The notes beneath the pieces are model-generated. The model saw only the letters and a list, made by a program, of their open reading frames with translations, was not told the DNA's origin and made no database searches. This document shows, piece after piece, positions 1-64,000 of a stretch of 64,000 nt of DNA. A program made the position numbers and the translations under genes. How positions within the stretch are numbered: the stretch's first letter is position 1; the number at the start of each line of letters is the position of its first letter. The stretch spans positions 3,485,992 through 3,549,991 of the forward strand of contig NZ_CP101322.1 in the NCBI RefSeq assembly GCF_024300625.1, written 5' to 3'. The stretch is from Halovivax gelatinilyticus (GTDB lineage Archaea > Halobacteriota > Halobacteria > Halobacteriales > Natrialbaceae).

Positions 1-328
1 GGTTCCCCATCCCGTTTGCCAGCAAGACGCCGAGTAGGGCGTCGATCGCTGGTTCGGCGAACGGTTCGTCGACAAGTACGCCGTCGACGAATAGCGGGTC
101 GGGCTGGTCGTCGAACGCGCTCGCGACCCGTTTCGCTTCGCTTCCGACGACGTACGTTTGCTCCTCGTGTTCGATCAACAATTCGTCCGGAACGGAATCG
201 TCCAGAGACGACAGTTCTTCGCCCGTCGTCCGATACGCGAGTGGTCGTTCGTCTTCGATGACCGCCCCATCGAGCCCGTCGCGTGCGATGCGCGTCGTGT
301 CCGACGCAAAATCCAGACCGTTGGCCAT
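1..328 (-). CDS. Actin/MreB-like ATPase family protein, 3' end cut by window
   Basis: Reading leftward from the ATG at 326-328 the frame stays open to base 1, giving 109 codons of N-terminus. The opening (LDFASDTTRIARDG, then a short acidic stretch and YVVGSEAKRVAS) resembles the start of actin/MreB-type ATPases of haloarchaea such as volactin, where a nucleotide-binding strand is followed by a 'YVVGdeA' motif. The phosphate-2 and adenosine motifs would lie outside the window, so the family call is an inference from the N-terminus alone. A weak TATA-like stretch lies about 20-28 bases upstream (347-355). If it is an actin homologue it would polymerise in the cytoplasm and affect shape. Confidence 0.45.
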   Translation of the reverse strand, partial: MANGLDFASDTTRIARDGLDGAVIEDERPLAYRTTGEELSSLDDSVPDELLIEHEEQTYVVGSEAKRVASAFDDQPDPLFVDGVLVDEPFAEPAIDALLGVLLANGMGN

Positions 329-555
329 GGCGACCGAACGAATCAATCGCTAATGGAGTTTCGGTTTCAAATACCAGATGTGAAAATCGGAATGTCACGT
401 CCGACGGTCCATTTCAGCCGCGGCGACGAACTATATCGAAGCTAACACGAGCGGTCGGCTTCTGAGAATCGGTTGGTGATCTACCCGATCTGTGCTCCCT
501 CGACGAACGATCGCTTTTCGGTATCTAATCACACAGTGGAAGCGGAACCTCACCG

Positions 556-563
556 TTATAATA
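556..563 (+). promoter_or_regulatory. TATA box of PEP carboxykinase gene
   Basis: TTATAATA is centred about 27 bases before the ATG at 587, so the transcript should be essentially leaderless. This spacing is the main reason for choosing 587 over upstream alternative start codons. Confidence 0.6.
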
Positions 564-586
564 GGGGAACGAGTGTTGTCTACCAC

Positions 587-2098
587 ATGTCCGAAACCGG
601 GACCGAACCGCCGACGGCCGCTCGACGACTCCCCGATCCGGAGCGGGCCGCGAATATTCAGTATAATCTCTCGCTAACAGAACTTCGCGAGTTGGCGGGC
701 GACGACGAGCGGGCGACCGAGTACGGTTCCCCAGCGTACGTGAGCGAGTATCGTTCGCGTAGTGCAGATCGAACGAAGAATGCGATCGACCACGCGTTCG
801 ACGACGACGATCACGCGATCGTTCGCGACGCCATCGGGGAGGTGTCGAACCGTGAGATGGTGTGCGTCGACCGCCTCGTCGGTCGCCACCCCGATGCGAC
901 GTACTGTTGTCGACTCTACGTTCCGACCGAATTCGCCCGGATCGCGTTGACCTGGGCGAAACTCTTCGAACCGACAGACGGACGAGACCCCGATTTTACG
1001 ACCGTCCAACTGCCGGATCGCGAGGACGTGGCGATCAGAATCCTTCCCGACGAAGGGACCACCGTCGTCGTCGGAAGCGACTACACCGGAGAGGCGAAGA
1101 AGTCGTTTCTCCGGCTGTTCATGTACCGGGTCAAGACCCAGGGCGGACTCGGACTTCACGCTGGAAGCAAACGCGTGACGGTACGCGACGACGCGGACGA
1201 GCAACGGACGGTCGGACAACTCTTTCTCGGACTCTCGGCGACCGGTAAGTCGACGCTTACCTCTCACGGGTGCTGGCTCGAAGAGCCGGAATCGGCCGAG
1301 ATGACCCAGGACGACGTCTGTGCGATCCTTCCGGACGGCTCCGTGGCGGGCAGCGAAGGCAAGGGACTGTACATCAAGACGATCGGGCTCACGGCCGACG
1401 AGCAACCCGCGCTGTACGACGCGGCAACGGCCGACTCCGCCGTGCTCGAGAACGTCGCGGTCGACGAGGACGGAGCCGTCGATTTCGACGACGACTCGTA
1501 CACGTCGAACGGCCGCGCGGTCGTCCAGCGCGAGGAACTCTCGAGCGCCGCTGACGATATCGACCTCGATCGCGTCGACCAGATTTTCTTCATCACGCGT
1601 AATCCGCTCATGCCGCCCGTCGCGAAACTCGACGGGGCTCAGGCCGCCGTCGCGTTCATGCTCGGCGAATCGATCGAAACGAGCGCCGGCGATCCCGAGC
1701 GGGCCGGTGAGTCGATTCGCGTCGTCGGGACGAATCCGTTCATCATCGGTCCCGAAGGCGAAGAAGGAAACACGTTCCAGCAGCTCGTCGACTCGCTCGA
1801 TGTCGACTGTTTCGTACTCAACACGGGGTACGTCGGCGACGAGTCGGTCGACATCGGCGTCTACGAATCGGTCACGATCCTGACCGAGATTGCCAGAGGC
1901 TCCGTCGAATGGACCGCGGACGAGCGACTCGGAATGACGATTCCGGAAACGGTTCCCGGGATCGATGTCGACCAGTTCTACGTCCCCGACCACGTCGACG
2001 AATTCGAGGACGCGATCGACGAACTTCGAACCGACCGACGCGAGTATCTCGCCTCGTTCCCGACGTTGGACGAAGAAATCGTCGACGCAGTGTACTGA
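587..2098 (+). CDS. pckA: Phosphoenolpyruvate carboxykinase (ATP)
   Basis: A 503-residue cytosolic enzyme that converts oxaloacetate and ATP to phosphoenolpyruvate, the entry to gluconeogenesis. The kinase-1a P-loop is visible as GLSATGKST at about residues 215-223, followed by the metal-binding DDVCAI region and EGKGLYIKT, matching the GDDE/EGG-type motifs of ATP-dependent PEPCK in diverged form. Length fits the haloarchaeal branch of the family. The frame is open to 473 through a TTG, but ATG 587 has a TATA box at the right distance. The antisense strand has a long open frame that is only a shadow. Monocistronic: neighbours are unrelated. Confidence 0.9.
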   Translation: MSETGTEPPTAARRLPDPERAANIQYNLSLTELRELAGDDERATEYGSPAYVSEYRSRSADRTKNAIDHAFDDDDHAIVRDAIGEVSNREMVCVDRLVGRHPDATYCCRLYVPTEFARIALTWAKLFEPTDGRDPDFTTVQLPDREDVAIRILPDEGTTVVVGSDYTGEAKKSFLRLFMYRVKTQGGLGLHAGSKRVTVRDDADEQRTVGQLFLGLSATGKSTLTSHGCWLEEPESAEMTQDDVCAILPDGSVAGSEGKGLYIKTIGLTADEQPALYDAATADSAVLENVAVDEDGAVDFDDDSYTSNGRAVVQREELSSAADDIDLDRVDQIFFITRNPLMPPVAKLDGAQAAVAFMLGESIETSAGDPERAGESIRVVGTNPFIIGPEGEEGNTFQQLVDSLDVDCFVLNTGYVGDESVDIGVYESVTILTEIARGSVEWTADERLGMTIPETVPGIDVDQFYVPDHVDEFEDAIDELRTDRREYLASFPTLDEEIVDAVY

Positions 2099-2328
2099 TC
2101 GCCACCGTATTCAGCGAGTTGGACTGACAAACTGAGACGGTTAACATTGTTCTGACGTATCTACGTCCGCCGAATCGGGCGCGAATACCGCTCGACCCCC
2201 TATCGTAGTAAATCAGCCAGTTCGGCGAACTCGTCGATCGAACCCCCGGAATCGGTCACCGCAGCGGACTGGTGCAAAAACGGCCGGTGTCTCCGTTGCT
2301 TAAGTCGACCCGGTACGTCCGACCGATA

Positions 2329-2517
2329 ATGAGTAAAGCCGACACTTCGATATCGATCCGGACGCCCGAGGCGCGTCGGTGCGAGCGCTGTGGCCGGATC
2401 GAACGGTGGAATCAGCAGCGGGCGGGATGGGAACTCAACAACCACGATGGACGTCGACAGATCGGTTCGCCACAGTGTATTCACGAGTGGAATATTACCG
2501 GAAATTTCTCCCCGTAA
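2329..2517 (+). CDS. HEWD family small protein
   Basis: A 62-residue protein with a CxxC pair (CERCG, residues 19-23), a WNQQRAGW stretch and a C-terminal HEWNITG sequence, the feature that names the haloarchaeal HEWD family. A third cysteine (SPQC) and the following histidine could complete a zinc site. TATA-like TTAAG at about 2299-2304 lies about 27 bases before the ATG, consistent with a leaderless message. The function of the family is unknown; a small nucleic-acid or protein-binding zinc protein is a reasonable guess only. Confidence 0.8.
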   Translation: MSKADTSISIRTPEARRCERCGRIERWNQQRAGWELNNHDGRRQIGSPQCIHEWNITGNFSP

Positions 2518-2640
2518 CGGTATCGGAACCGCTCAGAGAGAATCGGCCCAGAGCTGATCGGATCAGTATGGCGGCCCGAGGGTCACTTTTCGGCCAATCA
2601 GCATCGCTTAATCGGCTCGATCGCGTAGTCGTCTGTGACG

Positions 2641-2961
2641 ATGACGACCGTCTATCTAACCGCCCCTGGAGATGTTGCCGACACCCTCGCTAGCGGTCTC
2701 GTCGAGGGCCGGTTCGCCGCGTGCGTAAACCAAATTCCGTGTCGATCTACGTACCGCTGGGAGGGTGACGTCACCACGGACGACGAGTGCGTGCTAATCG
2801 CGAAGACGACGTCCGAACGCTACGACGCACTTGTCGAGTACGTCAGTGACGCCCATCCACACGACGTACCGTGTATCGAGCGATTCGAAGAAACCGACGG
2901 ATTCGATCCGTACGAGACGTGGGTCCGCGAGACGGTCACCGGCGAAACTGATACCGACTGA
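2641..2961 (+). CDS. cutA: CutA1 divalent cation tolerance family protein
   Basis: A 106-residue homologue of CutA1, a trimeric ferredoxin-like protein linked to divalent-metal (copper) tolerance whose exact biochemical role is unsettled. Family landmarks are visible: the N-terminal strand TTVYLTAPG, AACVNQIP with the conserved cysteine, the YRWEGDV strand, and HPHDVPCIERF in the second half. GTG at 2635 in the same frame would add two residues; ATG 2641 gives the usual start. A TATA-like CTTAATC lies at about 2607-2613. It stands alone between HEWD and L11. Confidence 0.88.
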   Translation: MTTVYLTAPGDVADTLASGLVEGRFAACVNQIPCRSTYRWEGDVTTDDECVLIAKTTSERYDALVEYVSDAHPHDVPCIERFEETDGFDPYETWVRETVTGETDTD

Positions 2962-3105
2962 CTGATCGCTCGATAACAGATGTCGTTCCTATCGCGGTCG
3001 ATTTGTGGAGCGGTCGTCGATCGGTCGCATTCGTCCGACCCAGGTCGCGGTGGATCGGAGAGTCGAAAAGCAACCCTTAAAAATCGTGCGCGGGTTTGGT
3101 CTCGT

Positions 3106-3585
3106 ATGGCTGGAACTATCGAAGCGCTCGTTCCGGGCGGACAGGCCAATCCTGGCCCACCACTCGGACCCGAGCTCGGTCCGACGCCCGTCGACGTGCA
3201 GGCGGTCGTACAGGAGATCAACGATCAAACGGCGGCGTTCGACGGCACCGAGGTGCCCGTGACGGTCGAGTACGAAGACGACGGCTCCTTCGAGATCGAC
3301 GTCGGTGTCCCACCGACGGCCGCGCTGGTGAAAGACGAAGCCGGGTTCGAAACGGGAAGCGGTGAACCGCAGGAAAACTTCGTCGCCGATCTCTCGGTCG
3401 AGCAAGTGAAAAAGATCGCCGAACAGAAACATCCCGACCTGCTCGCGTACGATCTGAAGAACGCGACGAAAGAGGTCGTCGGGACCTGTACGTCTCTCGG
3501 CGTCACGATCGAGGGAGAAAATCCGCGAGAGTTCAAAGAGCGGATCGACAACGGCGAGTACGACGACTCGTTTGCGGAGTCGTAG
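3106..3585 (+). CDS. rpl11: Ribosomal protein L11 (uL11)
   Basis: A 159-residue large-subunit protein that forms the stalk base with L10-L12 and binds the GTPase-associated region of 23S rRNA. The proline-rich loop QANPGPPLGPELGPTPV at residues 13-29 is the L11 signature, and the C-terminal domain (KHPDLLAYDLKNATKEVVGTC) binds rRNA. A TTAAAAA box at 3077-3083 is about 27 bases before the ATG. The gene is transcribed separately from L1-L10-L12, from which it is divided by an unrelated membrane-protein gene on the other strand. Confidence 0.96.
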   Translation: MAGTIEALVPGGQANPGPPLGPELGPTPVDVQAVVQEINDQTAAFDGTEVPVTVEYEDDGSFEIDVGVPPTAALVKDEAGFETGSGEPQENFVADLSVEQVKKIAEQKHPDLLAYDLKNATKEVVGTCTSLGVTIEGENPREFKERIDNGEYDDSFAES

Positions 3586-3675
3586 AACGAACCGCACTGA
3601 TTCTCATACCCGATCGCGGACGTTCGCACGCGAGCCGGTCACTGGACAGATGTCTCGAACGGAGCAGCGCAGCGG

Positions 3676-4290
3676 TTACATTTTATTGGCCGGTGGAACG
3701 GTACGCTGGTCCGGATCGGTCGCCATTCCGCCGCTGACGAGGACCCGAACACCCGCACCGACGCCCAGACAGGTCACGAGTCCGCCCACGACGATGAGTG
3801 ATTCGACCACCACCGCGGACGCCCCGACGACGAGCGCACCCAGAACGATCGAGACGGCCAGCCCGTCGGTGCCGAGACGGGTTCCGATGGCCGACCCGGT
3901 CGAGACCACACCGACGGTCGCCCACGCGGGAAGTAATCCGAGCGTCACCGTGACGAGCGGAATCGCGAAGAAAATCCCGAAACTCGACTCGGAGAGGACC
4001 ATGCCGAGATAGAAGAACATCCCGAGAACCCCAGCGGTCGGTATCCCGATCAGAAACGAGATGATGGGACTCTTTCGGGCGGTTTTGAGCGCTCGATTGC
4101 TGTACGCCGGGAGGACCCCGAAGAGGACCGCCCCGAGAAGGAGCGTCGAGGCCGTCACGATGGCGATCTGTTCGGCCGTCGATCGTCCGAGATAGAAGTC
4201 GATCACCGACTCGTAGGGGGTGAGTGGAACGACAGCCGCGAACGTAACCGAAAGTCCCTCGAGGCTGCCCAGTATCATCGTACTCTCCAT
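3676..4290 (-). CDS. Multi-pass membrane protein of unknown function
   Basis: 204 residues with about five hydrophobic helices (around residues 10-27, 42-65, 76-100, 105-128 and 145-185), ending in a short polar tail. I see no transporter or enzyme motif; the GxxxG-rich last helices suggest tight packing. A TATA-like CTATATC on this strand (4305-4313) lies about 20 bases before the ATG. It is inserted between L11 and the L1 operon on the opposite strand and is probably unrelated to translation. Conserved position in haloarchaea is plausible but not checked. Confidence 0.7.
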   Translation of the reverse strand: MESTMILGSLEGLSVTFAAVVPLTPYESVIDFYLGRSTAEQIAIVTASTLLLGAVLFGVLPAYSNRALKTARKSPIISFLIGIPTAGVLGMFFYLGMVLSESSFGIFFAIPLVTVTLGLLPAWATVGVVSTGSAIGTRLGTDGLAVSIVLGALVVGASAVVVESLIVVGGLVTCLGVGAGVRVLVSGGMATDPDQRTVPPANKM

Positions 4291-4569
4291 GTTACGTCAC
4301 GTCCGATATAGATTTCGATGAGACACCCTCAATAGCCTTACAAACTAGCATACAACTGGTATTCTCACCGCAGATTTAGCGTTATACGGGTAAGCCGTAA
4401 TCGATTCGAAAGTGTACGTCTCTGTTGAGAGTGTGCTCGATCGACGTCCGCGTGCGATCCTGTGGCGTCAGGATAGCGGTTGCCGTACCACCATCCGAAT
4501 TCTCGTGATTACATCCGGTACGGCCGGCACACCTGATGGGTGAGCGAGATTCGGGCATGGTTCGACGGG

Positions 4570-4575
4570 TTTAAG
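4570..4575 (+). promoter_or_regulatory. TATA box of the L1-L10-L12 operon
   Basis: TTTAAG at 4570-4575. Adding 25-27 bases puts the transcript start near 4598, that is, at the first base of the leader hairpin, leaving a leader of about 65 bases before the L1 ATG. Confidence 0.55.
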
Positions 4576-4597
4576 TCCGCAATGGCACTTTTTCAGG

Positions 4598-4622
4598 GTG
4601 AGACAGGCTTTGCCTGTTTCAC
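4598..4622 (+). promoter_or_regulatory. Leader hairpin of rpl1 mRNA, probable L1 autoregulatory site
   Basis: GTGAGACAGGC (4598-4608), loop TTT, GCCTGTTTCAC (4612-4622) form an 11-pair stem with a single G-U pair. GG before the stem can pair with CC of GACCC after it, leaving an asymmetric TGA bulge, which is the general shape of L1 binding sites in rRNA and mRNA. L1 of archaea is known to repress its own operon by binding its mRNA leader; that this hairpin is the site is inferred. Confidence 0.6.
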
Positions 4623-4652
4623 TGACCCGTAGGAGCACACCCTGCGTACTAC

Positions 4653-4660
4653 GGAGGTGA
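4653..4660 (+). promoter_or_regulatory. Strong Shine-Dalgarno site before rpl1
   Basis: GGAGGTGA ends three bases before the ATG at 4664. It matches the anti-SD end of 16S rRNA over eight bases. That is unusual in this window, where most first genes look leaderless, and fits a message that really has a leader. Confidence 0.75.
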
Positions 4661-4663
4661 ACG

Positions 4664-5302
4664 ATGGCAGATTCGGATATCGAAACAGCAGTCACGAGCG
4701 CTCTCGAGGAGTCGCCGACTCGTAACTTTACCGAGACGGTAGACCTCGCGATCAATCTTCGTGACCTAGACCTAGACGAACCGTCGAATCGTGTCGACGA
4801 GTCCGTCGTCCTCCCGGCCGGCACCGGCCAGGAAACGACGATCGTCGTCTTCGCCGAAGGCGAGACGGCACTCAGAGCCGAAGACGTCGCGGACGACGTC
4901 TACGACGGCGACGAGTTAGCCGACCTCGGCGACGACGACGATGCGGCCAAAGATCTGGCCGATGACACCGACTTCTTCATCGCCGAGGAGGCGATGATGC
5001 AAAATATCGGTCGCTACCTCGGGACCGTTCTCGGTCCCCGCGGAAAGATGCCGACCCCACTCTCTCCGGACGACGACGTCGTAGAGACAGTCAACCGGAT
5101 GAAAAACACCGTGCAGCTTCGATCGGGCGATCGACGCACGTTCCACACGCGCGTCGGCGCCGAAGACATGGACGCAGAAGACATCGCCGACAACATCGAC
5201 GTGATTCTGCGTCGACTGCACGCGGATCTGGAGAAGGGTCCACAGAACATCGACTCCATCTACGTCAAAACGACGATGGGACCGTCAGTGGAGGTGGCCT
5301 GA
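4664..5302 (+). CDS. rpl1: Ribosomal protein L1 (uL1)
   Basis: A 212-residue large-subunit protein that forms the mobile L1 stalk near the E site and, in archaea, represses its own operon. Recognisable parts are [13 protein letters not shown] near residues 23-35 and the [11 protein letters not shown] motif at about 124-134, with the C-terminal [10 protein letters not shown] that contacts RNA. The internal acidic run ([11 protein letters not shown]) is a halophilic adaptation. It is the first gene of an operon and is followed after one base by L10. Confidence 0.96.
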
Positions 5303-5303
5303 T

Positions 5304-6335
5304 ATGAGCGCCGAAGCGACGCGTCAAACCGAGAACCTTCCCGAGTGGAAGCGAGCGGAAGTCGACGAAATCGAGACGCTCATCGACGATCACGAGAACG
5401 TCGGCGTCGTCGGAATCACCGGCATTCCCTCGAAACAGCTTCAGGACATGCGCCGTGAACTGCACGGAACCGCCGTCCTTCGCGTCAGCCGCAACACGCT
5501 CCAGAAGCGAGGGCTCGAAGCGGCCGGAGTCGACGACCTCGCCGAACACATCGAGGGACAGGTCGGGCTCGTCCTCACAGACGAGAACCCGTTCAGCCTC
5601 TACCGCGAACTCGAAGCCTCGAAAACACCGGCGCCGATCGGAGCGGGAGAAATCGCACCGAACGACATCGTCATCCCCGAAGGTGACACCGGCGTCGATC
5701 CCGGTCCGTTCGTCGGCGAACTCCAGCAGATCGGCGCGAACGCCCGGATCGAAGACGGTTCGATCCAGGTGATGGAAGACTCGACGGTGCTCGAAGCCGG
5801 CGAGGAAGTATCCGCCGATCTCGCGAACGTTCTGAACGAACTCGGCATCGAAGCCAAGGAAGTCGGGCTCGACCTGCGAGCGGTTCGGGCCGACGGCGTC
5901 GTGTTCGACCCCGAAGACCTCGACATCGACGTCGAGGCCTACGAGCAGGACGTCGCGACCGCCGCCGCGCAGGCTCGGAATCTCGCCGTCAACGCCGTCT
6001 TCCCGACCGAAGCGACCGCACCGCTTCTCGTCGCGAAGGCGACCGGCGAAGCCAAGAGCCTCGGTCTGCAGGCGGCCATCGAGGACGAGGAACTCATGCC
6101 CGACCTCGTGAGCAAAGCCGACGCACAACTCCGTGCGCTCGCCGCGCAGATCGACGATACGGACGCGTTACCGGAGGAACTCCAGGGCGTCGAGGCCCCA
6201 GCGGCGTCGGCCCCGTCGGAGTCTGAAGACGAATCGACCGACGACCAAGACGAAACCGACGCCGCCGAGGACGACGACACCGACGACGATGACGACGAAT
6301 CCGGTGCTGAAGGACTCGGCGCGATGTTCGGCTGA
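5304..6335 (+). CDS. rpl10: Ribosomal protein L10 (uL10/P0), stalk base
   Basis: A 343-residue protein of archaeal P0 size. The N-terminal domain binds 23S rRNA next to L11; helices in the C-terminal half bind L12 dimers; the very acidic tail ends GLGAMFG, the conserved factor-recruiting tail shared with L12. The start ATG follows the L1 stop after one base, so translation is probably coupled. Order L1-L10-L12 is the standard archaeal operon. Confidence 0.96.
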
Positions 6336-6356
6336 ACCCAACGGAGAACACCAACA

Positions 6357-6686
6357 ATGGAATACGTTTACGCAGCACTCATCCTGAACGAAGCGGACGA
6401 AGAGATCAACGAAGACAACCTGACCGGCGTGCTCGAATCCGCCGGCGTCGATGTCGAGGAATCGCGCGTCAAGGCGCTCGTCGCCGCGCTCGAGGACGTC
6501 GACATCGACGAGGCCGTCGCTGACGCCGCGGCCGTTCCAGCCGCCGGCGGCGCCGCACCAGCGGCCGACGCCGACGACGCCGACGATGAGGTCGAAGAGA
6601 CCAGCGACGTCCCGGACACGACGGACGACGACGATGACGAGGAAGAAGAGGCCAGCGGTGAGGGCCTCGGCGAACTCTTCGGCTAA
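6357..6686 (+). CDS. rpl12: Ribosomal protein L12 (P1), stalk
   Basis: A 109-residue archaeal P1-type stalk protein. The N-terminal dimerisation domain ([19 protein letters not shown]) is followed by an Ala-rich hinge (about residues 58-76) and an acidic tail ending GLGELFG, nearly the same as that of L10; this tail recruits translational GTPases. Last gene of the L1 operon, 21 bases after L10. Confidence 0.97.
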
Positions 6687-6814
6687 TCTGAACGCAGCCC
6701 AATTTTCACTATTTCGCAGCGTCGAGCGGTCGCTACCTGCGAGTGAACAACCCGTTCGATCGTGGTAGTGACGTCCGACGATCTATATATGAAGCCGAGC
6801 GCAGGAAGTGTCGA

Positions 6815-8071
6815 ATGGGAACCGTCGAGCTGGTCGTCGATCCGTCGCTTTCCGTGCAGTTGCTCGCCTGGACGGTCGCGGGAAGCGCGCTCGGCTCGAT
6901 AACGGGATTAATTCCGGGACTTCACGCCAACAATTTCGCGTTGCTACTGGCCGGCGTCGCGGCGTCGATTCCCGGTCCGCCGCTGCTGGTCGGTGCCGCC
7001 ATGCTCGCTGCGGGGGTCGTCCACACGTTCGTCAACGCGATTCCGGCGATGGCGCTCGGGGTTCCGGACGCCGAAATGGCGCTCACCGCGCTCCCCGGTC
7101 ATCGGCTTGTGCTCGAGGGGCGAGGTCACGAAGCGATCAGACTCTCGGCGCTCGGAAGCGTCCTCGCAATCCTGGTAGCCGTTCCGCTGGCGGTCCCGCT
7201 CACGTGGGCCGTGGCCAGGTGGTATCCGGTCGTGATCGATCACATCGCGATCATTTTGCTCGGCGTCGTACTCGCGCTCGTCGTCTCGGAGCGAACGCCG
7301 CGTCGAATGGTGGGCGGCGTGCTCTCGGTTACGCTCGCGTCCGCACTCGGAATAATCGCGCTCGATATCGAGCCGGAGGCGCCGCTCGACGCAGGTGGCG
7401 TGCTCGCGCCCCTGTTCGCCGGACTGTTCGGCGCGCCGGTGTTACTCGATGCGATGCGCGGCGGCGGCGTCCCACCTCAGGGAGATTCACTGCTTCGCGT
7501 CTCTCGGCCGGCCCTCGCCGTCACGGCGATCGCCGGAACGGTCGCGGGGGCGATTGTCGGCTACCTTCCCGGTATCTCCGCGGCGATCGCGGCGGTCGCG
7601 GTACTCGTCGTCTTGCCGGGCGGTGAAGGCGGTATCGGCGACACCGACGACCGAAGTTACATCGTCGCGACGAGCGGGGTCGATACCGCGAATACGATTT
7701 TCGCGCTGTTCGCACTGTGGTCGATCGGACAGCCGAGAACGGGCGTGATGGTGGCATTCGATAGTACGGGCGCCTCGCTCTCGCTTCCCGTCTTGATTCT
7801 CTCGGTACTGATTGCCGGGGTGTTCGGATTTCTCGTCGTCATCGCGGCCGGAGATCGGTATCTCACGCTCGTCGGATCCGTCGCTTACTGGAAGATCTCC
7901 GTCGTCGTACTCTGTTTATTGGCCGCGCTGTCCTTCCTGTTCGCCGGCGAATTGGGCATCCTCATCTTCGCCGTGGCGAGTGCGATCGGATTCGTTCCCG
8001 TTCGGTTTCGGGCCCGACGCGTCCACCTGATGGGCGTTCTCATCGGACCGCTGATACTCGCGACGTGGTGA
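6815..8071 (+). CDS. TctA-like membrane transporter (DUF112/COG1784 type)
   Basis: 418 residues, about 10-12 membrane helices. Two copies of a GxxPGxxxx motif, ITGLIPGLHANN near the N-terminus and VGYLPGISAAIA in the middle, and the segment IVATSGVDTANTIFAL, are typical of the TctA family of tripartite tricarboxylate transporter permeases. No TctB or TctC gene is nearby; archaeal members commonly lack these, so the substrate is unknown. ATG 6815 is preferred over upstream frames because TATATATG-type TATA sequence (6784-6791) sits about 28 bases before it. Single-gene unit. Confidence 0.8.
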   Translation: MGTVELVVDPSLSVQLLAWTVAGSALGSITGLIPGLHANNFALLLAGVAASIPGPPLLVGAAMLAAGVVHTFVNAIPAMALGVPDAEMALTALPGHRLVLEGRGHEAIRLSALGSVLAILVAVPLAVPLTWAVARWYPVVIDHIAIILLGVVLALVVSERTPRRMVGGVLSVTLASALGIIALDIEPEAPLDAGGVLAPLFAGLFGAPVLLDAMRGGGVPPQGDSLLRVSRPALAVTAIAGTVAGAIVGYLPGISAAIAAVAVLVVLPGGEGGIGDTDDRSYIVATSGVDTANTIFALFALWSIGQPRTGVMVAFDSTGASLSLPVLILSVLIAGVFGFLVVIAAGDRYLTLVGSVAYWKISVVVLCLLAALSFLFAGELGILIFAVASAIGFVPVRFRARRVHLMGVLIGPLILATW

Positions 8072-8161
8072 ACGCGAGTCGGATCGGGTGGGCCGTCTCG
8101 CGTTGGGAAATCGACAACGGCGGTCAATGGATTCTATAGGCGAGGCGTCGAAGTACGCTCG

Positions 8162-8359
8162 ATGACTGGCCTGATTCGACCGACGCGACGAGAGCGGATC
8201 GTCGCTCTCGAGGTGGCGTGCGTGCTCGCGACGCTCGCGCTGGTCTATCCGTTCGAAAGCCTCGTTCTCTGGCTCGCGTGGGGGATCGGGACGGTGACGG
8301 TAGCCGGAGTCACGCTCGTCACATTCAACTGGGGACTCGATCCGCCGATGGCCGAATGA
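8162..8359 (+). CDS. Small membrane protein, unknown
   Basis: 65 residues with a basic N-terminus (TRRER), then two hydrophobic helices at about 14-32 and 34-54 and a short acidic end. A TATA-like TTCTATAGG at 8132-8139 lies about 25 bases before the ATG. No recognised domain. The coding potential (acidic end, clean start) makes it likely real, but it carries no functional clue. Confidence 0.55.
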   Translation: MTGLIRPTRRERIVALEVACVLATLALVYPFESLVLWLAWGIGTVTVAGVTLVTFNWGLDPPMAE

Positions 8360-8431
8360 CCGCGAGCGGGAGGCGGTCGAGGCCAACCCCGAAAGACAAC
8401 CGTTAAAAGCGCTGGCCGGAAACGAATTGGT

Positions 8432-8611
8432 ATGAGTACGACCGAGGACCGCGGACAGCGCTCGTGCGTCTCCTGTGGCATCAACGTCGCAGGAACGAAC
8501 GCCGCTCGGTTCAAGTGCCCCGACTGTGGCACGCAGATTCACCGGTGTTCGACGTGCAGAAAGCAGAGTAACCTCTATGAGTGTCCCGACTGCGAATTCA
8601 CCGGTCCGTGA
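8432..8611 (+). CDS. HVO_2753-type zinc-ribbon protein
   Basis: 59 residues with four CxxC knuckles: CVSC, CPDC, CSTC, CPDC, ending [10 protein letters not shown]. This is the small two-zinc-site protein family found beside elongation factor 1-beta in haloarchaea (HVO_2753 in Haloferax, reported to be needed for swarming and biofilm formation). TTAAAA at 8402-8408 is the likely TATA box. The EF-1-beta gene begins six bases after its stop, so the two are one operon. Confidence 0.9.
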
Positions 8612-8617
8612 TCAGAC

Positions 8618-8884
8618 ATGGGTAAGGTAGCAGCCAAGATCAAAGTCATGCCGAACAGCCCCGAAATCGACCTCGACGAGCTTCAAGACCGGCTCGAAAG
8701 CTCACTTCCCGAGGGAGCGAAGATCAACGGCGTCGAGCGCGAAGACGTCGCCTTCGGGCTCGTCGCACTCTTTCCGACCGTCATCGTCCCCGACGGATCG
8801 GGCGGAACCGAAGCCGTCGAAGAGAGCTTTACTGACGTCGATGGCGTAGAGAGCGTCGGCGTCGAGAACGTCGGCCGAATTTAA
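8618..8884 (+). CDS. ef1b: Elongation factor 1-beta (aEF1B)
   Basis: An 88-residue archaeal guanine-nucleotide exchange factor for EF-1-alpha; it restores the GTP form of the factor during elongation. [20 protein letters not shown] and the central [17 protein letters not shown] with the C-terminal [12 protein letters not shown] are characteristic. The length matches the family. Co-transcribed with the zinc-ribbon gene just upstream. Confidence 0.95.
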
Positions 8885-9067
8885 CGCCGGAATTCGTCGT
8901 TTTCACCGCATCGTCTCTCGATTGGGAGAGGAATCTTCGACCGATGAGCCGAGTCTCCGACCAATGGTCTGACGGTTCGACCGACGAGATGGCTCGCCGA
9001 TCGATGCGACGGGACGAACTTCCCCGCGGTGGTGCGTCGTCGAGCGGATTCTTCGAACGCCTAGTGC

Positions 9068-9469
9068 TCACGACGAGAGCAGTTCGGCACCGGCCGCGGA
9101 GAGGTCGACGGAGACGTCCCGGTTCAATCCCGTGCTAATTTCATCTACGTTTCGAGCCAGGACGGTCAGGATGTCCGGCGGGTTCGGATAGACGAGCATC
9201 GTTCCGTCTTCGCCCTCGGTAGCGAGTTGCGTATCGTTGATCATCACCTGATCTTCGTGGATGGAAGCGGTGACGACCGGCAGCGCCTCGGGTTTTCCCG
9301 GCTCGTCGTCGCGAACCATGCGGATGTGGACGGCCTCCAAATCGATGACGTCCTTGTGTTCGCGGATGCGCTCGGCACAGCGGACCATGTCGCGGACGAC
9401 GTCCTGTCGGCGCTCCTCGCCGTGTTCTCGCTCGTAGCAGTGTTCACAAACCCGGAGTTCGATGCGCAT
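9068..9469 (-). CDS. Haloarchaeal conserved protein with N-terminal CxxC
   Basis: 133 residues beginning MRIELRVCEHCYEREHGEE: a CxxC pair at residues 8-11 is followed by acidic and basic helices and a compact C-terminal half (MLVYPNPPDILTVLARNVDEI). It reads as a small soluble protein; I do not recognise a function. The open frame continues upstream but ATG 9469 gives the first well-composed start. It faces the EF-1-beta gene tail to tail and lies just downstream of a methyltransferase gene on the same strand. Confidence 0.7.
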   Translation of the reverse strand: MRIELRVCEHCYEREHGEERRQDVVRDMVRCAERIREHKDVIDLEAVHIRMVRDDEPGKPEALPVVTASIHEDQVMINDTQLATEGEDGTMLVYPNPPDILTVLARNVDEISTGLNRDVSVDLSAAGAELLSS

Positions 9470-9567
9470 GGGTGTCCGTTGCCCGCCCACTCGGATGAGA
9501 ATTCCGTTCGTTCGGCGCTCGCTCGATCGGCCGCAGCCCAGAACCGACGGTGCTTCACGGCAATCCA

Positions 9568-10485
9568 CTACGCGTCTTTCGTCGCCACCGCCAGGTACCC
9601 CGCCCCCGCGTCGTACGTTTCGACGACGTCGATCGAGTCGAACGTCTCTTCGAGCAACGAACGCGTGTCCTGTCCACGCTGGTGGTTGACCGTCCACGCG
9701 ATCAGCCGTTCGTAGATCGGATTGACGATCCGTGCGGGTCCGTCGGTGATCGGCCTGGAATCCAGGACGACGAACCGGCCGTCCGGTGCCAATGCGTCGT
9801 ACGCGTTCTCGATGACCGTGTTCGCGTCGGCCATCGTGTGGAGCGCGAATGTGGTGACGATCACGTCGAACGCTTGGTCGGGTCCACACGTGTTGGTCGC
9901 ATCACCGAGAACGACTGTCACGTTGGACCACCCCTGTTCGTCGACGAGTTCGGCCGCCTGACGCGCCATCCCGGGGCTGTAATCGAGCCCGATGACGGCC
10001 CCATCGGGACCGACCCCGTCGCGCAATCGCTCGAAGTTCGTTCCCGGCCCGCAGGCCAGATCGAGGACTATCTCGTCGGATTCGAGTGAGAGCGCCTCGA
10101 ACGTATCCTCGCGTAACGGTTCGGCGAGACCCATAACGCCGTCGTACAATCGCTCTTTTCCACTCCACCAGTCGTAGAGTCCGCGGCCACGGTCGGGATC
10201 ACCATCCACGTCGAGTTCATCTACCGCATCGGTGTACGTGCGGTCCGTCCCCTCGGAGAGAACGGTTGCACCGGTGGCGTCGAACGAATCCAGGATCACG
10301 TCTGCGCAGTCGTCCGTGCCGATCACGTCAGATTCTTGATCCGGTCGACACTCATCGCTCGATTCGTAGTCGTCCGATCTCGATACCTTCCCCGGTCGAG
10401 TTGCGGAATCGTCGTTCACGGTTGGCTCCGTACGTTCGCTGGAGTACCCAGCCGAGAATTCCTTCGCACGAAATAGTTCCCACAT
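9568..10485 (-). CDS. Class I SAM-dependent methyltransferase
   Basis: 305 residues. Residues 1 to about 95 are polar and probably disordered; the rest is a Rossmann methyltransferase: VLDLACGPGTNFERL (SAM motif I, about 145-159), then IGLDYSPGMARQA, DVIVTTFALHTMAD and LAPDGRFVVLDS. The substrate is unknown. The start is uncertain: ATG 10485 directly abuts the palindromic TTATAA at 10486-10491, too close for a leaderless start from that box, whereas GTG at 10417-10419 is another candidate. Confidence 0.75.
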   Translation of the reverse strand: MWELFRAKEFSAGYSSERTEPTVNDDSATRPGKVSRSDDYESSDECRPDQESDVIGTDDCADVILDSFDATGATVLSEGTDRTYTDAVDELDVDGDPDRGRGLYDWWSGKERLYDGVMGLAEPLREDTFEALSLESDEIVLDLACGPGTNFERLRDGVGPDGAVIGLDYSPGMARQAAELVDEQGWSNVTVVLGDATNTCGPDQAFDVIVTTFALHTMADANTVIENAYDALAPDGRFVVLDSRPITDGPARIVNPIYERLIAWTVNHQRGQDTRSLLEETFDSIDVVETYDAGAGYLAVATKDA

Positions 10486-10492
10486 TTATAAC
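10485..10492. promoter_or_regulatory. Shared palindromic TATA box between divergent genes
   Basis: TTTATAAC contains the palindrome TTATAA (10486-10491). It is 25 bases before the GTG of the rightward HTH gene and immediately before the ATG of the leftward methyltransferase, so one box may serve both directions. Confidence 0.45.
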
Positions 10493-10513
10493 GGTTGCCC
10501 GAAGACTCCACCT

Positions 10514-11161
10514 GTGAAGACACTCAGAATCGCGATCGACCTGGATGACGAACGCGTTCCACCCGAGATGAATCTCGCGAGCGCATCGCCTGCCGTCGAC
10601 CGCCAGCTGATTCTCGGTGGCTCCGTACTCGATGGGATCGAGTCGACGATATCGTACGTCGATGGGGACCCGGACGCCGTCGAAGCGATCCTCTCGGAGT
10701 CAGCGGTCATCGAGACGTACGAGATAACCGGATCGAACGATGGCTGTTTCCTCTACTGCAGACAGGAACTCGGCGCGTCTGGAACGCACCTGTTCGACGC
10801 GTTCTTCGAGGATACGATCGTCGTGGTACCACCGTTCGAGTGTCGGGCCGACGGGACTGTTCGATTGACCGTCGTCGGCGCTCCGGACGAGGTACAGCGC
10901 GTATTCGACGCCGCCCCCGACGACTTCTCGATAGACGTGATCCGCATCGGCGATTCGGTGGGTGGGCCCGTAAACGAACTCTCCGTCCGTCAACGGGAGG
11001 CGATCGACGTTGCCTGGGAGATGGGATACTACGAGGTCCCGCGGGAGAACGGAATCGAAGCGGTCGCGTCGGAACTCGATTGTGCCGTCTCGACGACATC
11101 GGATCTATTGAGGCGCGCGGAGTCACGTCTCGTCGGGAACGCACTCGACGCGCCACGGTGA
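10514..11161 (+). CDS. Bat-type helix-turn-helix regulator
   Basis: 215 residues, GTG start chosen because a TATA box lies 25 bases upstream. The C-terminal part, LSVRQREAIDVAWEMGYYEVPRE through AVASELDCAVSTTSDLLRRAE (about 153-205), is the HTH_10 domain named after the bacterio-opsin activator Bat. The N-terminal 150 residues are the usual Bat-associated sensing region with no recognised cofactor motif; one cysteine (FLYCRQE) stands out. It is probably a DNA-binding regulator of a nearby or distant gene; the divergent methyltransferase is an obvious candidate target. Confidence 0.82.
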   Translation: MKTLRIAIDLDDERVPPEMNLASASPAVDRQLILGGSVLDGIESTISYVDGDPDAVEAILSESAVIETYEITGSNDGCFLYCRQELGASGTHLFDAFFEDTIVVVPPFECRADGTVRLTVVGAPDEVQRVFDAAPDDFSIDVIRIGDSVGGPVNELSVRQREAIDVAWEMGYYEVPRENGIEAVASELDCAVSTTSDLLRRAESRLVGNALDAPR

Positions 11162-11221
11162 GAAACGCTGGGCGATCTACTCCGCAGATTTCAACAGGCG
11201 TCTGCCCACTTGTCTCACTCG

Positions 11222-12379
11222 CTAGAGTGTGGACTCGATCGCCTGGTCGAGATCGGCAATCAGGTCGTCGACGTGTTCGATTCCGACGCTCACGCGGATC
11301 AGTCCGTCGGTCAGTCCAGCGGCGACTCGTTCCTCGCGGGGGACGGCCGCGTGAGTCATGGGGGCCGGCTGTTCGATGAGGCTCTCGACGCCGCCTAAGC
11401 TCTCGGCGAGGGTGAACACCTCGGTGTTCGAGACGACGTCGCTCGCCTCCGCAAGCGTCGCGTCGAGTTCGAAGCTGAGCATGCCTCCGAAGTCGTCCAT
11501 CTGTCGGGACGCGAGTTCGTGACCGGGGTGAGAGTCGAGGCCGGGATAGTAGACCCGGTCGACGTCGTGGTGGTCGTCGAGCCAGGTCGCAATCTGTCGG
11601 GCGTTCTCACAGTGACGGTCCATCCTGACGGGGAGGGTTTTCGTCCCACGAAGTACCAAGAACGCGTCGAACGGACCGGGCGTCGCGCCCACGGCGTTCT
11701 GGTGGAAGCCGAATTGCTCGTCCAGATCGGCGTCGTTGGTCAACAGCGCGCCGCCGACGACGTCCGAGTGACCGCCGAGATACTTCGTCAGCGAATGCGA
11801 AACGACGTCCGCGCCGAGGTCGAGCGGACGCTGGAGGTACGGGGTCGCAAACGTGTTGTCTACCGCACAGATCGCGTCGTGGTCGTGGGCGATCTCCGCG
11901 GCGGCTTCGATGTCCACGATGGACATGAGCGGATTGGTCGGGGTTTCGAGCCACAGCAATTCCGTCTCGGGGCGAAATGCCGCCTCGATCGCGTCGATAT
12001 CGGTCATGTCCACGAACGTGAACTCGAGATCGTAGTCCTCGTAGACCTGCGTGAAGAGACGGTGCGTGCCGCCGTAGACGTCGTTTCCGGTGACGACGTG
12101 ATCGCCCGACTCGAGCGTGTTCAAGACCGTGTTGATCGAGCCCATACCGCTCGAAAAACACCGCCCGTAGCTCGCGTTCTCGAGGCTCGCCAGGTTTTCC
12201 TCGAGGGCGGTTCGGGTCGGATTACCCGTCCGCGAGTACTCGTATCCGCGGTGGTCCCCCGGGGCATCCTGTTCGTAGGTCGAATTGGCGAAGATGGGCG
12301 TCATCACGGCACCCGTCTCCGGGTCTGGGTCCTGTCCGGCGTGGATCGTGCGAGTCTCGAACCGGTGTGTCTCTTCCAT
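11222..12379 (-). CDS. metB: Cystathionine gamma-synthase-type PLP enzyme
   Basis: 385 residues of the Cys/Met metabolism PLP family, acting in transsulfuration between O-acyl-homoserine, cysteine and methionine. Visible are the YSRTGNPTR substrate loop, [32 protein letters not shown] and the PLP-lysine motif [13 protein letters not shown]. Sequence alone does not settle cystathionine gamma-synthase versus gamma-lyase or sulfhydrylase. ATG 12379 was chosen because GTATAAC on this strand (12406-12413) is about 30 bases upstream. It fits the MetE-like genes at 16944-19009 as part of methionine synthesis. Confidence 0.85.
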
Positions 12380-12524
12380 GCGCGGGGCGACGGACCGGGT
12401 CACTGTTATACTGTCGAAGCGTCGTTCGACTCGAACGGCGCCAGTCACAGCGTCAGTCTCGCGGGTTCGAGCGCCCGCGGAACGTGTCTTTTATAACTGT
12501 CACGGAGTAACTGGGCATACGACC

Positions 12525-12818
12525 ATGCCGAAATCAAATGGACCTCGACAGGGTACGCGAAATAAACTGCGTAACAAACCGCGAGAGCGCGGCACGTCGC
12601 CGCCACAGCGAGCGATTCAGGAGTACGAGACGGGCCAGAAGGTACACCTCAAGATCGACCCGAGCGTGCCGGACGGTCGCTACCACCCGCGATTCGATGG
12701 ACGCACCGGCGAGGTAATCGGCACCCAGGGTAACGCCTACAAGGTGCAGATCGGAGACGGCGGCGTCGAGAAGACGCTCATCGTCACCGCCGCCCACCTT
12801 CGCGCCCAGAACGAATGA
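12525..12818 (+). CDS. rpl21e: Ribosomal protein L21e
   Basis: A 97-residue archaeal/eukaryotic large-subunit protein. [20 protein letters not shown] at the N-terminus and the SH3-like [20 protein letters not shown] segment are typical. TTTATAAC at 12490-12497 is the TATA box. First gene of an archaeal cluster with rpoF, whose start overlaps its stop (ATGA). Confidence 0.95.
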
Positions 12819-13171
12819 CCATCTTCAAGGAGATCATCGAAGAGGAGTACCTGACGATCGCCGAAACGAAGGAGCTCCTCACCGATATCGAGACCGAGCG
12901 AGCGCTCGACGAGGAGCGAGAACTCCGATACGAACTCGCTCGGGCGATCGACCACACCAACCGCTTTGCGGTTCTTGACCCCGAAGAGTCGCTGGAACTC
13001 GTCGAATCGCTCGAGGAGCTAGAGAAAGTGACCGAACCGACCGCGTACAAGATCGCCAACCTGCTCCCGCAGGATCGCGACGAATTACGGGCGATCTTCG
13101 CCCAGGAACGGTATTCGCTGTCCGGCGACGAACTGGACGAGATTCTAGATATCGTCGCGCGCTACGCCTAA
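12815..13171 (+). CDS. rpoF: RNA polymerase subunit Rpo4 (RpoF, Rpb4-like)
   Basis: 118 residues, the archaeal equivalent of Rpb4, which pairs with Rpo7 (RpoE) to form the polymerase stalk. [14 protein letters not shown] near the start and [13 protein letters not shown] with the HRDC-like [13 protein letters not shown] region are characteristic. Its ATG overlaps the L21e stop by four bases, implying translational coupling. The order L21e-rpoF-DUF655-ksgA is conserved in archaea. Confidence 0.93.
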
Positions 13172-13253
13172 CGGGTCGAACCCTGTCGGTTCCGGTGGTT
13201 CGTCGTACGAACTGTTGCCGATTCTTTAAGTGTTCGCTGCCCGTACCGAGACG

Positions 13254-13847
13254 ATGATGAGTGAATCCGAGCGTGATGAGCCACCGGAACGACGTGCAGT
13301 GGTGCTGGACTACCTGGCCCACGGGCTATCCTCGAGTGGGAGACCACAGTACGATAGTTCGCCGGCGGGATACGCCATCGATCTCGATTCCTTCGATCTC
13401 TACGAGGTCGCCTTCGACGAGTCCGAGCGGCTGACGATCGGAACGGAGGTCGTCGTCCACCCGCGATCGGCGCGGACCGTCGTCGAACGAGCAGAGCCGA
13501 TCGAATACGACGACCTCTCATCCGGCGCGAAGTCGGAAGTCGAGTACGTCATTACGGACCTCGTCGAGGAGGACGAGCGACGATTCGTCGACTTCTACAA
13601 CGAGGCTCAGCCGATCACGCTCCGGCTCCACCAGTTGAACCTCCTTCCCGGAATCGGCAAGAAGCTGCGAAATACGATTCTCGACGAGCGAAAGCGAAAA
13701 CCCTTCGAGAGCTTCGACGAGATCGAAGAGCGCGTCTCCGGACTCCACGATCCGTCTGGCATTCTCGTCGAACGAATTATAGAAGAGTTACGCGAAGACG
13801 AGCTGAAGTATCGGACCTTCGTCGGCCAGCACGACGAGACCGTGTGA
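13254..13847 (+). CDS. DUF655 helix-hairpin-helix protein
   Basis: 197 residues of the archaeal DUF655 family. LLPGIGKKLRNTILDERKRKPF around residues 132-153 is a helix-hairpin-helix nucleic-acid-binding motif, following an N-terminal OB/beta-type domain (AVVLDYLAHG, GTEVVVHPRSA). Its fixed place between rpoF and ksgA suggests a role near transcription or rRNA processing, not shown directly. Two ATGs are in tandem (13254, 13257); TTTAAG at 13225-13230 is the TATA box, 24-29 bases before. Confidence 0.85.
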   Translation: MMSESERDEPPERRAVVLDYLAHGLSSSGRPQYDSSPAGYAIDLDSFDLYEVAFDESERLTIGTEVVVHPRSARTVVERAEPIEYDDLSSGAKSEVEYVITDLVEEDERRFVDFYNEAQPITLRLHQLNLLPGIGKKLRNTILDERKRKPFESFDEIEERVSGLHDPSGILVERIIEELREDELKYRTFVGQHDETV

Positions 13848-13983
13848 GCGGCGACTCGGCTGCTCTCGTCTGAACCCGGTCGTACAGTATATCTGACCGA
13901 GCGGATTCGACAGATGTCTCCACGGCGGGGTATCCGACGCGGAACACTGCGTTTACCCGTGACGGGTCCGTACGCCCCTGGTA

Positions 13984-14820
13984 ATGAGAGATCCCGACGC
14001 CCTCCTGTCTCGCGCCGGAGTACGAGGGAATCCGGACCGTGACCAGCACTTTTTGATCGACGATCGCGTCCTGGATCGACTGCCGACCTACCTGGAGGCG
14101 GTCGAAGGCGACGTAGAACGGGTGCTCGAGATCGGTCCAGGGACCGGTGGGCTGACCGACCGACTGCTCTCGGCCGCGTCGTCCGTCGTGGCGATCGAAC
14201 GCGACCCACTGCTCGTCGAGTTCCTCCGCGAGGAGTTCGCAGACGAGATCGACGCCGGACGACTCGACGTGCGATCGGGCGACGCGCTGGAAGTCGACAT
14301 CCCCGACTTCGACGCCTCGGTTTCGAACCTTCCCTACGGGGTTTCGAGTGAGATTACGTTCAGGCTCCTTCCTCGAAAGCGACCGCTCGTCCTCATGTTT
14401 CAGCGAGAGTTCGCCGAGCGAATGGTGGCGGAACCGGGGACGTCCGAGTACGGTCGGCTATCGGTCTCGACACAGCACTACGCCGAACCGGAGATCGTCG
14501 AGGTCGTTCCACCGACGGCGTTCGCCCCACCGCCCGCCGTCGAGAGCGCCGTGGTGCGTACCCGACCGAGAGAGCCGCCGTATCACGTCGACGACGAGGC
14601 GTTCTTCTTGCGGTTCGTCAAAGCGCTGTTCACCCAGCGCCGGAAAACGGTCCGAAACGGAATCAGAAACACCGCACACATCTCCGGGCTCGACGACCCG
14701 GACGCCGTGGTGGACGCCGTAGACGACCGAATCCTTTCGAAGCGACCGGATTCAGTGACTCCGGAGACGTTCGCGGAGCTGGCGTCCGTTGCAACGACGG
14801 TCGGGATCACGGCAGAGTGA
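13984..14820 (+). CDS. ksgA: 16S rRNA dimethyladenosine transferase (KsgA/RsmA)
   Basis: 278 residues; dimethylates the two adjacent adenosines near the 3' end of 16S rRNA. Motifs: DQHFLIDDRVLDRL, LEIGPGTGGLTDRLL (SAM motif I), VAIERDP, and the catalytic NLPY in SVSNLPYGVSSEI; the C-terminal PPTAFAPPPAVESAVV and FTQRRKTVRN are typical of the family. TTTACC at 13951-13957 lies about 29 bases before the ATG, so it can be transcribed on its own even within the cluster. Confidence 0.95.
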   Translation: MRDPDALLSRAGVRGNPDRDQHFLIDDRVLDRLPTYLEAVEGDVERVLEIGPGTGGLTDRLLSAASSVVAIERDPLLVEFLREEFADEIDAGRLDVRSGDALEVDIPDFDASVSNLPYGVSSEITFRLLPRKRPLVLMFQREFAERMVAEPGTSEYGRLSVSTQHYAEPEIVEVVPPTAFAPPPAVESAVVRTRPREPPYHVDDEAFFLRFVKALFTQRRKTVRNGIRNTAHISGLDDPDAVVDAVDDRILSKRPDSVTPETFAELASVATTVGITAE

Positions 14821-14891
14821 GGACGTCTCACCACATCCCGGGACGCCGACCGACGGATTCCTAAGGGATCGGCCCAATCGAGGCAGTACGA

Positions 14892-16118
14892 ATGAACGCC
14901 TCCGTGCTCGCGTTCGACTGGCTGGCCGCTGAGTTCGACACCACGACCCAGCGGTTTCTGGTCACCGTCGGGACGGTCGTCGCACTCGTCGGCGTGATCC
15001 AGGGTGTCAGACGGCTCGCCCGCTGGTTGGGAGCGAGAACGCGTCCGCTGTACGCCGACATTCTCGGCGCGGTCACGCTCGTCGTCAGTTCGATCCTCGC
15101 CGTCGCGGTGATCCTCGGCGTCTGGGATCAAACCGGCGAGATCCGCGACCTCTGGAGCGAGTACAACCTCGGCGGAGAGACGGTCGCCCTGCTCGTCGTC
15201 TCTGCGGTCGTCGCCATGACGGCCTACATCGTCACGCGCTTTGTCAAGCGACTCCTGGACGATATCCTCGGGTCGTCCAGCTCGGTGACCGACCACCAGC
15301 GCGAGGTCACGTACCGAATGTCGCAGGTGGTGATCTACGCGATGGCGACGGTCACCGTGCTCGGAATCTGGATCGACGATCTCGGGGCGATATTCGTCGG
15401 TGCCGGGTTTCTCGGGATCGTCATGGGGATGGCCGCCCAGCAAACGCTCGGGTCGCTGCTGGCGGGCTTCGTGTTGATGTTCTCTCGGCCGTTCGAGATC
15501 GGCGACTGGGTCGTCTTAGACGACGAGTACGAGGGCATCGTCACGGACATCTCGATGATCAACACGCGGATCAGGTCGTTCGACGACGAGTACGTCATCA
15601 TCCCGAACGACGTCGTCAGCGCCTCGGCGGTCACGAACCGGTCTCGGTCGGGGAGACTCCGACTCGAAGTCGAGGTCGGAATCGACTACGATGCGGACGT
15701 CGAACGCGCACGAGCGATCGCAACGAGTGCCGTCGAGGAAATTGATGAGATCAGATCCCCGCCAGAACCTGCGACGGTGACGAAATCGTTCGACGATTCG
15801 GCGGTACTTCTTGGCGTCCGATTCTGGATCGGAAACCCGACGCGACAGAAAGCGGGTCGGACGCGGACGGCCGCGATCGAAGCCATCACGGACGCGTTCG
15901 AATCGGAGGGGATCAAGATACCGTTCCCCCAGCGAGAGTTATCCGGTCGCGAAGAGACCGGTGGGTTCCGAGTGGAAGCGTCCGGACTAGCCTACGACGA
16001 AAAATCACGGACCGAGCAATCGGACCACCAGAAGTCCGGCTCCGGCGGTGAACCCGATCCGGACGGCGATGAACCGATGACCGAACGGGCGAACGGCCCC
16101 ACCGGAGAGGACGACTGA
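14892..16118 (+). CDS. MscS-family mechanosensitive channel
   Basis: 408 residues. Four or five membrane helices (about 21-40, 55-77, 97-118, 145-163, 168-195) lead into the pore helix and beta domain: VGAGFLGIVMGMAAQQTLGS, then FSRPFEIGDWVVLDDEYEGIV and NTRIRSFDDEYVIIPND, all typical of MscS. The cytoplasmic tail after residue 340 is long, acidic and probably disordered. It would release solutes on hypo-osmotic shock. It is placed between ksgA and the hemK-like gene, which starts one base after its stop. Confidence 0.9.
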   Translation: MNASVLAFDWLAAEFDTTTQRFLVTVGTVVALVGVIQGVRRLARWLGARTRPLYADILGAVTLVVSSILAVAVILGVWDQTGEIRDLWSEYNLGGETVALLVVSAVVAMTAYIVTRFVKRLLDDILGSSSSVTDHQREVTYRMSQVVIYAMATVTVLGIWIDDLGAIFVGAGFLGIVMGMAAQQTLGSLLAGFVLMFSRPFEIGDWVVLDDEYEGIVTDISMINTRIRSFDDEYVIIPNDVVSASAVTNRSRSGRLRLEVEVGIDYDADVERARAIATSAVEEIDEIRSPPEPATVTKSFDDSAVLLGVRFWIGNPTRQKAGRTRTAAIEAITDAFESEGIKIPFPQRELSGREETGGFRVEASGLAYDEKSRTEQSDHQKSGSGGEPDPDGDEPMTERANGPTGEDD

Positions 16119-16119
16119 G

Positions 16120-16698
16120 ATGGATCTCGCCGAGCGACGTGGCGTCGATCGGGCGGTCTACCAGCCGGCAGAAGACTCACACTTGCTCGCCGAGGTGGCG
16201 ATCGATCGACTTCGATCGCGCCCGATCGAGAGAATTCTCGAGGTCGGTACTGGTTCAGGGTACGTCGCAGATCGGATTCGATCGGCGCTCTCGTGTCGCG
16301 TCGTCGCGTCGGATTTGAATCCGCACGCCTGCGAACAGGCGCGCGAACGCGACCTGGAGGTCGTACGAGCGGATCTGACAGAGCCGTTCGCAGCAGCGTG
16401 CTTCGATGCGGTCGCATTCAATCCACCGTACCTGCCGACCGACCCGGATGTCGAACGCAGCGACTGGATGGAACGGGCCTTATCGGGCGGGCCCACCGGG
16501 AGATCGGTCATCGAGCCATTTCTCGCGGACGTCGGCCGGGTACTGACGCCGACGGGGACGGTATTGCTCCTCGTGAGTTCGCTCACCGGAGTCGACGAAG
16601 TGGTCGAGTTGGCCGGCGACGCCGGATTCAGCGCCTCGGCGGTCGCAGACGAATCGTTTCCCTTCGAGACGCTCACCGTTCTGGAACTGTACCGGTGA
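16120..16698 (+). CDS. HemK2/PrmC-like glutamine N5-methyltransferase
   Basis: 192 residues. VYQPAEDSHLLAEV, ILEVGTGSGYVADRI (SAM site) and the catalytic FNPPYLPTD (NPPY) put it in the short HemK2/Mtq2 branch, which methylates the GGQ glutamine of archaeal and eukaryotic class I release factor aRF1. It lacks the long N-terminal domain of bacterial PrmC, as expected. Its place at the end of the L21e-rpoF-DUF655-ksgA cluster is usual in archaea. It starts directly after the mscS stop. Confidence 0.88.
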   Translation: MDLAERRGVDRAVYQPAEDSHLLAEVAIDRLRSRPIERILEVGTGSGYVADRIRSALSCRVVASDLNPHACEQARERDLEVVRADLTEPFAAACFDAVAFNPPYLPTDPDVERSDWMERALSGGPTGRSVIEPFLADVGRVLTPTGTVLLLVSSLTGVDEVVELAGDAGFSASAVADESFPFETLTVLELYR

Positions 16699-16943
16699 CG
16701 AACGGCACCGTATCGAAGACGCTCGGGCCTGCAGTATTCGGGCGACCTATTTCGATGACGATCAGACCGTTCCTGCAACCGTGCTGACCGCCTGTCGCCG
16801 ATCGACACGGTACCATCGCTCGCGTCACGGGTAGAACGAATCGGATTGGAGATCTCACCGACCAACACGATTGTAATATGCCCGTAAGTCATAAAGGAGG
16901 ATGGAAAATATTAAACAGCAGCATAGCATAGCGATCGGTACCC

Positions 16944-17948
16944 ATGACAGCGTACGTTTCGACGACGACGGGTCTTTTTCCCTTACCCGACTGGGCAAAA
17001 GACGAATTGTCCGATCTGAAAGGTCACCAAAAACACGACCTCATCGACGGATCGGAGGGGCCCGCTGTGCTCGAACAGTACGACGAAGCGCGAGCCGAGG
17101 TGTGCACACAGCAACGACGGAGCGACCTCGACCGGATCACCGAGGGGCAACTTCGATGGGACGACATGCTCGCACATCCGCTCGCCGTCGCCGATGCGGT
17201 GGAAACGCGCGGCATCGTCCGATACTACGATAACAACAATTTCTACCGCGAACCGGTCGTCACGGACGAACTCTCACCGACCGGCGACGTGGCGACCGAA
17301 CTGACCGAGGCGCGCGAGTTGGTCGACGCGTCGGACCTCCAAGCCGTCCTTCCGGGACCCTACACGCTCTTCGATCTCGCCACCGACGACTACTACGGGG
17401 ACGAAACGTCGTTTCTCGAAGCGATCGCCGACTTCCTCCTCGAAGAGGTGTCGCGTTTTCCGGACCACGAGACGCTCTTGCTGCTCGAACCGTCGCTCGT
17501 GACCTCACCGCCAGGAGACGGCCTAGACGAGCGAGCGAGCGCGGCGATCGATCGAGTCGCCAACGCGACCGACGCCGACGTGGTCGTTCACACCTACTGG
17601 GGACCGCTAGAGGAGAAGGTGTACGCACACCTCCTCGATGCGACCGTCGACGCCGTCGGGTTCGACTTCGTCACCGAACAGGACCAGACCGTCTACAACC
17701 TTCAGGAGTACGGGACGACCGACGACATCTGGCTCGGTCTCGTCGACGGGCAAAATACGCTACTCGAGGACCCCGAAGCGGTCAGAGACCGCGCCCAGTG
17801 GGTGCTCGATTCGCTTCCCACCGCCTCGTTCGAGACCGTCTACCTCGCACCGAACACCGAGACGTTCTACCTGCCGTACTCGACGTACCAGAAGAAACTC
17901 GCCGTGCTGGGTGAAGCCGCCGCGCTCGCGGAGGTGAGCCCCGCATGA
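16944..17948 (+). CDS. MetE-like protein without zinc ligands
   Basis: 334 residues, homologous to cobalamin-independent methionine synthase barrels (TTTGLFPLPDWAK, ITEGQLRWDDML, LPGPYTLFDLA). The zinc site expected of a catalytic barrel is gone: the HxC position reads VVHTYWG (Tyr for Cys) and the SPDCG position reads APNTETF. It overlaps the next, intact MetE-like gene by four bases (ATGA), so the two are probably a complex, this one acting as a structural or substrate-binding partner. Likely TATA at about 16907-16915 (ATATTAAA). Confidence 0.85.
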   Translation: MTAYVSTTTGLFPLPDWAKDELSDLKGHQKHDLIDGSEGPAVLEQYDEARAEVCTQQRRSDLDRITEGQLRWDDMLAHPLAVADAVETRGIVRYYDNNNFYREPVVTDELSPTGDVATELTEARELVDASDLQAVLPGPYTLFDLATDDYYGDETSFLEAIADFLLEEVSRFPDHETLLLLEPSLVTSPPGDGLDERASAAIDRVANATDADVVVHTYWGPLEEKVYAHLLDATVDAVGFDFVTEQDQTVYNLQEYGTTDDIWLGLVDGQNTLLEDPEAVRDRAQWVLDSLPTASFETVYLAPNTETFYLPYSTYQKKLAVLGEAAALAEVSPA

Positions 17949-19009
17949 GTTCGACGAAAGAACAGTTCAGGTCGGACGATCACGAGAACGAACACTTCAT
18001 CCTGACGACGGTCGTCGGGAGCTACCCCAAGCCGAAGTGGTTCAATCGAACGAAAGAGTTGTACGAGGATCCGGACGCCGATTTCGACGAAGAACACTGG
18101 GACCAGGCCACGGACGACGCTTCTCGACTCATCACGAACGAGCACGAACGCGCCGGGCTCGACGTCGTCGTCGACGGCGAAATGCGCAGAAACGAGATGG
18201 TGGAGTTCTTCGCACACCGCATCGACGGCTACGAGTTCAACGGCCCCGTGAAGGTGTGGGGACACAATTACTTCGACAAACCGTCGGTCGTGCGCGAGGT
18301 CGCCTACGACGAGCAGTGGCTCGTAGACGAATACGAGTTCATCGCCGGCGCGACGGATCGACCCGTGAAAGTGCCGATCACCGGCCCGTACACGCTCGCC
18401 AACTGGTCGTTCAACGAAGCCTACGAGGACGACGAACAGCTCGCCTACGACCTCGCAGACCTGGTCAACGAAGAAGTAGCGAAGCTGGTCGACGCCGGTG
18501 CCCGGTACATTCAGATCGACGAACCCGCGCTGGCGACGACTCCCGACGATCACGCCATCGTCGGCGAGTGTCTCGAACGGATCGTCGACGACGTTCCGAA
18601 CGACGTCCGCATCGGCCTCCACGTCTGTTACGGCGACTACTCGCGAATTTACCCCGAGATTTTGGAGTTCCCCGTCGACGAGTTCGACCTCGAACTCGCG
18701 AACGGCGACTACGATCAACTGGAGGTGTTCACGGATCCAGCGTTCACGAAGGATCTCGCACTCGGCGTAACCGACGCACACGTCGCCGAGGTCGAATCGG
18801 TCGAACAGATCGAAGCGAACATTCGAAAGGGCCTCGAAGTGGTTCCGCCAGAGCGACTCGTCGTCTCGCCGGATTGCGGATTGAAGCTCCTTCCGCGGGA
18901 CGTCGCGTTCGGGAAGATGAAAAACATGGTGACCGCCGCACGCAACGTCGAGGCGGCGCTCGACGACGGTCACATCGAGCCCGCACCGTCGCCGGTCGCA
19001 GATGACTGA
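17945..19009 (+). CDS. metE: Methionine synthase, MetE-type catalytic barrel
   Basis: 354 residues, core-MetE type (no N-terminal half). LTTVVGSYPKPKWF opens the barrel; zinc ligands are in LHVCYGDYS (HxC) and VVSPDCGLKL (Cys), with an intervening glutamate region (FDLELANGD). It transfers a methyl group to homocysteine. Archaeal core-MetE enzymes may take the methyl from a corrinoid or other donor, not polyglutamyl folate; the donor cannot be read from sequence. Translation is coupled to the upstream zinc-less paralogue. Confidence 0.88.
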   Translation: MSSTKEQFRSDDHENEHFILTTVVGSYPKPKWFNRTKELYEDPDADFDEEHWDQATDDASRLITNEHERAGLDVVVDGEMRRNEMVEFFAHRIDGYEFNGPVKVWGHNYFDKPSVVREVAYDEQWLVDEYEFIAGATDRPVKVPITGPYTLANWSFNEAYEDDEQLAYDLADLVNEEVAKLVDAGARYIQIDEPALATTPDDHAIVGECLERIVDDVPNDVRIGLHVCYGDYSRIYPEILEFPVDEFDLELANGDYDQLEVFTDPAFTKDLALGVTDAHVAEVESVEQIEANIRKGLEVVPPERLVVSPDCGLKLLPRDVAFGKMKNMVTAARNVEAALDDGHIEPAPSPVADD

Positions 19010-19058
19010 GAATCGGACGTGATCGGCGACGATACGAAATAAACGGACGGTGGTCCAA

Positions 19059-19331
19059 CTACTCGTCCAGCGTGACCCGACCGTCGCTGTAAACGGTGAC
19101 GTGGTGGCCGGCGTATTCGAACGACACCGTCCCAATCGGCCGTTCGGTCCCTCCGACGGTCGGTTCGAACAGCGAGTCGAGCGCTTCCGGATCGATGACG
19201 GCGTACAGTGGCTCGAATTCCGGCGGTTCGACATCGGTCACGTCGATGCCCTCTTTCTCGGCCACGGCCTCGATGACGGCCTGACTCACGGGGGGTGAAG
19301 CCGAATCGGAACGACGCTGGGCGAGTCCCAT
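19059..19331 (-). CDS. HalOD1 output domain protein
   Basis: 90 residues consisting almost only of the haloarchaeal HalOD1 domain: SPPVSQAVIEAVAEKEGIDV, PLYAVIDPEALDSLF and VSFEYAGHHVTVYSDGRVTL. The domain is thought to be an output module in haloarchaeal signal transduction and often stands alone. AT-rich sequence AATAAGTATTTACTT upstream (19350-19364) carries its TATA box. It converges on the metE operon. Confidence 0.88.
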   Translation of the reverse strand: MGLAQRRSDSASPPVSQAVIEAVAEKEGIDVTDVEPPEFEPLYAVIDPEALDSLFEPTVGGTERPIGTVSFEYAGHHVTVYSDGRVTLDE

Positions 19332-19570
19332 AGGTGAAACCAGTCTAGTTGGAAGTAAATACTTATTGGCCAGTATGGGCCGAGGTCGCGTACAATCGTG
19401 TGGATACCAGGCAGATGAGTGTAGAATGTTCGTAGAGCTACCGGTTCGCTAACACGAACTTACAAACGAATCGATTCGTTCGGAGGTAGCTGGCAAGGGG
19501 GGTCGACTGTCGGCAAGGAGTGGACCGTGAGTGGATCAATTATAATAGAGTTCAAAGTGTAGTCCAACCG
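19332..19570. other. Intergenic region with two outward promoters
   Basis: The left end holds the HalOD1 promoter (minus strand), the right end the TATA box of the oxidoreductase unit (TTATAATA, 19540-19547). The middle shows no coding pattern and no obvious structure. Confidence 0.5.
19540..19547 (+). promoter_or_regulatory. TATA box upstream of a 25-codon leader ORF
   Basis: TTATAATA; transcription is expected near 19569-19571, which is exactly the ATG of the short leader ORF and 75 bases before the oxidoreductase ATG. Confidence 0.55.
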
Positions 19571-19648
19571 ATGACAGCCCGGACACGAACGACGACGCGA
19601 CGCACGACGACGCGAATCGATCGCCGATACACCGAGTTCGAACCATGA
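19571..19648 (+). CDS. Possible leader peptide (25 residues)
   Basis: An ATG at the predicted transcript start opens a 25-codon frame rich in Thr and Arg (MTARTRTTTRRTTTRIDRRY, then TEFEP). Its TGA overlaps the ATG of the oxidoreductase gene as ATGA. If the message is leaderless, ribosomes would begin here and reach the main gene by coupling. A non-coding leader of repetitive ACG/CGA triplets is the alternative. Confidence 0.35.
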   Translation: MTARTRTTTRRTTTRIDRRYTEFEP

Positions 19649-20649
19649 CTGATCGATCACTCCACCTCCCGGTCGCCGCCGTAGCCGACGGTGACCGACT
19701 CGTCCAGTACGCAATGCGCGGCGAGGACGCCGGGTACGAGCACGTCTGGTTGCCGGAGACGTGGGGTCGAGACGCGATTACCGTCCTGACCCGTATCGCG
19801 AGCGAGACGGAATCGATCGGACTGGGTCCGAGCGTGTTGAACGTCTACTCCCGATCGCCGGCACTCGTCGGACAGACCGCAGCCAGTTTACAGGAGATCT
19901 CGGAGGGAAGACTCAGACTCGCCGTCGGACCGAGCGGTCCGGCCGTCATCGAGGGATGGCACGGGGAGTCGTTCGAGAAACCGCTCCGACGGACCCGAGA
20001 GTTCGTCGAAATCGTCGAACGCGTTCTCAGCGGCGACGTCGTCACCTACGACGGCGACATCTTCTCGCTCGGCGGGTTCCGCCTTCGGTGTGACCCACCG
20101 GCGGTACCGGTTCCGATCGAGGCGGCGGGGATGGGTCCGAAGTCGGTCGAACTCGCCGGACGGTTCGCCGACGGCTGGCACGCGATCGTGCTCACCCCAG
20201 ACGGATTGACCGACCGACTCGAAGATTTCGAACGCGGTATCGAACTCGGAAATCGCGATCGATCGGACGTGACGGTGACGCTCTCGCTGCCCGCGGCCGT
20301 CTCCGACGATGGCGAACTCGCACGGGAACGCTGTCGCAATCACGTGGGGTTCTACGTCGGCGCGATGGGGACGTACTATCGAGACTCGCTCGCCCGGCAG
20401 GGGTACGAAGACGAGGCGATGGCAATCTCGGAGGCGGTCGCCAACCGCGAGTTCGATCGACTCGACGAACTCATCGACGATTCGCTGCTAGAACAGCTCG
20501 CGATCGCCGGGACGCCGGAGGAAGTCACCGAGCAGCTCGCTCGGTGGGACGACGTCGACGGTCTCGACGAACTCGCGATCAGCTTCCCGCGCGAAGCCAC
20601 CCACGAGGAGATCGAGCGGACGATAGACGCGCTCGCCCCGCAAAACTGA
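19645..20649 (+). CDS. LLM-class F420-dependent oxidoreductase (NP1902A-like)
   Basis: 334 residues of the bacterial-luciferase-like (LLM) fold that uses coenzyme F420 in archaea. LPVAAVADGDRLVQYAMRGEDAGYEHVWLPETWG is cut short here by rule: the key parts are EDAGYEHVWLPETWG (strand 2), GLGPSVLNVYSRSP, and IEAAGMGPKSVELAGRFADGW, which position the deazaflavin. It resembles the haloarchaeal NP1902A subfamily (TIGR04024). Substrate unknown. It may be translated by coupling from the short ORF overlapping its start. Confidence 0.82.
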   Translation: MTDRSLHLPVAAVADGDRLVQYAMRGEDAGYEHVWLPETWGRDAITVLTRIASETESIGLGPSVLNVYSRSPALVGQTAASLQEISEGRLRLAVGPSGPAVIEGWHGESFEKPLRRTREFVEIVERVLSGDVVTYDGDIFSLGGFRLRCDPPAVPVPIEAAGMGPKSVELAGRFADGWHAIVLTPDGLTDRLEDFERGIELGNRDRSDVTVTLSLPAAVSDDGELARERCRNHVGFYVGAMGTYYRDSLARQGYEDEAMAISEAVANREFDRLDELIDDSLLEQLAIAGTPEEVTEQLARWDDVDGLDELAISFPREATHEEIERTIDALAPQN

Positions 20650-20681
20650 ACCCCCAGCGAGTGTCGCGCGGATTTCGCCGA

Positions 20682-21125
20682 TTATCGCTGTGCGGAGCCG
20701 GATCGTCCGAGTAGCGCCTCAACGACCGTTCTGAGCCCCTGACTCGACCGATACCAGAGCCAGAACCCGACGAGCGTGGCCGCGATCGAAACGAGAAACA
20801 GGACGACGACGCCCACCGTGTACGCCTCGCTCGCTTCGCCGCCGACGTGAAACACCGCGGCCGGGCTATCGCCCAGGACGAAGTGATACAGCACGTACCA
20901 GCTCGTCGCGGCCGTCGAGAGTACGTAGAGCGCCGCCCCGAGATCGTAACTGCGGAGCCAGATCAGCGCCAACCCGACGAGCGGGCAGATGAATCCGACG
21001 CCGACGAGAAACTGGTGCTGGTTGCCGGCAAACGTCGCGTCCGTCGCCGTATATGCGATGGTAAAGATAAGCCCACCGAACAGGTAGGCCGCAAACGACA
21101 CCGTGACGATGAGACGTTCGTCCAC
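20682..21125 (-). CDS. Four-helix membrane protein, unknown
   Basis: 147 residues with hydrophobic helices at about 5-26, 39-57, 63-85 and 101-124, followed by a basic tail with an SSQGLRTVVEALLG amphipathic stretch. No recognised family motif. The gene ends close to the oxidoreductase gene (convergent, 32 bases apart). Confidence 0.65.
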   Translation of the reverse strand: MDERLIVTVSFAAYLFGGLIFTIAYTATDATFAGNQHQFLVGVGFICPLVGLALIWLRSYDLGAALYVLSTAATSWYVLYHFVLGDSPAAVFHVGGEASEAYTVGVVVLFLVSIAATLVGFWLWYRSSQGLRTVVEALLGRSGSAQR

Positions 21126-21187
21126 GTATCACGGACTCGCGGTTTCCATCTTAACTGTTGTTGCCCGCGGGATTCACGCGAGCCGAC

Positions 21188-21892
21188 TCAGTCGATGGGA
21201 AGAGATTGCACGTCGATTTCGGATCGACGTCCGTCGAGGACGCCGAACCGCTCGTTCCGGCGACGTTCGAGCACGTAGAGCAACCGCTGGGCCCAGACCA
21301 GCTTCTTCGCTTTCGACCGATCCACGGTCGGGTCGTCGAGATCCCAGCCGACGAACGAAAGCGAACTCGCCCCCAGCGCGTCCGCCAGGTACGCCGCCCG
21401 ATCACCGTCGGTAAACCCGCCGATGTTGACGACGTGCCCGCGCGGCGCGACTTGCGTCGTCGGCAGGATCGAGCCGGACGCACAGGCCGGCACGATCGAT
21501 TCGACCAGCTCTACGTTGTCACCGTGGGCGTGAACGGCGACCGGCGTTCCGGCCGCGGTCAGCTCGCGAACCGTCTCGGGGTTCTTATCGAGGTCGGTGA
21601 CCATCCAGTCGACCGAGAGTCCGTGCGCCGCCAGTCGATCGACGGCGGTCGAGGCGGCAACGATCGCGTCCGCGGCGCCGGCCCGCGCGAGCGACTCGTC
21701 GGTGGTGAGCGACGGTCCCGCTCCCGCGATAACCACTTCCGAATTCGAGGCCAGCGAGTCGGTACTCCCCTCGAACGGCTCCGAGAGTCGCCACAGCCGA
21801 TCTCGCGCACGCCCGTCTGCGGCCCGGTCGAAGCCGAAATCCGCCCGGATCGCCTCGTAGATCGGTTCCCACTCGCGCCAGTCGACGTTCAT
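21188..21892 (-). CDS. mptE: 6-hydroxymethyl-7,8-dihydropterin pyrophosphokinase MptE
   Basis: 234 residues of the DUF115/MptE family, which pyrophosphorylates 6-hydroxymethyl dihydropterin ahead of DHPS in archaeal folate or methanopterin synthesis. VVIAGAGPSL, DWMVTDLDKNPE and VNIGGFTDGDRAAYLA are characteristic. ATG 21892 begins MNVDWREWEPIY, the usual start. It lies downstream of folP on the same strand with a 317-base gap, and has its own possible TATA (AATTATTC, 21916-21925). Confidence 0.87.
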   Translation of the reverse strand: MNVDWREWEPIYEAIRADFGFDRAADGRARDRLWRLSEPFEGSTDSLASNSEVVIAGAGPSLTTDESLARAGAADAIVAASTAVDRLAAHGLSVDWMVTDLDKNPETVRELTAAGTPVAVHAHGDNVELVESIVPACASGSILPTTQVAPRGHVVNIGGFTDGDRAAYLADALGASSLSFVGWDLDDPTVDRSKAKKLVWAQRLLYVLERRRNERFGVLDGRRSEIDVQSLPID

Positions 21893-22209
21893 AGCTGACG
21901 CTCTCACAGTACCACCGCGAATAATTGAAAGTCGTGGGCCGGGCATCGCCTTCGTAGTACCCCTACCCGAGAGGCAACCCGGCTTCCATCCGCTTCTTCA
22001 GATGCCTCCGGTATAAGTTTTCTCTTCATTTCCGACGTGACCGACGCCGTTCGTGACCTGTCCATTCGAATATAGTTCTGCGCGTTCGCTGGGAGATTGT
22101 CACATTCCGTGACGATCGAATGCAAATACCCATCAAACGTGAGGAATATGTTGGTCGAATACGCTCCCAACGTGGAATCCACACGTCGCGTCGAATGGGA
22201 GGACATCGC
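21893..22209. other. 317-base A+T-richer gap between folP and mptE
   Basis: A minus-strand frame of about 100 codons spans it but its composition (many Ser/Arg, no acidic bias) and lack of family resemblance argue against a gene. It contains GTCAC-ATTCC-GTGAC (22099-22113), a small inverted repeat that could be an operator, and the mptE promoter. Confidence 0.45.
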
Positions 22210-23088
22210 TCACTCTCGAGAGCCCCGCGTCCGACCGAAGGCATCACCGATCAGCGCCGCATCGCGCGTCGCGGCGACGTCGTGCGTTCGGATCACGTCG
22301 GCGCCGCGGTCGACGGCCAGCGCCGTTCCGGCGATACTCGCCGGCAGCCGCTCGTCGGTGGGACGGTCGACGATCTCGCCGAGGAAATTCTTCCGGTTGA
22401 TTGAAACTAACACCGGGTGACCGAGGTCGTGAAACGCCTCGAGACGCGCCAACGTCTCACGATCGTCACGAAGGGTCTTTCGCTCGCTCCAGCCCCCGAA
22501 GGCCGGATCGACGATCGTCTTCTCAGTCAGCGGCGTCTCCGAGAGCGCAGCGAGGAGTTCGTCGACTACGTCGGCCTCCGCCGCCCACTCGGGAGACTTA
22601 CGCTCGGCCCAGTCTACGTCAGAGACCGCCCCGGGACGGTCCAGATCCGGCGGGCTGGCCATTTTCACGACCGCCGCGTCGTGGTCCCGACACACCTCGG
22701 GCATCGACGGGTCGGCGAACCCGCAGATGTCGTTCACCATATCGAATCCGCCCGCGAGCGCCTCGTCCGCGACGACGCCGTACCGAGTCTCGATCGAGAA
22801 GATGGCGTCACCGGTCACGCGTTCGATCGTCTCCAGCGCGGTCGAGAGTCGTTCGAGTTCCTCCTCGGCACTCAGCACCTCGAAGCGTTTGTTCGCCGAT
22901 TCCAGTCCGACGTCGACGATGTCCGCACCCTCGTCGATCAACGCCTCGTCGACGTACCGTGCGGCCTCCTCGGGATCGTCGTACACGCTCGGATCGTACG
23001 GCGACTCCTCGCTGACGTTCAACACGCCCATAATCCTGGGCGGATGGCCGTCTCCAATGGCGAGCCCGGCGGCGTCCACCGTGTTCAT
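22210..23088 (-). CDS. folP: Dihydropteroate synthase
   Basis: 292 residues; condenses the pterin pyrophosphate with p-aminobenzoate (or a related arylamine). RIMGVLNVSEESPYD, DIVDVGLESANKR, VNDICGF, and the C-terminal VSINRKNFLGEIVDRP and DVIRTHDV are DHPS motifs. Compared with bacterial FolP the first motif lacks TPDSF (here SEESPYD) and the DIGGEST motif reads DVGLES, as in the archaeal MptE-linked branch. Upstream of mptE on the same strand. Confidence 0.88.
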   Translation of the reverse strand: MNTVDAAGLAIGDGHPPRIMGVLNVSEESPYDPSVYDDPEEAARYVDEALIDEGADIVDVGLESANKRFEVLSAEEELERLSTALETIERVTGDAIFSIETRYGVVADEALAGGFDMVNDICGFADPSMPEVCRDHDAAVVKMASPPDLDRPGAVSDVDWAERKSPEWAAEADVVDELLAALSETPLTEKTIVDPAFGGWSERKTLRDDRETLARLEAFHDLGHPVLVSINRKNFLGEIVDRPTDERLPASIAGTALAVDRGADVIRTHDVAATRDAALIGDAFGRTRGSRE

Positions 23089-23209
23089 ACCGGTCCTCAG
23101 TAGTGAACAGTGATAGGGGCCCCGGTTTCGAAAGCCGTAGCGGCAGAGTCGACGGCGCCGACGCGCCGCCGGACGCTCGTTTTTTCACCATCGACTCCCA
23201 GCTACCAGT

Positions 23210-23989
23210 ATGAACGCTCGCGAGCCGCCCGCCGTCGCCGTCGTGGGCGCCGAAACGCCCGGAAACGTCGGAACGATCGCCCGGGCGATGAAGAACTTCG
23301 GGTTCGAGACGCTCTTGCTCGTCGATCCGCCGCCCCTCGACCGCGACGGCGAAGCGTTCGGGTTCGCCGGTCAGGCCCGAGAGGACGTCCTGGCGAACGC
23401 GACGGAACTTCCGTTCGACGAACTTGTCGAGACCTACCACACCGTCGGCTGTACGGCCATCCCCAACGAGGACGACCGCAGTCACGTCCGGTACCCGGTC
23501 TCGACGCCCGCCGAGCTAGCCGATCGGCTCCGTCACGTCGACGGGCAGACGGCATTCGTCTTCGGACGCGAACGGATCGGGCTGACGAACGACGAACTCG
23601 AACGGATCGACGAACTCTGTGCGATCCCGGCGAACGCGGCGTACCCCGTCTTGAACCTCGGACAGGCGGCGACCATCACCCTATACGAACTGCGCGAACT
23701 CGCCCTCGAAGAGACGCAGCTTCCGGACGTCGAACGGACCCGCGCTCCCCAGGTCGACGTCGACCGATGCCACGAGCGCTGGGAATCGCTGCTGACCGCG
23801 ATCAATCACCCCGAGGAAAAACGAGCGAAGGCGACGCGTATGTTCCGCCGACTGCTCGGACGCGCCGACCCGACCGGCCGAGAGATCCAGACGCTGACGG
23901 GAATCTTACGCCGGGCGGCCGAACGACCGGATCTCGATTCGCCACCCCACTCTGACGATCGGACCGGTGAGCCGAACCGCAATCCGTGA
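23210..23989 (+). CDS. TrmJ-like SPOUT RNA 2'-O-methyltransferase
   Basis: 259 residues. VAVVGAETPGNVGTIARAMKNFGFE, shown here by its motif PGNVGTIARA, then VFGRERIGLTNDEL and LNLGQAATITLYEL are the three SpoU/TrmJ motifs that build the SAM-binding trefoil knot. The family methylates the ribose at position 32 of tRNAs. A C-terminal helical extension after residue 165 is present as in TrmJ. It converges on gatE with six bases between the stops. Confidence 0.88.
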   Translation: MNAREPPAVAVVGAETPGNVGTIARAMKNFGFETLLLVDPPPLDRDGEAFGFAGQAREDVLANATELPFDELVETYHTVGCTAIPNEDDRSHVRYPVSTPAELADRLRHVDGQTAFVFGRERIGLTNDELERIDELCAIPANAAYPVLNLGQAATITLYELRELALEETQLPDVERTRAPQVDVDRCHERWESLLTAINHPEEKRAKATRMFRRLLGRADPTGREIQTLTGILRRAAERPDLDSPPHSDDRTGEPNRNP

Positions 23990-23995
23990 CCCGTT

Positions 23996-25864
23996 TCAGG
24001 CTCGCTTCTGTATCTCTTCGCGGAGGAGCTGGCTCACCTGATCGCCGTCCGCCTTTCCGCGAAGGGCGCCCATGCACTCACCCATCAGCCCGGAGAACGC
24101 GCCCATTCCCTCGGATTCGACCTGCGCTTCGTTTCGCTCGACGACCTCGACGACCGTCTCTCGAACGACGTCCGCGTCCGCCCCGCCGAGATCTTCGTCG
24201 TCCATCGCCGCTTCGGCCGATCGATCGGGCTCGGTAGCCAGCGCGGAGAGCAGCTCCGGGATCGCCTCGTTTGGAAGGTCTCCCTCGCTCGCGAGGGCGA
24301 GAACGTCCGCGAGGTGATCGTCCGTGAGCGCGTCGATCGGAACGTCGTCCCGACGGAGCTCGGTCAGCGTCGAGGCGAGCGTACTCGCAGCGAGGGTCGG
24401 ATCGACCCCCTCACCGACGACGGTTTCGAACAACGGCATGTGCTCTCCGTTTGCGACCTGCTCGGCCAGCCCGGCGTCAAGGTCGTACTCGGACTGGTAG
24501 CGCTCGACCTTCTCGGTGAGTAGCTCGGGAACCGGAACCGTGCTCGGATCCGGTTCGACCGGCGGGACGTCCGTTTCCGGATACATGCGGGCGGCGCCCG
24601 GAAGCGGTCGCAGGTAGCGAGTCGTCCCGTCCTCGTTCGCCCCGCGCGTCTCCTCGGGAACGCCCGCAGTCGCCGTCTTCGCGCGGGCGGCGACGGCCTC
24701 GATCGCGACCGGCGCGACGTCGTCCGACGCCGCGACGAGCGCGACGGCGTCGTCGGGTGAAGCGTCGATCGCGTCTCGGAGCGACTCGATCTCGTCGGCC
24801 GTGATTCCGTAGGCCGGTAACTCGTCGGTGTGGAAGATGCCCCCCGCGCCGTGACGCTTCGCGTGGTCGGATAGCTCCGTTCCGAGTCGACGATCCGGCG
24901 CGATCTCCCGGCCGACCAGCCCGTCGAAGCCGGCGAGTCGCACGGCGTAGACCGAGCCACCGTCGGTAAGCGCACCCCGAATCACGCCGCTTTCGGTGTC
25001 CTCGAAGAGATCGGTGACGTCCGTCGGTTCGTCAACCGACGCCCCCCGATCGGACAGCTCGGCTGCGATCTCGACAAGCGCTACTTGCCGATCGACCTCG
25101 GTCCGGACGATGTCGTCGATGTCGTCCAATCGCTGGACGCCTTTGATCTCGACGCGAGCGCCCTCCTCGATGGAGACGTTGACGTCCTGGCGGATCGTCC
25201 CGAGTCCGCGCTTTACCTTGCCGGTCGAGCGCAGCAACATGCCGATTCGCTCGGCCGCCTCGCGGGTCTGTTCCGGTGAACGGAGGTCCGGCTTCGTCCC
25301 GATCTCGACGAGCGGAATGCCGAGTCGATCGAGGCTGTAGCGAACGCCGTCGTCGGTCTCCTCGATCCGCTGGGCGCTCTCTTCTTCGAGCATGAGGTCT
25401 TCGATGCCGACCGGACCGGCGTCGGTCTCGATCTGGCCGTCGGTCGCGATCAGCGCCGAGCGCTGAAAGCCGGACGTGTTCGAACCGTCGACGACGAGCT
25501 TGCGCATGACGTGGGCCTGATCGACCGGCGTCATGGAAAGCAGCTGTGCGATTTCGAGAACCGTTCCGAGCGCCTCCTCGTCGAGTTCGCCCGGGGGTTC
25601 GTCGTCCTCCTCGACGAGGCAGGTCGAATCGTAGGCGAGATACTCGAACTCGCGGTCGACACGACTCTCCTCTAGGGCCGCCTCGTCGAGTTCGCCGAGT
25701 TCGCTCCGAGTCGGGTGGAGAAACCGAGTCAATTGCCGCGTCGAATCGTCCGGTTCCCGAAGACGCGTCGGGCACTGACAGAACAGCTTGGTCGCCGTAT
25801 CGAGCTGCTGATGGATCTCGAGTCCGGCGACGAGTCCGACTTGCTCGTAGTCGTCTGCACTCAT
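23996..25864 (-). CDS. gatE: Glu-tRNA(Gln) amidotransferase subunit E
   Basis: 622 residues. The archaeal GatDE enzyme converts Glu-tRNA(Gln) to Gln-tRNA(Gln). VGLVAGLEIHQQLDT, FCQCPTRL, LVEEDDEPPG, VMRKLVVDGSNTSGFQR, IGTKPDLRSPEQ and GLGTIRQDVNVSI are the GatB/GatE core motifs, and the AspRS-like insert (around residues 270-400) and the C-terminal YqeY-like tail identify GatE. ATG 25864 (MSADDYEQVG) is preferred over the codon three residues earlier. GatD is not in the window. Confidence 0.96.
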   Translation of the reverse strand: MSADDYEQVGLVAGLEIHQQLDTATKLFCQCPTRLREPDDSTRQLTRFLHPTRSELGELDEAALEESRVDREFEYLAYDSTCLVEEDDEPPGELDEEALGTVLEIAQLLSMTPVDQAHVMRKLVVDGSNTSGFQRSALIATDGQIETDAGPVGIEDLMLEEESAQRIEETDDGVRYSLDRLGIPLVEIGTKPDLRSPEQTREAAERIGMLLRSTGKVKRGLGTIRQDVNVSIEEGARVEIKGVQRLDDIDDIVRTEVDRQVALVEIAAELSDRGASVDEPTDVTDLFEDTESGVIRGALTDGGSVYAVRLAGFDGLVGREIAPDRRLGTELSDHAKRHGAGGIFHTDELPAYGITADEIESLRDAIDASPDDAVALVAASDDVAPVAIEAVAARAKTATAGVPEETRGANEDGTTRYLRPLPGAARMYPETDVPPVEPDPSTVPVPELLTEKVERYQSEYDLDAGLAEQVANGEHMPLFETVVGEGVDPTLAASTLASTLTELRRDDVPIDALTDDHLADVLALASEGDLPNEAIPELLSALATEPDRSAEAAMDDEDLGGADADVVRETVVEVVERNEAQVESEGMGAFSGLMGECMGALRGKADGDQVSQLLREEIQKRA

Positions 25865-25935
25865 TGTGCGCACGTGGGAGACGCGTCGGTAAAAATCCGT
25901 CCAGTCGCCGTCGACCGTCTCTCCGTTCGCGGCGG

Positions 25936-27342
<1,407 letters not shown>

Positions 27343-27435
27343 GGTCGGCGATTTCCCGCGCGCGAGGTAAAAGCCACCGGAACCGCCTCGTGGAAACCGT
27401 CGCACGCGCTCGGTTGATCCGGGAGAGTCAGGCGG

Positions 27436-29166
27436 TCACAGCCGTTCGCCGGGTATCGAGTCGTCCTCGCCGCGTTCGGCGAGGGCGACCTGCAACCGCT
27501 CTCGCGTCGTCTCGTGAATCGACCGGGAAACGGCGAGGTCGATGTCGTGAATCGTTGGCGTCGACCAGAAGAACGTCCGCGAACTCGCCGTGTCGACGAC
27601 GAGCGAGGCGAGACCGAGTCGACGTTGGAAGATCGACCGGCGGGTAGAGACCGTCTGGACGCGATAGTACGGAATAACGGTCGTCCGTCGTTGCCAAAAG
27701 CCCTCTCTGATCACGAGGTGGTCCTCGCCGACGTAGTAGCCGAGGTGTTTCCACTTGAGGTGGGCCGCCGGGGGAACGAAGACGTAGAGCGCGGCGACGA
27801 GCCACCACGATTGGAACTGATCGACGACGACCGACGTCACCGCAGCCAGCACGAGCAACACCGTCACGACGATGGTGAATCGAGCGAGGTAGCGCCGTCG
27901 CGCCACGGTCGTCGGACGCTCGAACGTCGGCGGTTCGATCTCGGTGAGCCGTTCGGTGAACTGGTGAACGCGCGGTAGGCGAGCCAGCGGAACCGCAGAC
28001 TGGCTGCCGCCGTTGCTATCCGGGCCGTAGCCGGCCGTCTCGACCCAGAGCCCGGCGTACTCGATGTAGCGCTGGATCGGGTTGTCGGAGATCGTCACCG
28101 ACTGGACTTTCTCCAGCGGGATCGAACCGGAGTAGCGCTGTAACAGGCCGCGTTCGTAAACCAGGTCGTCTCCCGCCTTTCCGAGTCGAAACCCGTAGTA
28201 CGAGACGAACGAGTAGAGGACGCTCAACAGGTACGTGATCGCGACCGCGTGGACCATCGAGACGGCAGAAAGAACGAGGTAACTGCTCGTCGTCCCGGCA
28301 CCGATCGTTTCCGGCCCGCCGAGCGGCTGAGCGGCGAGCAGGAAGTACCTGAGCAGGGCCTCGCCGCCGAAGAAGAGCAAGAAGCCGGCCGCGGCGAGCG
28401 CCGCCGGTCTGAACGACGCGAACGAGTACAGCAGCAACTCCCGCGAGTTCAGCGCGAACAGTTTCCGGGTTCGGTAGCCGGTGTCGAACGCCGCGTCGGA
28501 TTCCCGACGCGCGTCGTCCGGTCTCACCGGGTCAGCATCGGGCGAACCGGGTCGATCGTACGCTCGCGTCGGGTCGTCCGGAGAGACGTCCGCGTCGGCC
28601 GGACCGTCGGGACCCTTGACCGATCGTTCCACCTCGCGATCGGTTTCGGCCTCTCTCGCCGGTTCAGACGACTCGACACCCGCTTCCGAATCGCGAGACC
28701 GGGCCGCTTTCCGGTTGTTCGTCGCGGTCGCCGTTCGCTTCCTGATGTCGTGTTGTAACGTCGCCGCTTCGTCCTCGCTGACGAAGTTGAGCGAGCCCTC
28801 CGATCCGCCGCCACCGGCCGTCTCGATCGTGACGGTCGCGAATCCGAGCAGTTGAAAGAGAACGCCCTGTCGGATGTCGACGTTCTGGATGCGACGATAC
28901 GGAATTTCGCGCGACCGCCGCGAGATGACGCCGGAGGCGATGTCGAACGTATCGTCTCGGAGTTCGTAGCCGAATCGGTAGTAGTAGGCGACGCCGTAGG
29001 CCGCGCCCAGGAAGAAACCGATCGCGGCGGCGAAGATGGGCAGGCCGGTGAACGGGACGTCGATCGCGCCCCCGACTATCGAAGTGAGAAAGAAGAGGAT
29101 GAAAAGTCCCGCGACGCCGCGATTGAGCGCGAGAAAGACCGCACTCAGTGGGTGGAGTCGATTCAT
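27436..29166 (-). CDS. YdbT-like PH-domain membrane protein
   Basis: 576 residues. Each bacterial-PH (DUF304) unit follows a pair of membrane helices: helices at about 14-31 and 42-62 then a PH unit with SREIPYRRIQNVDIRQG; helices at about 245-265 and 285-315 then PH with SIPLEKVQSVTISDNPIQRY; helices at about 435-470 then PH with TTVIPYYRVQTVSTRRS. A polar linker (about 145-228) separates the first unit. Its start overlaps the previous gene by four bases, making a YdbS-YdbT pair as in bacteria. The bacterial pairs are linked to membrane stress; the role in haloarchaea is not known. Confidence 0.8.
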   Translation of the reverse strand: MNRLHPLSAVFLALNRGVAGLFILFFLTSIVGGAIDVPFTGLPIFAAAIGFFLGAAYGVAYYYRFGYELRDDTFDIASGVISRRSREIPYRRIQNVDIRQGVLFQLLGFATVTIETAGGGGSEGSLNFVSEDEAATLQHDIRKRTATATNNRKAARSRDSEAGVESSEPAREAETDREVERSVKGPDGPADADVSPDDPTRAYDRPGSPDADPVRPDDARRESDAAFDTGYRTRKLFALNSRELLLYSFASFRPAALAAAGFLLFFGGEALLRYFLLAAQPLGGPETIGAGTTSSYLVLSAVSMVHAVAITYLLSVLYSFVSYYGFRLGKAGDDLVYERGLLQRYSGSIPLEKVQSVTISDNPIQRYIEYAGLWVETAGYGPDSNGGSQSAVPLARLPRVHQFTERLTEIEPPTFERPTTVARRRYLARFTIVVTVLLVLAAVTSVVVDQFQSWWLVAALYVFVPPAAHLKWKHLGYYVGEDHLVIREGFWQRRTTVIPYYRVQTVSTRRSIFQRRLGLASLVVDTASSRTFFWSTPTIHDIDLAVSRSIHETTRERLQVALAERGEDDSIPGERL

Positions 29167-29624
29167 ACGGCGTCTTCCGTCTCGCTCTCGACGGCCAGTT
29201 CTCGGAGCGTGTCCTGGAGTTTTCGCGCACGTTCCGGTCGCAATCCGGGAACTCTGACGTCGGCGTTTCGCGATCCGGCGGTGTAGACGACGACCGACGA
29301 GAGCCCGAGGGCGCGTTCGAGCGGGCCGAACTGCGTGTCGACGTGCTGGACGCGAACGAACGGGACGGCCGTCTCGACGAACGTGATCACGCCTCGTTCC
29401 AAGTAGAGCGCGTCGGGCTGTATCTCGAATCGCCACACCTGGTAGCGGCGAAACCCGTACACCGCGCCGAGAAGCGACACGACCAGCACCGCCCCGCCGA
29501 GTGCCTCCGCGGGGACGTCGTACAGCCATCGATCGACGGCCAGCAGGACGAACGCGGCCACGGCACCCCAGAGGAGTCCGGAGACGATCCAGAGAATACG
29601 GGTCCGGGCGTGTAAGGATTCCAT
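29163..29624 (-). CDS. YdbS-like PH-domain membrane protein
   Basis: 153 residues: two membrane helices (about 10-30 and 40-60) followed by one bacterial-PH domain with TAVPFVRVQHVDTQFGPLERALGLSSVVVYTAG. ATG 29624 is preferred because CTTTTATCG on this strand (29650-29658) is about 29 bases upstream; a GTG nine bases earlier is also in frame. It is the first gene of the two-gene YdbS-YdbT unit, linked by an ATGA overlap. Confidence 0.8.
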   Translation of the reverse strand: MESLHARTRILWIVSGLLWGAVAAFVLLAVDRWLYDVPAEALGGAVLVVSLLGAVYGFRRYQVWRFEIQPDALYLERGVITFVETAVPFVRVQHVDTQFGPLERALGLSSVVVYTAGSRNADVRVPGLRPERARKLQDTLRELAVESETEDAV

Positions 29625-29742
29625 AGTCGCCACATTTGATGCACGAACGATAAAAGTGTAGCATTTAGCCGAATCGACCGACCGGACCTACCACGAGGTT
29701 TCCACCGGAGCTAACCGCGTCGACGGATTGAATCGTGCGAGC

Positions 29743-29988
29743 TTACGCGTCGTACTCGTCGGGCGTGTACGTCGAGAGTTCGAGTGCGTGGATGTCGGTC
29801 GTCATGTGGTCGCCGAGGGCGTCGTAGACGAGTTTGTGCTGGTCGACGAGGGTCTTCCCGTCGAACGCCGGCGAGACGACGGTTGCGGCGAGGTGATCGT
29901 CGTCGTGCTCGTCGCGTGCGCGACGGACCGTCGCGTCGGCGTCTTCGATCGCCGCTTCGATCAGCCGCTCGACCGCGTTGGGATCCAT
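29743..29988 (-). CDS. BolA family protein
   Basis: 81 residues of the BolA/IbaG fold: AVERLIEAAIEDADATVRRA, then VVSPAFDGKTLVDQHKLVYDALGDHMTTDIHALELSTY, where the FxGKxxxxxHxxVYxxL pattern is diagnostic. BolA proteins work with monothiol glutaredoxins in Fe-S and redox homeostasis. The conserved histidine of the DQHK motif is present. Divergent from msrA, another redox gene; TATA-like CCTTTTTG on this strand at 30011-30020. Confidence 0.85.
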   Translation of the reverse strand: MDPNAVERLIEAAIEDADATVRRARDEHDDDHLAATVVSPAFDGKTLVDQHKLVYDALGDHMTTDIHALELSTYTPDEYDA

Positions 29989-30116
29989 ACGCGAACAATC
30001 GGCCGGTCGGACAAAAAGGACGACGGTTTCGCGCGTCGACTCGCCGGTCAACAGAACTCGAGGGACAGATCCTCCGGACCCGTCACGCCTTTGGTCGGTG
30101 ACGACGCAGTTCCGGT

Positions 30117-30644
30117 ATGGAACGCGCAACCTTCGGCGGCGGCTGCTTCTGGTGCATCGAAGCGGCGTTCGAACTGGTTCCGGGCGTCGAATCGGTCACG
30201 TCGGGGTACGCCGGCGGTCACGCCGACGATCCGACCTACGAGGACGTCTGCAACGAGACCACCGGCCACGCCGAGGTCGTACAGCTCGAGTACGATCCGA
30301 CCGCCGTCAGCTACGCCGATCTGCTCGAAACGTTCGTCACGATCCACGACCCAACCCAGCGCAACCGGCAGGGGCCGGACGTCGGCACCCAGTACCGGTC
30401 GATCGTTCTCGTCCACGACGACCGGCAGGAAGAACTCGCCCGAGCGTTCTTCGACGAACTCGACGAGGCGTACGACGACGAGGTCGTCACCGAAATCGAA
30501 CCGCTCGAGACGTTCTACGAGGCAGAAGCCTACCACCAGAACTACTTCGAGAAGAATCCGAACGACGCCTACTGTCAACACCACGCGTCGCCGAAGATCG
30601 AGCGCGTCCGGAAACGGTTCGAGGATCGAATCGAAGCGGAGTAG
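30117..30644 (+). CDS. msrA: Peptide methionine sulfoxide reductase MsrA
   Basis: 175 residues; repairs the S epimer of methionine sulfoxide. The catalytic GGGCFWC is at residues 7-13, and YAGG, GHAEVVQLEYDP and QYRSIVLV follow as in the family. A C-terminal cysteine (DAYCQHH) could serve as resolving residue. Start ATG 30117 gives the normal short N-terminus. Divergent from bolA. Confidence 0.95.
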   Translation: MERATFGGGCFWCIEAAFELVPGVESVTSGYAGGHADDPTYEDVCNETTGHAEVVQLEYDPTAVSYADLLETFVTIHDPTQRNRQGPDVGTQYRSIVLVHDDRQEELARAFFDELDEAYDDEVVTEIEPLETFYEAEAYHQNYFEKNPNDAYCQHHASPKIERVRKRFEDRIEAE

Positions 30645-30697
30645 ACGCGGTCGCCGGATCCAACAACGCTACGTGAAACGGCCGCATCTTCTCCACC

Positions 30698-31675
30698 GTG
30701 AACGTACATTCGATCGAGCTCGGAAATCACGAGTTCGAAGGAGAGAACAACGCGTACCTCCTCGAGTCCGGGGACGAGACGGCGCTGATCGATACGGGTA
30801 TCCATCGACCCGATATCGACGCCCAGTTGCGGGATGGACTCGCCGATCTCGGTCGGTCGGTTTCGGATCTCGACGACATCCTACTCACGCACCACCACAT
30901 GGATCACAGCGGACTCGCCGGGGCGCTCGCCGCCGAAAGCGGGGCGAGCGTCTACGTCCACGAGATCGACGCGCCGCTGGTCCGTCGGGACGAGGATGCT
31001 ATCGAGGCGTACGACTCCCTTCAGGAACGACGATTCGAAGAGTGGGAGATGCCCGAACCGAAGCGCAGGGAGTTACGCGAATTCTTCGCACAGAATCCAC
31101 CGGTCGATCCGCCAGAGACGGTCACTGAAGTTACCAGCGGAGACGTGATCAACGTCGGCCAGATCCAGCTCACCGTCAGACACGCGCCGGGCCACACCGC
31201 CGGCCACTGTCTTTACGAGTTCGACCGCGACGACACGCTAGAAGCGTTCGTCGGTGACGTCGTACTCCCCGTCTACACGCCGAACGTGGGCGGGGCGGAC
31301 CTTCGACTCGACGGGGCGCTCGCTCGCTATCTGGAATCGCTCTCCGCGATCGTAGACAGCGGCTACGGTCGACTATGGCCCGGCCACCGGAACGTCATCG
31401 ACGCGCCGGCCGAGCGGGCGACGACGATCATCGAACACCATCGCGATCGAACCGAAAACGTACTCGCCGTGCTCGACGACGAGAGCCCGATGAGCGCCTG
31501 GGACGTGAGCGCGGATCTGTTCGGCTCGCTGGAGGGTATTCACATCCTCCACGGTCCGGGCGAGGCGTATTCGCACCTCGAACACCTCGTCCATCACGAC
31601 GTCGTCGACCGAACGGACGGTCGGTACCGCCTGGCCGATCGGGCGATCGATCTGGAGGACGTTCTCCGCGTCTAG
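30698..31675 (+). CDS. Metallo-beta-lactamase-fold hydrolase
   Basis: 325 residues, GTG start (MNVHSIELGNHEFEG). The binuclear metal site is complete: THHHMDHSG (about 66-74), HAPGHTAGH, the aspartate in FVGDVVLP, and the last histidine in LWPGHRNV. A C-terminal winged-helix-like region (about 260-325) follows. This layout is that of the LACTB2/hydroxyacyl-hydrolase-like MBL proteins; substrate unknown. Confidence 0.85.
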   Translation: MNVHSIELGNHEFEGENNAYLLESGDETALIDTGIHRPDIDAQLRDGLADLGRSVSDLDDILLTHHHMDHSGLAGALAAESGASVYVHEIDAPLVRRDEDAIEAYDSLQERRFEEWEMPEPKRRELREFFAQNPPVDPPETVTEVTSGDVINVGQIQLTVRHAPGHTAGHCLYEFDRDDTLEAFVGDVVLPVYTPNVGGADLRLDGALARYLESLSAIVDSGYGRLWPGHRNVIDAPAERATTIIEHHRDRTENVLAVLDDESPMSAWDVSADLFGSLEGIHILHGPGEAYSHLEHLVHHDVVDRTDGRYRLADRAIDLEDVLRV

Positions 31676-31773
31676 TCGGAAGAATCGACGAACCGAGCCG
31701 GTATTCGGATCGGTAGTCCCGGATTCGTCCGTCAATCCACACCGTTTAACCCGACATTGGACGAGAGTAGGGT

Positions 31774-32928
31774 ATGGAACGCGTCGCGATAATCGGAGCG
31801 TCGATGACGAAGTTCGGTTCGCGCGAGGCGTGGATCAGCGAGCTACTGGTCGAGGCCGGACGGGCCGGTCTCGACGACGCCGGCGTCGAGCCATCGCGCG
31901 TCGATCACCTCTACGTCTCGAACATGGCGAGCGGAGAACTCGAAGGTCAGACGGGAGTATCGAACGCGCTGGCTCACGATCTGGGCGTCGTTCCGGCCTA
32001 CACCGAACGCGTCGACCAGACCAGCGCGAGCGGCGGCGCGGGCATCTACGCGGCGTGGCGCTCGATCGCGAGCGGTGCCAGCGAGTGTACGCTGCTGGTC
32101 GGCGGCGAGAAGATGACCCACCGATCGACGGCCGAAGCGACCGACGTGATCGCCTCGCTCACCCATCCCGTCGAGTACAAACACGGGGTGACGCTGCCCT
32201 CCTTCGCCGGCCTCGTCGCACGGCACTACCTCGACCGGTACGACGTTCCGCGCGAGTCGCTCGCGAAGGTCGCCGCGAAGAATCACCGAAACGGCGTCGA
32301 TAACCCGAACGCGCAGTTTCGAACGGAAGTCGACGTCGAGACGATCCTCGATTCGCCCATCGTCGCCGACCCGTTGCGACTGTACGACTTTTGTCCGATC
32401 ACCGATGGTTCGGCCGCGCTCGTCTTCTGTCCGGAATCGGTCGCCACCGAGATCGCAGACGAGTACGTCGTCGTCGCTGGGGTCGACGGGGCAACCGACA
32501 CGCACGTCGTCCACGAACGCGACGATCCGACCCACATGGCCGCGGTGGCCGCGAGTGGCGACGGGGCGTTCGAGATGAGCGGGTACGGCCCCGAGGACGT
32601 CGACGTGGCGGAACTCCACGACATGTTCACCATCCTCGAACTCTTACAGCTAGAGGCGCTCGGCTTCGCCGAGCGGGGAACGGCGTGGGAACTGATCGAG
32701 GACGGCGAACTCGACCGGGATACCGGTTCGATCCCGGTCAACCCCTCCGGGGGTCTAAAGTCGAAGGGCCACCCACTTGGGGCGAGCGGGGTTGCCCAGG
32801 CCGTCGAGATTTACGAACAGATACTCGGTGACGCGGGGCCGCGGCAGGTTGAGGCGGACGTCGGCCTGTGCTGTAACGTCGGCGGCTTCGGAAACTGCGT
32901 GACGACGACGATTCTGGAGGGCGCATAA
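31774..32928 (+). CDS. Thiolase-like protein lacking the nucleophilic cysteine
   Basis: 384 residues of the SCP2-thiolase-like branch. The active-site loop that should read xCASG is VDQTSASGG with Ser84 in the cysteine position. The C-terminal His loop is intact (SKGHPLGASG), as is CNVGGFGN near the end. It may still bind acyl-CoA but should not perform normal thiolase chemistry. The stop overlaps the next start (TAATG), a DUF35-type partner, as in archaeal thiolase-DUF35-HMG-CoA-synthase assemblies. TATA-like GTTTAAC at 31742-31748. Confidence 0.85.
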   Translation: MERVAIIGASMTKFGSREAWISELLVEAGRAGLDDAGVEPSRVDHLYVSNMASGELEGQTGVSNALAHDLGVVPAYTERVDQTSASGGAGIYAAWRSIASGASECTLLVGGEKMTHRSTAEATDVIASLTHPVEYKHGVTLPSFAGLVARHYLDRYDVPRESLAKVAAKNHRNGVDNPNAQFRTEVDVETILDSPIVADPLRLYDFCPITDGSAALVFCPESVATEIADEYVVVAGVDGATDTHVVHERDDPTHMAAVAASGDGAFEMSGYGPEDVDVAELHDMFTILELLQLEALGFAERGTAWELIEDGELDRDTGSIPVNPSGGLKSKGHPLGASGVAQAVEIYEQILGDAGPRQVEADVGLCCNVGGFGNCVTTTILEGA

Positions 32929-33335
32929 TGACCGACGAGAGCCCTCGAGAGCGGCCGACCTCGCCGCCCGACTCGCTGGAGGCGGTTCGGTACGACGACG
33001 GTTCGATCGGCTATCCCGGCCACCCCCTCGGTCCGAACGGGGCCGAACCGGTCGAAACCGTCGACCTGAGCGAGTACACTGCAGAAATCGTTACCTGGAC
33101 GACGAGTACGGCGACGCCTCCGGGCGTTCGCGAACCGAACACGCTCGCGATCGTCGAATTCGACGTCGACGGCGATTCGGTTCGCGCCATCGGACAGGTA
33201 ACGACCGACGATGTCGAGATCGGCGAACGCGTCAGACCGGTCTACGCCGAGCAGCTACGCGATCCGAACGCCGCCATCAGGGCCGCAGCGAGTCAGCGCT
33301 GGGACGGCTTCCGGTTCGAACCAGTAGAGAACTGA
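32928..33335 (+). CDS. DUF35 OB-fold protein without zinc ribbon
   Basis: 135 residues. The C-terminal half (NTLAIVEFDVDGDSVRAIGQV, DDVEIGERVRPVYAEQL) matches the OB-fold of DUF35 acyl-CoA-associated proteins. The usual N-terminal rubredoxin-like zinc ribbon is absent; the whole protein has no cysteine. Translation is coupled to the thiolase-like gene (one-base overlap), so it is presumably its partner. Confidence 0.78.
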   Translation: MTDESPRERPTSPPDSLEAVRYDDGSIGYPGHPLGPNGAEPVETVDLSEYTAEIVTWTTSTATPPGVREPNTLAIVEFDVDGDSVRAIGQVTTDDVEIGERVRPVYAEQLRDPNAAIRAAASQRWDGFRFEPVEN

Positions 33336-33373
33336 GACGCCACTGGGCCCGGCGCACAGATCGGCGGACTGGC

Positions 33374-34153
33374 TCACTGCTCGTCGTTTTCGGACTCGTC
33401 CGAGTCGCTCGTCGAGTCATCACCGTCGGCGGTTGGTTCGGACGCGTCACCCGGTTCGCCGTCCTCCGTCGGACGTTCCGGCGAATCGTCCGTCTCCGCG
33501 TTTCCGGTCGACACGCCGTCATCAACCGTATCGGGCTCCGAAGACGAGTGTTCGGGGTGGTACCGTTCTCTCAGAGTATCGAGTTCGGCTTCGACGTCTA
33601 CGTCAACCTGATCGCGGCCGCCAGAACGCCCGTCGGTGGGATCGATATCGCTCGACGGGCGCTCGTCGATCTCGATTTCGAACCCGCGGTCGACGTCTGC
33701 GGGTTTCGAATCGCCCTCCCGACCAGTGAGTCGTCGCTCGAGGTCTTCGAACAACGACTGGGTTCGGTCGAGCGAGGCCTCGACGCGGTCGTCCTCGTCA
33801 GCGGGAAGTTGGCTCCGTAGCTGATCGATCGTCGCCCCGAGTTGGTCGAGAACGGCGTCAGTTCGCTCGGCGGTGGATCGGCGCGACCGACGCGTTGACG
33901 TGGACGCTCGGTCGCGGACGCGCTGGTCGTAACGAAGCAATCGCGTCGCCCGCTGAATCGATTCGAGAACCCGAACCTGCGTCTCGAGGATCGCTATGAG
34001 TGTCGGAATCGCCACGTCGTCCGTCGCACGTAGCAGTTGCGCTGGCGTCGGCGGCCGAAGTCCCCGTCGGCGATCCGGTTCAGCCGACTCGCCCAGCGCC
34101 TCGATCGCCTCGGCGAGTTCGGACAGCGCTTCGGCGAGATCGTCGTCGGACAT
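33374..34153 (-). CDS. Haloarchaeal acidic coiled-coil protein, unknown
   Basis: 259 residues. The N-terminal part (SDDDLAEALSELAEAIEALGES) and the middle (ERTDAVLDQLGATIDQLRSQL, LDRTQSLFEDLERRL) are heptad-like helices; residues after about 165 are extremely acidic and probably disordered. ATG 34153 begins the well-composed sequence. No enzymatic motif. It is probably a cytoplasmic structural or scaffold protein; the function is unknown. Confidence 0.65.
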   Translation of the reverse strand: MSDDDLAEALSELAEAIEALGESAEPDRRRGLRPPTPAQLLRATDDVAIPTLIAILETQVRVLESIQRATRLLRYDQRVRDRASTSTRRSRRSTAERTDAVLDQLGATIDQLRSQLPADEDDRVEASLDRTQSLFEDLERRLTGREGDSKPADVDRGFEIEIDERPSSDIDPTDGRSGGRDQVDVDVEAELDTLRERYHPEHSSSEPDTVDDGVSTGNAETDDSPERPTEDGEPGDASEPTADGDDSTSDSDESENDEQ

Positions 34154-34349
34154 ACTCCATAGATGATTCCCCACGGCCAAAAGTGGGCGGGTAGCCCGAT
34201 CGAACCGGTCGTTCGGAGCCGAACAGTCCCCGATCCGTCTCGGCTGTGCGATCTTGGTATCAACGTCAGTGCAATTACCATTGGCCAATGCCTATAGATG
34301 GTTTTACAACCGCAATCCTTATTTGTAGATACAGTATGTTCCTTATCGA

Positions 34350-35003
34350 ATGGGAAGTGAGCCAGGGGGTGCCACGCCGGAGCGGGCCTCTTTCGTCCAA
34401 TCGCTCGAGGCGTTAAAGCGGCAGGGGAGCAACGTACTGGTCGTCGGTACGACAGCGGTAAAGCCCCACGATGCGGTGTGCGGCCGATTGATGGGGACCG
34501 GTTCGGTCGACTCGCGATCTCGGATCGTCGTCACCACGGATTGGAGTCGCGTCGTATCGGCCGATTGCTGTGGCCCCGAGGCAACGCAGTTTCTGGTCCT
34601 CGGAGACGGCGACCGCGCGGAAGAAGAAATTCCAGATAACGCCACCGAAGTGTCCCTTCTCGGGGTGCTCGGAACCACGTTCGTCGAATTGATCAACGAC
34701 ATCGAAGCGGACATGGACCTCGATCCGTCGCAACTTCGCGTCTGCGTCGACTCGGTTTCGGACCTGGTCGAGATGTACGACACCGAGAACGTTTTTCGGC
34801 TCTTACACGCCATGACGACGCGAATCAGACAGAGTCGCGGAATGGGACACTACCACCTGCCAATCGACCGGGCGGAAGAAGCCGTCAGTCTGTACGAGCC
34901 GCTGTTCGACGCGGTCATTACGCTCAGAACGAACGGCGAACGGATCGAACACCGCTGGGACCTCCGCGACGGAACTGCACAAACAGACTGGATCGACCTG
35001 TAA
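34350..35003 (+). CDS. KaiC/RecA-like degenerate protein (DUF7504 type)
   Basis: 217 residues. Order of elements (SNVLVVGTTAV at the P-loop position, RIVVTTDWSR, LRVCVDSVSDLVEMYDTENVFRLLHAMTTRIR, GHYHLPIDRAEEA, then ITLRTNGERIEHRWDLRD) follows haloarchaeal KaiC-like proteins, but the Walker A lysine and glycine pattern is missing, so ATP binding is doubtful. It resembles the family annotated as DUF7504 in haloarchaea. Such proteins often sit near signalling genes. Confidence 0.65.
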   Translation: MGSEPGGATPERASFVQSLEALKRQGSNVLVVGTTAVKPHDAVCGRLMGTGSVDSRSRIVVTTDWSRVVSADCCGPEATQFLVLGDGDRAEEEIPDNATEVSLLGVLGTTFVELINDIEADMDLDPSQLRVCVDSVSDLVEMYDTENVFRLLHAMTTRIRQSRGMGHYHLPIDRAEEAVSLYEPLFDAVITLRTNGERIEHRWDLRDGTAQTDWIDL

Positions 35004-35081
35004 GCCGTGTGCGTTCGACAAATTCACCCTGCACCGGTCGATGGCGAACCCTTCTAACGTCTAGGAGTGGTACGATATCAT

Positions 35082-35861
35082 ATGCGAGTCGAACAGCTCG
35101 GTACTGGTGACCCGTCGGTCGCGCTCGTCGGAGGGATCCACGGAGACGAACCCTGCGGCGTCAATGCGATCGATCGACTGCTCGAAACGCGACCGGAGGT
35201 CATCGAACCCGTCAAATTCGTCGTCGCGAACGAACTGGCCATCGAACAGTCGGTTCGATACGTCGAGGAAGACCTGAACAGGGCGTTTCCCGGTGATCCG
35301 GACGGCTCGACACACGAGAGCCGACTCGCCGCACGGCTCGCAGCGGAACTCGAAGGCTGTTACGTCTGCTCGATGCACTCGACGCAAAGCCACGCGAGCC
35401 CCTTCGCAGTGGTCGACGGGCTGACGGGGACGGCGAAGACGATCGGGCCACAGCTACCCGTCTCGTCGCTCGTCGAAACGGGCCCGCTCGCTCAGGGGCG
35501 ACTGTTCACCGGTGCCGAAACGATCGAAGTCGAGTGTGGGCTCCAGGGGACGGAAACGGCGACGGAAAACGCCTATACTCTGGCCCGAGCGTTTCTCACC
35601 GCGACCGGCGTCCTCCCGGGTGAGACGAGTCGGCGACCGCTCCCGGTGTTCCGACTGAACGAGATGATCGCGAAGAAACCGGCCGACCGGTACGAACTAT
35701 TCGTCGACAACTTCGAACGCGTCGAACCCGGACAACCGTTCGCTGCCGCCGACGGCACCGTACAGACGGCCTCGGAGGCGTTTTATCCGGTCCTGATGTC
35801 GCCCAACGGCTACGAGAACGTGTTCGGGTACGCCGCACGCCGGATCGACGTCATCGAGTGA
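35082..35861 (+). CDS. Aspartoacylase/succinylglutamate desuccinylase family metallohydrolase
   Basis: 259 residues of the M14-related AstE/AspA family. Zinc ligands are visible in VGGIHGDEPCG (His, Glu) and in CSMHST (His); the catalytic glutamate is probably in EVECGLQGTE. The C-terminal beta domain (about 175-259) is present. The substrate is unknown; N-acyl amino acids are usual. ATG 35082 was preferred over a GTG five codons earlier. Confidence 0.8.
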   Translation: MRVEQLGTGDPSVALVGGIHGDEPCGVNAIDRLLETRPEVIEPVKFVVANELAIEQSVRYVEEDLNRAFPGDPDGSTHESRLAARLAAELEGCYVCSMHSTQSHASPFAVVDGLTGTAKTIGPQLPVSSLVETGPLAQGRLFTGAETIEVECGLQGTETATENAYTLARAFLTATGVLPGETSRRPLPVFRLNEMIAKKPADRYELFVDNFERVEPGQPFAAADGTVQTASEAFYPVLMSPNGYENVFGYAARRIDVIE

Positions 35862-35982
35862 ACGGACGGACTTTCGCGTAGACCGCGAGAATTTGAGTTC
35901 GACCACGGGAGGTACGACCACACGTGTCCGGCGGGAGTAGTCCGATCGTGTGACGAGTAACCCGACGAGACCGGTCGCGACG

Positions 35983-37194
35983 TCACCGAATCGTCGGATC
36001 GGTGGATTCACGAGCCGACGCGAACGCGGTGAGACACTCGACGATGTCGTCCGATCCGTGACTCGCAAGCGGCGTCACCAGCAGCCGATCGGCTGGCTGC
36101 GATCGGTCCGGTGGGCCGGCGACTCTGACGAGGACGTTCGAGTCAGAGAGCGCCCGGACGAGACGCCCGGGTTCGCCACGCCCCTCGACGGGCACAGACA
36201 GGATCTGTGAATCACCGGAGACGCCGTAGCCGATCGACCGAAGCCCCTCTCGGAGGTGGGTCACGTTATCCCAGAGCTGAGCCCGACACGAACCGTGGCG
36301 GGCGACGTGCAACGCTTCACTTGCCGCGGCCGCCGATGGCGGTGAGATCGCACAGAGACGCTCGAAGTCGGACGTGTTGACGATCGTCTCGATCACGTCG
36401 GTGCTCGCGGCGACGTAGCCGCCCTGACTCGCGAGCGCCGTCGAGAGCGAGCCGAGCTGTACGTCGACGTCGGACGGGCAATTTTCTGCCTGAACGATCC
36501 CGCCTCCATCTGCGTACAGCCCGATCGCGTGCGTTTCGTCCACCGCCGTCCAGGCGCCGTACTCCGACGCGAGCGAGACGAATTCTCTCGGGGAACAGGC
36601 CTCCCCGCGTATCGGACAGACGGCCGGGACGACGGCGAGCCAGGATTCGCAACCGTCGGCATCGAGGGCCTCTCGAGCCTGAAATTTCGCTTCCAGCGTG
36701 GAAATCTCCGTTTGATCGTATCTGAGAAGCGTCGAACCGACGCGCTGGGCGATCCCCTCGGCAAACCTGGCGCTGAGGTCGTCGACGAACACGGCGTCGG
36801 GCTGTAAGCCCGCAATCAGCAGTCGATAGGCGTCGCTCCGGTCCGGAAGCGAGAGCGCTCGTTCGGTCTCTGAAACCTCGGCGAGCGTCCGCTCCAGATC
36901 GTGGTGGAGTAACGTATCTCCGAATCGAACGCGACTGGAACAGGCGCCGGTACCAACCGTCCTCGCCGCCCTGGTGGCCGCCTCCTGAATACGGCGATCG
37001 TGTGCCAGGCCGAGATAGTTCTCGGATCCGAAGACGAGCGTTTCCGTTCCGTCGAGGACCGGAAGTGATTCGCCGGACGGTTGGGCCCGGTAAACGCGTT
37101 CGGCGATACGGTCAGACGGTCTCAATCGATGGGTCTCCCGACCGCTCCGTAGCTCGCGCACCCGTTCGCTGGGGTCGAATCCCCGGTCCACCAT
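35983..37194 (-). CDS. BioF/KBL-like fold-type I protein lacking PLP lysine
   Basis: 403 residues, related to alpha-oxoamine synthases (8-amino-7-oxononanoate synthase, 2-amino-3-ketobutyrate ligase). SENYLGL (57-63), GTGACSSR (81-88) and VDETHAIG (218-225) match the family. The lysine that forms the Schiff base, in TLSKALxxxGGY, is replaced by Thr252 in SLSTALASQGGY. Without that lysine normal PLP catalysis is not expected. No biotin genes lie nearby. It converges on the metallohydrolase gene. Confidence 0.8.
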   Translation of the reverse strand: MVDRGFDPSERVRELRSGRETHRLRPSDRIAERVYRAQPSGESLPVLDGTETLVFGSENYLGLAHDRRIQEAATRAARTVGTGACSSRVRFGDTLLHHDLERTLAEVSETERALSLPDRSDAYRLLIAGLQPDAVFVDDLSARFAEGIAQRVGSTLLRYDQTEISTLEAKFQAREALDADGCESWLAVVPAVCPIRGEACSPREFVSLASEYGAWTAVDETHAIGLYADGGGIVQAENCPSDVDVQLGSLSTALASQGGYVAASTDVIETIVNTSDFERLCAISPPSAAAASEALHVARHGSCRAQLWDNVTHLREGLRSIGYGVSGDSQILSVPVEGRGEPGRLVRALSDSNVLVRVAGPPDRSQPADRLLVTPLASHGSDDIVECLTAFASARESTDPTIR

Positions 37195-37369
37195 CTGAGC
37201 GGACCGTGACACTCCCGTGCTATGACTCTCTCGGTTTCCTCGTCCCGACAGTCTGCCAGAAGGAAGTACTCGAAATATGTACGCAAACATCGAACAGATA
37301 TTCGTAAAATTAGAAAAATTGTTCCGGTTGTGTAATGCTTAAAGGGCTGCATCGCGTACCGTCGAACGT

Positions 37370-37915
37370 ATGAGCACCCAACGAACAGTCAGACAGCCAG
37401 CCGACGCTATCGAAGAAAACGGACTCCGGATCGACACGGATCGCGCCGAACAGATCGTCGACGCGCTCAACACCGAACTGGCGAACGCGTACGTCCTCTA
37501 CCACCAGCTCAAAAAACACCACTGGGTGGTCGAGGGGGCCGAATTCTTGCCGATCCACGAGTTCACCGAAGAGGCGTACGAACACGCCGAGGAAGGAGCG
37601 GACGTCATCGCAGAGCGCGCGGGGGCGCTCGGGGGCGTTCCAGTCTCGGGACCGACCGCACTCGAACGTCGCGCAACCATCGAATTCGAGGGAGAAGACG
37701 TCTACGACGTCCGAACGATGCTCGAAAACGACCTCGAACGCTACGGAGACGTCATCGAATCGATGCGCGGTAGCATCGAACTCACCGAGAATCTCGGCGA
37801 TTACGCCACGTCCGAGATCCTCCGTGAGATTCTCGTCGTCTTCGAAGAAGACGCGCACCACTTCGAACACTACCTCGAAGACGACACGCTGGTGCTCGAA
37901 GAAGCGACGCACTGA
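37370..37915 (+). CDS. dpsA: DpsA, ferritin-like DNA-protecting protein
   Basis: 181 residues of the haloarchaeal Dps family, a 12-subunit cage that oxidises and stores iron. Ferroxidase-region residues are seen in YVLYHQLKKHHWVVEG (about 46-61) and HEFTEEAYEHAEEGADVIAER (cut: HEFTEEAYEHAEEGAD). The C-terminus has EEDAHHFEHYLEDD. CTTAAAG at 37338-37344 is the TATA box, with A+T-rich sequence (37305-37325) before it where an iron or redox regulator might bind. Confidence 0.93.
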   Translation: MSTQRTVRQPADAIEENGLRIDTDRAEQIVDALNTELANAYVLYHQLKKHHWVVEGAEFLPIHEFTEEAYEHAEEGADVIAERAGALGGVPVSGPTALERRATIEFEGEDVYDVRTMLENDLERYGDVIESMRGSIELTENLGDYATSEILREILVVFEEDAHHFEHYLEDDTLVLEEATH

Positions 37916-38035
37916 ACACGGACCGACGATGGTACGGCCCTCTCGTCGGATACCATCGTACGGCACCAGTTCGGCGGACGACCTTGCAAACCGGTTGTCG
38001 ACGTGCGGACGGCTGGGAGGTGTGACCGTCGTTGA

Positions 38036-38197
38036 TTACGGCTGGAGTGAAACGCTCACGTCTGTCGCGATCCAGCCGTCGACGTTGTTCCGTTCGGTGA
38101 AGACGAACCGGCCGGGTCGCGTCTGGTGACACGAAACGAGTTCTTCTGGCGGCGTTCCTTCGATCACAGGATCCGTCGCTGAGGCGGAGACGTCCAT
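38036..38197 (-). CDS. 53-residue haloarchaeal protein under an iron-type box
   Basis: MDVSASATDPVIEGTPPEEL is followed by VSCHQTRPGRFVFTERNN and VDGWIATDVSVSLQP; a single Cys-His pair and a 'VFTERNNVDGWIAT' stretch resemble small haloarchaeal proteins with a 'VFTE.DN.DAWI' motif. It is below usual gene-calling length. A TATA-like TTTTAG lies about 26 bases before the ATG and is overlapped by the palindrome TTAGGTGAGCCTAA, so expression is probably metal-controlled. The function is unknown; the dpsA neighbour supports an iron link. Confidence 0.6.
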   Translation of the reverse strand: MDVSASATDPVIEGTPPEELVSCHQTRPGRFVFTERNNVDGWIATDVSVSLQP

Positions 38198-38209
38198 CGG
38201 ATACCAATA

Positions 38210-38223
38210 TTAGGTGAGCCTAA
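38210..38223. promoter_or_regulatory. DtxR/SirR-type metal-responsive operator
   Basis: TTAGG-TGAG-CCTAA is a perfect 5+5 palindrome with a 4-base centre, like boxes bound by DtxR/IdeR/SirR-family iron or manganese repressors. It spans the region from about -13 to -26 relative to the start of the 53-residue gene, covering its TATA box. Confidence 0.6.
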
Positions 38224-38318
38224 AAGCATAAGCATTGTGTTCGCCTACCTGCATCAGGTCACGGAAATCCCCTACGCCGAATCGTTTATCTGACGACGGG
38301 TTGTTACGATTACCGATT

Positions 38319-38831
38319 ATGGAGATTTCCATCGTCCAGGGAAACATCGCCGAGCAGTCGGCAGACGCCCTCGTCAACGCCGCCGGAACGAGTCTTCGAA
38401 TGGGCTCCGGTGTGGCCGGGGCCCTCCGACGGAACGCGGGCGGGCCGATCAACGAGGAGGCGATGAAGCAGGGTCCCGTCGACCTGGGCGACGTTGCCGT
38501 CACCGACGCCTACGAACTAGACGCCCAGTACGTGATTCACGCAGCGGCGATGCCCCACTACGGTGACGGTAAAGCGACCGAAGAGAGCATCCGTAACGCC
38601 ACGCGAAACGCTCTCCTCGCGGCGGACGAGCGAGCCTGCGAATCGATCGTCCTGCCCGCCCTGGGTTGCGGAGTCGCCGGCTTCGATCTCGAAACCGGCG
38701 CCCAACTCATCGCCGGCGAACTCGACCGATTCGACGCCGAATCGCTGCGAGACGTCCGATTTATCGCCTTCGATGAGAAAGAGTACGAGACTGTACGCGA
38801 GGCGACGGCGGACATCCTGGACGCCTACTAG
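38319..38831 (+). CDS. Macrodomain protein (ADP-ribosyl hydrolase type)
   Basis: 170 residues: MEISIVQGNIAEQSADALVNAAG and GSGVAGALRRNAGG bind ADP-ribose; VIHAAAMPHYGDGK and VLPALGCGVAGFDLE are the second loop. The NAAGTSLRMGSGVAG pattern is that of the MacroD/O-acetyl-ADP-ribose deacetylase group. ATG 38319 has TTTATC at 38285-38290 about 30 bases upstream. It stands alone. Confidence 0.88.
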   Translation: MEISIVQGNIAEQSADALVNAAGTSLRMGSGVAGALRRNAGGPINEEAMKQGPVDLGDVAVTDAYELDAQYVIHAAAMPHYGDGKATEESIRNATRNALLAADERACESIVLPALGCGVAGFDLETGAQLIAGELDRFDAESLRDVRFIAFDEKEYETVREATADILDAY

Positions 38832-38856
38832 CCGGCGTACGGCGCTCGCCCGAGAG

Positions 38857-39834
38857 CTATTCGAGTGTCAATCCCCTCACTTCGACCGACGAACCGGCTT
38901 CGACGCGCCCGATGACGACGCCGTCGGTTTCGCTCGCGAGTTCCGTCGCCTGATCTTCAGGGAGCGAGAGGACGAACCCGGTTCCCATGTTGAACGTTCG
39001 GTGCATCTCCTCGTCCGAGACGGATCCACACTCCTGGACGAACTCGAACACCGGCTGTGCGGGCAGTGGATCGTCGATCACGTACCGGCGCTCGCCCATA
39101 CGAAGCAGATTCGTCCAGCCACCACCCGTAACGTGGGCGGCCGCATCGACGTCGTAGGCGTGGATGTATTCTACGAGATCCGTGTAAATTCTGGTCGGAC
39201 GGAGGAGTTCTTCGCCGATCGTCCGCTCGGGAATCGGCGGGAACGGATCGTCGTATCCGTGTTCGCGCGTCACGGCTTCGCGCGCGAGCGTCAACCCGTT
39301 CGAGTGGATACCGTTCGACGGAAAGCCGACGAGCGCGTTGCCGACCGCCGCCTCACCTGAGAGTACCTCCTCCGGCTCAGCGAGCCCCGCGCACGTCCCG
39401 GCGAGGTCGAATCCGGTCACCACCTCGGGCATAACGGCCGTCTCACCGCCGAGCAGCGTGAGATCGGCGCGTTCGAGGCCGACGGCGAGTCCTCGACCGA
39501 TCGCTTCGGTCAACTCGTCGTCCGGTTCGTCGATCGCCAGGTAGTCGACGAAGGCGACCGGGGTGACGCCGGCGGCGACGAGATCGTTTACGTTCATCGC
39601 GATGCAGTCGATCCCGATCGTCGAGAAGTCGTCGACGGCCTCAGCGACCATCAACTTGGTCCCGACGCCGTCGGTGGCGAGCGCAAGGTACCGGTCGCCG
39701 ATGTCGAGCAAGCCCGCGTATTCGGTCGTCATGTCGCTTCCGAACGCGGCGAGCAAGGCCGCCGTCGCGTCCTCGCTGGCGTCGATGTCCACCCCCGTCT
39801 CCGCGTAGGTGAGTCCCTCTCCTTCGTCGGTCAT
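38857..39834 (-). CDS. purM: Phosphoribosylformylglycinamidine cyclo-ligase
   Basis: 325 residues; makes aminoimidazole ribonucleotide in purine synthesis. TYAETGVDIDA, ALATDGVGTKLMVA, GIDCIAMNVNDLVAAG, LLGGETAVMPEV, SNGIHSNGLTLARE and HVTGGGWTNLLRM are the PurM motifs. Length is slightly shorter than bacterial enzymes, normal for archaea. No other pur gene is adjacent. Confidence 0.95.
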   Translation of the reverse strand: MTDEGEGLTYAETGVDIDASEDATAALLAAFGSDMTTEYAGLLDIGDRYLALATDGVGTKLMVAEAVDDFSTIGIDCIAMNVNDLVAAGVTPVAFVDYLAIDEPDDELTEAIGRGLAVGLERADLTLLGGETAVMPEVVTGFDLAGTCAGLAEPEEVLSGEAAVGNALVGFPSNGIHSNGLTLAREAVTREHGYDDPFPPIPERTIGEELLRPTRIYTDLVEYIHAYDVDAAAHVTGGGWTNLLRMGERRYVIDDPLPAQPVFEFVQECGSVSDEEMHRTFNMGTGFVLSLPEDQATELASETDGVVIGRVEAGSSVEVRGLTLE

Positions 39835-39924
39835 GTCTGAACGACCTCGGGGATTGGCAAAAAGGTCACCGGTCCGGCGCGACGCGACGTGACTCGCCGG
39901 TTCGAACTCGATAGAGAGAGTGAC

Positions 39925-40566
39925 TCAGCGCAATCCGACGAAGAAAATCACGTAGAGCGCCGCCAGGAGGCTCGGGACGAAGACGGCCAGGAACACGCCC
40001 GTACTCCACTCCTTGACCGTGTTACCGTCTAACGGACCGTAGGGAATCATGTTGAACGCGGCGAGAAAGACGTTGATCCAGACGCCGAGTCGGCCGATCT
40101 CGCCGACGAGTTCGGGCGCGCCCGCGAAATTCGGTGCGAACATGAGCGGCACGAACAGTACGGCGAGCGCGTGATTCGTCAGCGGGCCGGCGAGCGCGAC
40201 CAGCCCGTTCTGTTTGACGGTGATTCGGCCGCGGTGGTAGACGGCGCCGGGCGCGGCGAAGAGAAACCCGATGAGCGCGCTCATGATCGCGAGAAAGAGC
40301 ATGTTGTAGTCGGCGCGGAATTCGGCGATCTGCCCGAACCGGATGGCGACCACCTTGTGGGCGAGCTCGTGAAGCAAGAACGCGACGCCGACGGTCACGA
40401 AGCTCAGCGCGGTCATCTGCGGCATCGCTGCCACGTCGATACCGCCGGTTCCGGGTTCGCGGGTCAATAATAGTGCGAACGCGATACTCAGGACGATCCA
40501 CGCGATGGCGAGGTCGACCAGCTCGCGGTCGCTAAACGTGATCTCCGGGCGGGTCGCGTAGCTCAC
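39925..40566 (-). CDS. M50/site-2-type membrane metalloprotease
   Basis: 213 residues with five or six membrane helices. The zinc motif HELAHK (HExxH, around residue 66) and the downstream FNMIPYGPLDGNTVKEW (Asp ligand in PLDG) plus GPLTNHALA are the site-2 protease signature. Such proteases cut within membranes. The start overlaps the end of the upstream TraB-family gene by four bases, so the two are produced together; the pairing may mean joint membrane proteostasis. Confidence 0.85.
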   Translation of the reverse strand: MSYATRPEITFSDRELVDLAIAWIVLSIAFALLLTREPGTGGIDVAAMPQMTALSFVTVGVAFLLHELAHKVVAIRFGQIAEFRADYNMLFLAIMSALIGFLFAAPGAVYHRGRITVKQNGLVALAGPLTNHALAVLFVPLMFAPNFAGAPELVGEIGRLGVWINVFLAAFNMIPYGPLDGNTVKEWSTGVFLAVFVPSLLAALYVIFFVGLR

Positions 40567-42329
40567 GGTAACAGCCCCCGGAGCAGGTCGAGGCTATTGT
40601 TCGCGCCCTGAATCAGTTCGCCGATCAACTCGCTCGGTCCCATCTCGGCGCCGAACGCCGGCAACACCCCGAAGAGGAATAAGAAGGTGGCGATCATACT
40701 TCCGATGTTGGTCATGGCGACGATCATGATGAGCCGAAACAGTGGGACCTCTAGCATCTCCGAGAAGAGTTCGCCGAGCGGCCGCTCCGTGTCGTCGATC
40801 AGGTCGTTTAGCACCTGAATGTCGCTAACGTTGACCGGCCGGTGGCGAAGCTCCATGTACCCCGCGAACCAGCCCGGGGCGAGCAGCGGATTGATGCTCG
40901 TCAGCCAGGCGACGCCGCCGCCGACGCCCGCGCTGGTCCAGCGGGCGCCGGCCAGGCGCGCCAGCGAGAACGCGAAGATGCCGTTGATAAGAAACCACGC
41001 GAGAAACAGCTGAAGCAACAGCGTGTCCTGGACCCCGGCCATCAACAACAACCCGAAGAACGCGATGAACCCGACCATCAGCAGGTAGCCGAAGACTTTG
41101 GCGATCGAGAATCGACGACCAGAATCCGTCCCGGAGATGTTCTCGATCGAGGGAAGCGTCTCCGGCGATTCGAGATATCGCTCGATTCCCGCACGGTGGC
41201 CAGCACCGACGACGGCGACGACGTTGTACCCTTCCGTGCGAAGCGCGTGAAGGCGGTGGGCGATGAACGCGTCGCGCTCGTCGATCAACGCCTGGGCGCC
41301 GCCGGGGCTAAAGCGTCGGAACTCCTCCATCATCGCCGACACGACGTCGCCGTCGGTCAGTTCCTCGATATCGATCTCGTCTAAGGACTCTACGTCCTCC
41401 TCGGGAGGCGTCATCGCGAGGCCGAAGAGGAGTCCGAGGCTGGCACCGATACCGATTCCCGCGAGCACGCCGATGGTGGCGCGGATCGACAGCGCCCCCG
41501 TGCTCTCCAGGGCCCCGGGTGAAATCGGTCCGACGAACGTCTCGGTGACGAGCAGGGCGAACAGCGCACCGATACTGAGAACGACACCGAGTGCGATTCG
41601 CAACGAGAAGCCGCCAAGCGGACTCGATTTCGTCACCGCGGAGTCTAACGACGGGATGAACAGGAGTCCGAGAAAAATCCCGGCGACGATACCGATTCCG
41701 ATCGCGCCGACGTACTGGAGGACGGTTTCGTTCGTGATTCCGAGCGTGAGCGCCCCGTCGAGGCCGAACCACGGTGCGAACAATCCGGCGAACAACAGGC
41801 CGAACAGCGCACCGACCGTCGCCCCGAGGGCGAGGCCGACCGTCTTCGGATTCGTCACGCCGAAGGCGAGCCCGCCTATCAGTTTCGCCTTCTCGCCGAA
41901 CGAGAGGCGCGCCCAGAAGCGCTGCATCGTGACCTGGATGTCCCGGTCGACCAGCGCGACGCCGAGACCGTGTTGCTCGGCCGACTCGATCGCCGCCTTC
42001 ATGTCCGCTCCGGGCTCGACGTCGAATCGCTCGCCGAGGCGAGACTGGACGTACGATAGCATCCAGTAGGCGAGAAACTGAAAGACCGTGTTTCCGGAGA
42101 GTAAGTCCGCTGCTTCGATATCGTCTGGCGTTCCCCCTTTCAACTGGCGGTACCGACCCTCGTCCAGTTCGACGGCGACGACGTCCGGTCGCACCTCCGC
42201 GACCGTTTCGGTAACCTCGTCGACGCTCTCCTGCGAGACGTGTGCCGTGCCGACCACCGTCACCTCGCCGCGGTCTCGATCCGGTGGGTCGGGTGCGGTG
42301 GGCACCCCGTCGTCGCGTACGTCACTCAT
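40563..42329 (-). CDS. TraB/PrgY-family membrane protein
   Basis: 588 residues. The N-terminal TraB domain has VTVVGTAHVSQESVDEV, VAVELDEGRYRQL, and GVALVDRDIQVTMQRFW; the catalytic-like GAGHRAGIERYL closes it near residue 390. A block of helices (about 165-310) interrupts the domain and a further set follows (405-575). The PrgY/TraB group is proposed to be a metalloprotease-like enzyme acting on peptides; haloarchaeal homologues have unknown substrates. Its stop overlaps the M50 protease start. Confidence 0.85.
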   Translation of the reverse strand: MSDVRDDGVPTAPDPPDRDRGEVTVVGTAHVSQESVDEVTETVAEVRPDVVAVELDEGRYRQLKGGTPDDIEAADLLSGNTVFQFLAYWMLSYVQSRLGERFDVEPGADMKAAIESAEQHGLGVALVDRDIQVTMQRFWARLSFGEKAKLIGGLAFGVTNPKTVGLALGATVGALFGLLFAGLFAPWFGLDGALTLGITNETVLQYVGAIGIGIVAGIFLGLLFIPSLDSAVTKSSPLGGFSLRIALGVVLSIGALFALLVTETFVGPISPGALESTGALSIRATIGVLAGIGIGASLGLLFGLAMTPPEEDVESLDEIDIEELTDGDVVSAMMEEFRRFSPGGAQALIDERDAFIAHRLHALRTEGYNVVAVVGAGHRAGIERYLESPETLPSIENISGTDSGRRFSIAKVFGYLLMVGFIAFFGLLLMAGVQDTLLLQLFLAWFLINGIFAFSLARLAGARWTSAGVGGGVAWLTSINPLLAPGWFAGYMELRHRPVNVSDIQVLNDLIDDTERPLGELFSEMLEVPLFRLIMIVAMTNIGSMIATFLFLFGVLPAFGAEMGPSELIGELIQGANNSLDLLRGLLP

Positions 42330-42451
42330 TACTGTCGGTCAACAAGCCCACGACTTTTAGGCGTATCGAACCCTGTCGTCGCCCGAACGAGCCAGGGGTC
42401 CCATCGATCAGCATCAACAACATCATTTCAGTAGCCACACATCGTTCACAC

Positions 42452-42895
42452 ATGACCAGTCTGATGGAAACGTACATCGAGAATCGCGAACTCGTCCAGC
42501 CGAATCACACCAACATGCTCGGGAAGACGCACGGTGGAAACGTCATGAAATGGATGGACGAGGTAGGCGCGATGTCGGCGATGCGTTTCGCCGGCGAGAC
42601 CTGCGTGACGGCTCGCGTCGACAGCATGAACTTCGAACGGCCGATCAGAGTCGGCGATTCGGCGCTCGTCACGGCCTACGTCTACGACGCGGGAACCACG
42701 AGCGTCAAGACGCGAGTGACGGTCGAACGCGAGGATCTGCGTACCGGCGAGAGCGAGTTCACCACGGAGTCGTACTTCGTCTACGTCGCCATCGACGAGG
42801 ACGAAACGCCGACGCCCGTTCCGGAATTCGACGTCGAAACGGAGCGAGGCGAAGAGCTCCGCGAGCGAGCACTTAGCGGCGAACGATCGGCGTGA
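42452..42895 (+). CDS. Hotdog acyl-CoA thioesterase
   Basis: 147 residues: MVQPNHTNMLGKTHGGNVM-type opening (NHTNMLGKTHGG), WMDEVGAMSAMRFAGETCVTARVDSMNFERPIRVGD and TRVTVEREDL identify the BFIT/YciA hotdog thioesterases, which hydrolyse acyl-CoA. The catalytic Asp is in WMDEVG. ATG 42452 was preferred to further upstream frames. It is divergent from traB. Confidence 0.88.
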   Translation: MTSLMETYIENRELVQPNHTNMLGKTHGGNVMKWMDEVGAMSAMRFAGETCVTARVDSMNFERPIRVGDSALVTAYVYDAGTTSVKTRVTVEREDLRTGESEFTTESYFVYVAIDEDETPTPVPEFDVETERGEELRERALSGERSA

Positions 42896-43004
42896 TCGGC
42901 CGACGCTGCATCTGGACGACGGATATTCGCTAGGACCGGCGATCGTCGATGCGACCTGCCGGCCGGTGACAATCCTTATCGGCGAACCGACCGTACCGAC
43001 CGCT

Positions 43005-43469
43005 ATGTCACTCCCGGTCGAACCGCCGGACCCGCCCGAGCTCGAGTACGTCGACCCGAACGAGTACGACGACGCAACGGTCTCGGGCGGCCCGGACGTC
43101 GACTACCGGCGCGAGGAATTGCAGTCGTTTCTCGACGCGGGGGCCTGGGACGAGGCGTTCGAGCGCTGGGTGTCGGAGACCGACATGACCGAAGCGGCGT
43201 TCGAGATCGCGATCGACCTCGAGTTATTCTCGCGGTACGACTTCTTCTGGGACGATTTCGCCGATCGCGTCGGTTACCACGCACCCGGTATCCCGGAAGA
43301 CTGGCGAGAACGAGAGTATCACCCCGACCTCGACTCCTGGGGCACCGTCTCGTCGATCAACGCCGAGTTAACCGAGTTCGGACAGCTGGTGTGTGAACAC
43401 TTAAAAGAGGAGTACATCGACTGGGAGGCCGAGTACGAACCGCCCGAGGACCTCCCGGATTTCGGCTAA
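43005..43469 (+). CDS. Acidic haloarchaeal protein, unknown
   Basis: 154 residues, very rich in Asp/Glu and aromatic residues (YDFFWDDFADRVGYHAPGIPEDWRE, shown here by FFWDDFADRVGYHAPG). No cofactor motif or membrane segment. TATA-like CCTTATC at 42974-42980 is about 28 bases before the ATG. Composition and start support a real gene, but I do not recognise it. Confidence 0.65.
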   Translation: MSLPVEPPDPPELEYVDPNEYDDATVSGGPDVDYRREELQSFLDAGAWDEAFERWVSETDMTEAAFEIAIDLELFSRYDFFWDDFADRVGYHAPGIPEDWREREYHPDLDSWGTVSSINAELTEFGQLVCEHLKEEYIDWEAEYEPPEDLPDFG

Positions 43470-43501
43470 CGGGTAGCCGACGACGGCGGGCGCCACCGGG
43501 C

Positions 43502-44056
43502 CTACCGACGAGCGACGAGGTGGAACGTTTCCGGACGCTGGCGTGTCGACTCGGCGGTGAACCCGGCCGCTTCCAGCTGGTCGGTCGCGTCGTCGAGCGA
43601 GAACCGTTCGTCGAGCGACGGACCGCTCTCGCCGTCGCCGTCGCGACTCCAGTCGACCGTCACGAGTCTGCCGCCGGGTCCGATCACCCGGGCGAGTTCC
43701 TCGAACGAATCGTCGCTCGCGTACTCGTGGTGAGTCATGGTCGAGAACGCGCCGTCTAGCTCGCCGTCGTCGAACGGAAGCGATGCGACTTCCGCCGTCA
43801 CGAGTTCGACGCCGTCGGGCACCCCGTGTTCTCGGTAGAACTCGTGCATCTCGTCTTGAACGTCGACGGCGTAGAGCGTGCCGACGAACGGCGCCACGTC
43901 GTCGGTGTAAAATCCCGTTCCGGATCCGAGATCGGCGACGATCGTCTCCGGCCCCGTAGGTAGCGATTCGAGCAGTTCCTCGCGCGAACAGAACCGGTAC
44001 CGCGACGGGTCGCGCAACGCTTCTGCGCGCTCTGTCGGAAAGGTGTGAAACCCCAT
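43502..44056 (-). CDS. Small class I SAM methyltransferase
   Basis: 184 residues. IVADLGSGTGFYTDDVA (motif I), LYAVDVQDEMHEFY, ASLPFDDGELDGAFSTMTHHEY and VIGPGGRLVTVDWSR make up a typical UbiE-like methyltransferase core. The C-terminal SLDDATDQLEAAGFTAES is the last strand pair. Substrate unknown. It converges on the acidic gene at 43005. Confidence 0.82.
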   Translation of the reverse strand: MGFHTFPTERAEALRDPSRYRFCSREELLESLPTGPETIVADLGSGTGFYTDDVAPFVGTLYAVDVQDEMHEFYREHGVPDGVELVTAEVASLPFDDGELDGAFSTMTHHEYASDDSFEELARVIGPGGRLVTVDWSRDGDGESGPSLDERFSLDDATDQLEAAGFTAESTRQRPETFHLVARR

Positions 44057-44277
44057 TATCGGTTCACCTGCCAGCGAGGACGTCGGGTGCGCCCCTCCGT
44101 TGTGACTTTCATACGTTCGACTCTCCGCCCGGGGACCGGATAGTGTTTACTCACCACGTCGGGCGACGGATCACGGGATCCACTGAGAAACTGCACAGGA
44201 TCGCCTCCGGGTTGGGCGTGATCGAAAGGAAAGATTCGCGTTCGATCCGTCAGCTGATGCCGTCGAAGGGCGGCCGG

Positions 44278-46170
44278 CTACGGTCGCGATCTGATCGCGA
44301 AGGCGGCAGCGCTGAGTAAGGCGACGAGCGCGACGGCGACGCCGAATCCGGGCATGCCGTCGTCGGCATCATCGGCTTCTGTCTCCTCGTCGGCGGAGAC
44401 CTGCGTCGAGCCGACCGAGTCGTCGCTATCGGCTTTCTTCTCCTCGTCGTCCTTCGGATCCGGCTTCTCCTCGTCCTTCTTTTCTTCGTCACCGATCGGT
44501 CCGCTCTCGTGTGAGATCGCCTCCGCGGATCCGACCTGTACGTTTTCGTTCTCCTGGACGGTCAGCTGCACGGCGGACGCGCTGCCGCCATCTTCGGCGA
44601 CGGCGATCGCGTTACTGGCTTCGTAGTTCAGCTGGACGATTTCCTGGCTCTGTTCGACCTCGGCGGTCGACCATTGCTCGACGTCGTTGAGCTGATCGGA
44701 GCCGCCGTCGTAATCGAACGACGTTCGGTCGGCGTCAGCGAGTTCGTCGCCGCCGAGCGTCAACGCGGTGGTTTCGGTAATTACGAACGTCTCGAAGGAG
44801 TGTCCGGCTTCAGGTACTCCGTGGGCGTTCTTCTTGTCGTCGTGGTCTTTCGTTTTGTCATCGTGCTTCTTCGGAATCTCGTCTTCCTCGAAGAAGATGT
44901 TCAGCGCGTCGGCGGACGCGACCTGCGCATTGACGTTCTGCTGGTAGGTTAGCTGAATCGCCTGGGCCGTGCTAGCGTTGGTCGCGACGGCCGTCGCGGA
45001 GCTGTTGATCAGCATGTTCGCCTGTTCGGCGCTCTGATACTGGAGAACGCTCGCTTCGGCGTACTGATCGACGTCACCGTCTTTCTTCTCACCGTCGTCG
45101 TTCTTCTCTTTCGGCTCGTCGTACGCCATCGCATCCTGCGCGACGATCGGTGTTGCGCTCCCGATCGACGCCGTCGCGACGTTCATGCCGGCCGAGTCCA
45201 TGAGGACGTTGACCGCCTCCGCGGTTCCGAGTTGCTCGTTGATGTTCGACTGATCGGTCATCTGGATCGCCGTCGCCGTCGAATTCTCACCGATGGCGAT
45301 CGCAACGGCTGCGCCCTCCTGGAAGGCGTTTACCTGATCTGCTTCCTGGACCTGTTCGACCGTCGCATCGGCGGTCTGATCGACGTTCAGATCACCGTCG
45401 TGTTTTTTCTTGTGTTTGTCGTGTCCGTCCTTCTTGTCGTCCAGATCGGCCGCGAGAACGTTAGTCGCGCTGGCGTGTCCTTCCTGGAGGTTCAGGTTGT
45501 TCTGCTCGGTGAACTGAACGGCGACGGCGTCGCTGTCGTCTTCGGCGAGCGCGAACGCGGTCGCGTTCTGGACGATATTGGCCTGACCAACTTCCTGGCC
45601 CTGCGTGACGCTGGCAATAGCGGTCTGACTGGCGGTCACCTCGCCCTTGTCGTCGGCGATGGCCCAGCCGTCGAACGACTGGTCACCGTTGTTGCCGACG
45701 ACGACGTAAACGTCACCGACGTCCTCGAAGGTCGCTTCGTGACTCGCGGTCGGATGGTTCTCGGCCGTCGCGTAGCCCTCCTGGTCGTTCAGGTTCTGCT
45801 GGTCCACTTCCTGGATGGCGATTGCCTGGCCGCCCCCGATGGCGACCGACACGGCTTCACCCTCCTCGACGAGGTTCACCTGGCCGACGTCCTGGTACTG
45901 AATTACTTCAGCATCACCGGGCCCAGCGGCGTCAGTTGACGCACCGGCTGGATTATCACTCGCGTGCGCTTCGATGTACTCCTCGAGACTCATATCTCCG
46001 AGGTCGGCACCGAACGCAAGGTAGAGATCTTCTCCGTTCTGTAGCGTTTCGAGTGTTTCTGTGTGATCGTCGTCCTCGTCGGCGATGGCGGCCGGCGACG
46101 CGACCGCGACCATCGATAGGACGACCATACAAGCGATCAGTATCGTCGTGATTCGTGACTGTGCTGTCAT
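44278..46170 (-). CDS. PGF-CTERM surface protein with five curlin-like repeats
   Basis: 630 residues. Signal peptide about 1-30 (IACMVVLSMVAVASPAAIA). Five repeats of 52-57 residues at about 87-139, 183-238, 266-322, 370-425 and 501-552 share the pattern A-x-V-x-Q-x-Q-x3-Q-x-N, then an Ala-rich strand pair, then A-x-Q-x-T-x-Q-x-N-x-N-x-Q-x-G-x-A-x-A. Alternating Q/N and small residues are what curlin (CsgA-type) beta-helix amyloids use. Repeats are separated by Asp/Lys/His-rich linkers (for example 241-262, 427-452). The end, GMPGFGVAVALVALLSAAAFAIRSRP by its key parts PGFG plus hydrophobic helix plus Arg, is a PGF-CTERM signal for archaeosortase A. It is therefore predicted to be cell-surface anchored. 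Confidence 0.85.
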   Translation of the reverse strand: MTAQSRITTILIACMVVLSMVAVASPAAIADEDDDHTETLETLQNGEDLYLAFGADLGDMSLEEYIEAHASDNPAGASTDAAGPGDAEVIQYQDVGQVNLVEEGEAVSVAIGGGQAIAIQEVDQQNLNDQEGYATAENHPTASHEATFEDVGDVYVVVGNNGDQSFDGWAIADDKGEVTASQTAIASVTQGQEVGQANIVQNATAFALAEDDSDAVAVQFTEQNNLNLQEGHASATNVLAADLDDKKDGHDKHKKKHDGDLNVDQTADATVEQVQEADQVNAFQEGAAVAIAIGENSTATAIQMTDQSNINEQLGTAEAVNVLMDSAGMNVATASIGSATPIVAQDAMAYDEPKEKNDDGEKKDGDVDQYAEASVLQYQSAEQANMLINSSATAVATNASTAQAIQLTYQQNVNAQVASADALNIFFEEDEIPKKHDDKTKDHDDKKNAHGVPEAGHSFETFVITETTALTLGGDELADADRTSFDYDGGSDQLNDVEQWSTAEVEQSQEIVQLNYEASNAIAVAEDGGSASAVQLTVQENENVQVGSAEAISHESGPIGDEEKKDEEKPDPKDDEEKKADSDDSVGSTQVSADEETEADDADDGMPGFGVAVALVALLSAAAFAIRSRP

Positions 46171-46668
46171 TGGAAGGTTCTCGAACGATGTTCTACGACC
46201 CGTGAGGGTCGTTTCTTGCTGAGTCTTCGCGACTCGAACCTCCCTATCCCGATGACTTGCTTTGTTATCTGTCGGTTTCGTCGATGAGTAAAGGAGCTAC
46301 TTTCCGTTCACGATCAACTACCGATCGATAGGGACGTGCTATCGAAGCAACAACTCTGAATTGACAGAGTGTTCGTTACAGGGTAGGTGAATCGCTAGTT
46401 GAACAGCAATCGACCACATGTTTCGTCAAGAGCGAAGAATGTACGCCGTAAATCGGACATAGATGTTGAGAAGAACGACCATAACCGGCCACCAATAGCG
46501 TTAGCGTGTAATTTATGTTACTTATAACGGGCTAGGTGCAGACACCAGCAGTTGAGGACCAGTACGACGAGAGTGGCTGCGTTCGACAGACGGTGCCGTA
46601 GACGGTACGTCGGGGTTCTTGTGACACAATACAGTGAAGATCGGTCGAATCGACCTCACTCGGTTGGC
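46171..46668. other. 498-base A+T-rich promoter region of surface-protein island
   Basis: No convincing gene. It contains two small hairpins near the surface-protein start (46195-46212 and 46221-46235) and, further out, an A+T-rich block with TTTATG and TTATAAC (about 46510-46527). Base composition is clearly lower in G+C than neighbouring genes, consistent with transferred DNA or an extended regulatory zone. Confidence 0.5.
46195..46212. promoter_or_regulatory. Perfect inverted repeat before curlin-like gene
   Basis: ACGACCC-GTGA-GGGTCGT, seven pairs with a 4-base centre, 25-42 bases upstream of the ATG at 46170 on the minus strand, where a TATA/BRE would sit. A second small repeat, GAGTC-TTCGC-GACTC, follows at 46221-46235. 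Possible operators. Confidence 0.4.
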
Positions 46669-46935
46669 TCAAAAATGTAATTCGAGAACGCACCGATCGG
46701 GACGATAGTGGTCACGAATCCGTGCGAAACCGACAGTGGCAACGCCGGCGACACTCCAGAGAAGTTGAACCAGCCAGCACACTGACCCGATAACGAGTAC
46801 ATAGAACAGCGCGACGAGTACGTTCCGCCGGGGTGCACCGGACTCGATACCAGGTATTAACGAGAACGTCGAAAGAACGAGCGGCCGTCCACCTCGAGGC
46901 GGGTCGATCGGAGCGCCAATGTCGGTCGGTGTCAT
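46669..46935 (-). CDS. Small membrane protein downstream of DUF7344 regulator
   Basis: 88 residues from ATG 46935; an in-frame ATG at 46974 would make it 101 residues and overlap the upstream gene by 14 bases. One strong hydrophobic segment (about 38-66, VLVALFYVLVIGSVCWLVQLLW) in the middle, with a Pro/Arg-rich N-terminus. No known domain. It directly follows the DUF7344-type gene on the same strand and is likely co-expressed. Confidence 0.5.
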   Translation of the reverse strand: MTPTDIGAPIDPPRGGRPLVLSTFSLIPGIESGAPRRNVLVALFYVLVIGSVCWLVQLLWSVAGVATVGFARIRDHYRPDRCVLELHF

Positions 46936-46960
46936 CTGTGTGCGTTCGGTCTCGTGGGTA

Positions 46961-47623
46961 CTACTCGGTGTCAATCTCGGGCGGTTGTTCGGTGGCGCCC
47001 ACTCGCAGCCGGCGGTCGCGGTATGCGTGTACGGCTGCCGACCCGAGTACGATCAGCAAGAAGACAGCCGTCCATCCGACCGGGGGAACGAACGAGAACG
47101 GTATCGCCCCAGCACCGCTCAATACGGCAAGAACGAGCCCAGTAAGCGTGGTTCCCAGGTAGTAATAGCTCCAGGGAACGTCGTTATCTGGGACGAGGTC
47201 CAGGTAGACGTCGAGATCCTCCGCGATTCGTGTCCGTTCTATAACACCAGCTCGCTCGTCGTAGGCGATCAACTCGGCGTCGTCGAGTTTCGGCAGGTGA
47301 AACTGTTGAAGGGCGGTGTAGACCCGCTTTCGCTCCGCGGATCCGATCCCCTCGATCGACGTCCCGTTCTCCCAGGCGGCGATGCGCTCTGCGAGTTCGT
47401 CGAGTCGGACGGGTCGATCCACCCACTCCAGATAGTGAAGCACGTGGCGTCGTCGTCGGTTTCCGAGGACTTTGAACAGCTTGTCTTTATAGACGGCAGT
47501 CGATTCTATCGGATCCATCGTCGCCCGGCGTTCCGGGGACGATCGCCGCGTCGATTCCATCGGTGGTCCGTCCCAGCCGTGTGGAACCGGCGGATCCCCG
47601 CGATCGTGTGTTTTTGATCCCAT
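46961..47623 (-). CDS. DUF7344-type winged-helix membrane regulator
   Basis: 220 residues. LFKVLGNRRRRHVLHYLEWVDRPVRLDELAERIAAWENG is represented by its key parts NRRRRHVLHYL and LDELAERIAAWENG; with KRVYTALQQFHLPKLDDAELIAYD this is the haloarchaeal winged-helix domain annotated DUF7344. Two membrane helices follow (about 162-180, 184-202), so the DNA-binding part is tethered to the membrane. ATG 47623 is used; an internal ATG at 47518 is an alternative. CATATAAG on this strand (47679-47687) is the TATA box. It is the obvious candidate to control the surface-protein genes on either side. Confidence 0.75.
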   Translation of the reverse strand: MGSKTHDRGDPPVPHGWDGPPMESTRRSSPERRATMDPIESTAVYKDKLFKVLGNRRRRHVLHYLEWVDRPVRLDELAERIAAWENGTSIEGIGSAERKRVYTALQQFHLPKLDDAELIAYDERAGVIERTRIAEDLDVYLDLVPDNDVPWSYYYLGTTLTGLVLAVLSGAGAIPFSFVPPVGWTAVFLLIVLGSAAVHAYRDRRLRVGATEQPPEIDTE

Positions 47624-48162
47624 AAGTGCCGGCCTCAGTGAAAGCTGGCATCGACCTGTGACGTAAAGGTGTTTGATGACTTATATGAGAATTCAGTATC
47701 GATGTGTGTCCGACACGGAGACGATACTTCGATCGACCGACGGACTGATTATACATCTAACAGGGTAGAACGCTCCAATTTGCCTACAGACAGACAATCG
47801 TCGGTTTCGTGATAGTACCCAGTCATTTCGACCGCTCAACCTGCTGCTTTCGGGATACGCAACGGCCCCGAAGACCGGTATGAAACTGAATGAAACGGAC
47901 CGAAGGACCAATGTTACCAATCGTAGTGTCCAACGGAGTGGTTTCTGGCCGCTCTTATCGGCAAGCCTCAGGATTGGATAGGTGTTACAAACGGCTCTAA
48001 TACGCCTTCAAAGGGGTCTGAGCCGGCGATCAAACGGCCGCAATACAAATGCAAAATCCGCCATGCCAACGAATGTGCGCCGACAGGCAGGTGACCGCGG
48101 TCGAGATCCAACGCGGTCAGATCCGCGCCTGGGTGCGCGCATCGATCAACGCACAACAAATC
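47624..48162. other. 539-base region between divergent regulator and secreted-protein gene
   Basis: It carries the DUF7344-gene promoter at its left end. Short frames exist on both strands but none has haloarchaeal codon bias. Just before the secreted-protein gene an imperfect direct repeat, CGCGGTCGAGATCC (48096-48109) and CGCGGTCAGATCC (48112-48124), lies in the probable leader. Composition is A+T-rich relative to flanks. Confidence 0.5.
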
Positions 48163-48519
48163 ATGAAACGAGCACTCACGTTCACACTGACGATGGTCGT
48201 AGCGATCGGCATGCTTGCCATGCTGGGATTCGCGGGCGGCGTTGCCGCAGACAGTCATGAAAATGGAAATGACGATGACGGCGATAGCTGGTTCAGCGGT
48301 GGTGACGGACACGCCCACGCAGAAACGAACATCAATCAAGGTAATGCAGCGGGCCAGATAGGACAAGCATCCGCGTACTCTGGCGGTGATGCAGGCGTGA
48401 TCAACGTCCAAAAGGGAAGCCAGACCAACTACGCTTCTGCCACCACAGTCGCTGATGGCAGCGGAGGCGACGTGGACGTTGACGTTAGTCTAGATATTAT
48501 CGCCCTCCTCGAAGACTAA
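48163..48519 (+). CDS. Small secreted Q/N-repeat protein (curlin-like)
   Basis: 118 residues. Signal peptide about 1-29 (KRALTFTLTMVVAIGMLAML, ending GVAADS). The mature part begins with an Asp/His/Gly-rich stretch and then NINQGNAAGQIGQASAYSGG and INVQKGSQTNYASA, two units with the Q-x-N/Q-G-N style of the repeats in the 630-residue surface protein. It lacks a membrane anchor. Possible roles are minor fibre subunit or nucleator; both are inference. The ATG at 48163 begins a classic basic-hydrophobic signal, which decides the start. Confidence 0.65.
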   Translation: MKRALTFTLTMVVAIGMLAMLGFAGGVAADSHENGNDDDGDSWFSGGDGHAHAETNINQGNAAGQIGQASAYSGGDAGVINVQKGSQTNYASATTVADGSGGDVDVDVSLDIIALLED

Positions 48520-48649
48520 TTACATAGCGAAGGGTTGACCAAACTGTTTTTTGACGATTCCGTCACGTACGCACTGCGTATAGACTTTAATCAGAGACAG
48601 CCATCTCTCCCAACGTATATTCGCCACCGTCTCCAACGACCCGTAACCG

Positions 48650-49096
48650 ATGAGCCTGATCGACGACCTCGACTCCTACGGGGAGCAAAACGACCTCGGA
48701 CCGGACGACCAGGCGCCGCGCGAGCCCCGCGGGCCGCCCGACACCTCGACCGGGGACTTTCTCGTCTGGACGTTCGAGTCGGACAGTTCGGAGTACGTCC
48801 CTGACGTCTACCTCGTCGCGCGCGATCCGGAGCCGCTCGACTTTCGTATGTGGATCTTCAACGGGCGGGGCGACGAATCGGCGTTCGTCCTCCGGGCATC
48901 CCACCGATACAGCCCCGCCGAGGCGTCAGACCGGCCCCAGAGCGAGTGCTGTGAGGTTCTGATGGAGGGGCACTCGCTAACCAGCGAGCACTGCCCCGAA
49001 CCCGTCACCGAGTACGTCGAGTCGATCACCGGCACGACGGTTACGTTCCCGGACGACGAACCCGACCGATCTCGCGACTCGCCGATTCAGTACTAA
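48650..49096 (+). CDS. Haloarchaeal conserved protein, unknown
   Basis: 148 residues. VWTFESDSSEYVPDVYLVARDPEPLDFRMW, by its key parts, and ASHRYSPAEASDRPQSECCEVLMEG give a compact alpha/beta fold with one CC pair at about 99-100 and another cysteine (SEHC) that could form a metal site. No recognised family. It is separate from the secreted-protein gene and tail-to-tail with dys. Confidence 0.6.
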   Translation: MSLIDDLDSYGEQNDLGPDDQAPREPRGPPDTSTGDFLVWTFESDSSEYVPDVYLVARDPEPLDFRMWIFNGRGDESAFVLRASHRYSPAEASDRPQSECCEVLMEGHSLTSEHCPEPVTEYVESITGTTVTFPDDEPDRSRDSPIQY

Positions 49097-49144
49097 CCCG
49101 TCGGGGAGCCGACCGACTACGCTAACTCGGCCGGACGGGCCCCA

Positions 49145-50128
49145 CTACGGTTGGATAAACGCCCCGGCGACGAGTAACGGAAACACGAGCGTCGCTTCGG
49201 CCTGAATCTCGGTGTAGTTCGTCTCGTCTTCGGCCTTGATCTTCCCCCAGGAAACGGCCTCGTTCGGCGGGGCACCCGAGAGCGAGCCGTCACCTTCCAT
49301 CCCGGTCTGAATGTAGATGGCGTAGTCGGCCCCGCCACGAAAGAGGTTCGTCATGATGGCGTGGTGCTTGGGAACGCCCGCACCGACGGCGATGAGGCCG
49401 GTCGTCTCCTGGAGCATTCCCTCCTCGATGAGACGCTCGTAGTCTTGCACAATCTCGATCCCGACATCCTCTGTGTCCACGCGGTTCCGGTAGTAGTAGA
49501 GGAAGTTACCGACTTCGGCGTCGGTGAGCGCCGGACAGTAGATCGGGACGTCGTTGTCCGCAGCTTGCTTCAACACGGAATCCTCGTCGTCGAGCGTCAG
49601 GCCGAGTTCGTAGGCGAACTCGGTGGGCGTGCGAACCGACTCCTCGGCGAAGAAGTCGTCGAAGAAGTCGTAGAGGTACTCCTCGAGCCAGACGTAGCGA
49701 TCCGATGGAACGAAGATATTGCCGAGTCGGTTGATGCCACGTTCGCGCAGCGCGGCTTCGTCGGCGCTCCAGCGACCCATCTTGAACGGCTTCGCCGTCT
49801 TGATGACGTCCTCGGTGATCGACCCCGACGTGGTGATGATCACGTCGACGTGGCCTTCCCGGACGAGCGCGGCGACGACCTCGCGCAGTCCCGAGGAGAT
49901 CACGTTGGACGTCAGCGTGAGGTAGATTGTGGCGTCCTGGGCTCGCATTCGCTCTGCGATCGCAATCGCGTCTGCGAGGTGCGTCGCCTGGAAACCGGTC
50001 GTCGCGTAGCTATCGAGCAGCGTCGACAGGTCGAAGGTTCCTCGAAAGTCGAAACCGCGGACGTCGGCACCGCCGAGTTCTTCGTCGGTTCCCGGAACGA
50101 CGTGCTCGCGGGAGGCGTCTGGATCCAT
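49145..50128 (-). CDS. dys: Deoxyhypusine synthase
   Basis: 327 residues; transfers a butylamine group to the lysine of aIF5A, the first step of hypusine formation. TYLTLTSNVISSGLREVV-type segments (LTLTSNVISSGLRE), GHVDVIITTSGSITEDVIK and AGVPKHHAIMTNLFRGGADYAIYIQTG (cut: GVPKHHAIMTNL) mark NAD and spermidine sites. The catalytic lysine is in NEAVSWGKIK near the end. Archaeal enzymes may use spermidine or agmatine; the sequence does not decide. Confidence 0.93.
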   Translation of the reverse strand: MDPDASREHVVPGTDEELGGADVRGFDFRGTFDLSTLLDSYATTGFQATHLADAIAIAERMRAQDATIYLTLTSNVISSGLREVVAALVREGHVDVIITTSGSITEDVIKTAKPFKMGRWSADEAALRERGINRLGNIFVPSDRYVWLEEYLYDFFDDFFAEESVRTPTEFAYELGLTLDDEDSVLKQAADNDVPIYCPALTDAEVGNFLYYYRNRVDTEDVGIEIVQDYERLIEEGMLQETTGLIAVGAGVPKHHAIMTNLFRGGADYAIYIQTGMEGDGSLSGAPPNEAVSWGKIKAEDETNYTEIQAEATLVFPLLVAGAFIQP

Positions 50129-50248
50129 GACGATATCTATCGCGAGCGAGACTTTGAATGGATCGAACCGAAGGCGACGGCTCGTCGGGCAGGTCGCTGT
50201 CGCCTCGTCCGGCCGGGCCGTGAGCGGGCCGATCAGGAACGGTGGAAT

Positions 50249-50923
50249 CTACGTTTCAGACAGCGCGGCCTCGAGTCTCGTCCCCTCTTCAGCGGGCGGT
50301 AACTCCTCGACAAATCGCTTGACAATCGTCTCCTCGGCCCGGTGGAGCGTCTCGCTACAGGTCGACTTCGCGATGTCCAGTCGGTCGGCGAGTTCGGTGA
50401 GCGTACAACATCGAGGCGTGTCGTAGTAGCCCTCCTCGACGGCCGCCAGAATGATCTCTTTCTGTCGTTCCGAGAGGAGTTGGCTCTCGTGGAGTCGCTC
50501 GCGGACGTGTTCGACTCGGTACTGCAGCCCGAACGCGTTGAGTTGATCTGCGAGCTCCGAGAGGCGCTCTCGGGAACCGGTGACGTCGATTTCGGCCTCC
50601 CCGTTTCGGATATCGACCGGGAGTTCGATCGGCATCCCCGACTCCTGTGAGGAAAAGAGAAGCAACGGTGCGGTGGTCTCGAAGTGGACCGTCACTTCAC
50701 CGTCGCTCAGTTGAGCGGGCGTTATCTCGGTTATCTGATCGTGTGTCGCCATCGATTCGACGACGGATTCCGGGTCGTCGGCGGTGATTCTGACCAGGGC
50801 GAATCCAGTATTCTCGCCGGGAACACCGGCCAGAACCCGGAAGGTAGCCTGCGGGTTGTCCCGGGAGAGTTCTGCGATCCAGACGTGCTCCGGGAGTGTC
50901 ACCGAGAGCGTCGCGTGTGCCAT
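50249..50923 (-). CDS. Bat-type HTH regulator beside nitrite-reduction genes
   Basis: 224 residues. The C-terminal HTH_10 domain is clear: LLSERQKEIILAAVEEGYYDTPRCCTLTELADRLDIAKSTCSETLHRAE, by its key parts RQKEIILAAVEEGYYDTPR and LADRLDIAKSTCSE. The N-terminal 150 residues are a two-part sensing region without the cysteine cluster of NarO. TATA-like CTAATAGG on this strand is at 50949-50956. One CGAA-N4-TTCG palindrome lies between TATA and ATG and another just upstream, so it is probably itself controlled by NarO. Confidence 0.82.
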   Translation of the reverse strand: MAHATLSVTLPEHVWIAELSRDNPQATFRVLAGVPGENTGFALVRITADDPESVVESMATHDQITEITPAQLSDGEVTVHFETTAPLLLFSSQESGMPIELPVDIRNGEAEIDVTGSRERLSELADQLNAFGLQYRVEHVRERLHESQLLSERQKEIILAAVEEGYYDTPRCCTLTELADRLDIAKSTCSETLHRAEETIVKRFVEELPPAEEGTRLEAALSET

Positions 50924-50924
50924 A

Positions 50925-50936
50925 CGAACACGTTCG
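50925..50936. promoter_or_regulatory. NarO-type operator A (CGAA-CACG-TTCG)
   Basis: Perfect match to the reported NarO motif. It lies 2-13 bases before the ATG of the leftward HTH gene, downstream of its TATA box, a position expected for repression. Confidence 0.65.
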
Positions 50937-50962
50937 GGCCGAGATCCTATTAGAGCTTGGTG

Positions 50963-50974
50963 CGAACGTATTCG
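50963..50974. promoter_or_regulatory. NarO-type operator B (CGAA-CGTA-TTCG)
   Basis: Perfect motif 38 bases from operator A, just upstream of the HTH gene's TATA box, a position expected for activation of that gene. Confidence 0.68.
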
Positions 50975-51025
50975 GGCGGGTTCTGGCTACCGTCGTAGCA
51001 TACGTCGCTGTACAGATTGAGCGCC

Positions 51026-51037
51026 CGAATCAGTTCG
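51026..51037. promoter_or_regulatory. NarO-type operator C (CGAA-TCAG-TTCG)
   Basis: Perfect motif 41 bases before the first DUF2249 ATG and 63 bases (about six helical turns) from operator B. Confidence 0.7.
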
Positions 51038-51078
51038 GCCCAAGGTGGATGGGGCCTGACGCCGACGGTCGACGTGCA

Positions 51079-51312
51079 ATGGTAGAACTCGACGTTCGCG
51101 AGATCCCGCCGATGAACCGACACCCGAAGATCCACGACGCCTTCGACGACCTCGAACCCGGCGAGTCGCTCACCATCGTCAACGACCACGAACCGAAACC
51201 GCTCTTCTACGAGTTTCAGGCCGAAGTCGATGCGTTCGATCCCGACGGATACGACGTCGAACAGGTCGACGATCGGACGTTCCGGGCGACGTTTCCGAAG
51301 GTAGAGGCCTGA
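51079..51312 (+). CDS. DUF2249 protein 1
   Basis: 77 residues: LDVREIPPMNRHPKIHDAFD and LEPGESLTIVNDHEPKPLFYEF are the DUF2249 pattern, a TusA-like small fold. Members are frequently found with denitrification, hybrid-cluster or nitric-oxide genes in bacteria and archaea, with unknown function. ATG 51079 begins the domain directly. A NarO-type palindrome upstream supports anaerobic expression. Confidence 0.85.
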   Translation: MVELDVREIPPMNRHPKIHDAFDDLEPGESLTIVNDHEPKPLFYEFQAEVDAFDPDGYDVEQVDDRTFRATFPKVEA

Positions 51313-51395
51313 TTTCGTACCGACTTCTCCGGTGATACGTCCCCATTTGGCTTGTGGTTCTGAGGAACCCTGTTCCCACGGAGTGAGAGTGACGT

Positions 51396-51407
51396 CGAAC
51401 CGGTTCG
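51396..51407. promoter_or_regulatory. NarO-type operator D (CGAA-CCGG-TTCG)
   Basis: Perfect motif 38 bases before the second DUF2249 ATG; a weak TATA-like GATTGATAG follows at 51411-51419, placing the motif just upstream of TATA as expected for an activator. Confidence 0.7.
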
Positions 51408-51445
51408 GCAGGATTGATAGGGAGATTCCGAAGCCAGTGGTTGGT

Positions 51446-51709
51446 ATGAACTCCATCGAGTCGATCGTCGAACGCAGCGAAGCGCCGGGCGATCGCCCGC
51501 GCGAAGAACTCGACGTGAGAACGATGGGGCCGCCGAACCCGCTCGCGAAGACGCTCGAGTTACTCCCAGAACTGGCAGAAAACACCGTCCTCGTCCAACG
51601 AAACGATCGGGTCCCACAGTTTCTGCTCCCGAAACTCGACGACCGCGGGTACGCCTACGAATCGTTCGAACGCGAGGATGACGTCATCACGCTCATCTGG
51701 AAACCCTGA
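51446..51709 (+). CDS. DUF2249 protein 2
   Basis: 87 residues: REELDVRTMGPPNPLAKTLELL and LVQRNDRVPQFLLPKLDDRGY match DUF2249, with an N-terminal helix not present in copy 1. The same family as the gene at 51079 but clearly diverged, so not a recent duplication. It is followed after 53 bases by the heme o synthase gene, probably in one transcript driven from operator D. Confidence 0.82.
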   Translation: MNSIESIVERSEAPGDRPREELDVRTMGPPNPLAKTLELLPELAENTVLVQRNDRVPQFLLPKLDDRGYAYESFEREDDVITLIWKP

Positions 51710-51762
51710 ATCGTTCCCACATCACGACCGGCCCGCCAACGAACACACCAACCACACCACTC

Positions 51763-53274
51763 ATGATCCACCACCGCTCTCGAAAACGACTCGTCGGCTT
51801 GCTGTTTCTCTCGACGATTGCGACGTACGTCCTGATCGCTCTCGGCACGGCCGTCTCGACCACTGGCAGCGCCGGCAGTTGTACCACCTGGCCAGGGTGT
51901 GAATCGGCCTGGGCGATCGGCCCCGTCACTGGCGACTTGACACTCTACGTCGCTCACCGTGCCGCCGCGCTCGTCGCAGGAGTACTCCTCGTCGCGACGG
52001 GACTCCTCGCGTATCGGCTCGGCGTCGACCGAATCACGGCAGGCGGAATCGCGACCGCATTGATCCTGTTTCCGATTCAGGTCGGCGTCGGTGCCACGCT
52101 CGTCGGCTCCGGTTCGTCGACGATCGGTGCACTCCACCTCCTGCTCGCGATGACGATATTCGTCGGGTTGCTGGTCGCACTCGCCCGCACGCTCGAAGTG
52201 CACGTCGACGACACACACGATGTCGATGCGGTCAGCGGCGTCGACGACGCGGTCGAGAGCGTCGCCGTCAATGGACCGACGCCGAGTACGACGGCCGAGT
52301 CGCACAGTGGATCTGAATCGGTTGGAACGAACCGTTCGGACGCTGGGGCGAATCAACACGAACCGAATCACCACGACGCTGTTTCGGCGGTCGATCGATA
52401 TCGGATCACGGCGCGTGCGTACTTCGACCTCACCAAGCCGAAGCTGATGTGGCTGCTCTGTCTGGTCGCCGTCGCCGGAATGGGGCTGGCGACGACCGCG
52501 GGCTATTCGGTACACCTCGAAACGGCGGTCGCGACGCTGGTCGGCGGCGTGCTCGCGATCGGCGCCGCCGGGGCGTTCAACCAGGTCTACGAGCGCGACC
52601 GCGACGAGCGCATGGAGCGAACCGATGACAGACCGCTCGTCCACGATCGCGTCCCGGCTCGCAATGCGTACGCGTTCGTCGCCGTTCTGACCGTCTCGTC
52701 GACGGCGGTCATGCTCACGTGGGTGAACGTTCTCGCGACGATCCTCACGCTCGCCGCGGTCGCGTACTACGCGATACTCTACACGGTCGTCCTCAAACCG
52801 AACACCGCCTGGAACACGGTCCTCGGCGGTGGAGCCGGCGCCATCCCGGCGCTGATCGGGTGGGCGGCCGTGACCGGTGGAATCGACTGGCCCGCGGTCG
52901 TCCTCGCCGCCGTCATCTTCCTCTGGACGCCGGCGCACTTCTACAGCTTCGCGATCGCGTATCGAGATGATTACGCGCGTGGGGGCTTCCCGATGCTTCC
53001 GGTCGTTGCCGGTGACCTCGTCGCCCGTCGCCACATCATCGGCTATCTCGGCGCGACGATGCTGGCGGTGAGCGTACTCGGCTGGATCGTTGGACTCGGG
53101 CTGGTTTACGTCGTCGGGTCCGTCGCGCTGGGAGTCGTCTTCCTCCGATCGGTCGTTCGCCAGTACTCGACGCCGACCCGCGCGCAGGCGTTGCGATCGT
53201 TCTACGTCTCGAACGCCTACCTCGGCGTTATTCTGCTCGCGATCGCCGTCGAATCCGGGCTCGCGCTGGTGTAG
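51763..53274 (+). CDS. ctaB: Heme o synthase with CtaA-like N-terminal half
   Basis: 503 residues. Residues 1 to about 147 form four helices resembling half of a CtaA/Cox15 heme A synthase (LGTAVSTTGSAGSCTTWPGC; AHRAAALVAG with the heme-type His; GALHLLLAM). A disordered acidic linker (about 148-215) leads to a UbiA prenyltransferase: LTKPKLMWLL, NQVYERDRDERMERTDDRP (NxxxDxxxD farnesyl-diphosphate site) and YRDDYARGGFPMLPV. It makes heme o from protoheme for terminal oxidases. The fused layout is known in haloarchaea. Its place in the nitrite module suggests co-regulation. Confidence 0.88.
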   Translation: MIHHRSRKRLVGLLFLSTIATYVLIALGTAVSTTGSAGSCTTWPGCESAWAIGPVTGDLTLYVAHRAAALVAGVLLVATGLLAYRLGVDRITAGGIATALILFPIQVGVGATLVGSGSSTIGALHLLLAMTIFVGLLVALARTLEVHVDDTHDVDAVSGVDDAVESVAVNGPTPSTTAESHSGSESVGTNRSDAGANQHEPNHHDAVSAVDRYRITARAYFDLTKPKLMWLLCLVAVAGMGLATTAGYSVHLETAVATLVGGVLAIGAAGAFNQVYERDRDERMERTDDRPLVHDRVPARNAYAFVAVLTVSSTAVMLTWVNVLATILTLAAVAYYAILYTVVLKPNTAWNTVLGGGAGAIPALIGWAAVTGGIDWPAVVLAAVIFLWTPAHFYSFAIAYRDDYARGGFPMLPVVAGDLVARRHIIGYLGATMLAVSVLGWIVGLGLVYVVGSVALGVVFLRSVVRQYSTPTRAQALRSFYVSNAYLGVILLAIAVESGLALV

Positions 53275-53450
53275 CGCTCGGCAGTCGCCGTAACCGCCAC
53301 CGATATGGCGTGATTCTGCTAGGAAATGATTGTTTTCTACCAGTAATCGACTCATACCGGACCGAATGTGATCGTGTTCGATCGGGTGTGGGGGCAGCCA
53401 GATTACCCATCTATATTGGGGGCTTTAAGATATACCCCTACACATTCAAC

Positions 53451-53462
53451 CGAACAGCTTCG
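53451..53462. promoter_or_regulatory. NarO-type operator E before nirK
   Basis: CGAA-CAGC-TTCG, extended by one C-G pair on both sides (CCGAA...TTCGG). It lies 70 bases before the nirK ATG; A+T-rich stretches on both sides offer TATA candidates (CTTTAAGA 53423-53430 upstream, CCAATTTCAA 53471-53480 downstream). Confidence 0.72.
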
Positions 53463-53531
53463 GCTTGTTCCCAATTTCAAGGAATGGACTCTACTCTTGA
53501 ACAGGTGTAGACTCGTACTGATAGATGTAAC

Positions 53532-54644
53532 ATGACTCGAACCACCTACGACCGACGCAAGGTCCTGGCGACGCTCGGTGCGACCGGCGCTGTGGCGGTG
53601 GCTGGCTGTATCGGTAGCTCTAGCGAGAACGGCGAGGAGAACGGAAACGGCGGGGAAAACACGGGATCGGCTGACGAAGGTCTCCCAGCGGCAGAACCGG
53701 TCGACGTCGACACGGTCGCGGCGGATCCGACGGACGTCCCGGACCCGGTCGACTGGAACGAACCACGAACGCACGAGCTCAGAATTCAGACCGAAGAGTA
53801 CGTCGCGGAAATCGAACCCGGCGTCACCACGCGGTTCATGACCTTCGAGGGGCAGATCCCCGGTCCGATGTACCGGGTTCGCGTGGGAGACACGGTTCGC
53901 CTCGAGTTCGACGTTCCCGAGGACCTGAACCGGGACATCCACAACATCGACTTCCACGCGGTCTACGGCCCCGGCGGTGGCGCGGTCGACACGACGGTCG
54001 CCCCCGGCGAGGACACGGAAGTGATCGAGTTCAAGGCGATGTACCCCGGCGCCCACATCTACCACTGCGCGCCCGGCAACCACGACCAGCACATCAGCCT
54101 CGGGATGTTCGGCACCATCCTGGTCGAGCCGGAAGACGGACTCCCCGAAGTCGACCGGGAGTTCTACTTCGGTCAGCACGAACTCTACACCAACGGAGAC
54201 ACGGGCGAAGAGGGCCACCACACGTTCGACTTCGACGCAGCCGCTGACGAAGACCCAACGTACGTCCTCTTCAACGGGGAGGTCGGACGCTTCGCCGACG
54301 GCGGAGAGGTCGGACCGCTCCACGCGGAAGTCGGCGAGACCGTCCGCGTGTTCTGGTGTAACGGCGGCCCGAACCTCACCAGCGGCCCACACCCGATCGG
54401 TAACGTCTGGACGACGTGGTACCGCGATGGCGACGTCCTCTCCGAACCGGCCCAGTACATCGAAGGGACGGCGGCCGCGGCGGGAACCACGTCCTTCGGG
54501 ACGATGGACATGGTCGTTCCCGGCCCGATCACCCTGGTTGACCACGCGCTCAGCCGAGTCAACCGGAAAGGTCTGATCGCTCAGATCATGGTCGAGGGCG
54601 AGGAAGACCACGAGATCTACAACCCGAACCCCGACGACGAATAG
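53532..54644 (+). CDS. nirK: Copper-containing nitrite reductase
   Basis: 370 residues; reduces nitrite to nitric oxide outside the membrane. Tat lipoprotein signal: RR at 8-9 and lipobox Cys26. All catalytic residues are present: type-1 copper His137, Cys179, His187, Met192; type-2 copper His142, His178, His338; proton-relay Asp140 and His287 (motifs HNIDFH, YHCAPGNHDQHISLGM, SGPHPIG, VDHALS). A lipid anchor is predicted, followed by a Gly/Glu/Asn-rich linker (27-50). Downstream the halocyanin-like gene follows after 32 bases and could be its electron donor. Confidence 0.96.
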   Translation: MTRTTYDRRKVLATLGATGAVAVAGCIGSSSENGEENGNGGENTGSADEGLPAAEPVDVDTVAADPTDVPDPVDWNEPRTHELRIQTEEYVAEIEPGVTTRFMTFEGQIPGPMYRVRVGDTVRLEFDVPEDLNRDIHNIDFHAVYGPGGGAVDTTVAPGEDTEVIEFKAMYPGAHIYHCAPGNHDQHISLGMFGTILVEPEDGLPEVDREFYFGQHELYTNGDTGEEGHHTFDFDAAADEDPTYVLFNGEVGRFADGGEVGPLHAEVGETVRVFWCNGGPNLTSGPHPIGNVWTTWYRDGDVLSEPAQYIEGTAAAAGTTSFGTMDMVVPGPITLVDHALSRVNRKGLIAQIMVEGEEDHEIYNPNPDDE

Positions 54645-54676
54645 TCACACGAACACCACCACCGGTACCGCCACCC

Positions 54677-55237
54677 ATGACCGAATACACCAGGCGTTCG
54701 ACGCTCGCTCTCGCCGGAGCGGCCGGACTCGGCGCGCTCGCCGGCTGTCTCGATGCACTCGGCGGGGAGGACCACGCCGGGGACGGTACGCTCGGAAACC
54801 CTGCCCCGAACGCCGAGGTTCGCGTCCTCGACATGCCGAATCCGGCGTTCGATCCGCCCGTCGTTCACGTAGAGCCGGGAGCGACGGTCCGCTGGGTCGT
54901 CGAGGGCCGAATTCACACGGTGACGTCCTACCACCCCGACACCTACGGACCGCTCCGCTGGCCCGAGGACGAAGAGCCGTTCAACAGCGGATTCCTGCGA
55001 TCGAACGGCGAGTTCGAGTGGACGTTCGCCTCCGAGGGGGTCTACGACTACGTGGACACGCGAACGCTGTGTGCCCCGCACGAGACGCTCGGAGCCGTCG
55101 GGCGCGTCGTCGTCGGTTGGCCCGATCCCGACGAAGAACCCGCCTGCCTGCACGACGAAACCGAACTCAGCGGACGGGCAACGCAGACGATGAGCGAGCT
55201 CAACGAGCAGACGGACGCGGCGCTCCGAGAACGCTAA
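54677..55237 (+). CDS. Halocyanin-like blue copper protein lacking axial Met
   Basis: 186 residues. Tat lipoprotein signal (RR at 6-7, lipobox Cys24). Plastocyanin-like domain: FDPPVVHVEPGATVRWVVEG, His80 in GRIHTVTSYH, Cys132 and His135 in TLCAPHETLGAVG. The axial methionine expected five residues after Cys-x-x-His (position 140) is alanine. The three remaining ligands could still hold copper, with a raised potential. Downstream of nirK in the same unit, so a probable partner in electron transfer. Confidence 0.83.
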   Translation: MTEYTRRSTLALAGAAGLGALAGCLDALGGEDHAGDGTLGNPAPNAEVRVLDMPNPAFDPPVVHVEPGATVRWVVEGRIHTVTSYHPDTYGPLRWPEDEEPFNSGFLRSNGEFEWTFASEGVYDYVDTRTLCAPHETLGAVGRVVVGWPDPDEEPACLHDETELSGRATQTMSELNEQTDAALRER

Positions 55238-55240
55238 CGC

Positions 55241-55284
55241 GGTACTCGCTATTGTTGGATTTTGCATTCGAAATTGCGAGTACC
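55241..55284 (+). terminator. Nine-base inverted repeat after the nirK unit
   Basis: GGTACTCGC (55241-55249) and GCGAGTACC (55276-55284) are perfect complements around a 26-base T-rich loop, starting three bases after the halocyanin stop. It may end or stabilise the nirK transcript; it could equally be an operator of the following SCO gene. Confidence 0.4.
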
Positions 55285-55311
55285 AGTTCACACTGATCAC
55301 GGTGGACGATC

Positions 55312-55323
55312 CGAACCGATTCG
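55312..55323. promoter_or_regulatory. NarO-type operator F before the SCO gene
   Basis: CGAA-CCGA-TTCG, perfect motif 71 bases before the ATG at 55395. A TATA-like CTTTAG lies at 55357-55362. Confidence 0.7.
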
Positions 55324-55394
55324 CCGATGTTCCCGACTCGCGGGAACCGAAGACCGGCTTTAGCCCCGATAGCACCTAGACTCACTTGATACCA

Positions 55395-56237
55395 ATGTCA
55401 CCATACGAACGCGTACCCAGACGGAGGTACCTCGCCGGCGTCGGTGCCGCGAGCGTCGGCCTCACCGCCGGATGTCTCGACGTACTCGACGGAGGCGATT
55501 CCGCCGAGAACACCGTACTCGATCCACCGGAACAGTACGAACTCCTGCGCGAGGCGAGGGACAACGACGACCTCGTGTACCCGATTCACGGCGACCCGCT
55601 CCCGGACGTCTCGGCGCCGTGTACGATCAGGGACGAACCGGTGGCAACCACGGACTTCGAGGACAAGTGCCACACGATGTATACGTTCATCTTCTCGCGG
55701 TGTCACGCCGCGTGTCCTGGACTCGTCTCCGGCCTGCGCCACGTCCAGGCGGACGCGATCGACGAGGGTGTGGCCGACGAGGTAGCACTCAAGACGGTCA
55801 CGTTCGACCCGGAATACGACACTCCCGACGTGCTCTACGAGTACGGAGCGCAGATGGGGGTCGACTACGACGTCGGAAACTGGTACTTCATCCGCCCCGA
55901 GACGGAAGACGCCGCACACGAGTACGTCGAGGAGGCGTTTGGTTGCTACTTCGCTCGCAACCCAGAGTACGAGGGTGGCGACCACGCGGACGACGAACAC
56001 GGACACGAGGACGACGGCCACGGTGACGAAGACGAACACGGACACGGTGACGAAAATGACCACAGCAACGACGATCACGAACAGGACGACATGCGCGACA
56101 TGGAAATGGCCTTCATGCACGAGTCGATGATCGTCCTCGCGAACGCCGACGGGTACGTAGAGAGAACGTACGCCGGCGAGGTACCGACGCCGGACGTGCT
56201 CATCGACGACGCGAGAACGCTCGTCGACCGGTGGTGA
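55395..56237 (+). CDS. SCO-family copper chaperone with His-rich insert
   Basis: 280 residues. Tat-type lipoprotein start (RRR at 9-11, lipobox Cys27). The copper CxxxC is Cys103-Cys107 (SRCHAACPG), the third ligand His242 (FMHESMIV). Between them a His/Asp-rich insert (about 197-228) with at least nine His could store copper. SCO proteins deliver copper to oxidase or reductase centres and reduce thiols. First gene of a unit with TlpA-like and CcdA-like genes; the next start is three bases after its stop. Confidence 0.88.
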   Translation: MSPYERVPRRRYLAGVGAASVGLTAGCLDVLDGGDSAENTVLDPPEQYELLREARDNDDLVYPIHGDPLPDVSAPCTIRDEPVATTDFEDKCHTMYTFIFSRCHAACPGLVSGLRHVQADAIDEGVADEVALKTVTFDPEYDTPDVLYEYGAQMGVDYDVGNWYFIRPETEDAAHEYVEEAFGCYFARNPEYEGGDHADDEHGHEDDGHGDEDEHGHGDENDHSNDDHEQDDMRDMEMAFMHESMIVLANADGYVERTYAGEVPTPDVLIDDARTLVDRW

Positions 56238-56239
56238 CG

Positions 56240-56788
56240 ATGCGTCGACGTGACCTCCTCGCCGGAGCGGCCGCCCTCGGCGTAGCCGCCGGCGGCGCCG
56301 CTCTCGCGATCGGCGGCGTCGATCCGTGGGACGACGGCGAATCGATCGAGTCGTTCGACCTTCCGACGATCGACGTGGCGGGAGTCGAGGCGGAGACGAT
56401 CGCCGTCCCCGAACGGGGAACGGTCACGTTCGTCGAACTGTTCGCCACGTGGTGTGGGGTCTGTGCGGACCTGATGGACCCGATGGCGTCGGTGTACGCC
56501 GACCTCGGCGAGGACGTCCAGTTCGTCTCAGTGACGAACGAACCGCTCGGCCAGACCGTGACGGAAGCGGACGTCGGAGACTGGTGGGACGCCCACGGCG
56601 GCACGTGGCCCGTCGCCCACGACGTCGACCTCGACCTGACGAGGACGCTCGGCGCGTCGAGCGTTCCCTACAGTTTCGTCCTCGACGAGGACAACACCGT
56701 CACCTGGAGCGACAGCGGCTACAAGTCCGAGTCCGAGCTTCGAGCGCCGATCGAAGGCGCGCTCGCGACCGACGAGACGGGGTGGTGA
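56240..56788 (+). CDS. TlpA/ResA-like thiol-disulfide protein
   Basis: 182 residues. Twin-arginine signal (MRRRDLLAGAAALGVAAGGA) and thioredoxin fold with active site WCGVC (Cys72, Cys75) and cis-proline segment SSVPYSFVLDE. It would reduce disulfides outside the membrane, for example in SCO, with electrons from the following CcdA-like protein. GTG at 56231 overlaps the SCO stop in another frame; ATG 56240 gives a clean Tat signal. Confidence 0.85.
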   Translation: MRRRDLLAGAAALGVAAGGAALAIGGVDPWDDGESIESFDLPTIDVAGVEAETIAVPERGTVTFVELFATWCGVCADLMDPMASVYADLGEDVQFVSVTNEPLGQTVTEADVGDWWDAHGGTWPVAHDVDLDLTRTLGASSVPYSFVLDEDNTVTWSDSGYKSESELRAPIEGALATDETGW

Positions 56789-56791
56789 GCC

Positions 56792-57448
56792 GTGCCCGCC
56801 GGCGAGGTCCTGAGTGAGATCGTCTTCGCCCTCGGCGCGGGTATCGCCACGTTCTTCGCGCCGTGTTCGTACGCGCTCTTACCCGGGTACGTCGGCTACT
56901 ACGTCGCCGCCACGGGACGCGACGCGGCGCCGTTGCGCGGCGCACTCGCCCGAGGGAGCGCCGCGGCGGTCGGTTCGCTCGGAACCTTCGCGGCCCTCTC
57001 CGGGGTCGCGATCGTCGCCGGCAGCGCCCTGGAGCGAACGCTTCCGTATCTCGAACTCGGCGTCGGGGGCGCACTGATCGTCCTCGGACTCTGGATCGCA
57101 TACGGCGGATCGTCGGCCGTCCACGTGATGCTCCCGCGTCGACGCGCGTCGATCGTCGGGTTCGGCGTCTTCGGCGCGATGTACGCCCTCGCGGCGACGG
57201 CCTGCGTCCTCCCGCTGTTTCTGGCGTTCGTCTTCCAGACGCTGACGATGCCGGCCGCCGAGACGACCCTGGTCCTCGGAACCTACGCCGCGAGCTTCGC
57301 GGTCATGTTACTCGCCGTCACGGTCGCGGTCGCCGTCGGGCACCGATTGAGCACCGAACGATTCGTCGGGCTCTCGGAGCGACTCGTCCGGATTGCGGGG
57401 GTCGTCCTGGTGCTGGCCGGCCTGGGACAGATCTACGTCGCGCTCTAG
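56792..57448 (+). CDS. CcdA/DsbD-type transmembrane electron carrier
   Basis: 218 residues with six helices, GTG start. Cysteines sit in the two conserved places: FFAPCSYALLPGYVGYY near the first helix and ATACVLPLFLAF near the fourth, typical of CcdA, which passes reducing power from cytoplasmic thioredoxin to outside thiol proteins. It closes the SCO-TlpA-CcdA unit (three-base gap), a copper-protein maturation set. Confidence 0.88.
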   Translation: MPAGEVLSEIVFALGAGIATFFAPCSYALLPGYVGYYVAATGRDAAPLRGALARGSAAAVGSLGTFAALSGVAIVAGSALERTLPYLELGVGGALIVLGLWIAYGGSSAVHVMLPRRRASIVGFGVFGAMYALAATACVLPLFLAFVFQTLTMPAAETTLVLGTYAASFAVMLLAVTVAVAVGHRLSTERFVGLSERLVRIAGVVLVLAGLGQIYVAL

Positions 57449-57471
57449 CGTCTCCGGTGAATCCACGCCGG

Positions 57472-58068
57472 TTACGGCGGCGAAATCGATTCGAGTAGTT
57501 CAGACGACGAGACGATCGTCGCGAACTCGCCGTTGAGGTGGGCCAGAGCGGTGCGATGTACGGTCTCCGGGTCGAACCGGTCGCCGCCGTACGACCGATC
57601 GAACGCCGCGGTGGCGTCGGCGACGAGCGTGACGTCGAATCCGCGATTTTCGGCCATCCGCGTCGTCGTCGAGACGCAGTGATCCGTCGTCAATCCGCAG
57701 ACGACGAGTCGGTCGTACCCTTCTTCCTCGAGCCACGCCTCGAGATCCGTTCCGACGAACGCGCCGTTGACGCGCTTTTCGACGGTGCGTTCACCCGGCT
57801 CGGGTTCGAGCCCGGGCGTGAACGCGAACCCGGGCCGATCGCGCCGAAGGGGCGAATCGGGTTCGGTCGAATCGTGGCGAACGTGTACGACGGGACCGTC
57901 GCGCTCTCGCCAGGCGTCGAGGAGTGTCGCGGCGACCGCCTCAGCGTCCGGATTGTTTCGGTCGCCCCAGGACGGATCGTCGAATCCGCGCTGAAAGTCG
58001 ATCAGGACGAGCGGCGTCAGCGCCGTGGCGTTTCGAACGGCTCCGTCGCCCGAATCAGGCTCAGTCAT
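57472..58068 (-). CDS. Isochorismatase-family cysteine hydrolase
   Basis: 198 residues. The Asp-Lys-Cys triad is visible: VLIDFQRGF (Asp), [10 protein letters not shown] (Lys) and [15 protein letters not shown] (Cys). The family includes nicotinamidases and N-carbamoyl hydrolases; the substrate is not evident. ATG 58068 overlaps the end of the upstream YqcI-like gene by eight bases, so the two are one unit. Confidence 0.85.
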
Positions 58069-58894
58069 CGCCGGAAGCACACCCGTCGGTCACGCCAGGG
58101 TCGATCGACGGCGACGCCTTCGGATGGTCGCGCGTCACGGTGATCGGGCAGTCGTCGGGCGACTGCGTCGGATCGGACGAGAGCATGTACTGGGGCCACT
58201 CTCTGTCGCCTTCGACCCCCCAGTCGCCCAGGTCAGCGTGCGGGCAGACGCCGTCGTACTCGGAGAGGCGGTCCTGTATGACTTCCCGTGCGTACTGGCC
58301 CGCCTCCGTATCGGCAGTCACGTCTAGCGACTCGAAGAGCGCGCGGGGCTGGAACGTGATCTCGAGGCCGATCGGACAGTAGCGACTCATCCGTTCGTCG
58401 TAAAACGGCGCCCGGCAGGTCGGGAACATCGGTTCACCGCCGAACGAGAACTCCCAGTAGGGATCGTCGGGGTCGGTCGGGATGTCGTCCGGCCACGGCT
58501 CAGGATCGTGTACGTGCAAGAACTGGAGGACGTGCCAGAGCGCTTCGTGGTAGTCGGCTTCCGTCTCGACGCGCGCCGTTGGTTTGAAAAACGTCACGAG
58601 GGAGGCGCGGTCGCTGTGATCTTCGTAGACGGTTAGGTATTCACACAGGACGTCGCGAAGACCGAGCAGGGCGTCGGGGTCGGTCAGCGACGGCACGACG
58701 GTGTAGAGCGGATCGGCGTTTCTGACGGACTCAGCGCCGAAGTAGCAGGGAAACGGCGTGTCGTTTCGTTCGCCCGTGAGACCGTCGCGGAACGAGCGCC
58801 AGTGAGCGCCCACCCAGTCGGGAACCACGCCGGACTCGACCCGAGCGTCGAGCTCCGACTGATCCATCAGCACCTGGAGCTCGGGTTCGTTCAT
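58061..58894 (-). CDS. YqcI/YcgG family protein
   Basis: 277 residues. [58 protein letters not shown] (by its key part FSFGGEPMF) and [14 protein letters not shown] are the conserved blocks of YqcI/YcgG proteins, of unknown function. ATG 58894 begins [10 protein letters not shown]. It has a possible TATA CTAGAAAT (58918-58926, minus strand). Co-transcribed with the isochorismatase-family gene. Confidence 0.8.
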
Positions 58895-59336
58895 GGAGGC
58901 TATTCGAGTTCCATCGATTTCTAGGCTTCGAAAGCGGCTGATCGGCACGACCGAGCCGTCGGTGTTCGAACCGGGTGGCGGGTGCGCAACTGTCCGCGTA
59001 GAGCGGGCCGACCGCCGATACGAGCATCGGGGAATTCCGCGAACGGCAACCAACGGTTCGGGCGTTTGGTGACCATTAATTCAATTTCCTCTCAAAAAGG
59101 TCGCCAATCGAAAGGCTTTGTACCAATGAGAAGTACGTTCCAGTAAGAGTGTTCAAAACCCCCAACATTACTCGGATTGTTTCCGTTCCAATACGTCGAC
59201 GAACTTCGATCAAGTCCCCCAGAAAGACGCGATATCGGACGGCCAAAACGACTATAGAGGAACGGACAACCTGCCGACCAGCCACCGAGAGTATTTCACA
59301 CAAGCTGAACGACCGGCGGCCACTACACCGTGATCG
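58895..59336. other. 442-base divergent intergenic region
   Basis: It holds the YqcI-gene promoter at the left and the kinase promoter at the right. The centre (59075-59180) is A+T-rich; its minus strand encodes an uninterrupted hydrophobic stretch (TGTYFSLVQSLSIGDL) in a frame of low coding quality, possibly a gene remnant. A TATA-like CTATAGAG at 59249-59256 may start the kinase message. Confidence 0.45.
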
Positions 59337-60950
59337 ATGACGTCGGACGAATTCGACGACGAAAATCTGGAAAGCGCCACGATGACTGTGACCAGCACTC
59401 GGACAGAATCCCTCCGTACAGGGGCCGTGATCACCGGATTCGGCCTCGCGCTGGCGTTGATTCACACCGTCCACCTGGTTCATCACGCCCACAAGCCGGT
59501 GCTCGCTACCGTCTCGGGAGCGCTCATCCCGCTGGCCCTGTCTCTCGGAGTTATCTACAGCGGACACTGGCTCGCGACGACCTCGAGGCTATCGACGTTC
59601 GCTCGTCGAATAACGCTCTGGACGATCGCCAGTGCCGCGGTACTGGGTGTTACCGCCGGGCTCATCGTCGTCCATCAGCTACTAGCCGGCCACCACATCG
59701 GTGACGCTCCCTACATCGTCGCGACGGCCGGAACTGCCGGTGCACTCGGCGGGTTTTTCATCGGCATCTACGACGCCCACAATCGACGAAAAGCGCGTCA
59801 GATCGAGACGATTCACGAGACGTCGACGGCGTTGATGAACCACCGGACGCGCGAATCAGTCTGTGAACACGTGGTTCGCGTGGCGTACGACGGTCTCGAC
59901 CTCTCGCTCGTCGGTATCTGGCTGTACGACGAAGACGACCACGCCCTCGTTCCCGTTTCGAATCGTCACCCCTCGACCGTCACGTTCGAGGAGTACCCCA
60001 CATACGAACCCGGAAACAGTCTCTCGTGGGAGGTCTTCGAAACGAAGTCGGTGCTCGAAACGTCGAACGTTGCCGACGAACAGGCGGTGTACAATCCGGA
60101 GACGCCGATCCGTAGTGAGATCATCGTCCCGCTCGACGACCACGGCGTGTTCAACGTCGGCTCGCTCCACACCGACGCGTTCGATCGGATCGACCGGACG
60201 ACGATACGCGTCCTGGCGGCGTCGACTATCGCGGCGCTCGATCGCGCCGAGCGCGAGGAGACGCTCAGAAGACAGCGAGCAGAGCTCCGGTCTCGAACCG
60301 CCCACCTCAAAAGTTTCAACCGAACCGTCTCGCACGATTTGCGAAATCCCCTGACTATCGCCGCCGGAAGACTGGATATGGCGAAAGAGACTGGCGATCT
60401 GGTTCACTTAGACGAAGCGAGCGATGCGATCGATCGCATGGAAGCGATCATCGAAGACCTCCTCTGGCTCTCCCAAGAGGGAGAACAGATCGGCGAAAAG
60501 CGTGCCGTCTCTCTCGACACGATTGCCGAGGCGGGATGGCGATTCGTCGAGACAGGAGACGCGACACTACGCGTAAACGCCGACAGGCCCGTATGCGCAG
60601 ACGAGGATCGACTCCAGCAACTGTTCGAGAACCTCTTTCGGAACGCGATCGAACACGGCGGCCCCGACGTAACCGTCACCGTTGGCGAACGCGACGACGG
60701 TTTCTACGTCGAAGACACGGGACCCGGCATTCCGCCCGAGAAGCGAGCGGAAGTATTCGAAGCCGGCCACACCACGGCGCCGAACGGAACCGGCTTCGGC
60801 CTCGCGATCGTCGACACGATCGTCGACGCCCACGGCTGGACGGTCGAGATAACGTCAGGCACCGAAGGCGGTGCTAGATTCGAGATAACCGGTATCGAGA
60901 GAGTCGAACCAACGTGTTGTCAACCACTGACCGCCGAAGACGCCTCTTGA
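59337..60950 (+). CDS. Membrane histidine kinase (GAF-HisKA-HATPase)
   Basis: 537 residues. Four membrane helices within about 26-145 rich in His (HTVHLVHHAHK), a GAF-like domain about 165-310, then HisKA with phospho-acceptor His333 in FNRTVSHDLRNPLT and HATPase_c with N-box NLFRNAIEHGG (about 430) and G boxes DTGPGIPPEKRAEVF and GTGFGLAIVDTIV. No response regulator is adjacent. Histidine residues in the helices could bind heme or metal. The signal is unknown; the location suggests a redox or nitrogen-oxide cue. Confidence 0.88.
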   Translation: MTSDEFDDENLESATMTVTSTRTESLRTGAVITGFGLALALIHTVHLVHHAHKPVLATVSGALIPLALSLGVIYSGHWLATTSRLSTFARRITLWTIASAAVLGVTAGLIVVHQLLAGHHIGDAPYIVATAGTAGALGGFFIGIYDAHNRRKARQIETIHETSTALMNHRTRESVCEHVVRVAYDGLDLSLVGIWLYDEDDHALVPVSNRHPSTVTFEEYPTYEPGNSLSWEVFETKSVLETSNVADEQAVYNPETPIRSEIIVPLDDHGVFNVGSLHTDAFDRIDRTTIRVLAASTIAALDRAEREETLRRQRAELRSRTAHLKSFNRTVSHDLRNPLTIAAGRLDMAKETGDLVHLDEASDAIDRMEAIIEDLLWLSQEGEQIGEKRAVSLDTIAEAGWRFVETGDATLRVNADRPVCADEDRLQQLFENLFRNAIEHGGPDVTVTVGERDDGFYVEDTGPGIPPEKRAEVFEAGHTTAPNGTGFGLAIVDTIVDAHGWTVEITSGTEGGARFEITGIERVEPTCCQPLTAEDAS

Positions 60951-61175
60951 GAGGATTGGGTAGTCCTCGCACCGAGAACCACGAAATCGAGTCGAATCGG
61001 TACTCGTCTCGTTCGTGCGCGGTACCCGAATCGAAAGGATGATAGCGTACCGGAAAGTCCTCGGAATCAAGACGCTGGCGGCGGCGTGTCGCCATAAGTA
61101 GTCCCCTATACCGAGGGGGAACCCCTATCCCGGGAGAGACTGTAAGAGACGGTAGAACAGCATCGTAGATTCCCC

Positions 61176-61325
61176 ATGAAAGAATACGAGTTCACCTGTC
61201 CGGGCTGTGGCCAACAGATCGAGATAAACGATCCGATGCGCGAGGCGATCCTGTCCAACGGGTGTCCGATCTGTTCGACGCCTGTTGAGCCCGAGCACGT
61301 CGTCCCCATCGAGTCCCCGTCGTAA
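61176..61325 (+). CDS. DUF7560-type zinc ribbon protein 1
   Basis: 49 residues: YEFTCPGCGQQIEI, DPMREAILSNGCPICSTPV. Two CxxC knuckles 22 residues apart, the haloarchaeal DUF7560 pattern; a zinc-binding micro-protein. Found in duplicate in this window (other copy at 62766). G-rich/C-rich direct repeats (CCCCTAT at 61105-61111 and 61126-61132) lie upstream. No NarO palindrome was found before this copy. Confidence 0.75.
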   Translation: MKEYEFTCPGCGQQIEINDPMREAILSNGCPICSTPVEPEHVVPIESPS

Positions 61326-61337
61326 CCAGCGCCGGTT

Positions 61338-61796
61338 TTAGGTATCTCGGTCGAGTTCGGTCCGTCTGCCGCTCAATTCCTCCGGTTGCAACTCGTAGAG
61401 CTGGATGTTGAGATCCGCTTTTGCCTTCGCCCAGATCTCGAACAAGGGCCGTCTGGCCTCGCCGTACTGTTCGATGTGATCGACGGTCAGTTCTTCCGGG
61501 GCGATCTCCTCTAGGGTCCCGACGGCGACGACGCTTCGATAGGTCGTTCTCTCGGCATCTTCGTCGTAGATGACGAGACGGCTTCGGGGAGACGAAGCCA
61601 GATATCGGCGCTTTTCGCTCTCGGGAGTCGAGACGAGCCGGAGATAGAACGATCGGGTTCGGGCGTCGTAGCCGTACGAGATCGGAATGGCGTACGGTTC
61701 GTCGTCCTGGGCGAGCGAGAGAACGCCCGTCTCCGTCCCGGCGAGAAACTCGTCCATTTCGGCGGGTGCCATTTCGGTTTCCTGGGCGAGTGACAT
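61338..61796 (-). CDS. Pyridoxamine 5'-phosphate oxidase-like FMN protein
   Basis: 152 residues: MDEFLAGTETGVLSLAQDDEPYAIPISYGYD (by its key part VLSLAQDDEPYAIPISYGYD) and YRSVVAVGTLEEI fit the split-barrel FMN-binding PNPOx-like family. The true substrate is not known; many haloarchaeal members are F420- or flavin-linked. CTTAAGAG on this strand (61824-61831) is the TATA box. Convergent to the zinc ribbon gene. Confidence 0.82.
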   Translation of the reverse strand: MSLAQETEMAPAEMDEFLAGTETGVLSLAQDDEPYAIPISYGYDARTRSFYLRLVSTPESEKRRYLASSPRSRLVIYDEDAERTTYRSVVAVGTLEEIAPEELTVDHIEQYGEARRPLFEIWAKAKADLNIQLYELQPEELSGRRTELDRDT

Positions 61797-61959
61797 AGTC
61801 GTACGTTGATCGAACGCGCGGGTACTCTTAAGTCGTTCCCACTGCCCCCGATGCGTCTGACGGTGGCTAGTTCTGCGCTGGTCCGGCCGATTTTACGAGT
61901 GCTCTCTAATCGAAGGAACCGACCAGATCTCCGCGAGCGAGAATCGTCGAGCGCTGAAA

Positions 61960-62601
61960 TCACCGGGTATCGAAAATGTCGTCGAAGAGCTTTCGCTGTG
62001 CGGTGACGAGGTGTTCGGTAACCGTCGACTGCGAGATGTCGAGTTCGGCCGCCAGTTCCGTCGCGTTGATCCGCTTCGGTCGCTCGAAATACCCGCGTTC
62101 GTAGGCCAGTTGAAGGACCTCACGCTGCCGGCCGGTGAGCGCCCCGCGGTTGACGAACACCTGATCGTCCTCCGACGCCTCGAGCGGCGGTTGGAGTAGC
62201 CGCTGGACGTCGACCGACGGGAACCGATCTCGCAATTCTGCCATCACGTTCTGTAACTGTTCGAACGATTCGGCGTGAAAGACGAGCGTCAGGCCGCCGT
62301 CGACCGCGACGTACCTGTGGACGGGACAACCGTACGAACCCAGACAGGTACAGGGACACTGGAAGTTCTCGTGGACCGTCCGATAGAGCGTTTTCTGCCC
62401 GTAGGATAGGATCGGTTCGACCGGAGCGTCGGACTCCACGTCGGCATCGGCCATGAATTCCGAGACGCTCATCGTCGAATCGACTCCGGACACGCTCGTC
62501 GAAACCCGATCGATCGGCGACCCCGACGCCGCTGAAAACTGCGCGATCGGACACGCCGTCGGCGCGTCGAAGCTCACCGTTGCTCGAATTCCCGATGCCA
62601 T
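61960..62601 (-). CDS. narO: NarO-type oxygen-responsive regulator
   Basis: 213 residues. A Bat-type HTH_10 domain closes the protein (LTGRQREVLQLAYERGYFE, LAAELDISQSTVTEHLVTA). The N-terminal region has the cysteine pattern C-Xn-C-X-C-X7-C as Cys17, Cys82, Cys84, Cys92 (motif FQCPCTCLGSYGCPVH), the signature reported for NarO, which activates denitrification genes under low oxygen, probably through an Fe-S centre. TATA-like CTAAAG on this strand (62632-62638). It is divergent from a zinc-ribbon gene preceded by its own palindrome. Confidence 0.85.
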   Translation of the reverse strand: MASGIRATVSFDAPTACPIAQFSAASGSPIDRVSTSVSGVDSTMSVSEFMADADVESDAPVEPILSYGQKTLYRTVHENFQCPCTCLGSYGCPVHRYVAVDGGLTLVFHAESFEQLQNVMAELRDRFPSVDVQRLLQPPLEASEDDQVFVNRGALTGRQREVLQLAYERGYFERPKRINATELAAELDISQSTVTEHLVTAQRKLFDDIFDTR

Positions 62602-62691
62602 TCGTCGATGCTAACGGATTCGATACGGCCCGTCTTTAGTGCAGTGGTGTCGGTATCGACCCCAGCGACCCACGTGGAGGGGTTCATCGGC

Positions 62692-62703
62692 CGAACTCGT
62701 TCG
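62692..62703. promoter_or_regulatory. NarO-type operator G before zinc ribbon 2
   Basis: CGAA-CTCG-TTCG, extended to GCCGAA...TTCGGC, a 16-base palindrome. It lies between divergent narO and the zinc-ribbon gene at 62766; CCTATCC at 62709-62715 follows it at the spacing seen before the second DUF2249 gene. Confidence 0.7.
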
Positions 62704-62765
62704 GCTGTTCCTATCCCGTAAGAACGTTCGGTCGGTGTTTACCCGGTAGACGCGTACGTGTAACC

Positions 62766-62915
62766 ATGACTACCCACGACACCTACGCGTTCACCTGTCC
62801 GGCGTGTGGTGCGTCGTTCACCGCGGCCCCGGACACGAAATCGGCGCTGCAAGAGCGAGGCTGTGCCCACTGCGGGACGATCGCTCCCGCATCGGCGTTC
62901 GAACCCGTCGGCTGA
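62766..62915 (+). CDS. DUF7560-type zinc ribbon protein 2
   Basis: 49 residues: YAFTCPACGASFTA, DTKSALQERGCAHCGTIA. Same length and layout as the protein at 61176 (CxxC, about 21 residues, CxxC), both beginning with a short polar segment. It is divergent from narO and preceded by a NarO-type palindrome, so it is a predicted NarO target. Function unknown. Confidence 0.77.
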   Translation: MTTHDTYAFTCPACGASFTAAPDTKSALQERGCAHCGTIAPASAFEPVG

Positions 62916-62939
62916 ACCACCGAGACCGCAACTTCAGCC

Positions 62940-62972
62940 GTGGTATATAAACCACCCCAGATACTGGTGGTT
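62940..62972. promoter_or_regulatory. Overlapping palindromes around a TATA box
   Basis: GTGGT-ATATAA-ACCAC (62940-62955) places a TATA box in the centre of a palindrome. It overlaps an AACCACC/GGTGGTT inverted repeat (62950-62956, 62966-62972) and CCAG-ATA-CTGG (62957-62967). This nested arrangement points to a repressor operator controlling the gene at 63007. Confidence 0.55.
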
Positions 62973-63006
62973 CACATTCCTTCCCCCGTAGCACTACCCT
63001 TTGAGT

Positions 63007-63402
63007 ATGAGCCAATCGACGCTTGCGGCGACTCGACCGAACCCGTTTGGACGCGCGACCGGCCCGACCGTTCTCGACACCGAAGCGGAACTCACCGGCG
63101 TTCTCGGCGCGCTCGAAGACGCCGATTGCCGCGCGATCCTCGAAGCGACGACCGACGAGGCACACTCGGCGAGCGAACTCGCCGAGGCGTGTGAGCTTGC
63201 CCTCTCGACGACGTATCGAAAGCTCGACCAGTTGTCGGAAGCGGGACTCCTGGAGGAGGGACTGCGGATTCGTCGGTCCGGAAAGCACACGAGCGAGTAC
63301 TCCGCCCGAATCGACGAGTTCACCGTGACGGTCACCGCGAGCGACGGCGTGCAAGTAACGCTCACGGAGGCGGAATCCGACGATCCGCTCACTTCGTTCT
63401 GA
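63007..63402 (+). CDS. Winged-helix transcription regulator
   Basis: 131 residues. ADCRAILEATTDEAHSASELAEACELALSTTYRKLDQLSEAGLL by its key parts (ADCRAILEATTDEAHSAS, LAEACELALSTTYRKLDQL) is an ArsR/TrmB-like winged helix; the C-terminal part (HTSEYSARIDEFTVTVTA) is a beta wing or small sensor. ATG 63007 is preferred to the TTG two codons before. A nested palindrome over its TATA box suggests it controls itself. Confidence 0.8.
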   Translation: MSQSTLAATRPNPFGRATGPTVLDTEAELTGVLGALEDADCRAILEATTDEAHSASELAEACELALSTTYRKLDQLSEAGLLEEGLRIRRSGKHTSEYSARIDEFTVTVTASDGVQVTLTEAESDDPLTSF

Positions 63403-63489
63403 TATCTGTATCGATCACGACCTAGGCGAGGCCAGAAATTCTCCCAGAGACGGCCCACGTTCAAGAGCCCGGCCGTGGTACGTCCTCGG

Positions 63490-64000
63490 ATGTACCGTGA
63501 TCTTCTGATCACAACGGACGGTAGCGACGTCGCGACGACGGCCGCGGGCTACGGCCTCGCGATCGCAAACCGTGTCGACGCGACCGCCCACGTCGTCTCG
63601 GTCGTCGAAGCGGGACACGACGCGTCGCTCGAATCCGTCCCATCGTCTGCGCGTCGCGAGGCCGACAGGGCCGTCGAATCGATCGTCGCCGACGCCGAGG
63701 AAATCGGGGTTACGACACGATCGACCGTCCTCGCCGGACGGCCTGGACATCGACTGCTCACCTACGCCGACGAACGAGAGATCGATCTGATCGCCTGTGG
63801 AACCACCGGCCGAACCGGCATGCGCCGGTTGCTCGTCGGGAGCGTCGCGACCGAGATCATCCGCGGTGCACGACAGCCCGTGCTCTCCGTCGGACCGGCG
63901 GTCGCGACCGTCGGATCGTCGTTCGATTCGATCCTCGTCGCGACCGACGGCAGACCCGGCGTCGACGACGCCGTCGACCACGCGATTTCGTTTGCCGAGA
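63490..64000 (+). CDS. Tandem universal stress protein, 3' end cut by window
   Basis: 170 codons are inside the window. First UspA domain: YRDLLITTDGSDVATTAAGYGL, DLIACGTTGRTGMRRLLVGSVATEII (key ATP-loop part GTTGRTGMRRLLVGSVA). A second domain begins at about residue 143 (FDSILVATDGRPGVDDAVDHA). The G-x2-G-x9-G(S/T) pattern implies nucleotide binding. ATG 63490 gives the normal domain start. Role: general stress response, not defined. Confidence 0.88.
   Translation, partial: MYRDLLITTDGSDVATTAAGYGLAIANRVDATAHVVSVVEAGHDASLESVPSSARREADRAVESIVADAEEIGVTTRSTVLAGRPGHRLLTYADEREIDLIACGTTGRTGMRRLLVGSVATEIIRGARQPVLSVGPAVATVGSSFDSILVATDGRPGVDDAVDHAISFAE

Follow-up and report, generated by a model that had tools for sequence, protein, structure and literature searches.

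Why does a haloarchaeal genome keep an unbroken gene for a BioF-like protein in which threonine stands where the PLP lysine is expected? The gene lies within a 64,000-nucleotide stretch of Halovivax gelatinilyticus DNA (here, the window), on the minus strand at positions 35983–37194, and its frame of 403 amino acids runs open from an ATG at 37194 to a stop at 35983; a further in-frame ATG occurs upstream at 37290, and homologue alignments begin at MVDRGFD. The lysine-site motif reads GSLSTALASQGGY, and the codon at 36439–36441 (ACG, read from 36441 to 36439) specifies Thr252, aligned with the Schiff-base position that is lysine in 58/58 lysine-bearing (Lys-type) orthologues, 20/20 sister-family BioF proteins and 7/7 type-2 BioF proteins. 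The initial annotation had noted both this substitution and the intact frame, and both are borne out. The gene's third-position GC is low (0.73 against a median of 0.84 for Lys-type genes). It is flanked by a convergent AstE/AspA-family gene (35082–35861, plus strand; Pfam PF24827) and a divergent ferritin-like gene (37370–37915, plus strand; PF00210), which also flank the gene of the nearest lysine-less relative (G003); we regard these neighbours as genomic context only, and any functional link to the BioF-like gene as putative.

Open reading frame, profile searches and an AlphaFold2 model together describe this gene as that of a BioF-like pseudoenzyme. By profile the protein belongs to the alpha-oxoamine synthase / fold type I family (Pfam PF00155, E 1.2e-17), and its TIGR00858 score of 151.7 bits falls under the family (equivalog) cut-off of 426.45. 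The model is complete and confident (pLDDT 88.4, pTM 0.88) and resembles solved serine palmitoyltransferase, KBL, ALAS and BioF structures with a TM of about 0.8, though residues 30–42 are mostly of low confidence while the adjoining residues 44–47 are invariant. The type I PLP-enzyme fold is thus predicted to be retained, and very probably the homodimer as well. The initial annotation had called the rest of the fold intact, which stands for the overall fold and for the DETHA, ENYLG and GTGACSS motifs, but not for three others: aligned with its relatives, the protein has degenerate LPDRSDAY and DDLSARFA (36760–36849, minus strand) where FSSGYAAN and DELNHASI are normal, and AVCPIRG (36604–36624, minus strand) in place of SVFSMDG. 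The lysine is therefore not the only change, as had been supposed, for several catalytic motifs have gone together. All four of His142, Thr249, Lys108 and Ser137, invariant in Lys-type BioF, are replaced; from known structures we take these and the other eroded residues to be catalytic.

Similar erosion is seen across 16 lysine-less representatives, where Lys252 is present in 0/16, Thr249 and Lys108 in 3/16 each (0.19) and His142 in 9/16 (0.56), with Ser137 (0.25), Asn273 (0.31) and Arg22 (0.56) also frequently lost. Other parts of the active site are kept. VDETHA (36526–36543, minus strand) includes Asp219 and His222, which presumably hold the PLP ring in the oxoamine synthase family and persist in 15/16 and at least 15/16 representatives, respectively, and ALASQGGY (36415–36438, minus strand), directly after the lost lysine, is present in nearly all lysine-less proteins. 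No conserved new lysine that might act as a substitute appears among the invariant columns of the lysine-less alignment. Two lysine-less proteins from Natronosalvus-like genomes (G113, L069 5723–7150; G110, L066 6040–7416) are about 55–75 amino acids longer, the extra length being a Thr/Asn/Asp-rich insertion near residue 359 with the frame open.

The loss of the lysine is recurrent in the Natrialbaceae, the family of the window's genome. Among 125 surveyed genomes of this family, BioF matches were found in 118 and a type-1 orthologue (about 45–52% identical to the window protein) in 116, while G001 and G002 carry a type-2 gene only. The lysine-site residue, read by pattern scan in 113 of the 116 and by alignment in the remaining three (G082, G099, G110), is lysine in 96 and another residue in 20, the latter spread over 10 of 29 genera. 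Threonine is the commonest replacement (12/20: G000, G003, G034, G080, G081, G082, G084 and G110–G114), and the others are methionine (G079, G083), asparagine (G025, G099), alanine (G040, G120), glutamine (G088) and serine (G117). The suggestion that a conserved threonine would mark a real subfamily therefore holds only in part, as threonine predominates but five other residues and at least four origins are involved. Arginine and glutamate never occur at the site though each is one step from AAG, an absence that is no more than suggestive. In a second collection the lysine is absent at 6/71 loci (Halobiforma haloterrestris, Halobiforma nitratireducens, Natronosalvus hydrolyticus, Natrialba swarupiae, Saliphagus infecundisoli and a Natrialbaceae MAG), which appear to coincide with members of the 20 and so serve as confirmation rather than as extra cases. 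An order-wide pattern scan (391 genomes, 162 matching) gave lysine in 50/51 outside-family matches among the matches listed; the sole exception among these (G333) was set aside as a chance match, tblastn having found no BioF or biotin gene in the surrounding stretch. No description of a lysine-less BioF was found in the literature searched; the available part of PMC6138646 deals with archaeal biotin genes, and that of PMC10791800 contains nothing on a lysine-less subunit.

How often the lysine was lost depends on the tree consulted. Monophyly of the lysine-less proteins is rejected on the BioF tree (p-AU 0.0001; 20 lysine-less versus 33 rows), as is a single lysine-less clade on the tree of the neighbouring gene rfcL, which includes 14 of the 20 lysine-less genomes (p 0.0003; 14 versus 41 rows); a clade of 13 without G088 is weakly rejected there (p 0.048). 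The BioF trees, one of them a quick tree, require 4–5 changes, and the rfcL tree, on which the lysine-less rows are scattered, requires 7–8. On a reduced BioF tree 17/20 lysine-less proteins fall on one side of a branch with support 93, so that the losses may be as few as four; because long branches meet in the quick BioF tree, however, the grouping may be false, possibly an effect of long-branch attraction. Given the rejected single clade, the scatter in the rfcL tree and the clustering of G034, G088 and G040 with lysine-bearing relatives in the quick BioF tree, these phylogenies point to at least four losses in the Natrialbaceae, and probably more.

These losses seem to follow, with a lag, the loss or replacement of an ancestral operon ordered bioB-bioU-bioF-bioD, whose bioU-type gene matches NF047886 with an E of 6.7e-99 but at 331 bits against a cut-off of 600. 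In most lysine-less genomes the site has lost bioB, bioU and bioD, and bioF remains in place beside rfcL as an open frame, while the window's genus differs, with the gene elsewhere, between AspA-like and ferritin-like genes in both G000 and G003. In the window's genome bioB survives in frameshifted pieces (L121 8852–9922, minus strand; G000:C1 about 296.9–297.9 kb), the only trace of a biotin operon found there; bioU, bioF2 and bioD were not found beside these remains, and no bioD above cut-off was found in the genome. Similarly, a bioB remnant adjoins the lysine-less gene in G040, and bioU remnants adjoin Lys-type bioF in G036, G037 and G121. Five lysine-less genomes (G003, G079, G082, G083, G088) carry a second operon, bioB-bioU-bioF2-bioD, with an intact type-2 BioF. 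Halobiforma-like genomes (L056/L057, L060/L073, L061/L072) combine a second biotin operon containing a Lys-type BioF with a lysine-less type-1 gene, apparently a replaced pathway. The lag is suggested by genomes that have lost pathway genes and kept the lysine, specifically G017 and G045, which lack bioB and bioD, and G014, G036, G037 and G121, which lack local bioU and bioD. There are exceptions in the other direction, as bioB lies beside the threonine-bearing gene in G034 and elsewhere in the lysine-less genome G120. BioY is present in 117/117 genomes searched (at least 90% complete), and biotin uptake is therefore plausible in all of them. A separate loss of the biotin pathway is seen in G004 (L123 6674–8032), with a full-length bioB and a 73-amino-acid bioU piece and neither bioF nor bioD. 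No newly linked partner gene was found among the neighbours of lysine-less genes; these neighbours (rfcL, succinyl-CoA ligase-type, RuBisCO-like and unknown genes) also flank Lys-type genes. A RuBisCO large-chain family match lies near the biotin operon or a lysine-less bioF in 16 loci (e.g. L062 4514–5764).

Is the lysine-less gene, then, simply not yet broken? Under slow decay, selection would be weak or absent after loss of the biotin pathway, and long branches, a dN/dS above that of Lys-type genes and the absence of the gene from some relatives all fit such a history. Type-1 bioF is missing from three genomes of the window's own genus (G001, G002 and G004) and from G115 and G119, and is thus dispensable for some relatives. 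We estimated dN/dS by NG86 with bootstrap limits, using pairs that share the lysine loss. The values are 0.134 (G080/G081), 0.187 (G110/G113), 0.169 (G079/G083), 0.205 (G080/G082) and, among pairs of G111, G112 and G114, 0.179, 0.180 and 0.198, all seven with upper limits of at most 0.290; the window gene against G003 gives 0.404 (0.307–0.510), and every confidence limit, including this one, is below 1. Close Lys-type pairs range over 0.02–0.28, and since the lysine-less values are about twice these, and highest in the window's genus, constraint on the lysine-less proteins is relaxed but real. Neutral drift at the observed dS would have produced 4 to 41 stops per pair, where none is seen, and the BioF-like frame has stayed open in the very genome that carries a frameshifted bioB and has lost bioU, bioF2 and bioD. 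Catalytic residues have been lost while selection on the protein continues, as expected of a pseudoenzyme that selection keeps. The initial annotation's preference for a pseudoenzyme over a decaying gene is upheld by this selection, with dN/dS well below 1, and by the 20 family genomes without the lysine, and we consider slow decay unlikely.

Of the alternatives, the least improbable, if still doubtful, is that the protein remains an enzyme, binding PLP non-covalently or catalysing a new lysine-independent reaction. Asp219 and His222 are kept, and a PDB entry that is described as a K265A serine palmitoyltransferase with a bound PLP-myriocin aldimine indicates that a lysine-less member can hold such a ligand. 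Yet the NHAS-motif histidine, Thr249 and Lys108 are often lost as well, and because six different residues fill the lysine site we do not favour the earlier idea that another residue has taken over. Far less probable is an inactive subunit of the SPTLC1 type, paired with an active oxoamine synthase; such a lysine-less partner exists in eukaryotic serine palmitoyltransferase, and the type-2 BioF of the five genomes with a second operon might provide the active member. Such pairing is unlikely because no further oxoamine synthase or BioF-like gene was found at E<=1e-3 in the window's genome, nor was one found in the other lysine-less genomes without the type-2 operon. Finally, a sequencing or assembly error, which the initial annotation held to be the simplest alternative, would require only one base (AAG to ACG), but its probability is negligible when the nearest relative, at 52% identity, likewise has threonine, other residues occupy the site in many genomes and neighbouring catalytic motifs have changed too.

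We hypothesize instead, with a probability of roughly 0.7, that selection keeps the protein, as a pseudoenzyme, for a function that does not depend on the lysine and that BioF of the Natrialbaceae probably possessed before the lysine was lost. The retention pattern is distinctive. Of the Natrialbaceae genomes with a completeness of 90% or more, bioB is absent from 16; bioF persists in 14/16, and in 12 of those it lacks the PLP lysine. In the sister family (f2), by contrast, bioB is missing from 30/96 genomes and bioF is found in 0/30. The lysine-less proteins also preserve residues particular to the family. Mean retention across the 16 representatives is 0.83 at 138 general BioF sites (those with 95% conservation or more across 58 Lys-type proteins that are conserved among sister-family and type-2 BioF proteins too) against 0.97 at nine Natrialbaceae-specific sites, of which Leu44, Val46, Leu47, Asp99, Glu106, Ser292 and His296 are kept in 16/16; in the window protein alone the contrast (8/9 versus 86/138) is unconvincing. 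Residues 44–47, 99/106 and 292/296 may be contact surfaces of a second function, a hint rather than proof. Retention in the Natrialbaceae and not in the sister family, together with these family-specific residues, suggests that such a function is older than the lysine loss. That it dates from the family's common ancestor, does not depend on biotin synthesis and, once the catalytic centre had eroded, was all that preserved the protein in four or more lineages seems to us slightly better than an even bet.

The sequence of events might have been as follows. The ancestral Natrialbaceae BioF would have had a second, lysine-independent role, perhaps binding a ligand, forming a scaffold or acting as a regulatory partner. 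As biotin synthesis disappeared or passed to a second operon, deletions would have removed bioB, bioU and bioD, and the catalytic residues would have eroded; the BioF protein itself would have been preserved by selection for the second role. The product would be a BioF-derived protein unable to form a Schiff base and lacking several further catalytic residues, and hence presumably unable to synthesize 8-amino-7-oxononanoate. Annotation as BioF would then ascribe to at least 20 genomes a biotin step which, judging from the residues lost, this gene is very unlikely to carry out. The family offers a natural experiment: one enzyme has repeatedly lost its catalytic lysine, at stages of pathway loss that can be recognised, and the protein persists. 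Studying it could bring to light a second function concealed in a textbook biotin enzyme and trace how a pseudoenzyme forms.

Among known systems, SPTLC1/LCB1 of eukaryotic serine palmitoyltransferase is similar in being an oxoamine synthase fold that lacks the PLP lysine and is maintained by selection; it differs in depending on an active partner from its own family, of which no counterpart was found in the window's genome. The eudicot TSB-like pseudoenzyme, a tryptophan synthase beta relative that is reported to retain a role without catalysis after the loss of essential residues (PMC12727527), is likewise a PLP-enzyme relative turned pseudoenzyme, but it belongs to another enzyme family and its partner is known. 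Haloarchaeal BioF itself (TIGR00858), including that of the Natrialbaceae, is about 45–50% identical to the window protein, which is its orthologue and shares with it the fold and the DEHA, GTGxxSR and ALASQGGY motifs; in contrast, the window protein lacks the Schiff-base lysine, many of its catalytic residues are eroded and no biotin operon surrounds it, while most other lysine-less genomes hold the gene at the ancestral operon site. The type-2 BioF encoded in the bioB-bioU-bioF2-bioD operon of some relatives belongs to the same BioF family, at about 41% identity, and differs in that its lysine and all of its catalytic motifs are present.

Follow-up and report, generated by a model that had tools for sequence, protein, structure and literature searches.

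Curli and Fap are among the closest described systems to the locus reported here. The minimal repeat of curlin is X6QXGX2NX10, and Dueholm et al. (2012) refer, giving no name in their text, to "a single archaeal protein" whose repeats resemble those of curli (PMC3521004). In FapC, each repeat is one layer, with variable linkers and conserved Asn/Gln positions, and 94% of the proteins have three repeats, yet FapC polymerises (PMC12392863). The stacking of these layers was inferred from covariation-type data (PMC6173800) and then seen by cryo-EM (PMC12392863). The archaeal functional amyloids listed in a 2025 review are limited to MspA and the unconfirmed HVO_1403 (PMC12520557). Biofilms of Haloferax volcanii bind Congo red and thioflavin T, with the gene not confirmed (PMC4180959). 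Here we describe a conserved pair of haloarchaeal genes, one for a large and one for a small secreted protein, whose family looks like a candidate for the archaeal equivalent of the amyloid fibres that give bacterial biofilms their cohesion.

Results

The window (the whole stretch of DNA that was analysed, 64,000 nucleotides) contains at 44278-46170 an open reading frame that the first-pass annotation described as a 630-residue, secreted, curlin-like protein with five repeats. The reading frame is real, comprising 630 codons with five units, charged linkers and a PGF-CTERM end; its strand is corrected here to minus, the gene running from 46170 to 44278.

44278..46170, minus: coding sequence of the large protein with five Q/N-ladder units (P0001), 630 aa (open reading frame list, translation)
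46081..46170, minus: Sec-type signal peptide, about aa 1-30, MTAQSRITTILIACMVVLSMVAVASPAAIA (sequence reading; helix 4-21 in the model)
45961..46029, minus: conserved N-terminal segment DLYLAFGADLGDMSLEEYIEAHA, aa 48-70 (Y50, F53 and G54 invariant in 40 homologs)
45757..45927, minus: Q/N-ladder unit 1, aa 82-138 (motif and unit alignment)
45655..45729, minus: conserved insert between units 1 and 2, FEDVGDVYVVVGNNGDQSFDGWAIA, aa 148-172 (G168 invariant, W169 above 90% in 40 homologs)
45460..45630, minus: Q/N-ladder unit 2, aa 181-237 (motif and unit alignment)
45208..45381, minus: Q/N-ladder unit 3, aa 264-321 (motif and unit alignment)
44899..45069, minus: Q/N-ladder unit 4, aa 368-424 (motif and unit alignment)
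44512..44679, minus: Q/N-ladder unit 5, aa 498-553 (motif and unit alignment)
44287..44364, minus: PGF-CTERM archaeosortase signal, aa 603-628 (TIGR04126, E = 1.4e-9; PF18204; archaeosortase gene in the genome)

The proposed secretion agrees with the Sec-type signal read in the sequence, and the Asp/Lys/His-rich linkers do lie between the units. Each of the five units spans 56-58 residues and carries a Q/N/A ladder. The repeat pattern claimed earlier is borne out precisely: there are exactly five copies each of Q-x-Q-x3-Q-x-N and Q-x3-Q-x-N-x-N-x-Q, against means of 0.013 (maximum 2) and 0.0016 (maximum 1), respectively, in 20,000 composition shuffles. The division of each unit into two homologous half-repeats also holds, the halves matching at a shift of 27 with Q-x-x-x-Q-x-N-x-N-x-Q in common.

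This anatomy is conserved across the family. An alignment of 40 homologs has hardly any invariant columns other than the ladder Q, N and A of all five units, and mean entropy is 0.29 bits in ladder columns versus 1.91 bits in the alternate columns (p = 5e-20). Exactly five units were found in 100 of 102 distinct homologs, the other two having five and a fragment. Five hundred units fit one 57-column alignment with gaps nearly absent, in which Q10, Q12, Q16, N18, Q39, Q43, N45, N47 and Q49 are each present at 99-100% while alternate positions vary; linkers range from 5 to 79 aa. Given the entropy difference and the near-fixed number of units, the ladder pattern is under strong selection.

The archaeosortase-type anchor named in the first-pass annotation is well founded. 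TIGR04126 matched the C-terminus at 37.4 bits (cut-off 24.5, E = 1.4e-9), PF18204 exceeded its Pfam cut-off, and the protein has the PGF motif, a transmembrane helix (helix 610-627 in the AlphaFold model) and a basic end. The same genome encodes the archaeosortase exosort_PGF_TRM/ArtA (TIGR04125, 290.9 bits, E = 1.2e-86). The anchor is present in 13 of the 40 large homologs and absent from 27. Two homologs (L097:8553-10142 and L098:8987-10636) have an apparent twin-arginine (Tat) signal, MKRRGYLRGL, and no Sec signal, with Lys-rich tails in place of the PGF anchor and no small gene adjoining; the Tat signal, if real, would imply export in folded form.

Homologs of the large protein were detected in 99 of 125 Natrialbaceae genomes, representing 26 of 29 genera. 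Across the class, 84 of 391 genomes matched, all but five of them Natrialbaceae; relatives occur in Natrinema, Natrialba, Natronorubrum, Halopiger, Natronococcus and Halobiforma, and more distant ones in Haladaptatus, Halegenticoccus, Halogranum and Halocatena. The gene is single-copy and chromosomal in the genome studied. Only one of four same-genus relatives has a homolog (three of the five genomes of the genus lack it), and the large protein is therefore dispensable. Relatives on contigs were found with an alignment as query; a single-sequence query found none. No Pfam family covers the repeats of the protein or of its 40 large homologs, in NCBI, copies on plasmids are named "hypothetical protein" or "PGF-CTERM sorting domain-containing protein", and a description of the family was not found in the open literature, subscription papers being outside the scope of the search. 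The large protein is a member of an undescribed family. A viral origin was considered and rejected, as no viral relatives were found. Foldseek against viral models gave no significant match.

Three tandem two-unit Q/N-ladder proteins are encoded in a Thermincola ferriacetica MAG (Bacillota; L201:6977-9289, plus strand), flanked on one side by a YheCD-type ATP-grasp gene and on the other by a PGA_cap gene, with no evident signal peptide. The unit profile finds each of their six units (E 5e-19 to 9e-14). Among 398 genomes of that phylum it matched no other, and a wide occurrence in Bacillota was rejected. These copies may have arrived by a rare transfer, or the same layer may serve a second purpose in this bacterium, and the three-gene array is possibly spore- or capsule-related.

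Upstream of the large gene lies a small secreted protein that the earlier description of 44278-46170 did not include, with a further gene between the two.

48163..48519, plus: small secreted partner (P0002), 118 aa, with a signal peptide and two swapped half-units, ladder about aa 52-98 (translation, ortholog, profile homology)
46961..47623, minus: DUF7344 protein between the large and small genes (PF24035, E = 6e-30)

The small protein has an ortholog at the same place in a sister genome (58% identical), and its small relatives consist of one unit or of both half-units in swapped order. Of 40 loci, 27 have one to three such genes upstream of the large gene, 39 in total, and every one is divergent from it. 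The profiles of the unit and of the small proteins are homologous (hhalign 94.7%, E = 6e-8), and the large-protein profile matches the small genes directly (about 1e-6 to 1e-11). Across the 40 loci, a small gene adjoins 5 of the 13 PGF-anchored large proteins versus 22 of the 27 unanchored ones (Fisher p = 0.011).

The DUF7344 protein is a possible local regulator. Its gene recurs at the equivalent place in the sister genome (L069 10596-11321), and among the loci examined it separates large and small genes in these two only. Another secreted or membrane protein, with "FSWGTVTHETDSETGATDVEVIVDAEDDVSVSV" repeats, is often encoded 3' of the small Q/N gene (L069:12252-13067, L083:6511-7146, L084:6414-7046, L089:12246-12902, L096:14277-15104 and L108:6253-6885); it is absent from the window and may be a third component of the system. 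In two loci, a separate PGF-CTERM surface protein adjoins the small Q/N genes (L096:12559-13827 and L101:6088-7142, the latter in two split frames). Its Q/N/D-rich tail directly before the anchor is a possible docking point.

Structure prediction gave low-confidence models. AlphaFold2 with 40 homologs returned a mean pLDDT of 49 and a pTM of 0.43 for the large protein, with the best parts of the units at pLDDT 70-85. Each unit was modelled, at this low confidence, as two strands of about 28 residues around a tight turn (e.g. E179-210/E214-240). Foldseek against the PDB listed six chains at E < 10, led by FapC (9nqd), CsgA (8c50) and FapC (9u4u), none of them significant (E = 0.017, 3.5 and 5; TM < 0.1); this ranking is suggestive, not evidence of fold. 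Matches of the small-protein model (pLDDT 52.5) were weak and fell on long hairpins of beta-barrel pores, which we disregarded as generic. Profile searches of PDB sequences with the family produced chance matches only and no FapC, and comparisons by Pfam, PDB profiles and the unit HMM against CsgA and CsgB detected no sequence homology to a known amyloid.

Covariation was computed for 100 homologs (Neff about 48) across those positions of the five units that vary, and its results depend on settings. Inter-unit coupling is highest at offset 0 (mean z 0.37 versus -0.03, SD 0.13, elsewhere; permutation p = 2e-4). Gene conversion explains this poorly because identity between units within one genome is barely above that of randomly paired genomes. 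Within the unit, coupling is stronger at i,i+2 than at i,i+1, as for strands; it is absent for antiparallel registers with sums around 63-65 (-0.07, -0.08 and -0.62), and half-to-half covariation at offset 27 was not seen. Because the inter-unit signal falls on the same position, in-register stacking of the units as cross-beta layers is the favoured reading, though covariation cannot separate stacking within one chain from stacking between chains. Units two apart are more strongly coupled than adjacent ones: in one setting with 100 homologs, a pattern that is not robust, coupling was strongest in pairs 1-3, 2-4, 3-5 and 4-5 and weak in 1-2, 2-3 and 3-4. This may hint at an alternating stack.

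These results divide the structural claims made for the protein earlier. The stacking of repeats fits the covariation, which is compatible with five units in register, while the model and the Foldseek matches are too weak to support it. The assignment of one beta-helix turn to each half-repeat is not borne out, given the two long strands per unit in the low-confidence model and the missing covariation at offset 27. The structure-prediction check that had been suggested yielded neither a confident structure nor a curlin-family profile match.

Discussion

Our best explanation, which we hold at slightly better than even, is a haloarchaeal cell-surface cross-beta system of the functional-amyloid type, made of a large platform and small subunits. 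The large protein would be exported by Sec and, in PGF forms such as the one studied here, its C-terminus would probably be processed and lipid-anchored by archaeosortase A, a known pathway. Each of the five units would be one layer, its invariant Q/N/A face allowing identical side chains to stack; with the variable acidic linkers projecting as loops, a single chain would form a stack of five layers. The small proteins of the divergent genes would be add-on subunits that extend or cap this stack, with the large protein acting as platform or nucleator by analogy with CsgB/FapB for CsgA/FapC. The product could be a fibre, or a stiff appendage of the cell surface, by which cells in salt-lake biofilms attach to one another or to surfaces. 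The repeat anatomy, the selection on the ladder, the count of five, the conserved gene pair and the anchor signal are shown directly, and stacking in register is supported by covariation; polymerisation, the roles of both proteins and this biological use we infer. Several observations favour the reading as a whole: the invariance of the ladder, the fixed count of five, the covariation at offset 0, the divergent and unit-homologous small proteins, the ArtA gene, the separate gene for an S-layer-type signal protein, the FapC/CsgA/FapC order of the top Foldseek matches and the shared architecture with FapC. The reading is weakened by the poor AlphaFold model, the insignificance of the Foldseek matches, the lack of sequence homology to known amyloids and the dependence of covariation on settings. 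The missing anchor in 27 of 40 large homologs and the lower frequency of small genes beside anchored forms also fit badly with a simple rule in which the anchored protein is always the nucleator. More tentatively, and at somewhat less than even, we propose an undescribed class of functional amyloid built on a 57-residue double Q/N/A-ladder layer, with an anchored five-layer nucleator and one-layer secreted subunits in haloarchaea; with the layer also found beside the YheCD-type ATP-grasp gene in the Bacillota MAG, the fold may cross domains.

The main rival is a beta-solenoid or stacked-layer adhesin or stalk that does not polymerise, in which the five units of one chain form a rigid rod holding the N-terminal segment off the S-layer, and the small proteins serve as caps or ligands resembling a unit, with no fibre. 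Many surface adhesins use such stalks, the almost exceptionless count of five suggests a closed, defined object, and covariation is blind to the difference between the two arrangements. Against this, stacking partners are the most sensible role for small secreted proteins of one unit that share the face, solenoid stalks seldom have long unconserved linkers between their layers, and the near-fixed repeat count of FapC (three in 94%) is compatible with polymerisation (PMC12392863); we regard the stalk as rather unlikely. Distinctly less probable is a long antiparallel hairpin, each unit forming two strands of about 28 residues with one Q/N face, joined along their edges to give a sheet, a barrel or a sandwich. 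The two continuous strands around a tight turn in the AlphaFold model, the hairpin model of the small protein with its weak pore matches, and a change of parity by one residue from Q22 to A25 of the unit, which would be a classic bulge, all point this way; the models are of low confidence (pLDDT 49 and 52.5), and coupling is missing from the antiparallel registers and appears between units at the same position only. Haloarchaeal S-layer glycoproteins have PGF-CTERM as their sorting signal, and this signal together with the single chromosomal copy would suit a component of the S-layer or of another cell-wall lattice. That identity is very doubtful and was rejected, since an S-layer-type protein with halo_sig_pep is encoded elsewhere in the genome and the large protein matches no S-layer family in Pfam or NCBIfam; its homolog is also missing from most genomes of the genus.

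If the preferred cross-beta reading is true, the family represents a new sequence solution to cross-beta stacking at very high salt. It already provides concrete, widely conserved amyloid candidates in cultured genera (Natrinema, Natrialba, Natronorubrum and others), and these candidates, together with the gene pair, make the question of haloarchaeal amyloid testable.

Curli resemble the locus in being secreted, in their Q/N-rich imperfect repeats (five in E. coli CsgA), in a divergent gene arrangement and in the idea of a minor and a major subunit, and an archaeal protein with curli-like repeats has been mentioned (PMC3521004). A true archaeal homolog of CsgA/CsgB is nevertheless hardly credible. 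The curlin likeness in the first-pass annotation is one of composition and not of motif: PF07012 (Curlin_rpt) matched neither the large protein, 40 large and 30 small homologs, nor anything in the whole genome, whereas the E. coli positive control matched. QxGxxN occurs 0 times in the large protein versus five times each in CsgA and CsgB, and Q/N-X10-Q/N falls below expectation (7 observed, 10 expected; CsgA 11/4.5, CsgB 16/4.8). Q/N autocorrelation lies at lags 2/4/6/8 rather than the 11/22 of curlin, a spacing of 2 versus 11, the unit HMM scores 1.0 bits against CsgA and -6.7 bits against CsgB, and the repeat is 56-58 residues with linkers instead of about 22 end to end. With the defining motif, Pfam family and 11/22 period all absent, curlin membership was rejected. 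Haloarchaea have no outer membrane, and the csgEFG/csgC companions are hence not expected.

Among archaeal systems, the MspA/SH sheath of Methanosaeta and Methanospirillum is likewise an extracellular amyloid-like beta protein (PMC10593813, PMC6242892), but it forms a tubular sheath in different archaea, and sequence comparison through Pfam and PDB searches gave no link. The Congo red- and thioflavin T-positive matrix of Haloferax volcanii is haloarchaeal (PMC4180959); its putative amyloid (HVO_1403, unconfirmed) has no reported connection with this family, whose members lie almost entirely within Natrialbaceae.

By analogy, FapC is the better architectural model than curlin. It differs in having three units versus five, no archaeal anchor and no sequence homology; no fap companion genes were noticed at this locus. 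The FapC motif GNxGxN..aaG..NqQN occurs in none of 40 large and 44 small proteins, and with PDB profile searches also giving no FapC match, identity with FapC was rejected. The likeness lies in the near-fixed count of long imperfect repeats with linkers of very variable length (PMC12392863), which the haloarchaeal family shares by analogy and not homology (five in 100/102; linkers 5-79 aa), in the invariant Asn/Gln framework with same-position covariation between repeats (PMC12392863, PMC6173800), in a second, shorter homologous protein at the locus (FapB beside FapC), and in FapC being the best, though insignificant, Foldseek match. If the cross-beta reading is true, the family would be a second case beside FapC in which repeat number and Asn/Gln positions are fixed while the rest drifts.
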